Shown here: positions 1 through 23,627 of the stretch, one piece after another
How the letters are laid out: each line of letters opens with the position of its first letter
Numbering within the stretch: the stretch's first letter is position 1
Source: a virus
Virus record (IMG/VR): IMGVR_UViG_3300010430_000459
Coordinates: 1-23,627 of that record
Direction: 5' to 3' (one strand)
DNA: 23,627 bases
Program-made: the position numbers and the translations under genes
The notes under the pieces: model-generated
The model's input: only the letters and a program-made list of their open reading frames with translations
What the model was told of the DNA's origin: nothing
Database searches by the model: none

Positions 1-483
1 GCACTGATGTTCGAGAACGGTTCTATCGATGGCAGTGACAGGCTGCTAGTAACTGAGAATCAAGATGGTACAGGCTTTGAGGGTGAGGAGTTCTGGGCAG
101 ATAGCGTTAAGGCGGTGTCAGGTAACGCCACAGCACCTACTGATAACTCGATAACTATTAGTGAGACAGGAACCACTTTAGCAGCAATCGGAATATCTGC
201 GCCAGCTGGCCCTGTCACGGTTTCAGGTGTTGCTACTATAACCTCTGGTCGAGTGGATGTTAGCGTTATCCCAGCGTTTGCAGGCATTGCAACTTCAATA
301 ACGTCAAGCGGCCCGTTTAGCTTTGATTTAGATTCGCAAGGCGCGGTTAATTTTAAACGAGCATTTAACGGCGGCGCGGTAGCTGAAATAACAGGTATTG
401 AGGTTAAAGCGCGTTACGACTACGCGACTGGTGCAGCGCCCGTCAATTCTTACGGCACAGAATACTCAACAGCATACAGGTAG
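1..483 (+). CDS. Hypothetical protein, 5' end probably outside the window
   Basis: I do not recognise this protein. The frame is open from base 1, and the first ATG at position 7 has no visible ribosome binding site because the window begins there, so the true start probably lies upstream. About 158 residues are visible from that ATG. They are rich in Gly, Ser, Thr, Val and Ala with alternating hydrophobic residues, as in an extended beta-sandwich or Ig-like virion protein. There is no signal peptide, membrane segment or catalytic motif. It is followed after 8 bases by another beta-rich protein and sits upstream of the terminase genes, so a decoration or fibre-type role is possible but is only inferred from position and composition. 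Confidence 0.6.
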   Translation, partial: ALMFENGSIDGSDRLLVTENQDGTGFEGEEFWADSVKAVSGNATAPTDNSITISETGTTLAAIGISAPAGPVTVSGVATITSGRVDVSVIPAFAGIATSITSSGPFSFDLDSQGAVNFKRAFNGGAVAEITGIEVKARYDYATGAAPVNSYGTEYSTAYR

Positions 484-491
484 GACTTATT

Positions 492-1184
492 ATGACAGAT
501 CGTACAGAAGCGCAAACTCTAGGCATTGATGCAATATCGAGCAAGCAGGGCGTAAACGATAGTATTGACCCGGCATTTGATGCGGCAGCGCGTAAATCAA
601 TTTTAGACCGTCAGGCTATGAGTGATGAGGTTGTATCTAAAGCTGATTTATTAAAGCTTTTCAATACCCGCGCAGCAATGGGTAACACAGTTAAGGTTGA
701 CGGCGTTATATCAAAGGCCATTACTGGCACAGGCAGTCCAACATTAACGCCGCCTAACTCACCACAACCGTTAACTGGTGGCAATTATGCGGGTTACGTA
801 CCTATAACGGAGTTCACCACTATAGCTGAGTCTGGAGAGCTTACCGTTGTAAATAGCGAGTTTGTTGTGGGTGCTAATGGTGATGGTGATTACGGTTCGA
901 CTCAGGCATGGATGGACGCAAGCAGCTCGCTAAATAATAATAATATTGGTTTAATATTCTCAATAGAGCGCGGTACAAACTTAATATTCAGCCAGCGACC
1001 AACAGGAACGCGAGCATTTAACGGTTCAGACAGAACTAATATTTCAGGCGGCGGCTTCTTGGATGGCCTAGAGTCTGGGGATAAAATAGGGGTTTGGGTG
1101 GCAATGGAAAGCACGGCTACACTTGAGATTTACGACGCTAACCTTGGTATAGCTATGGTTTGTCCTGATAATTTGGTGACATAA
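492..1184 (+). CDS. Hypothetical protein with helical N-terminus and beta-rich C-terminal domain
   Basis: A 230-residue protein that I cannot assign to a family. Residues 1-75 are polar and likely helical. Residues from about 90 on are rich in Gly, Asn, Thr and Ser and contain alternating hydrophobic stretches (for example GLIFSIERG near residues 154-162 and DKIGVWVAMEST near 197-208), as expected of a jelly-roll or other beta-sandwich. This layout, a helical stem plus a beta head, is common in phage decoration and receptor-binding proteins, but that is inference. The ATG is preceded by an AGGTAGGA-like purine run at about 478-485. The stop is directly followed by the GTG of the next gene, suggesting coupled translation. 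Confidence 0.7.
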   Translation: MTDRTEAQTLGIDAISSKQGVNDSIDPAFDAAARKSILDRQAMSDEVVSKADLLKLFNTRAAMGNTVKVDGVISKAITGTGSPTLTPPNSPQPLTGGNYAGYVPITEFTTIAESGELTVVNSEFVVGANGDGDYGSTQAWMDASSSLNNNNIGLIFSIERGTNLIFSQRPTGTRAFNGSDRTNISGGGFLDGLESGDKIGVWVAMESTATLEIYDANLGIAMVCPDNLVT

Positions 1185-1508
1185 GTGAGCATACAGCACA
1201 GAACTTTTATACATAAAGACTGCGACAAGGATATCTTTGGGCTTCTGTTTGACCGTAACCCGTACCACTTAAAAGTCGGTACAGGCCAGCACTCATTTTT
1301 CACAGACTACTTAGAGAAAATAACGGGTAATTCAGAATACCCTCATATCGACCTAAGCGAAAATGAATGGACAGGTCAGGAGCTATACGAGTACATCAGC
1401 ACCGAAATAGGCGACAACGATTACATGGGCGCAATAGAAACGACCGAGGCGCAGGCTAATCTGATGATTGCGTATGTGGCAACTATTGCACAGCCTTCAG
1501 AGTCCTAG
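1185..1508 (+). CDS. Hypothetical 107-residue protein (GTG start)
   Basis: A soluble 107-residue protein of unknown function. It begins with GTG immediately after the preceding stop codon (TAAGTG), a layout that favours translational coupling. The sequence is acidic and aromatic-rich, without membrane segments or recognisable catalytic motifs. Tandem arrangement with two beta-rich proteins on the same strand suggests one expression unit upstream of the terminase. The alternative of a later start cannot be excluded, because no other in-frame ATG or GTG with a good ribosome site is obvious near the beginning. Confidence 0.6.
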   Translation: MSIQHRTFIHKDCDKDIFGLLFDRNPYHLKVGTGQHSFFTDYLEKITGNSEYPHIDLSENEWTGQELYEYISTEIGDNDYMGAIETTEAQANLMIAYVATIAQPSES

Positions 1509-1521
1509 ATTGGCCCTATAG

Positions 1522-1550
1522 TTATCACAGTGTTAAAATTTAATTATGAT
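1522..1550 (+). promoter_or_regulatory. Candidate sigma70-type promoter
   Basis: TTATCA (1522-1527), a 17-base spacer and TATGAT (1545-1550) lie in the AT-rich 59-base gap before the 1568 gene. The -10 matches consensus at 5 of 6 bases and the -35 at 4 of 6. An alternative TTGGCC/TAAAAT pair overlaps it with an 18-base spacer. Confidence 0.35.
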
Positions 1551-1567
1551 TAAAAAAGGGTTAGGTT

Positions 1568-1912
1568 ATGGCTGTAAATATTAGTACGGTAGTTACATTA
1601 GTCGGTGTGGGCAAAACTATCAAAGAAGACGGGAGCTATTTGATACTTAACGGGCAGGCGGCAAAAACAGGAAAAATAAATGTCCGTTGTTCTGGTGAGT
1701 TTGGGGGCGCAACTGTTAGTGTGGGCTATCTTGCAAGTGATGAATTTACGGTTCAAGACTTGCCAGACGGAACACCTGCTGACCTAACAGCGCCGTTTGC
1801 TTTGCGTTTTGATTGCGGCACATTTACAAATACAGGGTCTGGTCCTGCTATAAAAGTGGCAGGCATAAGCGGCACAACAAGCGCGGCGCTAACCATCTCA
1901 AGCATCGACTAA
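1568..1912 (+). CDS. Hypothetical beta-rich 114-residue protein
   Basis: A 114-residue protein with short alternating hydrophobic strands separated by Gly/Asp/Thr turns, which suggests a small Ig-like or beta-barrel fold. No family is recognised. The ATG follows a GGGTTAGG purine-rich stretch (1558-1565) and has its own candidate promoter. It ends with a Ser/Ile-rich strand-like tail. Its size and composition resemble small head decoration proteins, but the coat gene is 6.7 kb away and nothing in the sequence proves a structural role. Confidence 0.65.
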   Translation: MAVNISTVVTLVGVGKTIKEDGSYLILNGQAAKTGKINVRCSGEFGGATVSVGYLASDEFTVQDLPDGTPADLTAPFALRFDCGTFTNTGSGPAIKVAGISGTTSAALTISSID

Positions 1913-1914
1913 AC

Positions 1915-1927
1915 GTTATAGTATAAC
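1915..1927. promoter_or_regulatory. Perfect palindrome before the small terminase gene
   Basis: GTTATAGTATAAC is a perfect inverted repeat of GTTATA around one central base, in the 60-base gap before the 1973 gene. The right arm also reads as a TATAAC -10-like hexamer. It could be a protein binding site or part of a promoter; no matching -35 is visible. Confidence 0.3.
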
Positions 1928-1972
1928 ATTGCCACGCGGGCATTAAACGAGAGCAACAAAGGGGTAAGGGTT

Positions 1973-2278
1973 ATGGCGGCAACAGTAGCAGCTAAGAATA
2001 GAAAGGTACGGCAGGAGGCGTTACGCGACTTCCTAGCAAATCAGAAGCTTGTTGAGAAAGTTATTGATAATGCTAGAAAAATGGAGGAGCAGGGTGCGTC
2101 TATGGAGGCACAGGAGCTTAACGGGCTAAAGTATGCAACAGACACAAGATTGAAGCTTGTTTCAAAGTACCTGCCAGACTTAAAAGCAATGGAGCTTACC
2201 GGCGATGGTGGTGGTGAAATTGGTATAGATCAGTTACTAACAGTGGAGTTTGTCGGTATTGAAAATAAAACTGCCTGA
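1973..2278 (+). CDS. Terminase small subunit (putative)
   Basis: A 101-residue, largely helical charged protein directly upstream of and overlapping the large terminase, the normal place for the DNA-recognition subunit of the packaging motor. Its C-terminal part contains a KYLPDLKAMELTGDGGGE segment (residues 63-80). That resembles the ending of many phage small terminase proteins, where a helix is followed by a short Gly/Asp-rich linker. P22 gp3 is longer (about 160 residues), so this is a compact type. The ATG is preceded by GGGGTAAGGG (1961-1970), a strong ribosome site. The 3' end overlaps the large subunit by 29 bases. Assignment rests on context plus that C-terminal motif. Confidence 0.72.
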   Translation: MAATVAAKNRKVRQEALRDFLANQKLVEKVIDNARKMEEQGASMEAQELNGLKYATDTRLKLVSKYLPDLKAMELTGDGGGEIGIDQLLTVEFVGIENKTA

Positions 2279-3644
2279 TAGGTTTCAGCCGCTATTTAAG
2301 CCAAAGCGCATTAAAGTGTTTTTTGGTGGTAGAGGTGGAGCTAAAACTGAGAGTTTTATACGAGCCGCTTTAGTCCTAGCAATACGGGACGGAAAGCGGT
2401 TTCTCTGTTTACGCGAATTTATGAACTCTATCGATGACTCGGTGCATGCTGCTATCAAGGGGATTATTGCCAGCGATGGCTTTCAAGGATTCACAGAGCT
2501 AGAGAAGCGGATTGATGGCCCTAATGGTTCAGGCTTCAAGTATGGGCAGCTGGCTAGAAACTTATCGAGCATTAAATCAAAGTTTGATTTTGATGTTGCC
2601 TGGGTTGAGGAGGCTGAGACAATAACAGCTGAGTCTATTGAGACGTTAGAGCCGACAATAAGAAAAGATGGGTCGGAGTTGTGGTATAGCTTTAATCCAG
2701 CCAGAGAAGATGGCGCGGTCTATACAAAGTATGTTTTGCCATACATTGATGAGATTAATCGCACCGGCTTTTATGAGGATGGCGATGTATATGTTTGCAA
2801 GATAGGTATTGAGCATAACCCTTGGGCGCCTGAAAGCCTGTTAAGGGCTGCTGAGAAGATGAAAGCCGAGAACTATGATCTATGGTGCCATGTGTGGGAC
2901 GGACAGCCTAGGCGCGACCTAGATGACGTTATCATTCAACCCAAATGGATTGATGCGGCCATTGATGCTCACAAAACATTAGGATGGCAAGGTGTTGGTG
3001 TGAAGTCGCTAGGCTTTGACCCTGCTGATGCTGGTAGTGATGCAAAAGCTATCGCTATTCGGCATGGTTCGCTGATAACAGAGGCTAAGAGCTGGACAAC
3101 AGGTGATATAACCAGCGCAATACCTAGAGCTTTTGACGCTGCTGAACAGGTTAGAGCGACACATATTGTGTTTGATGCTGATGGCTTAGGTGCTGCGGTA
3201 AAGGTCGGCCTAGATCAACGTGTTGGTAGTGACATGGATATAACGGCTTATCATGGCGGCGCATCTGTTGACTACCCAGCAGAGTTATACGAAGGCAACC
3301 GAAGCAACAAAGATACATTTAAGAATAAACGCGCCCAGTATTATTGGTTCTTAGCTGACAGGTTCCGAAAGACTTATGATGCGGTTGTTAATGGCGTCTA
3401 TTGTGACCCTGACCAGCTTATTAGTATTAGCTCAGACATAGGTGAAGTCAGGCAAATTAAAGCCGAGCTATCCAGAGTGTTAAGAAAGCGCACTAATAAC
3501 AGTCAAATACAGCTAGAATCTAAGCCCGACATGGCTAAACGTGGTGTAAAATCACCTAACTTAGCAGATGCTATTGTTATGTGTTTTGCTAATCCGCCAC
3601 CCAAAACAGTACACAAAAAACAAGAGTTTGCAGCGTTATGGTAG
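2250..3644 (+). CDS. Terminase large subunit (ATPase and nuclease)
   Basis: A 464-residue packaging motor subunit that pumps DNA into the procapsid through the portal and cuts the concatemer. The N-terminal ATPase has a Walker A motif GGRGGAKT (residues 26-33), a Walker B strand DVAWVEE (115-121) and a YSFNP coupling motif (146-150). The C-terminal RNase H-like nuclease shows the expected acidic residues: D257 in FDPAD, D309 in IVFDADG and D440 in NLADA. The architecture fits the Terminase_3 / PBSX-like group. The start is a TTG at 2250 with a GTGGAG purine run just upstream; a second in-frame TTG lies at 2259. The gene overlaps the small subunit by 29 bases and the portal by 7, so translation is probably coupled. 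Confidence 0.95.
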   Translation: MSVLKIKLPDRFQPLFKPKRIKVFFGGRGGAKTESFIRAALVLAIRDGKRFLCLREFMNSIDDSVHAAIKGIIASDGFQGFTELEKRIDGPNGSGFKYGQLARNLSSIKSKFDFDVAWVEEAETITAESIETLEPTIRKDGSELWYSFNPAREDGAVYTKYVLPYIDEINRTGFYEDGDVYVCKIGIEHNPWAPESLLRAAEKMKAENYDLWCHVWDGQPRRDLDDVIIQPKWIDAAIDAHKTLGWQGVGVKSLGFDPADAGSDAKAIAIRHGSLITEAKSWTTGDITSAIPRAFDAAEQVRATHIVFDADGLGAAVKVGLDQRVGSDMDITAYHGGASVDYPAELYEGNRSNKDTFKNKRAQYYWFLADRFRKTYDAVVNGVYCDPDQLISISSDIGEVRQIKAELSRVLRKRTNNSQIQLESKPDMAKRGVKSPNLADAIVMCFANPPPKTVHKKQEFAALW

Positions 3645-5797
3645 ATAACACAGATTACAGCGAAGTCAGTAAACGCCTGTCAATGGCACAAGATGCCGAT
3701 TCTGATATGCGCGACCAGGTATGTGAGACTGACAAGTTTCTCAATGTCAGGGATGGGCAATGGGACACAGGAAACCTGCCTAACATCAATCTACCAAGGT
3801 TAACGCTAGATAAATGCAATCCTATTGTTGATTCTATCGCCTCGCAGATTGAAGAAAATGAATATGCTATACACGTTAAACCTGCTGACGGTGCAAGCAA
3901 CAAGGATGTGGCCAATATTTACAATGGTTTAATACGCAATATCGAGAATGTTAGCAACGCGGTACAAATCTATAACGCGGTATCACGCCGAACTATTGGC
4001 ACAGGCTTGTCAGGCTGTCGGGTTGTTCAGGATTACGTCAGTTCGGACTCATTTGACCAAGATTTGATTGTTAAACCTATCAATGACTTTGCAAATCGTG
4101 TGTGGTTTGGCCCTTATGAGCAGGCAGATGCCAGTGATGCGCCTTACGCTTGGGTGTTTACCGCAATGTCGCCAGATGCCTATGATGAGAAGTACCCAGA
4201 TGGCTCAGGCTTGTCATTGTCTCAAGACATTTGGAATGAGAATTGGTGGAATGCGCGTGAAGTTGTAATTATTGCCGAGTACATTTACAAGGTTTACGAG
4301 TCTGTCGAGCTTGTATTGATGACCGATGGCAAGGTTTACGAGGTAACAGAGGAGTTTGAATCTGTTACTGATGAGCTTGCACAACAGAACATTCAGGAGC
4401 GCAGCCGCAAAAGCAAGAAGGTTTGCCGCATCAAAACTAGAATGATGGACGGCAAGGGCTGGATAACTGGCGAGCAAGACACAGTATTCAAGGATATGCC
4501 GGTAATTCAATCGGCTGCTAACTTCCAAATCATTCAGAATAAGCCTGTTTATTGGGGAGCTATTGATAAGCTGCTAGACCAACAGCGCGTTTACAACTTT
4601 ACATCGTCAAAACAGTTGGCAGAAACAGCGTTAGCACCAACTGAAACAATTATGATGACTGACGATCAGGCGCTTGGTCAGGATTACTCACAACTTAACC
4701 AAAATCCTAAGCCAATAACCACTTATACGCACATGGATGGGCAGCAAACGCCTTATAAGATGGCTGGGCCATCAATTAACCAATCATTAGAGGTTATGAA
4801 GCAATCGGCGGCTAATGACATTGGTGCTAGTGCTGGTCAGTTTAACGCTCAAATGGGCAATAACGCGGGTTTACAGTCTGGTCGCGCCATTGGGATGCAA
4901 ATAGATAAAGGCGATGCAAGCAATCTGAAGTATGTACAGCAGCGAGAGGCTTTCATCTGCTCGGTTGCCAAGGTTATCGTCAACGCAATACCGGCGACCT
5001 ATGATTCAGAGCGTCAAATTCGCATAGTTGGCGAGGATGGCACAGAGGATATGGAGACTATCAACACAGCTGAGTATGACATTCAGACAGGCCAAATGGT
5101 TGAGCTTAATGATTTGTCGCAGGGTCAATACGATGTGACTTGTACAGCTCAAAAGTCATTTAAGAATAAGCAAGACCAAACAGCTTCCGCGTTTATGGAA
5201 TTGGCTCAGGTAATGCCTGGCATTATGGACGTGGGCGCAGATGTTTATATGAATAGCGTTGACGCTCCAGCTATGAAGATGATCGCTGAGCGTTACCGTG
5301 AACAAATGCTACCAACTGGTGTTATACCCCAATCGCAAATGAGTGATGAAGAGATACAGCAGATGCAAGCAGCCGCACAACAGCCTAAAGAACCGACCAT
5401 ACAAGAACAGCTAGGCCAAGCAGAACTTATGAAGGGTCAGGCTGAAATTGGTAAGGCGCAAGCACAGGCCGATAAGATTCAAGTTGAGGCGGCAAGTTTG
5501 CAGGCTAAAACTCAGCTAGAAGCACAGAAGCTAAACCAGTCAGGCCAGAAAATTGAGCTACAGGCAGATGAGCAAGCATTTAGACAGCAGCTTGATATAA
5601 ACCGACAGCTTACCGAGCGCATGAATATGATGGCCGATACCATGAATAAGTTGGTGGAGGCTACAGGCGCGGAGGGTATGGCGATGCCTTCGGCTATGCA
5701 AGCAGTCAATAATCAGGCTCAAATGATTACAGGCGAGCAGAATGATATGGGCGCTATGACTAATGAGCAGTTGATGGAGGTTGTGCGCAATGGATAA
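3638..5797 (+). CDS. P22-type portal protein
   Basis: A 719-residue homologue of P22 gp1 (725 residues), which forms the dodecameric ring at one capsid vertex through which DNA is packaged and ejected. The N-terminal part (SKRLSMAQDADSDMR, then a QWDTGNLPNINLPRLTLDKC-like region near residues 38-60) is characteristic of the P22 portal family. The central wing/stem region is followed by a C-terminal Gln/Ala-rich helical stretch, about residues 580-680. This corresponds to the long alpha-helical barrel that extends into the capsid in P22. The ATG lies 7 bases inside the terminase gene end. The gene ends 8 bases inside the next gene, which uses a GGAGG at 5776-5780 within the portal coding sequence. 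Confidence 0.93.
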   Translation: MVDNTDYSEVSKRLSMAQDADSDMRDQVCETDKFLNVRDGQWDTGNLPNINLPRLTLDKCNPIVDSIASQIEENEYAIHVKPADGASNKDVANIYNGLIRNIENVSNAVQIYNAVSRRTIGTGLSGCRVVQDYVSSDSFDQDLIVKPINDFANRVWFGPYEQADASDAPYAWVFTAMSPDAYDEKYPDGSGLSLSQDIWNENWWNAREVVIIAEYIYKVYESVELVLMTDGKVYEVTEEFESVTDELAQQNIQERSRKSKKVCRIKTRMMDGKGWITGEQDTVFKDMPVIQSAANFQIIQNKPVYWGAIDKLLDQQRVYNFTSSKQLAETALAPTETIMMTDDQALGQDYSQLNQNPKPITTYTHMDGQQTPYKMAGPSINQSLEVMKQSAANDIGASAGQFNAQMGNNAGLQSGRAIGMQIDKGDASNLKYVQQREAFICSVAKVIVNAIPATYDSERQIRIVGEDGTEDMETINTAEYDIQTGQMVELNDLSQGQYDVTCTAQKSFKNKQDQTASAFMELAQVMPGIMDVGADVYMNSVDAPAMKMIAERYREQMLPTGVIPQSQMSDEEIQQMQAAAQQPKEPTIQEQLGQAELMKGQAEIGKAQAQADKIQVEAASLQAKTQLEAQKLNQSGQKIELQADEQAFRQQLDINRQLTERMNMMADTMNKLVEATGAEGMAMPSAMQAVNNQAQMITGEQNDMGAMTNEQLMEVVRNG

Positions 5798-7346
5798 AGC
5801 GCAAGCGGCCAACGAATTAAAGCGGCGCGGTGTAACCTTAGAGGATATGCAAAACTATTTTCTAGCGGTTGCCGAGCCTGTTGCAGCTATGGGTTCGGGC
5901 ATTGTTGCCGAGCCTTTAGCTGGATTTGCTGGTTTAGCTGCGACTCCTTTCGGTTCAGATGCGGCGGCTAACGCTGTTAATTATTACCGCGATAAGCTGA
6001 CCTACTCACCAAGGTCAGAGGCGGGTCAGTCTGGCATGGCTGCTGTTGGTGAGGCGATGGCCCCAATAGGTGAGGCAATGGATTATGCGGCTAGTGGTGC
6101 TGGTGATTACATCTACGACAAAACAGGAAGCCCGGCATTAGCGGCGGCAGCGTACTCAGCACCAACAGCAGCACTTGAGCTATTAGGTTTAAAAGGCGTT
6201 AATCAGTTAAGCAAATCAGGCAAGCTAGGCCAGCCGTTAGAGTTTGGCGACATAGGCAGCGGTGGAGTGGGCAACAAGCAACGCGGCATCTTTGCAGGCG
6301 TAAAGGCTAAGGGTGCAGATTTAAAGCGTCAGGCAGCAGCAGAGGAGCTTGCGGGTCGCGGTATTGGACGCGACCAAATATGGCAGGAAACAGGCTGGTT
6401 TAATGACGTTGATGGCAGTTGGAAGTTTGAGATTGATGATAGCCAGGCAAGACTTAGGTCGCTAGATGGCAGTTCTGATAGTCATATGGACTGGGTAGAT
6501 GAGGCAGAAAGCAGAGAGCGCGGCATTCCTTTATCGTCAGGTGTTGAGCACAGTGAGATGTTCAACAGCTACCCATCAATGCAGAAAGCTCGCCTAAGTA
6601 TTGGTCGAACTGGCGGCAGTCATGGTATGTATGACGCTCAAGCTGACACGGTTGGCATTAAGGATCCGTTTGATTACCCCCAAGGCGAGGCCAGATCAAC
6701 ACTACTTCACGAAACGCAACACGCTATACAAGAGCGGGAGGGGTTTGCCAAAGGTGGTAGCGCGAGTGAGTTTGAAGTTGATATGCAGGCTTATGCCGAA
6801 CTTAACAAGATGGGCTTTGCTGAAATGGATGGATTCCAAAAGCAAATGTTTAAAGACTTGAGAGGTAAGTACGGCAAAAATAGGTCGGCCTTTGATTTTT
6901 ATGAGCGCCTAGCAGGTGAAGCCGAAGCCCGCAATGTACAAACCCGCATGGACTACACACCAGAACAGCGCCGAGCAGCAGCACCTTGGACAACGCTAGA
7001 TGTGCCAGAGGGTGAGCTTATTGTAAGAGGTAACAGCAAGGGGCCGATGATGAGTTCGGGTAATGATATTAAAAGCGCCATAAGGGAGAGTGAGGGGGCT
7101 ATAACATTGGATAAAGTTATTGTTCCTGAGTCTGTCAGAGATAAAGGGCTGGGCACTAAGTTTATGAAGGACTTGATAGGTCGAGCCGACCAAAGCGGCA
7201 AGAGGATTGAGCTAACACCAAGCGCTGATTTTGGCGGCAATAAAAACAGGCTGGTTAAGTTTTATAAGAGGCTTGGTTTTGTAGAGAATAAAGGGAAAAA
7301 CAGGGATTACGAGATAAGCGAATCTATGTACAGGCTGCCTGAATAA
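5790..7346 (+). CDS. Polyvalent virion-associated protein: LPD23-like, HExxH metallopeptidase-like and GNAT domains
   Basis: A 518-residue multidomain protein inserted between portal and scaffold, where P22 has nothing. Residues 25-143 are Gly/Ala-rich with an MGSGIVAEPLAG start and a PTAALELLGLKG end, and this stretch is clearly similar to residues 68-187 of the ejection protein at 16755. Residues 188-217 (GRGIGRDQIWQETGWF, then DGSWKFEIDD) match the LPD23 domain of phage polyvalent proteins. Residues 303-323 contain HETQH (307-311), an HExxH zincin motif, with a possible third ligand in AGEAEAR (375-381). Residues 436-518 form a GNAT-like domain with R450-DKGLG and FYKRLGFV. I chose ATG 5790 because GGAGG at 5776-5780 gives 9-base spacing; an upstream TTG at 5781 has no room for a ribosome site. 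Injection into the host is inferred. Confidence 0.85.
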   Translation: MDKAQAANELKRRGVTLEDMQNYFLAVAEPVAAMGSGIVAEPLAGFAGLAATPFGSDAAANAVNYYRDKLTYSPRSEAGQSGMAAVGEAMAPIGEAMDYAASGAGDYIYDKTGSPALAAAAYSAPTAALELLGLKGVNQLSKSGKLGQPLEFGDIGSGGVGNKQRGIFAGVKAKGADLKRQAAAEELAGRGIGRDQIWQETGWFNDVDGSWKFEIDDSQARLRSLDGSSDSHMDWVDEAESRERGIPLSSGVEHSEMFNSYPSMQKARLSIGRTGGSHGMYDAQADTVGIKDPFDYPQGEARSTLLHETQHAIQEREGFAKGGSASEFEVDMQAYAELNKMGFAEMDGFQKQMFKDLRGKYGKNRSAFDFYERLAGEAEARNVQTRMDYTPEQRRAAAPWTTLDVPEGELIVRGNSKGPMMSSGNDIKSAIRESEGAITLDKVIVPESVRDKGLGTKFMKDLIGRADQSGKRIELTPSADFGGNKNRLVKFYKRLGFVENKGKNRDYEISESMYRLPE

Positions 7347-7349
7347 TTA

Positions 7350-7370
7350 AAGGGGTTGTAACGGCCCCTT
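7350..7370 (+). terminator. Stem-loop after the polyvalent gene, weak terminator candidate
   Basis: AAGGGG (7350-7355) pairs with CCCCTT (7365-7370) around a 9-base loop, starting three bases after the stop codon. The downstream tract TTAATTT is only partly T-rich, so termination may be incomplete and allow read-through to the scaffold gene. Confidence 0.45.
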
Positions 7371-7392
7371 AATTTGCCCTATCAGGTATTAA

Positions 7393-7417
7393 GTTATAAC
7401 ATAACAACTGTTATACA
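7393..7417 (+). promoter_or_regulatory. Inverted repeats and weak promoter-like sequence before scaffold
   Basis: The self-complementary GTTATAAC (7393-7400) is followed by ATAACA (7401-7406), two bases and TGTTAT (7409-7414), a perfect inverted repeat. A poor promoter (TTAAGT at 7389-7394, 17 bases, TATACA at 7412-7417) overlaps it. This is the only sizeable gap (128 bases) in the head operon, so a separate scaffold/coat transcript is plausible. Confidence 0.3.
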
Positions 7418-7474
7418 ATTACATTAAAAGGTACGCGACCTATTCGCGGGAATTTACGCTAAGGCGGGTTAGTA

Positions 7475-8296
7475 ATGAGTGAAGAGCTGGAAGTGGGCGA
7501 AAGCCTTGAAGTCGTTAACGATGTGGAAGTGCTGGATGCCAAGCCAGAAAGCGGTGAGGTTGGTGATTCTACAGAGGTAATGACTGGTGACTCAGCAGCA
7601 CCTATTGAGGCGGAACAAGAAGAAAAGCCGCAGGTTAGTGACGGAGTTCAAAAAGTTATCAACGCCAAGCATCGAAAGATGAAAGAGGCAGAGGAAAAGG
7701 CAGAGGCGCTGCAAAAGCGAATTGATGAGATTGAAGCATCGAAAGCGCAGGCGCAGACTGAAATAGCCGATGTTCCAACCTTGCCCGATGCGTTTGATGA
7801 TAACTATGAGGCTCAACTTGCTAATCGAGAGTCTGTAATACGACAGAACGCAAAGGCCGAGGCGCTTCGAGAGATACGCCAAAACCAAGAGCAGAGTCGT
7901 TTGCAGTCGGAGCAGCAGGCACAACAGGAAGCGTTTAACGCGAAACTTACTACCTTTGCAGAGAATGGTGAAAAGGTCGGCTTGTCTATTGAAGCAATGA
8001 CAGGCAACCGCGAAACCATCCAAAACTTAGGCGTAAATGACGCAATAGTTCTTAATCTGTTTAGTCTCAGCGATGGGCCGCAGGTTATGGATTATCTGGC
8101 TAAAAATCCTGATACAGCTTTAGATTTTGCGGGTAAATCGCAGCTAGAGGCTGGAATTATGATTTCAGACATACGCTCCAAAGTTACGCCATCCGCTCCA
8201 AAGCTTACTAAAGCGCCACCACCGCCACATACGGCGACCGGCGCGGCTGCACAACCAGCAGAAAGCCCACTATTGAAGGGCGCAACCTTCGACTAA
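7475..8296 (+). CDS. Scaffolding protein (P22 gp8-like)
   Basis: A 273-residue, highly charged, helix-rich protein directly before the coat gene. In P22-like phages this is the place of the scaffold (gp8, 303 residues), which directs coat assembly and then leaves the procapsid. Residues 1-55 are very acidic. Residues 60-165 have long Glu/Lys/Gln/Ala-rich coiled-coil character. Residues about 245-273 form a Pro/Ala-rich tail ending KGATFD. The ATG is preceded by AAGGCGGG (7460-7467). Sequence alone shows no enzymatic motif, as expected for a scaffold. The call rests on gene order, composition and length. Confidence 0.85.
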   Translation: MSEELEVGESLEVVNDVEVLDAKPESGEVGDSTEVMTGDSAAPIEAEQEEKPQVSDGVQKVINAKHRKMKEAEEKAEALQKRIDEIEASKAQAQTEIADVPTLPDAFDDNYEAQLANRESVIRQNAKAEALREIRQNQEQSRLQSEQQAQQEAFNAKLTTFAENGEKVGLSIEAMTGNRETIQNLGVNDAIVLNLFSLSDGPQVMDYLAKNPDTALDFAGKSQLEAGIMISDIRSKVTPSAPKLTKAPPPPHTATGAAAQPAESPLLKGATFD

Positions 8297-8312
8297 CTTA
8301 GAGTAAATTATT

Positions 8313-9569
8313 ATGACTGATACAACCAAGAACGTAACAACTAAAATCGCCAAGAAGATTCTGGCATCCTTTGAGAGCCAGCGTGTATTGTCCAAAAATG
8401 TCAATACTCAGATGCTAGACGGCAAGTTTAACCCTTCAACGGGTTCTAAGACTTTGTTTAAGCGTCCAACCGACTTTAGTTCTGTCCGTACCGCTACAGG
8501 TGATGTGACCGGCGTTAACAGCCCGATCATCGTGGGTAATGCCGAAGGTAATGTACAAGATTACATTACTGTCAAAACTGATTTTGATGAAGCTGTTGAG
8601 GCTTTGGAGTTTGACGGTGACGACAATTCATTCTGGGATAATATGGCGCGCCGTATTACCGTTGACCTAGAGAAAGATTTTGCTCAGTTTATGATGCGTA
8701 ATGCTGCATTGCAGGCTGGTACTGTCGGCACTCCTGTTTCCTCTTGGGATGCTATTGCCGAAGCTGGTGCGATTATGGAGTCTACCGGCGTACCAGCTGG
8801 TGAGCTATGTTATGGCGTTAACCCTTTCACTCAGCGTAAGCTGGCTGGTGATGTTCGTAGCTTAGGCGGCGAAACAGGCGCAATGACTGCAAACCAGAAG
8901 GCTGTTATCAGTGATAACTTTGCCGGTATGCGCGTAATGACTGCAAATACCTTGCCTCGCTATACCACTTCGGCTGGTGCAGATCGTGCTGGTACTTTGG
9001 TGACTAACCCGAATGTAACCTATGAAGCTGCCAAAGACAGTATGTATCAGACTTTGTCCGTTACTGGCTTTCAAGCTGATCTGGTTATTAAAGCTGGTGA
9101 GCGTATATCCATTGCAGGCCGCAACCGTCTTAACTTGTCTACACGCGACCCTATCCTAGATGACGAAGGCAATGTGGTGGTGTTTAGTGCCACTGTAACT
9201 GCTGACGTTACTCTTAACGGTTCTGGTGCTGGTAGTATTGTTATTACTGGCCCTGCAATCTTTGAATCCGCCGGTGCTTATAATACTGTTGATAGCGCGC
9301 CTATTGCCGGTGATGTTATTACCCTGTCGGCTGCTGAGTCTGTAATTATCCAGCCCAATATGTTCTGGCATAAAGATGCTTTCTCGATTGGTTCTGTACC
9401 AATGAAGCGTTTATTTAGTACTGATACCTTCGCTAAAACTAGCGACAACCTACAGTTGCGCGTCAGTAAATACTCAGATGGTGATGCAAACGGTCAGACT
9501 GTACGTGTTGATTTACGTCCAGCCTTTGCCGCTTTAAATCCTTTCTTCGCTGGTCATGGCCACGGCTAA
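8313..9569 (+). CDS. P22-type major coat protein
   Basis: A 418-residue homologue of P22 gp5 (430 residues), the HK97-fold major capsid protein. The N-terminal region, which runs into FKRPTDFSSVRTATGDVTG near residues 50-68, and the segment ITVKTDFDEAVEAL (88-101) are typical of the family. The middle region around residues 285-345 is a Thr/Val/Gly-rich beta section corresponding to the coat insertion or accessory domain. The C-terminus contains NMFWHKDAFSIGSVPM, the family's conserved ending strand region, and finishes with a short Gly/His tail (GHGHG). It follows the scaffold by 16 bases and is closed by a strong intrinsic terminator, consistent with very high expression. Codon use is pyrimidine-ending and smoother than that of its neighbours. 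Confidence 0.93.
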   Translation: MTDTTKNVTTKIAKKILASFESQRVLSKNVNTQMLDGKFNPSTGSKTLFKRPTDFSSVRTATGDVTGVNSPIIVGNAEGNVQDYITVKTDFDEAVEALEFDGDDNSFWDNMARRITVDLEKDFAQFMMRNAALQAGTVGTPVSSWDAIAEAGAIMESTGVPAGELCYGVNPFTQRKLAGDVRSLGGETGAMTANQKAVISDNFAGMRVMTANTLPRYTTSAGADRAGTLVTNPNVTYEAAKDSMYQTLSVTGFQADLVIKAGERISIAGRNRLNLSTRDPILDDEGNVVVFSATVTADVTLNGSGAGSIVITGPAIFESAGAYNTVDSAPIAGDVITLSAAESVIIQPNMFWHKDAFSIGSVPMKRLFSTDTFAKTSDNLQLRVSKYSDGDANGQTVRVDLRPAFAALNPFFAGHGHG

Positions 9570-9575
9570 TTGAGT

Positions 9576-9601
9576 GGGGACTTCGGTCCCCTTTCTTTTT
9601 T
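9576..9601 (+). terminator. Rho-independent terminator after the coat gene, UUCG tetraloop
   Basis: GGGGAC (9576-9581), a TTCG loop (9582-9585) and GTCCCC (9586-9591) are followed by a T-rich run TTTCTTTTTT (9592-9601). The UUCG loop closed by a C-G pair is an exceptionally stable hairpin. It ends 10 bases before the next start codon, so it probably sets a step-down in expression after the coat gene. Confidence 0.92.
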
Positions 9602-9611
9602 GGGGTAACTT

Positions 9612-9908
9612 ATGATTGATTGGGTTAAGAAAGACGGCAAAACAATCTCAACTAACGAATCGCAGGCATCAATTAAAACTGCTGAAAGTCTGGGCTGGTC
9701 GCGTAAACAGTCCAGGGTAGTTGAAACATTATTGGTGAAAGATGACAGCGCACACGAAACACAGATTGACCATTTAAAAAGTAAAGATGAAGTTGGTAAT
9801 TACATATTAAAAGCTTGCGGCGTTAAACTAGATTTACGCGGCAAGATTGAAACGGTTAAGCAGAAAGCTATCAAGGTGATTATGGAATGTCAACAACAGC
9901 AGAAGTAA
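9612..9908 (+). CDS. Hypothetical 98-residue protein after coat
   Basis: A small basic, soluble protein with an N-terminal DWVKKDGKTISTNE segment (residues 3-16) and a helical, Lys-rich C-terminal half. I do not recognise a family. Small proteins between coat and gp4-like genes in P22-type phages are often head-to-tail joining or decoration proteins, but this one shows no diagnostic motif. A GGGG followed by TAACTT (9602-9611) precedes the ATG. Its 3' end overlaps the next gene by 22 bases, implying coupled translation with the head completion protein. Confidence 0.65.
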   Translation: MIDWVKKDGKTISTNESQASIKTAESLGWSRKQSRVVETLLVKDDSAHETQIDHLKSKDEVGNYILKACGVKLDLRGKIETVKQKAIKVIMECQQQQK

Positions 9909-10966
9909 TTAAGCGAGCCTTATCATTAATACTTGTACAAGGCTCTGAGGCTCCAATAGAGCAAGATGAGGCTGGTAGCGCGGTAATTGCACTCAATAGA
10001 ATGATGGCAAGCTGGGAAGGCTCAGGGTTAGCTTTAGGCTACACTGCTGTTTCTAGCCTTGGTGACTTAATTACTGTGCCTGAATATGCGCTTGATGGTA
10101 TAGAGCAAAACTTGGCGCTGCGATTAGCCCCAGAATTTGAAGGTATGGTAAGCCCGTTATTGGTTCAAAACGCACGATTTGCAAAGCAAGACTTGGTTAA
10201 AGCAAACTTGACGGTCGCATCAACTAGCTATCCAGACATCATGCCAATGGGTTCAGGTAATACCGGCACAGGTCGCAATACATACGACGGCCCATTTTAC
10301 CCTTCTGGCGGCGGCATCCCAGGCGACAAGCCCGTTCCTCCCGTCCCTCCCGTTCCTCCCGTTCCTCCCGTCCCTCCCGTTCCTCCTGTTCCTCCTGTCA
10401 TATACGGCAAACTATCGCAAGCCAACACAAACACTGAAATATCCGTAAATTCAGAGGGGAAGCTGCTCACCCACATTGGCCCAATCTTTTGGCGGTCGGG
10501 GCTGTTGGGTGAGGGTATTCCCGACAATGATGCTCGCGGGTTCTATTGTGAATTTACCCCGGAGTCGGGTGCTGACGCCTTTGCTGTTGGGGTGTCAAAC
10601 TACCCTCAAGTATCAAAAGATACTTACTTAGGCGAAACTGTTAATGGTTTCGCATACCATTCATCAGCAGTAAAGTTTACAGGGGGGGTCTCTTCTCCTT
10701 ACGGGTCGGCCTACGATGTAGGTGATGTAATAGGTATCGCGTACAAGCAAGGCAAGGTCTGGTTCTCGCTTAATGGTGTATGGGCAACTGGTGCTGACCC
10801 TGCCACTGGTACTGGGGAGGCTTACGCAGGGATTACTGGAACAGTGTATGCCGGGGCATCCTTGCTATATCAAAATGGTACTTTGAGTGGCGAGTTTGGC
10901 CCAGACGATTTAGTTTATACGGCACCTGTAGGATTTGAGCAAGGATGGTTCATTGATTCGCCATAG
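9887..10966 (+). CDS. gp4-like head completion protein fused to a Pro-Pro-Val linker and a SPRY-like domain
   Basis: A 359-residue protein whose first 125 residues match the P22 gp4 family (tail accessory factor that seals the portal; P22 gp4 is 166 residues). Key stretches are EVIKRALSLILVQGSEAP (6-23) and LGYTAVSSLGDLITVP (50-65). After a Gly-rich segment come seven to eight Pro-Val-Pro units (149-171). The C-terminal domain (about 172-359) looks SPRY-like: a YDVGDVIGIAYKQGKVWFS core (276-294) is followed by LNGVW and a GITGTVYAGASL strand (315-326). In the family, SPRY modules are beta-sandwich interaction domains. I infer a gp4 body with a flexible arm carrying an exposed binding domain. 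The ATG overlaps the previous gene by 22 bases. Confidence 0.87.
   Translation: MSTTAEVIKRALSLILVQGSEAPIEQDEAGSAVIALNRMMASWEGSGLALGYTAVSSLGDLITVPEYALDGIEQNLALRLAPEFEGMVSPLLVQNARFAKQDLVKANLTVASTSYPDIMPMGSGNTGTGRNTYDGPFYPSGGGIPGDKPVPPVPPVPPVPPVPPVPPVPPVIYGKLSQANTNTEISVNSEGKLLTHIGPIFWRSGLLGEGIPDNDARGFYCEFTPESGADAFAVGVSNYPQVSKDTYLGETVNGFAYHSSAVKFTGGVSSPYGSAYDVGDVIGIAYKQGKVWFSLNGVWATGADPATGTGEAYAGITGTVYAGASLLYQNGTLSGEFGPDDLVYTAPVGFEQGWFIDSP
10331..10399 (+). repeat. 9-bp tandem repeat encoding (Pro-Val-Pro)n
   Basis: About 7.7 copies of CCCGTTCCT, with third-position C/T variants, lie in frame inside the gp4-like gene. All changes are synonymous, so the protein repeat is perfect while the DNA has drifted slightly. 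Copy number could change by slippage without breaking the frame. Confidence 0.95.
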
Positions 10967-11013
10967 TGTGACAAGGTTACTTGCCCCGTCATTTCTGAAA
11001 TAACTAACGAGAC

Positions 11014-11040
11014 ATAGCTATAACAAAAAAGCTATATACT
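11014..11040 (+). promoter_or_regulatory. Inverted repeat and -10-like element before the gp10-like gene
   Basis: ATAGCT (11014-11019) and AGCTAT (11030-11035) form an inverted repeat in the 103-base AT-rich gap. TATAAC (11019-11024) and TATACT (11035-11040) both resemble a -10 hexamer, but neither has a good -35. Only a weak case for a promoter can be made. Confidence 0.3.
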
Positions 11041-11069
11041 TTATTTTATCTGAAAGCTAAGGCTACATA

Positions 11070-12578
11070 ATGCCAAAAGTTAATTTACCTATTACCGGCG
11101 GCTTTTATCAAAGCGCCTCACTGCCAATATCGGCGCAAAGATGCGTTAATTGGTATCCGAACGTGCCACAAGGCGACACCGTAACTAATGCTAACCTGTT
11201 TGGCACAGCAGGCGCGGAGGAGCTGGTGAGCGTTTCACCGATTGAAACTACACGCGGAGCCATTGTTAGTGCTTCGGTTCCTTATTTCGTTATCGGCAAC
11301 AACCTTTACAAACTTCTTAGCTCAATAAATAGCGAAGGTGCTGAGATATTTACTACATCAAACCTTGGCGTTATTGCTGGCACTGGTCGAGTGTCAATTG
11401 CTGATAACGGTAATCAGGTTTGCGTAGTTGTGCCAGGTGGCGCGGTTTACGTTTGGGATGAGAATGACCAAGCTCTTTATACTGTTACTGACCCTGCATT
11501 TGATGGCCCTGCTGATACAGTTGTTTATATTGATGGTTTTTTTGTCTTTACCACGTCAACGGGCAAAAAGTTCATCAACTCGCCGTTAAACGATGGTAGG
11601 GGAGCCGGTAACGGAACGGGCGTAGCTTATGACGCTTTGGATTTCTCAACGGCAGAGGGCGACCCAGACCAGATACGGGCAGGTCACAGCTTTGGTGGCC
11701 GGTTGTTTATTCTAGGCTCTGAAACCACGCAGGTGTTTATTAACATTGGTCGAACGCCATCGCCATTCCAGACTTATAACAAGACGCTTTACACTACTGG
11801 CATCAGCGCGCCTAACTCGATTATTGATTTTGGTGATACCTTTGCCTTTATTGGTGCTGGTGTTAATGAATCGCCTTCTATTTACGCATTTACTGGTAAC
11901 GGGTTTAAAAAGATCAGCACAACAGCTATTGATAATGTGTTGAATGATTTAACGGCGGCTCAGTTGGTCGATGTGTTCAGTTGGTCATACGCTAAAGATG
12001 GTGCTTTCTTTGTCGGGTTTCAACTGCCTACCACTTGCTTTGTTTATGAGTCTGTCACAGGTATGTGGCACGAGCGGCTATCATACGACAATAAGAAAGA
12101 TGTACCTTGTCGTGTGGCGGCTGTTGTTAGTGGTTATGGTCGTATTATTGTTGGCGATAACCTAGATGGGCGCATCGGCTCAATTAGAAATGATCTTTAC
12201 ACGGAATACGGTAGTCTAATTCGCCGTGTAATCACCACCAAGCCATTTGATAACATGGGCGATAGAGTTTACCTAACCTCATTAGAGGCCGTTATGGAGA
12301 CAGGTGTTGGCATCACAGGCGGTGTTCCTGTTCTGCTCGATGGTGGCGCAATGGCTAATGTCGGTGATGACCCTAGTATAATGATGGAATACTCAGACAA
12401 TGGCGGGCGCTCATACGGTAATGGCCGAATGCGCGGATTAGGTAAAGCCGGCGACTACAAGCGCCGCGTGATTTGGCGCAGAGTTAATAGCTTTCCTCGG
12501 TCGAGAGTGTTGAGGTTCGTATTTTCTGACCCTGTTAAACCTGTTTTTATCAAGTTGGAGGCTGAAATAGTTGGCTAA
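11070..12578 (+). CDS. P22 gp10-like packaged-DNA stabilisation / tail hub protein
   Basis: A 502-residue homologue of the P22 gp10 family (472 residues). In P22, a gp10 hexamer extends the gp4 ring, closes the DNA channel and provides the platform for the needle and tailspikes. Family features visible are the N-terminal LPITGGFYQ...RCVNWYPN (residues 6-30), repeated beta-propeller-like strands with GRVSIADNGNQVCVV (108-122) and FGGRLFILGSETTQVF (208-223), and the C-terminal YSDNGGRSYGNGR...RRVIWRRV region (433-469), matching the P22 C-terminal VLWKRVGRIRR-type segment. The ATG follows AAGCTAAGGC (11053-11062). The stop overlaps the TTG start of the next gene by 8 bases. Confidence 0.9.
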   Translation: MPKVNLPITGGFYQSASLPISAQRCVNWYPNVPQGDTVTNANLFGTAGAEELVSVSPIETTRGAIVSASVPYFVIGNNLYKLLSSINSEGAEIFTTSNLGVIAGTGRVSIADNGNQVCVVVPGGAVYVWDENDQALYTVTDPAFDGPADTVVYIDGFFVFTTSTGKKFINSPLNDGRGAGNGTGVAYDALDFSTAEGDPDQIRAGHSFGGRLFILGSETTQVFINIGRTPSPFQTYNKTLYTTGISAPNSIIDFGDTFAFIGAGVNESPSIYAFTGNGFKKISTTAIDNVLNDLTAAQLVDVFSWSYAKDGAFFVGFQLPTTCFVYESVTGMWHERLSYDNKKDVPCRVAAVVSGYGRIIVGDNLDGRIGSIRNDLYTEYGSLIRRVITTKPFDNMGDRVYLTSLEAVMETGVGITGGVPVLLDGGAMANVGDDPSIMMEYSDNGGRSYGNGRMRGLGKAGDYKRRVIWRRVNSFPRSRVLRFVFSDPVKPVFIKLEAEIVG

Positions 12579-12837
12579 TTTTATACTTGCATCCCCTGAT
12601 TTTAGATACCCAATAGTTGATGAGTCAGGCAAGGCAACGGAAGATTTACAGCGGTTTTTTGCTGCGGCTGTTGAGTTGATTAACGCCATAAACCCCACTA
12701 TTGGAGCGGGTAGCCCAGAAGGTGTATTATCAGCAGGGCCACAAGCAATCTACGTGGACAGTTCCGCGCCAGTTGGTGAGGGGATTTACATCAAACAGTC
12801 GGGGACAGGTAACACAGGATGGGTGAAGCGATCATAA
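12571..12837 (+). CDS. Small tail-associated protein with SPEGV...GNTGW motif
   Basis: An 88-residue protein that starts with TTG at 12571, with GGAG at 12556-12559 upstream, and overlaps gp10 by 8 bases. Residues 9-40 are helical. Residues 48-85 have the pattern GSPEGV...IYV...GIYIKQSGTGNTGW, which recurs in phage fibre- and tail-linked proteins as a short beta module. It occupies the position of the P22 needle gp26 (233 residues) but is much shorter and lacks the trimeric coiled-coil. It could be a reduced plug or an adaptor, but its function is unproven. Its 3' end overlaps the oxygenase gene by 19 bases. Confidence 0.75.
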   Translation: MANFILASPDFRYPIVDESGKATEDLQRFFAAAVELINAINPTIGAGSPEGVLSAGPQAIYVDSSAPVGEGIYIKQSGTGNTGWVKRS

Positions 12838-13394
12838 TTGACGACTTTATAGGCGGGTTTGAGGCTTATAGAGACACACTTGATAGTCATATCTTTAGCG
12901 GTGTACAGTCGCCTGTTGATGGCGTTTTTTATAAGGGTGTATCTGCTGATATACCGCAACACATAGCCGACAACATTAAAGCCAATCTTGATCTCTATTA
13001 TGAGAATGTGGAGATTAAGCATCAATTTTTACGCATCAGCCAAGAAGGTATATTTGCACCATTGCAGGCACATAACGATGCCGATATGGGTACGCATAGC
13101 TGCATGTTGTACCTTAATCGCAGAGAAGATTGCACCGGCGGCACAAGTTTTATCAGTCACGTTGATGAGGGTATGCCATACGGCCCTGAAAACGACGAAC
13201 AATATAAGGTTTGGCAGGATGATTTTAATACTGAGTCTCGCTGGAATATTGACGAAATTGCCACAATGAAACCCAACAGGGCGGTCATGTTTGATGCCGA
13301 CAGGATGCACAGGTCTGAGCCGGTTGGTGGTTTTGGACGCACAACAAAGGACGCCAGACTTGTTTTGGTGACGTTTTTCGATGCTGATTCGTAA
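12819..13394 (+). CDS. 2-oxoglutarate/Fe(II)-dependent oxygenase-like protein
   Basis: A 191-residue protein with the double-stranded beta-helix signature of Fe(II)/2-oxoglutarate oxygenases. H85-N-D87 in PLQAHNDADMG is the HxD metal pair, H164 in FDADRMHRSEP is the distal histidine, and R174 or R180 (in ARLVLVTFF) can bind 2-oxoglutarate. GGTSFI (107-112) fits the strand after the first pair, as in prolyl-hydroxylase-like members. Such enzymes hydroxylate proteins, nucleic acids or small molecules; the substrate here is unknown. The ATG sits about 9 bases after AGG at 12807. The gene overlaps its neighbours by 19 and 14 bases, so it is expressed with tail genes and a GNAT enzyme. Confidence 0.87.
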   Translation: MGEAIIIDDFIGGFEAYRDTLDSHIFSGVQSPVDGVFYKGVSADIPQHIADNIKANLDLYYENVEIKHQFLRISQEGIFAPLQAHNDADMGTHSCMLYLNRREDCTGGTSFISHVDEGMPYGPENDEQYKVWQDDFNTESRWNIDEIATMKPNRAVMFDADRMHRSEPVGGFGRTTKDARLVLVTFFDADS

Positions 13395-13830
13395 AGGGAT
13401 AAGCGCTGATATTCCCCGGTGTGTTGAGATGGCTGCGGATTTCCACAAAATAGCCTACGGATTAATGGGTATAGAGTTTTGCCCAGACTCAACGGCAAGG
13501 GCTTTTGAAATGTGCCTAGGCCATGAGTTGCTTAGTATTGCGGAGCATGATGGCGTAGTTATTGGTATGGTGGCAGGCGTTAAAGCTCCGATGATTATGA
13601 ATAATGATATTTTGGTTGGCGCAGAGTTGGCCTGGTGGGTAGAGCCTGATTACCGCAAAACTTCGGCAGGTTTAAAACTATTAAGATTTGCCGAAAAACT
13701 GGCAAAAGATGCAGGCGTTAAAATGTGGTCGATGATGTTGCTAGAGTCTAGCGAGCCTGAAAAGGTGGCTAAGATTTATGCTAAAATGGGCTATGAACCA
13801 GCAGAACGAACTTTTTTAAAGGTGTTTTAA
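13381..13830 (+). CDS. GNAT-family N-acetyltransferase
   Basis: A 149-residue single-domain GNAT protein, a typical length for the family, which transfers an acetyl group from acetyl-CoA to an amine. It begins with the usual IRKGISADIPRCVEM pattern (residues 3-17). Motif A is the AELAWWVEPDYRKTSAGLKLL stretch (81-101). There the acetyl-CoA pyrophosphate loop reads R92-KTSAG, with Ser where the middle Gly is commonest, as in several phage members. Motif B is IYAKMGYEP (132-140). Its start overlaps the oxygenase by 14 bases and it precedes the ejection protein block by 2 bases. Substrate unknown: virion proteins or a host target are both possible. Confidence 0.87.
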   Translation: MLIRKGISADIPRCVEMAADFHKIAYGLMGIEFCPDSTARAFEMCLGHELLSIAEHDGVVIGMVAGVKAPMIMNNDILVGAELAWWVEPDYRKTSAGLKLLRFAEKLAKDAGVKMWSMMLLESSEPEKVAKIYAKMGYEPAERTFLKVF

Positions 13831-13832
13831 TT

Positions 13833-14564
13833 ATGGCGGTCATAACTTCGGCGGTTATCGGTGCGGCGGCGGTTGCCAACTCATACGGCCAAGGCAAAAA
13901 ACAAGAGAAGTCGGCAAAGAAAGCTGCTGAGGGTCAAGAGGCTTCGGCTATTGAGTCGGCCCAATTCTTACAGCAGCAAGGCATTGACGGCGAGCGATAC
14001 ATTCGAGAGGCGGCTATTGAAGCTGCGGCAACGGCTGGGCAGATACCAGAGCAAGCGGTGGAGCCTCTATTACGTATTGCTGGGTTAGGTAAATCAGCTT
14101 TTGACATGGCTTCGCGCGATATTCTGGGTGGCAATGTAACAAGCCAAAACGCGCTATCGCGTAACATTGCAGGCTCATCTTTACAGGGTTCGCTTGGTGT
14201 TCCAACTGGTGACGGTGTTAGTGACCCAGTTAGAGCAGAGTTAGCGAGGCAGTCAGGGTTATCAGGCCAACTTGCAGGCGAGCAGTTTGGCAACGGTTTG
14301 TTTGATTTGGGTAGACAGGGTGTTTTGGCGGCTGGTGATATTGCACAGATTGAAAAGCGCGGCGCTGGTAGGATGGGCGATCTAGCAACACAACAGGCTA
14401 GTGGTCGTGCTGCCCAATTAGTGGGTGCTGCGGCTCCGGCGGCAAGCATGATACAAGGTGCTGGTGAGGCTAGACTATTAAGCGATTTTGCTGGCAATAG
14501 ACTTAACACACAAACAACAGAACAGCTTGCAGGTTTGGCTGGTAGATACTTAGGAGGTAACTAA
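13833..14564 (+). CDS. Putative ejection / DNA transfer protein (P22 gp7 position)
   Basis: A 243-residue Ala/Gly/Gln-rich protein at the place and length of P22 gp7 (229 residues), one of three proteins ejected with the DNA to build a conduit across the cell envelope. The first 18 residues (AVITSAVIGAAAVANSYG) are hydrophobic and small-residue-rich, suited to membrane insertion, followed by a basic Lys/Gln/Ala coiled stretch (20-35). The rest is amphipathic helix with many Gly/Ala residues. No enzymatic motif is seen. The gene ends with TAATG overlap to the next. The call rests on context and composition rather than a diagnostic motif. Confidence 0.7.
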   Translation: MAVITSAVIGAAAVANSYGQGKKQEKSAKKAAEGQEASAIESAQFLQQQGIDGERYIREAAIEAAATAGQIPEQAVEPLLRIAGLGKSAFDMASRDILGGNVTSQNALSRNIAGSSLQGSLGVPTGDGVSDPVRAELARQSGLSGQLAGEQFGNGLFDLGRQGVLAAGDIAQIEKRGAGRMGDLATQQASGRAAQLVGAAAPAASMIQGAGEARLLSDFAGNRLNTQTTEQLAGLAGRYLGGN

Positions 14565-15550
14565 TGCCGACACAATACGGGCCGGTTAGCAGCGGCAACA
14601 GGTACAACTCAGGCGGTTCAACATACTCAAACCCGCTTGGCTCAACCGGCACTAATTACACGCCTAGAGCTAACAGCACACCTAGACAACTTGAAAGCGC
14701 GGGAACTTTCAACGGTATAGATTTCGGGATGATGCCAAACCAGAACGCCAACGCTCAGAGTGTTGACGACATAATCAGGCAGTCACAGCCGGTAGCCGAG
14801 GACATACTGCGGTCAGGTACAGATTCAGCTTTGAATTTCTCAAGAGATTCACAACAGAACGTTGAAAATTCATTATCGCAATTCCTAAACCCGCAAGCAC
14901 TAGAAGAACAAGCTGCTCTATTAGGCGCTAGAGGTCAAGGGGCGCAACGTAACGCCATTGCCAATATTCCTGTTAGTGCTGCCCAGGCGGAAGCTGACAG
15001 GCGCCAGAGTGTAGGCTTGCAGCGTAGAGCGTCGGCGGGTGGTGAGCTTGGCGCCGGCTCAACTATGTTGGCGGCTGGACAGATGGCAGGGCAGCAACAA
15101 ACTAATCGCGTAGCTAATCGAGTTGAGCAGCTAGAGCAGCTTGCCGGCATTGATCGTCAATTGATGGGCGACATATCAAGAAACCGAGAGTCTGAAATGT
15201 CTAGGCAAGCAGCTTTACAAGCTGGGCTTGGTGGTCAGATTGCAAACGTGGGTATGGGATTGGCTGGGCCTGCTGTTGAGTCAATGCAGACACAGGCTGA
15301 GATTGCAGGATTGCGAGGCATAGCTTCGGCAAACCGCTCGGCATCTAACGCATCATCCATTGCCAACCTTGCTGGCCAAGTGTTTACGCCGGGTAATATT
15401 CAGGGGATGGCTAATTTCTTTACGCCGGCGCCAACGCCAACATATACAAACCCTAATTACAGCCCGACATCAAACATAATTACCGGTGGACCATCAGGCG
15501 GTAATATAAACTACAGCCCAGTGCCACAAATTAATTTCGGAGCCCAATAA
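14564..15550 (+). CDS. Putative internal virion / ejection protein
   Basis: A 328-residue low-complexity protein. Residues 1-60 are Ser/Thr/Gly/Asn-rich and flexible. Residues about 65-270 are Gln/Ala/Arg/Gly-rich and helical with repeated polar heptads, including LQRRASAGGELGAGSTMLAAG near 152-172 and VEQLEQLAGIDRQLMGDI near 186-203. Residues 285-328 are Pro/Asn/Tyr-rich and disordered. This composition and its place between gp7-like and gp20-like genes fit a protein carried inside the capsid. The start shares one base with the upstream stop (TAATG at 14562-14566), and the stop does the same with the next gene. Confidence 0.68.
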   Translation: MPTQYGPVSSGNRYNSGGSTYSNPLGSTGTNYTPRANSTPRQLESAGTFNGIDFGMMPNQNANAQSVDDIIRQSQPVAEDILRSGTDSALNFSRDSQQNVENSLSQFLNPQALEEQAALLGARGQGAQRNAIANIPVSAAQAEADRRQSVGLQRRASAGGELGAGSTMLAAGQMAGQQQTNRVANRVEQLEQLAGIDRQLMGDISRNRESEMSRQAALQAGLGGQIANVGMGLAGPAVESMQTQAEIAGLRGIASANRSASNASSIANLAGQVFTPGNIQGMANFFTPAPTPTYTNPNYSPTSNIITGGPSGGNINYSPVPQINFGAQ

Positions 15551-16755
15551 TGGCTATATCACAAGCGGTTGCAAACGCAATACTAGGGCAAAGAGCGCCG
15601 GATATTCTAGGTTCCTTTGAGCAAGGTCAGGCGGTAGCAAGGGGGCGCGAAGAACGCAGTCGGGCTAGGCAGATACAAGAGCTTTCAGGGCAATCGTATA
15701 AAGGTGATGCTGAGGCTTTTGGTGAGCTGCAAGGAATAGCCCCAGAGGTGGCGCTAGAGTTACAGAATAAATTGAACATTAAGGATAAGGGTGGTCTGGA
15801 TAGGCTTTATACGGACGCAAAAACAGCGTTATCAATCTATGAAAACTATGGTGTTGAGGGCGTTATTAGCTTTGGCGAGAACAGAATACAGGGTTTAAAG
15901 TCGATGTTTGCTGATACTCAAGATACAGAGCGGGTATTAAACTTCTTTAAAACCGGTAACATTGAAGAAGGCGTGGCAAACCTAAAGGCCACTATTAGCG
16001 CATTTGACCAAGCTAAGAGCATGGGGCCAACTGGTGCAATGCGAGAAAGGAACTCGCTACTAAATGATTTGAATAGTGATGACCCTAATGTTCGCAGATC
16101 GGCAGAAGTTGCACTTAAATTAACAGCGGCCCCTGTTGGCTCTGCGGATATAACTACAGCAACAACGGAGGGTTTATCTGAACAGGTCGGTGACTCGCAG
16201 GCAACTATTAAAGAGAGGGCAAAATTTGGGGAACTAACAGGGACGAGTCGAGCCAATACTATTGATAAAGGTTATGAGTCGATACAGCTTATAGACAAAG
16301 GGCTTAGCAATATTGATAGAGCTATTCAGGCTGTAAGGGATGGGGCCAGCACTGGAAAGATAGCTTCCAAATTCCCTAGTATAGCAAGGGCTGCTGTTGA
16401 GCTTGAGCAAATAGCCGACTCTATGGCTCTTGATGTTATCGGTAGTGTGACCTTGGGCGCAATTTCTGAGGCAGAGCTAGACCTAGCCAGACAAGTGGCT
16501 TTACCAGTGGGCTTGAAAGGTGAGGATTTAATACAACATTTAATGGCAAGGAAATCCGCCCAAATTAAACTCAGAGGATACCTTGAGGAGCAAGTTGACT
16601 TCCTAGATCAAGGCGGTACGATTCCGCAATTCCTTAGAAGGAAGAAGGCGCAGCGAGAACAAGCAGCCACACAACAGGGAGACCCACAAACCCCACCTAC
16701 ACAGCAATCACAGCCTCAGCGAATGAGATTTGACGCAAAAGGGAATATTTTATAA
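15550..16755 (+). CDS. Ejection / DNA transfer protein (P22 gp20 position)
   Basis: A 401-residue helical protein at the position of P22 gp20 (471 residues). Its N-terminus (ISQAVANAILGQRAPDILGSF, residues 3-23, then many Arg/Glu/Gln) is a recurring opening in phage internal proteins that sit around the ejected DNA. The long middle (30-330) is amphipathic helix. The C-terminus (360-401) is Gln/Pro/Arg-rich and probably disordered. GGAG at 15539-15542 and a TAATG overlap set the start. It ends with another TAATG overlap to the large ejection protein, so these three genes should be made in fixed proportion. Confidence 0.75.
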   Translation: MAISQAVANAILGQRAPDILGSFEQGQAVARGREERSRARQIQELSGQSYKGDAEAFGELQGIAPEVALELQNKLNIKDKGGLDRLYTDAKTALSIYENYGVEGVISFGENRIQGLKSMFADTQDTERVLNFFKTGNIEEGVANLKATISAFDQAKSMGPTGAMRERNSLLNDLNSDDPNVRRSAEVALKLTAAPVGSADITTATTEGLSEQVGDSQATIKERAKFGELTGTSRANTIDKGYESIQLIDKGLSNIDRAIQAVRDGASTGKIASKFPSIARAAVELEQIADSMALDVIGSVTLGAISEAELDLARQVALPVGLKGEDLIQHLMARKSAQIKLRGYLEEQVDFLDQGGTIPQFLRRKKAQREQAATQQGDPQTPPTQQSQPQRMRFDAKGNIL

Positions 16756-18917
16756 TGCCGATAGAAGCAGAATTACCAGACGGTCGAGTCCTAGAGTTTC
16801 CAGACGGAACAGATCAAAGCGTTATTCAATCAACCGTTAAGCGGGTACTGGGGGCAAGTGATGACAGTGGAATGGGTACAAGTGGCAATGCTGGCGATAA
16901 TAATATGGCTCCTATGGTAGCGGAGCCGTCATTTGGTCGGGAAATGCTGTCAGGTTTAGAGCTTGCTGGAACAATGGGAAGTGCTGCGATTATGGAGCCT
17001 GTCGCTGGTATTGCTGGTGCGTTTACTGGGGCATTTAAGGGGCCAGAGAAAGGCGCGGAAATGGTCAGGGATGTGCAAAGCATGGCTTATGAGCCAAGAA
17101 TGCCTGAGACTAAACGAGCACTTGAGGGAATAAGCAAAACCCCAGTGGTGCAGGGTTTGGCGTCTGGTATGCAATACTTAGAAGAGAAAGGCGGTCAGGC
17201 GGGTGAGGCTGTTGGCGGGTTATTTGGCACTCCAGGCTTAGGCTATGCCATAGGCGCAGCCGGCCCAACGGCAATACTTGAGGCGCTAGGGCTTAAAGGT
17301 GCTTCTAGCCTTAGAGGGTCAAAGAAGATAACAGGCATCAGTGACGAAGCTATTGCCCGAATGGAGAAACAAGGCGTAGAAATAGATGACCTATCAGATA
17401 AGGGTATAGAGAAGCTACAAGCAATGGAGTTTGAGCGAGCAGCCGAAGAGATGCAAAGGTTGCGGCTTTTTGAGCGTGAAAATATACCAACAATGCAAAG
17501 CCGTATCTCACAGAAAAATACAGATTTTTTATCTGAAAGGGCGGGATTTAGGGCTGACACACCAGAGGGCCAACAAATAAGAGATTTAGCTGTTGATGAG
17601 TCGGCAGGATTTCAGACTGCTATCAATAATTATAAAAACGCTTTTGGTGACTCTGACAATGTTGGTGATGCTGTTAAGAGCGCATTGACAGCAAGGCAAA
17701 CAGGGTTAAGGTCTGATGTTAAAAGCGCATATGATGGATTGAATGAGGTAACAAGCGGTGCAAGTATTCCTCTTGTTGGTAGCAAGGTTTACGAGGCTTT
17801 GAGTGAAGAAAGAGTGCAAGGCATGGCTGGTCGGTTAAATGACGTTGAACGCGGCCAAATTAATGATGTGCTTGTTGAATTTGGTATTGATACAGACCCG
17901 GCGAGAGTTGAAAAATGGATAGAAAGCAGAAAGGGCAAAAGCGGCGCAATTTCTTCAAAATCCGAAATAACACCACTATCTATTAATAACTCAGAGGATA
18001 TGTCACAGGCTTTATCTGCGATGATGGGTTTTGATGCCTCCCCAGCATTGAAGGGTGTTTCTGGCAGAATTAAGAAATCCATTGACGAGGAGTTAATTCA
18101 GTTTGACGAGCTTAATGGTGACGGTTTGGCGGCTGACGTTTCTATTGCTTCAAAGAGGGCTAGAGCTGCCTATAAAAAGTTGAAAGATTTTGAGAATACC
18201 GATGCTTTAATAGGTAAATTAATCGGCTCTAAAAAGCGATCAGATGAGCCTTTAATATACGCCTCGGAAGTGGCAAAGAGGATAACGGGCGGCGGTCGTG
18301 ATGGCACGATAGAAAATATAGACAGGCTAACCAAAAGCCTTGTTAAAAGTGATTCTGGTGTTGAGGCTTTGGGTAATATGCAATCTGCTATCGCAGCCCA
18401 ATTATTAGATAAATCAGTAAGTAGGACACCACTAGCCAACGGCACAAGGCAATGGCTGGCTGGTAACTATGTAGATAACTTCGATGCTCTTGAAAAGTCA
18501 GGAAAGTTATCAGCCATATTTAGAAATAATCAGGAGGGCTTAGCAGGTTTGCGGAGATTGCGGGAAGCCAGCGAGCTAACAAAAGCGCCAAGTAATGTAG
18601 CCAAAAGCTCAGGCACAGGCGATGACAACCTTAATAATATAATGAAAGTGTTAAAGGGTACTAAGGGTTTGATACCGGCAGCGTTTCAGGCGGGTGGCGC
18701 TGCGGTTACTGGTATTCCTATGGCTGGTGAGGCAATATCAGGAATGATTCCCAAGTCTAAGCAGAAGGCGGCTAAGAAATCAGCAAAAAGAGCTTTAAAC
18801 GCAAGGCCCGATGAAGCCCAGCAAATACGACAACTAACGAGACTTTACCCAAATCTGACGGCAGTAATAGCTCCTTCACTTATAAATAAAACGCAACAAA
18901 AAGAAGATAAGGAATAG
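16755..18917 (+). CDS. Large ejection / internal virion protein (P22 gp16 position)
   Basis: A 720-residue protein at the place of P22 gp16 (609 residues), the ejected protein needed early in DNA entry. It opens with PIEAELPDGRVLEFPDGT (residues 2-19), a short beta-like module seen at the start of many phage internal virion proteins. Residues 68-187 form a Gly/Ala-rich, partly hydrophobic module, from MGSAAIMEPVAG to PTAILEALGLKG, shared with the polyvalent protein at 5790. The remainder is long charged helix, ending in a strongly basic stretch KSKQKAAKKSAKRA (about 667-680). No peptidoglycan-hydrolase motif is evident. The start is a TAATG overlap with the upstream gene; AAGGGAA at 16738-16744 is the likely ribosome site. 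Confidence 0.8.
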   Translation: MPIEAELPDGRVLEFPDGTDQSVIQSTVKRVLGASDDSGMGTSGNAGDNNMAPMVAEPSFGREMLSGLELAGTMGSAAIMEPVAGIAGAFTGAFKGPEKGAEMVRDVQSMAYEPRMPETKRALEGISKTPVVQGLASGMQYLEEKGGQAGEAVGGLFGTPGLGYAIGAAGPTAILEALGLKGASSLRGSKKITGISDEAIARMEKQGVEIDDLSDKGIEKLQAMEFERAAEEMQRLRLFERENIPTMQSRISQKNTDFLSERAGFRADTPEGQQIRDLAVDESAGFQTAINNYKNAFGDSDNVGDAVKSALTARQTGLRSDVKSAYDGLNEVTSGASIPLVGSKVYEALSEERVQGMAGRLNDVERGQINDVLVEFGIDTDPARVEKWIESRKGKSGAISSKSEITPLSINNSEDMSQALSAMMGFDASPALKGVSGRIKKSIDEELIQFDELNGDGLAADVSIASKRARAAYKKLKDFENTDALIGKLIGSKKRSDEPLIYASEVAKRITGGGRDGTIENIDRLTKSLVKSDSGVEALGNMQSAIAAQLLDKSVSRTPLANGTRQWLAGNYVDNFDALEKSGKLSAIFRNNQEGLAGLRRLREASELTKAPSNVAKSSGTGDDNLNNIMKVLKGTKGLIPAAFQAGGAAVTGIPMAGEAISGMIPKSKQKAAKKSAKRALNARPDEAQQIRQLTRLYPNLTAVIAPSLINKTQQKEDKE

Positions 18918-18921
18918 TAGA

Positions 18922-20223
18922 ATGTCCAGATTTATAAACCCAGTGCCACAATACCTTAACAGCGCAGGCGACCCAATAGTTTCGGGTCAAATGTTTTTCT
19001 ATGAAGTTGGCTCAACTACGCCGAAAGATGTATATCTTGATGCTGCTTTGACTATCCCAGCCGCAAACCCTGTATTACTCAACGCTGATGGCCGTATGCC
19101 GGACACTTATCTGCTTGGCTCATATCGCACCATACTAAGCGAGCCGTCCAGTGGTGAACAATGGGAGCGGGATAATGTGGGTTCAGAGTTTACAGATGGT
19201 TATGGCTCAGAATGGAATAGTACAGTCACATATAATATACCTGATGTAGTTTTGTTTGATGGTGTTTATTATGTATGCCAAACAAACAACAATGTTAATA
19301 ATCAGCCAAGCTCTACGTCTAGTGAGTGGAGCGTTTCAAATCTTGGCGCTATTGGCTCGAACCTGATAGATAACGCACAATTTAAGGTTAGGCAGCGCGG
19401 CAATAATGACGGAGGGGCCGGACTTGGCGGTGTATTTATCGACAGATGGATTACACGACCACTAAGTCAAACAGGCGGCGCAACACAGATAAGTGTTCCT
19501 ACTATTGGAAATTTTCCTGTTGATTATATGCGTGTTGCGGTGTCAGGCCACACGTCATTTTGGTATATAAGGCAGAATTTTTTAACGGATAAAATACAGA
19601 CAGGAAAAGATTACACTTACGCCGTAAAAACTAATTTAATGTCCTCAGCAATAAAAATGAGGGCTAGATTAAGGGGTCGCAGTATAAGCGCAGGAGTATT
19701 TTATACACTGGGCGAGTCTGATATTCAGCTTGATTCTTATGGGCAGTACACCGTTACATTTAAAAATGTAGTATCGCCCGCACCACTCACAGCAGAAGAT
19801 GATTATATACAGATAGAACTTTCAGGACAGCAAGCAGACGGAGGCGCTGATTTTGTTCTGCCTGATGGCTCTTACAGGTTTGAGAGTTTTAAACTAGAAG
19901 AAGGCAATAGTTTTACTGGTAACACTCCATCAGCTTATTCTAGTGATGAGCTTGAATGCAGAAAATGGTATAGAGGCATAGATAGTGAATTTGTCGCGAC
20001 TGTTGCAAGTGCTTCAGCAACAACAGCAACAAGGAGAACAAATTTGTTTTTTGACCCCCCAATGTATTTCCCGCCCACAGTAACAATAGGCTCGATAACT
20101 AACGGGGCGCTTTCATCCATCAGCACAACAAGTAAGAATGGGTGCTATGTAACAATAACAGCCTCAAGCTCAAGTGATAACGTTTTTGTTGATGGCTATA
20201 CAGCAACTTGCGAGATTTTGTAA
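18922..20223 (+). CDS. Tail fibre / receptor-binding protein
   Basis: A 433-residue fibre. Residues 1-88 (SRFINPVPQYLNSAGDP, GQMFFYEVGSTTPKDVYLD, NPVLLNADGRMPD) are the conserved podovirus tailspike/fibre head-binding domain that docks to the tail hub. Residues 98-138 (W...Y...DVVLFDGVYYVCQ...W) resemble a small type 5/12 carbohydrate-binding module. Residues about 148-340, beginning NLIDNAQFKVRQRG, are a jelly-roll module found in phage fibres. The end contains ELECRKWYRG (343-352), a common motif before the fibre tip. No hydrolase site is visible, so it probably binds rather than cuts the receptor. AAGGA at 18909-18913 precedes the ATG. Confidence 0.88.
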   Translation: MSRFINPVPQYLNSAGDPIVSGQMFFYEVGSTTPKDVYLDAALTIPAANPVLLNADGRMPDTYLLGSYRTILSEPSSGEQWERDNVGSEFTDGYGSEWNSTVTYNIPDVVLFDGVYYVCQTNNNVNNQPSSTSSEWSVSNLGAIGSNLIDNAQFKVRQRGNNDGGAGLGGVFIDRWITRPLSQTGGATQISVPTIGNFPVDYMRVAVSGHTSFWYIRQNFLTDKIQTGKDYTYAVKTNLMSSAIKMRARLRGRSISAGVFYTLGESDIQLDSYGQYTVTFKNVVSPAPLTAEDDYIQIELSGQQADGGADFVLPDGSYRFESFKLEEGNSFTGNTPSAYSSDELECRKWYRGIDSEFVATVASASATTATRRTNLFFDPPMYFPPTVTIGSITNGALSSISTTSKNGCYVTITASSSSDNVFVDGYTATCEIL

Positions 20224-20225
20224 AG

Positions 20226-20558
20226 ATGAAGATATACCAAGAAACCGAAAGCGGTGGAATTTCAATAGGCAGTACATATTCACCGGCAAGCAGCCCATTT
20301 GCTAGAAAAGCTGCGGAAGAGGCGGCGGCGGGTGAAGCGGAGATCATACCTTTTGACCATGCAGCGGCAGCTACAAAAGAAGTTGAAAGCGATGCAAGAA
20401 GCTGGCGTGATGGTGAGTTAGCCAAAGCTGATATTGAGATTAACAAGCTGGATGATGAAGGTGGCAACTCTAGCGATTACCGCGCCTACAGAATAGCCTT
20501 GAGAGAGTGGCCACAATCTGATGCTTTCCCAGAACTGGGGAGGCCACAAGAACCATAA
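20226..20558 (+). CDS. Probable tail fibre assembly / tail assembly chaperone-like protein
   Basis: A 110-residue acidic protein two bases after the fibre. Its C-terminal half (SWRDGELAKADIEINKLDDE near residues 59-78, then YRAYRIALREWPQSDAFPE near 85-103) matches the pattern DWRD...LR.WP...FP that occurs in small proteins encoded after phage fibres and in tail assembly chaperones. The N-terminal part is Ala/Ser-rich. I place the start at ATG 20226; a TTG at 20208 inside the fibre gene would add six residues and is less likely. It ends just before the bidirectional terminator. The family is moderately certain and its role is inferred. Confidence 0.7.
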   Translation: MKIYQETESGGISIGSTYSPASSPFARKAAEEAAAGEAEIIPFDHAAAATKEVESDARSWRDGELAKADIEINKLDDEGGNSSDYRAYRIALREWPQSDAFPELGRPQEP

Positions 20559-20562
20559 AAAT

Positions 20563-20587
20563 AAGGGGCCATTGCAGCCCCTTTTTT
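20563..20587. terminator. Bidirectional rho-independent terminator between convergent operons
   Basis: AAGGGGC (20563-20569) pairs with GCCCCTT (20577-20583) around a 7-base loop. Rightward it is followed by TTTTTT (20582-20587). Leftward the run is ATTTTTAT. It sits between the end of the structural genes and the end of the SSB gene, so it can stop both transcripts. Confidence 0.88.
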
Positions 20588-20611
20588 ACGTCTGATTAAA
20601 ACGGTACTCAA

Positions 20612-21058
20612 TCAGAAGGGGATATCGTCAAACCCTTGAGGCCGTGCCTGCGCGTGCTGCGCTGCCTGTTGTGCTAGTGTCGGCGCTTGTTGAATCTGCT
20701 GCGGCGCAAACTGTTGTGGCGCTTGTGGTGGCTGTTGAGGCGCGAATTGCTGCGGCGCTTGCTGTTGTGGTGGCGCTTGCTGGAAACCCTGCTGAGGCGC
20801 TTGCCCGGTCTGCTGTGGTGCTTGACCGCCTTCTACCCAAAAGACCTTGCCATTGCCTAGAATATTACCTTTAACGCCTTGCGCCTTTTCATCCTTGCTG
20901 ACATCTTGCGTAACCATGCCAGAGTTTCCGTATTGATCTAACTCAGCAAGCTCTACAAATATTGTGCAGTCTAAATAATTGCCTTTTGCACCAGCAAACA
21001 AGCGATTCATATCAATCTGCGATGTGTTGATCTTCAAACTTAATCCAATTTTGCTCAT
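20612..21058 (-). CDS. Phage single-stranded DNA-binding protein with SSB-type acidic tip
   Basis: A 148-residue protein. Residues 1-75 (SKIGLSLKINTSQIDMNRLF, then KGNYLDCTIFVELAELDQYGNSG, then GVKGNILGNGKVFW) match a compact family of phage single-stranded DNA-binding proteins that differs from bacterial SSB in primary sequence. Residues 77-140 are a Gln/Pro/Ala linker with Phe at intervals. The last six residues, DDIPF after GF, are the acidic tip by which SSB recruits RecO, RecQ, exonuclease I and other partners. It is the last gene of the leftward recombination operon and would coat single-stranded DNA during ERF-mediated annealing or replication. An AAGAGAG run precedes the ATG. Confidence 0.87.
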   Translation of the reverse strand: MSKIGLSLKINTSQIDMNRLFAGAKGNYLDCTIFVELAELDQYGNSGMVTQDVSKDEKAQGVKGNILGNGKVFWVEGGQAPQQTGQAPQQGFQQAPPQQQAPQQFAPQQPPQAPQQFAPQQIQQAPTLAQQAAQHAQARPQGFDDIPF

Positions 21059-21074
21059 ACTATTTACTCTCTTT

Positions 21075-21575
21075 TTAGTTAATTTTTAATGTATCAGGGC
21101 CAGCAACTAACGCAGCCCCTTCGATTGTTTCGCCTGCTTTAATAGCGCGAGTGATTGCCGCCTTATCTGGCGCTGATGTGGTTTTAGTCACAAGCCATTT
21201 ATCATCAACATCGCCGGTTATTAAACAACGCTTTGAACCCTTCTTAATCTTCGCGGTATGTACACCCTCCCCTGATTCGCTCTGGCCCGTTTTAATCATC
21301 TGTCCCAGCAAGTAGCACTCCAAGCTCTCGGCCTTCTTAGCGGCTGATTTAGCCTTCTTTAGCAACTTTTCAGATTCAGCCTTAAACATCGCCTGATCAG
21401 CCTTCAGATTCTTGACGTAAGCAATAACGCTAGACTCCTTAATTTGGCACTCACTGTAAATTGCCGCCAGTGTATCGCCATACTCCTGTTCACTGATAAC
21501 CTCATTGCCTAGCATCTCGCTAAGGTCGCGCTCTGCTGCTGTTAGCTCATCTGTTAATTTGTAAAGTGCGGACAT
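21075..21575 (-). CDS. Gp157 (siphovirus Gp157) family protein
   Basis: A 166-residue protein beginning MSALYKLTDELTAAERDL, the usual start of the Gp157 family, with a long Glu/Lys/Ala coiled-coil (residues 50-88) and a compact beta end (TAKIKKGSKRC, then DDKWLVTKT, residues 108-132). In the family, members lie beside ERF/RecT and SSB genes, and some have been linked to phage resistance or recombination; the molecular activity is not established. The start is ATG at 21573-21575, overlapping by one base the stop of the membrane protein (TAATG). The frame is open further upstream, but that region encodes the membrane protein in another frame. Confidence 0.9.
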   Translation of the reverse strand: MSALYKLTDELTAAERDLSEMLGNEVISEQEYGDTLAAIYSECQIKESSVIAYVKNLKADQAMFKAESEKLLKKAKSAAKKAESLECYLLGQMIKTGQSESGEGVHTAKIKKGSKRCLITGDVDDKWLVTKTTSAPDKAAITRAIKAGETIEGAALVAGPDTLKIN

Positions 21576-21733
21576 TATGCGAACCCCATCCAAATCATAG
21601 CGCCGTGTATTATCGCAATAGGGAACAATATTGCACCAGCTACCAAGAAGCCCCAGGCGGCTGTACTCAGGCAAATGATGACATGAGTAACCCAAGCCGC
21701 TAAACATAAAAATACAAATGCTATTTGAAACAT
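21575..21733 (-). CDS. Small two-helix membrane protein (52 residues)
   Basis: A 52-residue protein with two hydrophobic segments: residues 3-22 (QIAFVFLCLAAWVTHVIICL) and 26-49, the latter with WGFLVAGAILFPIAIIHG. Only a short turn lies between them, so a hairpin in the inner membrane is expected. It has a strong AGGAG seven bases before the ATG and a TAATG overlap with Gp157, so it is a real, co-translated gene despite its length. The WGF..AGAI.FPIAIIHG pattern resembles small membrane proteins seen in other phage recombination clusters, as far as I recall; no function is known to me. A role in host membrane or superinfection effects is only a guess. Confidence 0.85.
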   Translation of the reverse strand: MFQIAFVFLCLAAWVTHVIICLSTAAWGFLVAGAILFPIAIIHGAMIWMGFA

Positions 21734-21735
21734 AA

Positions 21736-22260
21736 TTAAACTCCTGCTTGCTCTTTAATAAATGCGCGATAGCCCGCATCTGTTATCTGATTTAAAACTG
21801 CTGAGTCGGCCTTAACGGCATCAATCCAACTTGTCGCGCTGTCGTCAACGGTGTATGTGGCTTTTCTGGGCGCAGCACTTGCCGCGTTACCATCATCATC
21901 CTCGCTAGGAATGCCAGCAAGTGATTGCAATGAGTACCGGCGGCAATATGTCAGACAACTGCCAGCGGCTTGTGGGTCGCCTTTTACGGGCTTTAACAGC
22001 AGGTCGGAGCTTAACCATTGGCCGCTATTGTGCATCAATATTGTTGTGACACCAACAAGCCCGTCTTTGCTAATTGGGAGCTGTGAGTAACTTAAACCAT
22101 TATCTGCAAACGGCTGTTTAACAGCGCGAATAACAGAGCTAAGGTCGGCATATTTCGATTTGAAAAACGGGTTGTTAGCATCCTTTGAAGCTCCCCCCAT
22201 CTCGCTTTGCGCTTTACATAACGCACCGGCTAGGTCTTTTATATCATCTGATTTGTTCAC
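21736..22260 (-). CDS. erf: ERF-family single-strand annealing protein
   Basis: A 174-residue member of the ERF family, which anneals complementary single strands for phage recombination and genome circularisation. Conserved features are LAGALCKAQSEMG (residues 10-22), NNPFFKSKYADLSSV (29-43), a GLSYSQLP stretch (55-62), HNSGQWLSSDLLL (77-89), DPQAAGSCLTYCRRYSLQSLAGI (95-117) and the acidic EDDDGNAA (120-127). It is a little shorter than P22 Erf (204 residues), with a short C-terminal tail. The start is GTG at 22258-22260, with GGGGTAAAGC just upstream, and overlaps the preceding gene by 17 bases. With SSB and Gp157 it forms a recombination cassette. Confidence 0.93.
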   Translation of the reverse strand: MNKSDDIKDLAGALCKAQSEMGGASKDANNPFFKSKYADLSSVIRAVKQPFADNGLSYSQLPISKDGLVGVTTILMHNSGQWLSSDLLLKPVKGDPQAAGSCLTYCRRYSLQSLAGIPSEDDDGNAASAAPRKATYTVDDSATSWIDAVKADSAVLNQITDAGYRAFIKEQAGV

Positions 22261-22405
22261 GCTTTACCCCAGTTAATGCGTTTAAATTCTGTTCGTGCTG
22301 ATATTGCGACGAGTAGCCAGCATCATAGCTGTCGCCCTTGCCCGCCTTATGCTCAACACCTTTAAGGCAATCATTCGCGCCCTGTAAAAACTCTGATGTA
22401 TTCAT
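22244..22405 (-). CDS. Hypothetical 53-residue protein with YDAGYSSQY motif
   Basis: A 53-residue polar protein beginning MNTSEFLQGANDCLKG. The central motif AGKGDSYDAGYSSQYQHEQ resembles short conserved phage early proteins, but I cannot name a function. I place the start at ATG 22405 because it forms an ATGA overlap with the stop of the upstream 40-residue gene. The longer form from GTG 22438 would overlap that gene fully. The end overlaps ERF by 17 bases. No membrane or catalytic feature is present. Confidence 0.72.
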   Translation of the reverse strand: MNTSEFLQGANDCLKGVEHKAGKGDSYDAGYSSQYQHEQNLNALTGVKREQIR

Positions 22406-22524
22406 TTTGCCGCTCGCTTTATTTGTGCTGCTATCCACTCAGCCGCTAATAGCTGAGCCTGCCTGGTGGTGTAATGACGCATAACTAAATCGCGCCCCTG
22501 AAAGTTGAATTTATGAGTCTTCAC
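22402..22524 (-). CDS. Hypothetical 40-residue basic protein (GTG start)
   Basis: A 40-residue basic helical protein: MKTHKFNFQGRDLVMRHYTT, followed by an Ala-rich amphipathic helix. It starts at GTG 22524, seven bases after an AGGAG, and overlaps the upstream stop by four bases (GTGA). Its own stop overlaps the next ATG by four bases (ATGA). The consistent coupling on both sides is the main support that it is translated. Function unknown. Confidence 0.68.
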   Translation of the reverse strand: MKTHKFNFQGRDLVMRHYTTRQAQLLAAEWIAAQIKRAAK

Positions 22525-22835
22525 GATAACTCTCCTGCTAACTTTCCAATTTCAGACGCTACAGAGCAGAAAACGGATGTTTGAATGCTGGCCATGTCTG
22601 CAATTTGAATATCTTTTGGGACAACTAAACTTTCATCTGAGCCAATGTTAAACACAGCACTCCAAAAGCCCTCATCTTGAATGAGCGCATCAATAGCGAG
22701 CGCCTTAATATCCTCATCACCATTATGCAGACTGTTAAAGATTTGCTCTTTAGCATCATTAAAAGCGGAAGTGGTAAATTGGTCTTGGTATGTCTCGTCG
22801 CCATGTGTTGCATCGTTATTCTGTAAATCAATCAT
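22521..22835 (-). CDS. Hypothetical 104-residue acidic protein, first gene of the leftward operon
   Basis: An acidic 104-residue protein with no recognised family. Residues 25-60 and 80-104 look helical, with a central DEGFWSAVFNIGSDESLVVPKD segment (53-74). It has no signal peptide or membrane segment. It is the promoter-proximal gene of the recombination operon; GAGGGG lies about seven bases before the ATG, and the strong leftward promoter lies 30-58 bases upstream. First genes in such operons are often early regulatory or anti-host proteins, but that is inferred from position only. Confidence 0.72.
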   Translation of the reverse strand: MIDLQNNDATHGDETYQDQFTTSAFNDAKEQIFNSLHNGDEDIKALAIDALIQDEGFWSAVFNIGSDESLVVPKDIQIADMASIQTSVFCSVASEIGKLAGELS

Positions 22836-22864
22836 TTCTTTCCCCTCGGTTTGTTGATGACTGA

Positions 22865-22893
22865 ATATTAATCGTAAAATTCGATATGGTCAA
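22865..22893 (-). promoter_or_regulatory. Leftward sigma70-type promoter of the recombination operon
   Basis: On the minus strand TTGACC (22888-22893) and TAATAT (22865-22870) are separated by exactly 17 bases, 5 of 6 and 4 of 6 matches to consensus. A transcript would begin near 22858, leaving a leader of about 22 bases with the GAGGGG ribosome site. Confidence 0.7.
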
Positions 22894-22897
22894 GCTA

Positions 22898-22925
22898 TTG
22901 CTAGAATATTTAATTATGCTATGAT
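22898..22925 (+). promoter_or_regulatory. Rightward sigma70-type promoter of the dUTPase operon
   Basis: TTGCTA (22898-22903), a 16-base spacer and TATGAT (22920-22925) face right, back to back with the leftward promoter and only four bases from its -35. The start site would be near 22932, before GGGAG at 22940-22944. Confidence 0.6.
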
Positions 22926-22952
22926 TCGGGAAACTAAACGGGAGAATATATT

Positions 22953-23114
22953 ATGAAGCACCGAGATTGGACGCCCTGGAAGCCTGCGCCTTATCAGCCT
23001 TATATTGGCCAGCAGGAGGATATGATTAGATTGCTAGAGCAGCGCGGCATAACCTACGCACAGCAACACAGGGACGCTATGAAGGCGTACCTAAAGAGGG
23101 AGTTAAAGAAATGA
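22953..23114 (+). CDS. Hypothetical 53-residue protein, first gene of the rightward operon
   Basis: A 53-residue basic protein with an N-terminal Trp/Pro/Tyr-rich segment (DWTPWKPAPYQPYIG, residues 5-19) and a C-terminal Lys/Arg-rich helix (about 20-53). A GGGAG eight bases upstream and a promoter immediately before it support translation. The stop overlaps the next ATG (ATGA at 23111-23114). No family is recognised. Confidence 0.7.
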   Translation: MKHRDWTPWKPAPYQPYIGQQEDMIRLLEQRGITYAQQHRDAMKAYLKRELKK

Positions 23115-23278
23115 GCTTAACATTTGACGGTATCGGCAACTATTACGGAACGCTAAACATAAGAGATAAAAATGGCATATTTGAATGGGGTATAGAGGAT
23201 TATAGTGGGGTTGAGTGGGAGCAAATACCAGAGTCTTTATATAACGAGTTGGTAAAGTTTAAGGAGAAATCAGAATGA
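23111..23278 (+). CDS. Hypothetical 55-residue acidic protein
   Basis: A 55-residue acidic protein rich in Trp, Tyr and Gly (LTFDGIGNYYGTLNI, residues 3-17, then FEWGIEDYSGVEWEQIPESL, 23-42), likely a small beta-structured fold. It starts at an ATGA overlap with GAGGGAG upstream and ends at an ATGA overlap with the dUTPase. Coupling on both sides supports it; function unknown. Confidence 0.68.
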   Translation: MSLTFDGIGNYYGTLNIRDKNGIFEWGIEDYSGVEWEQIPESLYNELVKFKEKSE

Positions 23279-23627
23279 AACCCGTTAAATTCAAAATGTT
23301 ATCAGCTACAACACTAATCCCAGAGCGAGCAAGCCCAGGCGCAGCAGGTTATGACATATACGCCGATCAGTCAGGTTTTATTATTGGCGGTGGTCGTCTC
23401 GCGGTATCGACAGGCTGGGCGATGGAAATGCCTGTAGGCTATTATGCTGAGATTCGCCCACGTTCGGGTTTGGCTGTTAAATATGGCATCGACACACTGG
23501 CAGGTGTTATTGATTCAGATTATCGGGGCGAGGTGAAAGCGGTGCTGGTTAATCACAGTGACAGCACTTTTGTTATCAAAGCCGGCGAGCGCATAGCCCA
23601 GCTAGTATTTAGAAAACATGAAACACC
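23275..23627 (+). CDS. dut: dUTPase (3' end outside the window)
   Basis: The first 117 residues of a trimeric dUTP diphosphatase, which hydrolyses dUTP to dUMP and diphosphate, keeping uracil out of phage DNA and supplying dUMP for dTMP synthesis. Motif I is PGAAGYDIYA (21-30) with the catalytic-centre D27. Motif II is RPRSGLA (61-67). Motif III is GVIDSDYRGEVKAVLVN (77-93) with D82 and Y83. Motif IV is GERIAQLVF (104-112). The C-terminal glycine-rich motif V lies beyond the window. The ATG overlaps the upstream stop, with GGAG about 10 bases before it. All catalytic motifs visible are intact. Confidence 0.95.
   Translation, partial: MKPVKFKMLSATTLIPERASPGAAGYDIYADQSGFIIGGGRLAVSTGWAMEMPVGYYAEIRPRSGLAVKYGIDTLAGVIDSDYRGEVKAVLVNHSDSTFVIKAGERIAQLVFRKHET

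Follow-up and report, generated by a model that had tools for sequence, protein, structure and literature searches.

A gene between portal and scaffold

The window, a stretch of viral DNA of 23,627 nucleotides, carries between its portal and scaffolding protein genes (hereafter the slot) a gene for a protein of 518 residues, P0001, the start of which overlaps the end of the portal gene by 8 nt. An earlier note, made from the letters alone, had described this reading frame as occupying a place where P22 has no gene, and both points were borne out, the P22 portal and scaffold genes lying at 1702-3879 and 3893-4804, respectively. The slot position of P0001 is established, and the features concerned are the following.

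3638..5797, + strand: portal gene, directly 5' of P0001
5790..7346, + strand: P0001, a leader-LPD23-zincin-GNAT protein of 518 aa (ATG at 5790, stop at 7344-7346)
5841..6221, + strand: ejection-type leader, residues ~18-144 (leader HMM, similarity to the phage's own ejection protein, modelled long helices)
6288..6455, + strand: LPD23 domain, residues 167-222, with a WKFEIDD motif (Pfam, 68-row alignment)
6708..6722, + strand: HETQH zinc-binding motif, residues 307-311 (68/68 rows, model of residues 164-416)
6918..6920, + strand: E377 in LAGEAEAR, likely third zinc ligand (68/68 rows, partly by selection)
6984..7055, + strand: disordered linker and junction, residues 399-422, with GPMMS at its end (pLDDT, junction comparison)
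7032..7343, + strand: C-terminal GNAT cargo, residues 415-518 (Pfam, motif, fold)
7137-7154, + strand: RDKGLG, acetyl-CoA loop of the GNAT (motif)
7475..8296, + strand: scaffolding protein gene, downstream edge of the slot

The LPD23-like segment previously placed at residues 188-217 turned out to be slightly wider, with Pfam LPD23 scoring 71.8 bits against a cut-off of 27 (E = 3.9e-20), and its residues W211, F213, E214, I215 and D217 are kept in all rows of the 68-row alignment. The same holds for H307, E308 and H311, so that the HETQH motif, read correctly from the start, is no chance match; a wider regular-expression count found HExxH in 73 of 74 full-length domains. The glutamate suspected downstream is E377, likely the third zinc ligand, although its presence in 68/68 rows is partly by construction because the rows were chosen with a regular expression that demands it. 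The first structure model gave the linker at residues 399-421 a pLDDT below 50; its input alignment is off at residues 360-415, and neither that region nor the low pTM (0.40) was relied on; a separate later model of residues 164-416 was used in its place (pLDDT 86.9, pTM 0.85). The top fold matches of the latter are zincins, namely IrrE/PprI, the VgrG2b effector domain, selecase and ArdC, at weak scores (VIA Z ≤5.5, Foldseek best E 0.02); entries of a listed toxin also stand among the zincin rows and were given no weight.

The GNAT-like domain proposed at the C-terminus is recognized by Pfam (Acetyltransf_10, 24.6 bits against a cut-off of 23.6) and by its fold, with structural matches up to Z 11.9 over residues 417-516. 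The nearest solved fold is that of the anti-CRISPR AcrVA5 (6iuf; Z 11.9, rmsd 2.3, 93/95 residues), closely followed by 2fl4 (Z 10.4). AcrVA5 and P0001 share the minimal GNAT fold; the sequence profile gives just E = 0.83, and the resemblance is by fold only. An RxxGx[GA] loop is found in 58 of 65 distinct GNAT segments. The earlier note would have abandoned its reading had either fold been missing or the motifs been absent from homologues; zincin-like and GNAT folds were both modelled, and HExxH and the acetyl-CoA loop are conserved. Its proposal of a virion-carried effector with two enzymes is supported in part, by the motifs of both domains and the fold of the GNAT, the matches to a zincin fold being weak (best Z 5.5). 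A second GNAT gene (13381-13830) was considered as P22 gp14 and set aside, with no BLAST similarity between them.

The N-terminal leader

The earlier note overlooked that the N-terminal ~150 residues of P0001 are an ejection-protein leader, and that the C-terminal cargo is swapped among relatives. In P22-like podoviruses, the last ejection protein has an N-terminal region homologous to residues ~18-144 of P0001, as established with an HMM from 10 ejection-protein leaders only, which finds P0001 at E = 1.7e-40 (137 bits, against 13.5 for the best of 20,000 shuffles). The leader is Ala/Gly-rich with long helices predicted in the structure model, and it also resembles that of the phage's own ejection protein (31%, E = 8e-8):

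16755..18917, + strand: P0002, last ejection protein of this phage itself, with the homologous leader at 16932-17327 (leader homology, gene order)

P0002 lies upstream of the tail fibre, in the same order as in phage 1.275.O and in Pseudoalteromonas phage H6/1, where the ejection protein alone bears the leader, and wherever neighbours could be named the order is ejection genes, leader ORF, then fibre or spike. Similarly, 11 extra viral contigs (8 distinct) with the leader pattern all carry it in ejection-type ORFs. In genome contigs, used as control, the leader pattern matched 8 times; scored with the leader HMM, the best of these had E 2.6e-4 and all fell short of E 1e-4. A search of genome contigs for related loci, bearing on the prophage question, also found none, and the two results say no more than that.

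A tree was built from 24 leader rows, of which 10 come from cargo and 14 from ejection proteins. In it, the cargo leaders of the window and of loci L004 and L005 cluster with that of the L099 ejection protein (support 97/94). Recent duplication from the phage's own ejection gene was rejected as the sole origin of the leader, because the P0001 leader is placed there and not with that of P0002. The label, cargo or ejection, changes at least twice by well-supported branches and three times on the tree, many forks of which are weak.

P22 gp16 occupies the same gene position as the leader-bearing ejection proteins and its weak match to a full-length ejection profile is confined to the FPDGT stretch near the N-terminus; however, it is not detected by the leader HMM (-1.0 bits), and homology to the leader by sequence is not supported. 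Results on P22 therefore apply here only by position and analogy. In P22 the scaffold is required for ejection-protein incorporation, and for gp7 and gp20 the N-terminal portions are sufficient (PMC8402733, PMC4992974); a gp16 fragment that ends at an amber codon (172) and retains the N-terminus is reported to show no band in virions (PMC8402733).

Exchange of the cargo

Among relatives, the leader found in P0001 (leader A) precedes a GNAT, an ADP-ribosyltransferase, a zincin alone or other domains, and 9 of 10 leader A cargo proteins directly follow the portal gene; L158 has leader and zincin outside the slot. Three leader-cargo proteins have leaders 92.7-94.5% identical and C-terminal halves that differ, which establishes cargo exchange, and the point of change corresponds to the linker and junction of P0001 (residues 399-422). 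In L004 a new cargo stands in place of the GNAT, which is left as an out-of-frame downstream orphan between 21-bp direct repeats, and in L004 and L005 the block of high identity spans the leader and the last 22 portal codons. From its DGHHR motif we presumed the L004 cargo to be ParB-like, a motif guess only since Pfam ParBc_2 reached just E = 0.11, and this identity was not retained. Pfam recognized neither the cargoes of L109, L129 and L152 nor the tail of L013.

The slot also holds proteins in which a second type of leader (leader B), with no match in the phage records, is joined either to this zincin or to this GNAT. The slot is without a protease gene in P22 and AH02, and in H6/1 it holds nothing but small reverse ORFs. 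A leader is not required for the zincin family in general, since 34 of 52 compact zincin ORFs match neither leader by HMM. The slot between portal and scaffold would be an exchange site in which the leader stays and the cargo is swapped, as part of an overall explanation that we hold, taken jointly, to be probable.

Proposed delivery, rival readings and known systems

We infer that P0001 is probably a modular effector that would be packaged in the virion and ejected, with putative enzymatic activities and a putative role in counter-defence. Its carriage by the virion, which had been proposed from the domains, gains independent support from the ejection-protein type of the leader. The protein would be made late, its translation coupled to that of the portal; the leader would recruit it into the procapsid, which P22 ejection proteins enter through the scaffold, and it would be carried in the phage head, to exit through the portal channel along with the genome. 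In the host cell, zincin and GNAT may act on host proteins as two separate enzymes, the most likely effect being a defence blunted ahead of phage gene expression.

The zincin could instead be a self-processing protease whose cut, made in the capsid or once the protein is ejected, would separate the GNAT at the C-terminus from the leader, as Iyer et al., 2017 propose for polyvalent-protein peptidases (PMC5512222). The zincin does lie between leader and cargo, ahead of which the linker is disordered, and many relatives have a conserved junction motif 3' of the zincin: P[QMKR]MS occurs 12 times in 77 distinct zincin ORFs (shuffle mean 1.4) and recurs at the zincin end, a recurrence that we do not claim as a protease site. 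We nevertheless consider this reading rather unlikely, as leader-zincin proteins with no cargo (L110, L158, L068, L111, L114/L160) and leader-cargo proteins with no zincin (L005, L006, L013, L015) both exist, which argues that each enzyme may work alone. It is still less probable that P0001 is a late cytoplasmic enzyme, never packaged, its leader being a membrane or helical domain that the two kinds of protein share for some other reason. The composition and helices of the leader would fit, as would solo members of the GNAT family that have no leader at all (125-129 aa from stop to stop); but in 186 loci with 16,156 ORFs the leader HMM matches only ejection-type ORFs and leader-cargo proteins, and the leader is under strong constraint (dN/dS 0.06-0.08). 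In other phages, a prohead protease gene is commonly found between those for portal and coat, and P0001, with its HExxH motif, lies between portal and scaffold, but a head-maturation role is very improbable given that P22, H6/1 and AH02 have no such slot gene, that the slots of L005, L006, L013 and L015 have no protease, and that the same zincin domain also occurs within giant polyvalent proteins of unrelated phages.

The match of the front part to ejected proteins and the exchangeable enzymes behind it suggest a tag that would deliver interchangeable weapons against the defences of bacteria. In polymorphic toxin systems (CDI, Rhs), a constant N-terminal delivery part is followed by a variable C-terminal effector, with displaced orphan cassettes. 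P0001 and its relatives resemble these in their constant N-terminus, variable C-terminus and orphan cassette (L004), and would differ by virion delivery to the infected cell. Tentatively, P22-like phages may possess a portable tag for ejection, the leader of an ejection protein having repeatedly been joined to exchangeable enzymes in the slot, with cargo swapped at a junction and orphans displaced as in polymorphic toxins; here the tag would deliver a predicted protease and an AcrVA5-like acetyltransferase to disarm host defence proteins before phage expression. Among titles and abstract openings of open-licence PMC papers, no description was found of P22-like phages in which the leader of an ejection protein fronts an effector cargo.

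A common N-terminal leader on non-homologous cargoes is also seen in the T4 internal proteins Ip1-Ip3, as leader A stands on zincin, GNAT, ART and others. These are described as injected, anti-defence inhibitors of GmrSD restriction, encoded in a variable hotspot and packaged through their leader (PMC12373910), and as leader ten residues of IpIII suffice (PMC8402733). The T4 leader is short and its cargoes are small and described as specific inhibitors, whereas P0001 has a leader of ~130 residues common to P22-like ejection proteins and a predicted enzymatic cargo. If our reading is right, leader and slot together would offer an easy way to search P22-like phages for injected anti-defence effectors, as the T4 leader did for internal proteins; a packaging and ejection signal within the ejection protein at the gp16 position would become testable, and the leader would suggest a natural protein-delivery tag.

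P0001 is a candidate polyvalent protein in that it has an LPD above the curated cut-off and at least two linked effector domains (zincin and GNAT) beside virion genes. It shares with the polyvalent proteins of Iyer et al., 2017 the repertoire of LPD23, zincin MPTase, GNAT and ART-PolyVal domains and the location in a phage structural operon, and differs by its compact size, its definable ejection leader and its C-terminal variability. These authors found their own protein set at odds with the theme of N-terminal delivery and C-terminal toxin (PMC5512222); our reading, if right, would tie polyvalent proteins to cassette exchange in the style of polymorphic toxins. A giant LPD23-zincin relative, H66_0060 of phage H66, distant from P0001, is recorded as verified in the virion by mass spectrometry.

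The leader shared with ejection proteins

The structural genes of the window, a 23,627-nt virus record, follow a P22-like order (terminase, portal, P0001, scaffold, coat, tail accessory factor, head closure, ejection genes, fibre), with the protein under study located in a slot between portal and scaffold:

5790-7346, + strand: P0001, 518 aa, with LPD23, HETQH and GNAT

In this phage, and likewise in the related loci L004 and L005, the beginning of the gene shares 8 nt with the end of portal. The portal-scaffold spacing of P22 is 13 nt; P22 has indeed no gene at this place, as the earlier note had stated. When the window was searched with P0001, residues 25-146 matched P0002, the phage's own last ejection protein (16755-18917, + strand; E=7e-9; 31% over 130 columns by BLASTP, E=8e-8), a point overlooked in that note. 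Further matches of this region are the ejection protein of Pseudoalteromonas phage H6/1 and the corresponding protein of Vibrio phage 1.275.O, whose gene immediately precedes that of the tailspike. A degenerate leader pattern, G[SA]xxx[AS]EP[VLI][AS]G.[AS]G, was present in 15 viral contigs: four are P0001-type records (L006, L094, L098 and L101), and in the other 11 (8 distinct) it always lies in ejection-type ORFs of 344-808 aa, the lower end being an ORF broken by the contig end.

An HMM of this leader (leader A) was built from 10 ejection leaders (the 8 distinct contigs, H6/1 and 1.275.O), its training set being free of any P0001-type or window protein. Among 8,802 ORFs it matched P0001 (E=1.7e-40) and P0002 (E=4.9e-17), and the best score in 20,000 shuffles of P0001 residues 1-165 was 13.5 bits. 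At E 1e-3, its matches in 16,156 ORFs of 186 loci were confined to ejection-type ORFs and to proteins bearing exchangeable C-terminal domains, or cargo, behind the leader. None of the 8 pattern matches in genome_contigs was recovered by the HMM at E 1e-4, nor did it detect P22 gp16. Ejection-type ORFs of L095, L103, L104 and L088 hit phrog_21712. PHROGs calls this family 'major head protein', a label that, judging from gene position, looks mistaken for a family of ejection proteins.

Domains behind the leader

The LPD23 segment proposed for P0001 was confirmed by Pfam (E=3.9e-20), and its HETQH motif is covered by a weak Pfam match to the metallopeptidase DUF6782, below its cut-off. The model of residues 164-416 is confident (pLDDT 86.9, pTM 0.85) and its closest solved folds, namely IrrE/PprI, the VgrG2b effector domain, a DNA-protein-crosslink protease, selecase and the antirestriction protein ArdC, are zincins; H307, E308, H311, Y371 and E317 are each conserved in 68/68 alignment rows. 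As the fold matches score poorly (Z of 5.5 or below), the zincin class suggested earlier for this segment stands on the conserved HExxH, the model and the consistency of this list.

The predicted C-terminal GNAT-like domain was borne out by a Pfam match, by its fold (AcrVA5, Z 11.9, 93/95 residues, 19% identity; then 2fl4, Z 10.4; top Foldseek E-values a modest 0.002-0.006) and by the acetyl-CoA loop RxxGx[GA], conserved in 58 of 65 distinct GNAT segments. ENKG is found in all 65, but that stretch was used in the search. Relatives of this GNAT form part of giant phage proteins, DarB-like ones among them, exist as short ORFs, and were located in 10 of the 72,556 records of a plasmid collection.

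Cargo diversity and exchange

One of the 25 distinct leader-A ORFs, L002, is a truncated version of P0002, and the remaining 24 comprise 14 ejection-type and 10 cargo proteins. A second type, leader B, begins with an FPDxM stretch and has no match to the leader-A HMM.

Cargo proteins by leader type
Window, leader A: LPD23-zincin-GNAT
L004, leader A: LPD23-zincin and, as a guess, ParB-like cargo
L108, leader A: LPD23-zincin-ART
L109, L129, L152, leader A: LPD23-zincin and a C-terminus without assigned domain
L110, L158, leader A: LPD23-zincin alone
L005, leader A: ART alone
L006, leader A: two GNATs
L068, L111, L114, L160, L140, L167, L173, leader B: same zincin
L013, L015, leader B: same GNAT

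All leader-A cargo proteins except L158 (9/10) lie immediately 3' of portal, and the L005/L086 contig carries the leader both in its slot protein and in its ejection protein. For seven of the nine leader-B proteins the preceding gene is an ORF of portal size, identified as portal with a profile or with phmmer. In L140 a single ORF intervenes, and upstream of L173 no ORF is visible (weak matches L149, L151 and L176 were left out of the count). A GPQMS-like junction motif recurs at the zincin-module end in many phage polyvalent proteins (e.g., L135, L145, L175, L178, L183).

The leaders of the window, L004 and L005 share 92.7-94.5% protein identity (dS 0.41-0.47, dN/dS 0.06-0.08), whereas the window portal is ~67% identical to the other two (dS 2.2 or saturated). 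The dS reaches 0.76 for LPD23 and 0.20 between the window GNAT and an orphan GNAT of L004; since dS differs between leader, portal, GNAT and LPD23, the modules differ in age. High identity covers the last 22 portal codons, extends to ~6420 (vs L004) or ~6350 (vs L005), and then falls off. In L004, the new cargo is flanked by two 21-bp repeat copies (L004 7022-7042 and 7498-7518) and followed by the old GNAT, out of frame; an ATG in the frame of this orphan overlaps the main-ORF stop (TGA). The arrangement is that of a displaced cassette. The orphan GNAT (L004:7466-7810) is under constraint (dN/dS 0.2 vs the window copy) despite a frame differing from the leader, and is possibly translated through ATGA re-initiation. 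The leader tree intermixes the leaders of cargo and ejection proteins, and its well-supported branches imply at least two changes from one kind to the other. Within the window ejection protein, a short block (16851-16940) is 88% identical to L086 with strong divergence on either side, as if this gene were also mosaic.

Proposed packaging, parallels and other genes

According to excerpts of two papers, P22 ejection proteins require scaffold for procapsid entry and the N-terminal parts of gp7 and gp20 suffice for incorporation (PMC8402733, PMC4992974); no band was observed for a gp16 amber fragment (PMC8402733). In T4 internal proteins, one leader is able to carry unrelated anti-defence cargo (excerpt of PMC12373910) and, by analogy, P0001 would be packaged and ejected by its leader. 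Experimental support for virion presence is limited to H66_0060, a giant LPD23-zincin relative from phage H66 (record note). The zincin might serve as a self-cutting release device, yet some leader-zincin proteins lack cargo and some leader-cargo proteins lack the zincin, so that an effector role is more likely.

LPD23, zincin and GNAT are known polyvalent-protein domains (excerpt of PMC5512222; also Pfam), and the P0001 type would belong, as a variant, to the already known leader-tagged injected effectors. The leader, the fact that ejection protein and effectors have it in common, the slot and the displacement layout were all absent from the listed titles and abstract openings of the open-licence PMC papers searched.

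Elsewhere in the window, a 2OG-Fe(II) oxygenase-like gene (12819-13394) overlaps a second GNAT gene (13381-13830), without BLAST similarity to P22 gp14; the pair lies between head closure and ejection genes and is retained in L085, L086 and L095. At its C-terminus, the P22_Tail-4 accessory factor is extended by ~226 aa (10286-10966) that are missing from the 145-aa ORFs of L004 and L005 and that weakly match proteins annotated as lectin/SPRY in Pelagibacter and Methylophilales phages. The tail-fibre ORF (18922-20223) weakly matches the carbohydrate-binding module CBM_5_12 (E=0.001, below cut-off).

What the first reader, a model, noticed from the sequence alone, without database searches (positions are those of the whole stretch)
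5862..6218. A shared ~110-residue module links the polyvalent protein to the large ejection protein
Seen: residues 25-143 here and residues 68-187 of the protein at 16755 (bases 16956-17315) align without large gaps. They share MGS...EP.AG.AG near the start, Y.PR in the middle and PTA.LE.LGLKG at the end. Two genes 11 kb apart with otherwise unrelated remainders share only this Gly/Ala-rich, partly hydrophobic part. Inference: it is a portable signal for packaging inside the capsid or for ejection across the envelope, which would make the polyvalent protein an injected cargo.
Basis: partly seen in the sequence, partly recalled or inferred. Interest (0 to 1): 0.78.

Follow-up and report, generated by a model that had tools for sequence, protein, structure and literature searches.

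The report
Ejection-protein module carrying swappable phage effectors
In a group of short-tailed phages, a conserved 110-residue piece of the protein that the phage ejects into its host is also attached to interchangeable enzymes, which suggests a built-in delivery tag for injecting host-modifying proteins, though packaging has not been tested.

Summary
Residues 25-143 of the 518-aa protein at 5790-7346 and residues 68-187 of the 720-aa protein at 16755-18917 share one helical module (score 119; no shuffle above 83). A profile built only from other phages' ejection proteins finds both copies (E 1.9e-36 and 8.9e-17). The module is the N-terminal region of P22 gp16-type ejection proteins, corresponding in position to P22 gp16 residues about 68-172, although P22's own sequence there is too diverged to detect. 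It is the best-conserved part of these proteins.

The stronger finding is outside the window. The module is joined, without the gp16 body, to different effector domains: LPD23+HExxH+GNAT (this window), ADP-ribosyltransferase (L007, L066, L075), LPD23+HExxH+ParB-like (L008), LPD23+HExxH+ART (L071). L007 and L008 are 88% identical in DNA through portal and module, share nothing across the effector, and are again 88% identical from the scaffold gene on. These genes nearly always sit by terminase, portal or scaffold.

Best reading: a delivery tag carrying exchangeable injected effectors. Packaging itself is inferred. A caution: a P22 gp16 fragment ending at residue 171 was not seen in particles. 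New variant of a known kind.

The parts
5790..7346 (+). module-effector fusion gene (518 aa; GGAGG at 5776-5780; overlaps the portal stop)
5862..6218 (+). shared module, copy 1; all-helical in the AF2 model (pLDDT 80)
6219..6312 (+). linker ending in RGIFAGVKAK; DNA similarity to L007 stops at 6312 (aa 174) = swap junction
6288..6455 (+). LPD23, large polyvalent protein associated domain (E 3.9e-20)
6708..6722 (+). HETQH (HExxH) zincin-like motif; GEAEAR follows at 6915-6932
7023..7289 (+). GNAT acetyltransferase domain (Acetyltransf_10, E 2.8e-5, above cut-off)
16755..18917 (+). gp16-position ejection protein (720 aa), third of the ejection genes
16755..16860 (+). leader of the ejection protein (LPDGRVLEFPDGT), resembling P22 gp16 ANGKTFNFPDGT by eye; absent from the fusion
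16956..17315 (+). shared module, copy 2
3638..5797 (+). P22-like portal, immediately upstream of the fusion
   Evidence: E 7.4e-114
7475..8296 (+). head scaffolding protein, immediately downstream of the fusion
   Evidence: E 1.8e-23
14564..15550 (+). probable ejection protein 1 (position only)
   Evidence: position compared with P22
15550..16755 (+). probable ejection protein 2 (gp20 position; matches an 'endolysin' PHROG, 3e-10)

Best explanation
The module is the conserved N-terminal helical region of gp16-type ejection proteins, reused as a delivery tag. In this phage and relatives a second late gene beside portal/scaffold fuses the tag to enzymes of the polyvalent-protein repertoire in place of the gp16 body. 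Most likely mechanism: the tag lets the fusion co-assemble with scaffold and/or the ejection-protein cluster in the procapsid; on infection it follows gp16 through the tail and conduit to the inner membrane, bringing the C-terminal enzymes (zincin, GNAT; ART or ParB-like in relatives) to the new host's cytoplasm. The zincin may then release the effector from the tag. Shown: homology of the module, its identity as the gp16 N-terminal region, its fusion to different effectors, a cassette-like swap at the DNA level, and gene position. Inferred: packaging, ejection, cytoplasmic delivery, auto-cleavage and host targets.
For: Homology beyond chance. 69 distinct module proteins (some truncated) came from module scans of viral contigs, genome contigs and named phages; those that could be classed are either gp16-type ejection proteins or module-effector fusions. 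Eight ejection carriers match P22 gp16 at E 6e-64 to 2.5e-28, some along nearly their whole length, placing the module at gp16 residues about 68-172. The module is the best-conserved part of the ejection proteins (2.37 vs 1.52 bits per column). Fusions carry LPD23, HExxH, ART-PolyVal (E 1e-10 in L007), ParB-like and GNAT domains. L007/L008: 88% DNA identity to the end of the module linker, none across the effector (1,446 vs 1,676 bp), 88% again at scaffold. Fusion and gp16-type copies coexist in the window and in the L007 contig. Most fusion genes lie portal-scaffold or TerL-portal. Published: P22 ejection proteins need scaffold to enter procapsids, gp16 is ejected and membrane-associated, and Sf6 gp16 is incorporated into P22 (PMC4992974, PMC10883804, PMC8402733).
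Against: No virion proteomics for any module-effector fusion. A P22 gene 16 fragment ending at residue 171 gave no visible band in particles (PMC8402733), though instability or gel overlap could hide it and the P22 region is diverged. The module profile does not detect P22 gp16 itself (E 0.33; hhalign 0.2%). Fusions mostly lack the N-terminal leader of gp16-type proteins (L066 has one). Hydrophobicity is borderline for membrane helices. The fusion gene is dispensable in some lineages: remnants in L079 and L102.
Confidence: 0.62

Rival explanations
1. The module is a membrane-anchoring or conduit domain, not a packaging tag: it places the effector at the inner membrane, either after ejection (with packaging set by other parts) or in the producing cell, where the fusion acts late, for example against rival phages.
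For: Two moderately hydrophobic helical stretches; gp16 is membrane-associated and its C-terminal 134 residues are not needed for that (PMC10883804); the P22 fragment ending at 171 was not seen in particles.
Against: Does not by itself explain why the genes keep to the portal/scaffold/terminase cluster; published ART and zincin polyvalent proteins are predicted to be packaged (PMC5512222).
Confidence: 0.2
2. The fusion is a hybrid left by recombination between an ejection-protein gene and an effector gene; the module has no role of its own there.
For: Ejection-protein genes are highly mosaic (PMC8954989, PMC10883804); remnants exist (L079, L102).
Against: The module is kept 94-97% identical while the effector is replaced; fusions occur beside three portal families (phrog_156, phrog_1216, phrog_12082) and fall in several places of the tree, although one origin is not rejected.
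Confidence: 0.1
3. The similarity reflects a Gly/Ala-rich hydrophobic composition rather than descent.
For: Composition is biased; BLASTP with composition adjustment gives only E 0.006.
Against: Shuffles preserving composition never approach the score; the independent ejection-only profile gives 1.9e-36 and 8.9e-17 with ordered conserved positions (EP.AG.AG, TY.PR, GSP, P.A).
Confidence: 0.01

Closest known systems
P22 gp16-type ejection (E-) proteins
   Same: The module is the N-terminal region of this protein class; the window's 16755 protein is in the gp16 position.
   Different: The fusion at 5790 has no gp16 body; it has LPD23, a zincin motif and GNAT. P22 gp16 itself has diverged in this region.
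Polyvalent proteins (Iyer et al. 2017, PMC5512222)
   Same: LPD23, HExxH zincin, GNAT, ART and ParB-like domains in multidomain proteins of phages with portal-terminase packaging.
   Different: They are short (263-662 aa) and carry a gp16-derived module; my searches of that paper's text for 'ejection' and 'P22' found no mention.
MuF polymorphic toxins of temperate phages (PMC5576092)
   Same: Constant N-terminal virion-linked domain, variable C-terminal effector (ARTs included), gene beside the portal.
   Different: No MuF domain; the carrier is an ejection-protein module; no immunity gene established.
T4 capsid targeting sequence (IPs) and P1 DarB targeting
   Same: N-terminal portable signal shared by head-internal proteins that are injected.
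   Different: The T4 signal is about 10 residues; here it is a ~110-residue conserved helical domain from the conduit protein.
LPD23-zincin proteins of Pseudomonas phages AF, F116, H66, LKA5
   Same: Homologous LPD23 + zincin core (about 31-34% identity).
   Different: In AF it lies inside a giant protein by internal virion protein genes; no module found in AF.

Membership tests
gp16-type ejection protein (16755 protein) | Third ejection gene, just before tailspike/fibre | tested here: met
gp16-type ejection protein (16755 protein) | Body homologous to P22 gp16 | tested here: inconclusive
   Not a direct phmmer hit; an iterated profile seeded with P22 gp16 matches residues 360-613, but such profiles can drift
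gp16-type ejection protein (5790 protein) | gp16 body | tested here: not met
   C-terminal part is LPD23/HExxH/GNAT
Polyvalent protein | Several disparate effector domains in one chain | tested here: met
   LPD23, HExxH motif, GNAT
Polyvalent protein | Encoded with portal-terminase packaging genes | tested here: met
   Between portal and scaffold
Polyvalent protein | Transferred into the host with the DNA | not testable with these tools
   Needs virion proteomics or an injection assay
MuF polymorphic toxin | MuF domain | tested here: not met
   No MuF hit in Pfam
MuF polymorphic toxin | Constant N-terminus with variable C-terminus | tested here: met
MuF polymorphic toxin | Downstream immunity gene | not tested
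   L007 has a 142-aa ORF downstream without Pfam or PHROG hit; function unknown
T4-type capsid targeting sequence | Short propeptide cut by a prohead protease | not tested
   Not searched for; P22-like heads are not known to use a prohead protease (general knowledge)

The most novel reading that the evidence does not exclude
P22-like and other podoviruses possess a polymorphic injected-effector system: the N-terminal module of gp16 is a self-sufficient delivery domain, and phages exchange host-modifying enzymes behind it as cassettes next to the portal gene.
Probability: 0.5. Interest if true: 0.78.

Novelty: new variant of a known kind. Interest (0 to 1): 0.64.

Why it matters
How podovirus ejection proteins are recruited into the head and threaded out is open, and I found no mapped signal for gp16. 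A natural set of fusions that keep about 110 residues while swapping everything else points to a candidate signal and makes it directly testable. It would also predict which uncharacterised phage proteins are injected, and offers a possible tag for delivering proteins with P22-like particles.

Tried and rejected
Compositional artefact: rejected. Module as a generic part of LPD23 proteins: rejected; AF, EBPR podovirus 3 and ct2G2228 have LPD23/zincin matches but no module. Known fold: no PDB match to the module model; in BFVD only one unnamed 703-aa viral protein matched well. Full ejection-protein model too poor to use (pLDDT 57). Fusions as one clade: the tree suggests several origins, but one origin is not rejected (AU p 0.064). 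Module copied from the phage's own ejection gene: not favoured by the tree but not rejected (AU p 0.25). Bacterial genomes: 369 genomes of the Gilvimarinus class gave only the already known hit; the genome-contig scan gave two. Alignment A2 was too divergent for pattern scans. Single-sequence scans from L003, L095 and L066 added nothing new.

Full report
OBSERVATION. The window is a 23.6-kb virus contig with a P22-like late region: terminase (2250-3644), portal (3638-5797), scaffold (7475-8296), coat (8313-9569), gp4-like and Hc3 proteins, three genes in the ejection-protein positions (14564, 15550, 16755) and a fibre gene. The 518-aa protein at 5790 and the 720-aa protein at 16755 share one segment and nothing else. 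The segment scores 119 by Smith-Waterman, while composition-preserving and local-window shuffles average 37-42 with a maximum of 83.

INDEPENDENT CONFIRMATION. Named phages carry the module in the last ejection gene before the tailspike: Pseudoalteromonas phage H6/1 (41% identity to the 5790 copy, annotated 'putative ejection protein') and Vibrio phage 1.275.O (39%). A weaker, partial match is in the corresponding gene of Pseudomonas phage AH02. Scans of viral contigs raised this to 69 distinct proteins, some truncated. A profile made only from 18 modules outside the window's family recovers both window copies at 1.9e-36 and 8.9e-17.

WHAT THE MODULE IS. Most carriers are gp16-type ejection proteins. 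P22 gp16 hits eight of them directly (6e-64 to 2.5e-28), in several cases along nearly the whole protein, so the module corresponds in position to gp16 residues about 68-172. P22's own sequence there is too diverged for the module profile to find. Within the ejection proteins the module is the best-conserved part (2.37 against 1.52 bits per column). AlphaFold2 models it as a set of helices (pLDDT 80) without a PDB counterpart.

THE FUSIONS. A smaller set has the module without the gp16 body, fused to effector domains. This window: LPD23, HExxH with GEAEAR, GNAT. L008: LPD23, HExxH, ParB-like, with a GNAT as a separate downstream ORF. L007: ART-PolyVal, E 1e-10. L071: LPD23, HExxH, ART-like; L076 and L077: HExxH with an LPD23-like start; L066, L072, L075: ART-like; L067: a short domain with a YHGT motif; L064, L073: unknown. 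L095 carries module plus an LPD23-like stretch in a phage with another portal family. Gene positions are portal-scaffold (window, L007, L008, L066, L069, L095), TerL-portal (L067, L071, L072, L075-L077), TerS-TerL (L064) or after portal (L068); L073 is an exception.

CASSETTE EXCHANGE. L007 and L008 are 88% identical in DNA through portal and module, then unrelated for 1,446 versus 1,676 bp, then 88% identical again from just before the scaffold gene. The same junction, at residue 174, separates the window from L007. The module stays 94-97% identical among these while the effector changes. In L079 and L102 only remnants of the gene remain between TerL and portal, so it is an accessory gene. 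The window and the L007 contig each carry one fusion and one gp16-type copy. The module tree places fusions in several groups, but a single origin is not rejected (p 0.064).

FUNCTION. Published work on P22 shows that ejection proteins enter procapsids in a scaffold-dependent, portal-independent way, that they leave the virion at infection, that gp16 is membrane-associated, and that Sf6 gp16, though very diverged, enters P22 particles (PMC4992974, PMC10883804, PMC8402733). T4 and P1 have N-terminal signals that put other proteins in the head, and MuF toxins show constant carriers with variable effectors by the portal gene. The most economical account is that the module is the delivery part of gp16, reused to carry enzymes. 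This is inference: I found no virion proteomics for any fusion. The published amber at codon 172 of P22 gene 16 leaves a fragment that ends about where the module ends, and no such band was seen in particles; this could mean that the module alone is not sufficient, that the fragment is unstable, or that it was hidden.

NOVELTY. Injected effectors, polyvalent proteins and constant-carrier/variable-effector designs are known. A gp16-derived carrier with exchangeable effectors was not found in the papers I searched, though the library lacks most subscription journals. I therefore rate it a new variant of a known kind.

Noticed in passing
window 12819-13391 and 13381-13830: A weak 2OG-Fe(II) oxygenase-like match and a stand-alone GNAT gene lie between Hc3 and the ejection genes; similar ORFs occur at the same place in L007 and L008.
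   Followed up: no
window 15550-16755: The gp20-position protein matches a PHROG labelled endolysin (phrog_26675, 3e-10), possibly a peptidoglycan-related part in the ejection apparatus.
   Followed up: no
window 18922-20223: Tail fibre-like protein with a weak carbohydrate-binding module 5/12 match below its cut-off.
   Followed up: no
L079 1131-1400; L102 2779-2943: Remnants of the fusion gene between TerL and portal: L079 joins the start of the module to a tail like that of the ART fusions, L102 keeps only the first ~44 residues.
   Followed up: partly
L069 5184-6460: Same fusion as L066 but with the reading frame broken inside the module; assembly error or a decayed gene.
   Followed up: no
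L073 3635-5050 and L095 5397-7121: The C-terminal part of the L073 fusion and a protein next to the L095 fusion look alike by eye (both with a GG.xF...WAS stretch), with no Pfam hit for L073; perhaps an undescribed polyvalent domain.
   Followed up: no
gp16-type ejection proteins in L026, L091, L106, L074 and P22 (L110): At least two kinds of N-terminal leader precede the constant module: a strand-type LPDGxxxxFPDGT (window, P22; a variant in L074) and a helical ALxxADAAGD type (L026, L091, L106).
   Followed up: no
L016 8934-10766 and L061 9707-11773: Insertions of about 30 or more residues inside the module.
   Followed up: no

Follow-up and report, generated by a model that had tools for sequence, protein, structure and literature searches.

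A P22 gp4-like head-tail adaptor with a SPRY domain on a polyproline linker, and the gp4 C-terminus as a possible mounting point for binding modules

In a 23,627-nucleotide stretch of viral DNA (the window; IMG/VR record IMGVR_UViG_3300010430_000459, positions 1 to 23,627) we found a gene whose product joins a head-tail adaptor of the P22 gp4 type, a polyproline linker and a SPRY domain. The identity of these three parts is practically certain. Comparison with relatives suggests that the head-tail joint is a site at which binding domains are mounted and can be swapped. The best explanation overall, to which we assign a probability of roughly 0.5, is that the C-terminus of gp4 serves as a mounting point for binding modules that replace a separate collar appendage. 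The features of the region are as follows:

9887..10966, + strand: entire gene for gp4 head-tail adaptor, polyproline linker and SPRY domain, 359 aa (open reading frame and translation)
9887..10282, + strand: gp4 helical core, residues 1-132 (PF11650, PHROG 637)
10229..10303, + strand: conserved C-terminal arm of gp4, residues 115-139, YPDIMPMGSGN...FYP (alignment with relatives; PMC5290284)
10304..10330, + strand: Gly-rich hinge SGGGIPGDK, residues 140-148 (translation)
10331..10399, + strand: linker, seven exact PVP units and PV, residues 149-171, encoded by a 9-bp tandem repeat (translation and DNA)
10400..10963, + strand: SPRY domain (B30.2 type, concanavalin-like beta sandwich), residues 172-359, with the profile match at 219-352 (profile, model and fold match)
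10967..11069, no strand: 103-bp gap between the gp4-SPRY gene and gp10, where most relatives have a fibre-like gene of ~280-550 aa
11070..12578, + strand: gp10-type head closure protein, Hc3 (PF11134, E 4e-9; PHROG 578, E 5e-101)

The gene is a single ORF running from ATG to TAG in a locus arranged in P22 order: terminase (2250-3644, taken from the ORF list), portal (3638-5797), a scaffold region and a P22-type coat protein (8313-9569) are followed by a small ORF, gp4 and then gp10/Hc3. Its location between the genes for the major capsid protein and gp10 is that expected of P22 gp4, whose partner in P22 is gp10. The 23.6-kb record is probably a fragment, and the phage is known from metagenomes only. 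The same metagenome contains a second contig with 99.76% identity across 4992 bp; it retains both the gene and the linker length, with three differences in the gene, all of them synonymous. An assembly accident is therefore unlikely. In two viral scans with the single protein, this near-identical contig was the sole match.

Several other window genes were observed. Upstream of the terminase region (7-1184) are two ORFs of 158 and 230 aa that resemble small virion appendage proteins and have no match in Pfam, PHROG or the fetched gp4 loci. The portal-scaffold interval (5781-7346) encodes a polyvalent-looking protein of 521 aa with an LPD23 domain, a metallopeptidase-like stretch and a GNAT-like C-terminus.

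The N-terminal part of the protein belongs to the gp4 family by several criteria. Residues 20-132 matched PF11650 (E 1.5e-7, 32.1 bits against a gathering cut-off of 21), residues 1-133 matched PHROG 637, 'head-tail adaptor Ad3' (E 2e-23), and the P22 gp4 chains in the PDB matched the protein with an E value of 4e-7. The helical core is followed by the arm motif P...(M/L)P.GSGN...F(Y/F)P (residues ~115-139). In an alignment with 13 relatives the arm is 34-44% identical, and the P, G, S, G and N of the motif are invariant across all 14 sequences. When diverse gp4 sequences were aligned, no segment was sufficiently conserved for a scan. An earlier sequence-only reading had described the first 125 residues as gp4-like; the homology holds, but the boundary does not, since the PF11650 match reaches residue 132 and the arm residue 139. 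The linker begins just past the retained arm, after the Gly-rich hinge. P22 has 12 copies of gp4, and the protein's extended C-terminal tail inserts between portal subunits (PMC5290284); the arm is conserved here at the level of sequence, and portal insertion is known from P22 only (PMC5290284).

The same reading had noted a perfect Pro-Val-Pro repeat, and this was borne out: the linker (KPVPPVPPVPPVPPVPPVPPVPPV, residues 149-171) consists of PVP repeated exactly seven times and one PV, and its DNA is a series of 9-bp units that are nearly identical. If fully in the polyproline-II conformation, its ~23 residues would span ~7 nm (our estimate, assuming 3.1 A for each residue). Slippage can lengthen or shorten a repeat of this kind while keeping the frame, but its length is identical in both contigs. 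There is no in-frame ATG from residue 121 to the end of the gene, and thus it is unlikely that the SPRY part is made on its own. We also scanned DNA for PVPPVPPVP, which yielded at least 120 stretches. Among the loci listed, only ORFs identical to that of the window had a short-type gp4, and among the matches listed none matched the window SPRY domain. The sole gp4-like ORF in a PVP locus among the matches listed (L139) was of the long type, without the repeat. Downstream, in the tail gene cluster (12819-13394), is a 2OG-Fe(II) oxygenase-like protein whose match to PF13640 (E 4e-5) is just under the cut-off. A role for it as a prolyl-hydroxylase acting on the polyproline arm was rejected, because relatives without polyproline carry the same oxygenase.

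The C-terminal domain, previously called SPRY-like, proved to be a true SPRY domain by profile, predicted model and fold match. The Pfam SPRY model (PF00622) had no direct match to the window protein, which is a divergent exception: the model matched 57 of the 58 aligned members. A leave-one-out HMM built from the 57 viral SPRY domains matched residues 219-352 with 110 bits (E 1.2e-31), whereas the highest score among 2000 shuffles was 13 bits. By tblastn, the C-terminal part matched gp16 of Methylophilales phage MEP301 (E 8e-5) in a segment that is itself a PF00622 SPRY domain (E 3e-21); the two domains are 31% identical over 144 columns (BLASTP E 5e-11), with an hhalign probability of 96.5. 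A viral scan with a three-member SPRY profile gave 191 relatives. With the alignment of viral SPRY domains, AlphaFold2 modelled the domain as a SPRY beta-sandwich (pLDDT 91, pTM 0.89), and a fold unrelated to SPRY was not obtained; the single-sequence AlphaFold2 model of the whole protein (pLDDT 34) was of no use. Using the predicted model as query, Foldseek matched the SPRY domain of Ash2L (E 1e-12), which VIA-align superimposed with Z 26.4 and 1.6 A over 169 residues, and SPRY domains occurred throughout the Foldseek and VIA-align matches. Fold matches among viral models include a tail fibre protein and phage B30.2/SPRY proteins.

The protein belongs to two established families, gp4 and the phage SPRY domains; the parts are known, the arrangement is new. 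Our literature search, which covered few subscription journals, found no published account of a gp4-SPRY fusion or of the gp4 C-terminus as an exchange point. P22 gp4 shares the helical core, the C-terminal arm motif and the gene order coat, small ORF, gp4, gp10. However, it ends at 166 aa and, as had been pointed out, has no such extension, whereas the window chain is ~220 residues longer (linker and SPRY). Pseudoalteromonas phage H6/1 is the closest cultured relative by both gp4 (tblastn) and gp10. Its gp12 is a gp4 with 33% identity over residues 1-125 and its gp13 is a gp10 (~37-40%) in the same order, but gp12 has 148 aa and no extension, and gp10 is directly next. In phage DEV, gp83 is likewise a gp4-like head-tail adaptor and has an additional, outward-facing beta domain; however, this domain is inserted between helices 2 and 3 and is not on the C-terminal arm (PMC10925440). 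Homologous SPRY domains are found in MEP301 gp16 and pelagiphage HTVC022P gp41, which are large tail or virion structural proteins and not gp4, and other phage SPRY domains are located in proteins of this kind as well. Fusion to gp4 was not seen in any of 85 further viral SPRY ORFs that we inspected.

By analogy with P22, the gp4 part would assemble as twelve copies on the portal, and each C-terminus would carry its SPRY domain outward on a stiff linker, so that about twelve binding heads would encircle the head-tail joint. Display of the SPRY domains at the collar is likely, and about twelve arms around it, as the sequence-only reading had proposed, can fairly be inferred from the 12 copies of P22 gp4 and the arm kept before the linker.

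We surveyed the C-termini of gp4 in relatives, drawing on viral-contig scans with gp10 and gp4 profiles, a genome-contig scan and phage records. The set comprised 287 loci with 161 distinct gp4 domains and was based on the best 80 of about 400 matches per scan, so its counts are samples and not censuses. Within this sample of the best 80 of about 400 matches per scan, the number of residues after the GSGN motif was sharply bimodal: at most 40 in 148 of the 161 domains and 109-347 in eight, the other five being gp4 domains without a clear arm motif. The sequence-only reading had proposed a search for gp4 homologues with other C-terminal domains, and such homologues were found. The eight extended proteins represent five architectures in the same sample (best 80 of about 400 per scan), in which the window phage is the only lineage with SPRY; the other four are non-SPRY. 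Vibrio phage 234P9 and L159, L274, L275, L152 and L188 resemble the window in having a short-type gp4 with an extra domain past the arm, but this domain is Ig-like or Gp77-like, PKD-DUF285 or a fibre head. PKD and DUF285 are found in L152/L208 (DUF285, E 2e-24). Four contigs (L159/L272-L275) have an Ig-like extension of the type of PF23148, 'Podophage GP4 fiber-tail adaptor protein gp77'; L159 scores 27.1 bits (E 6e-6) against a cut-off of 27, and the Gp77 assignment is therefore borderline. The isolate Vibrio phage 234P9 (L017) has another extension, Ig-like as read from its sequence, with Gp77 reaching E 0.04 only. The L188/L351 extension shares homology with the head of a fibre-like protein that other phages encode separately; for L188, phmmer aligned it with the C-terminal head of the fibre at 1e-26. 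Neither the L159 Gp77-like domain nor the fibre head domain matched solved structures (the latter, none above chance), which is no evidence of a new fold.

The gene arrangement in two of these loci was also recorded. In L188 (4001-4834), gp4 is joined to the TNF-like head of a fibre that is separately encoded in relatives, and gp10 follows 33 bp later. In L152 (144-1865), gp4 with PKD and DUF285 repeats is followed by a 100-aa remnant of the fibre N-terminal region and then gp10.

This variety bears on what the extension does. It is possible that it is a structural add-on, for portal vertex stability or assembly, or that it is proteolysed and has no role in the virion. The proline-rich linker could be a target for cleavage, and the PKD and DUF285 repeats of L152 have no obvious receptor-binding role. 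However, the differences in the SPRY frame between the two contigs, although only three, are all synonymous, and the use of a single site by five unrelated kinds of domain, a fibre head and SPRY among them, argues for exchangeable recognition modules and not for one structural role. We thus regard a structural or cleaved extension as unlikely. Ig-like and lectin domains on phage heads have been proposed to stick to non-host surfaces. Since some of the alternative domains at this site are Ig-like or lectin-like, the ring could also attach virions to particles, mucus, extracellular polymers or other non-host surfaces, raising the encounter rate without binding a receptor. A place beside the tail is better suited to host contact than decoration of the whole capsid would be, and we consider attachment to non-host surfaces quite improbable.

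In most relatives, the interval between gp4 and gp10 is occupied. Among the sampled loci with a short gp4 and the next genes in view, a fibre-like gene precedes gp10 in 126 of 141 and is absent from 15. The encoded proteins, mostly ~280-295 or 520-550 aa, consist of a conserved N-terminal region and a C-terminal head; relatives of the head carry a TNF-like annotation in Vibrio phage 1.077.O, whose copy of the gene is likewise adjacent to the head closure gene. Where gp10 is visible alongside an extended gp4, an intact fibre gene is never present: gp10 is directly next in six cases, and L152, the remaining case, retains a 100-aa stub of the fibre N-terminus. In the window, phmmer with both parts of the fibre-like protein (PHROG 16509; TNF-like head) gave no match in any ORF at E values up to 10. 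The counts point to mutual exclusion; a Fisher test of extension against fibre gene, in which kinship is ignored, gave 2e-7, or 3e-5 when the stub was counted as a fibre.

We further examined the distribution in a gp10 tree of 70 rows, from which Vibrio phage 234P9 was left out. The four extended architectures in the tree require four separate origins, imposed by well supported branches, and the window is placed beside the fibre-bearing L252 (53% gp10 identity) and a phage with neither fibre nor extension. The tree provides only four independent pairs for the exclusivity of extension and fibre, and the exclusion is therefore unable to reach significance once kinship is considered; we do not claim that it is strict or necessary. 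Moreover, neither feature is present in 15 short-gp4 phages, so the exchange of one for the other is not strict and the appendage can be absent. With these limits, the SPRY ring would stand in for the separate fibre-like appendage of most relatives, a substitution that the comparison of loci makes somewhat probable.

Other arrangements of the interval were seen. In L154 (1591-3141) and L172 (1207-2663), the fibre-like gene appears as two overlapping ORFs with the head domain in an ORF of its own, which may reflect a frameshift, decay or a real split. L013 (Sphingopyxis phage VSN-002, 1028-2494) has a long unannotated Gly-rich ORF of 488 aa directly before gp10, with gp4 further upstream; this is possibly another appendage in the gp4-gp10 interval. 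In L016 (Pseudomonas phage PfAn1, 3092-5228), the gp10 and minor tail protein genes past gp4 are inverted relative to the P22-type cluster.

The short gp4s themselves differ according to the presence of the fibre gene. In nearly all of those accompanied by it (L145-L428), the last 20-25 residues form a conserved tail, e.g. YPDLEAEILAETTGSIGLE. The pattern E..G.I.LE, which was chosen post hoc and counted with kinship ignored, occurs in 114 of 126 gp4s with a fibre gene and in none of 15 without one; a clade with CCED tails is an exception. This tail may be a docking peptide for the separate fibre.

These observations are relevant to the main alternative role, in which the SPRY ring is a docking platform that grips the base of the tail fibre or another phage protein of the collar, with no host contact. 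It was previously reported that gp4/tubeA is the tail protein where fibres attach (PMC10386132), and the head-tail adaptor of phage DEV supports a fibre collar and has an extra domain directed outward (PMC10925440). In addition, the C-terminal domain of four gp4 relatives scores at the 'fiber-tail adaptor' family PF23148, a borderline assignment in L159. However, a Pfam search found no match to Gp77 (PF23148) in the window protein, the module on gp4 in L188 is the distal head of a fibre and not its base, and the distribution of the E..G.I.LE tail, which the window protein does not have, hints that a peptide is enough for docking. We therefore consider docking a rather doubtful explanation. Known SPRY domains mostly bind proteins or peptides. 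Peptide binding would suit docking, and glycan binding by the window domain is for the same reason a guess.

Host contact is the other possibility. The SPRY heads would bind the host surface, either a glycan or a protein, and provide extra avidity or a first contact for the main tail fibre. It should be noted that the window encodes a 433-aa candidate tail fibre or spike (18922-20223), whose N-terminal region matches PHROG 26190 and which also has a CBM_5_12-like stretch and a region matching a tail fibre PHROG. Its product is probably the main receptor-binding protein, and that it could fill this role speaks against host binding by SPRY. Nevertheless, we favour host-surface binding because L188 has, in place of the fibre, that fibre's distal head as the module on gp4, because the alternative domains at this position are typical recognition domains, and because phage SPRY domains, which occur in tail fibres and virion components, are viewed as concanavalin-fold lectin domains (review, PMC7824862). 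Of the two uses raised by the sequence-only reading, these comparisons favour surface binding ahead of fibre docking, and we rate host-surface binding as the main function at about even odds.

The adaptors of podophages are usually viewed as a conserved connecting piece, with host recognition attributed to the tailspikes and fibres docked on them. A wider proposal, which we offer tentatively and with somewhat less than even confidence, is that a large P22-like metagenomic group has an exchangeable port at this site, into which recognition domains have been plugged independently, generating a twelve-subunit receptor-binding ring that replaces the collar fibre. If the adaptor C-terminus is an exchange site, the 'head completion protein' label would be hiding host-recognition proteins of many uncultured phages, and a likely role would emerge for the otherwise unassigned gene that most relatives have between gp4 and gp10. 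The arrangement would also offer a natural system for how a dodecameric hub presents receptor binders directly, and Vibrio phage 234P9 is a cultured phage with a comparable gp4 extension that is open to study.
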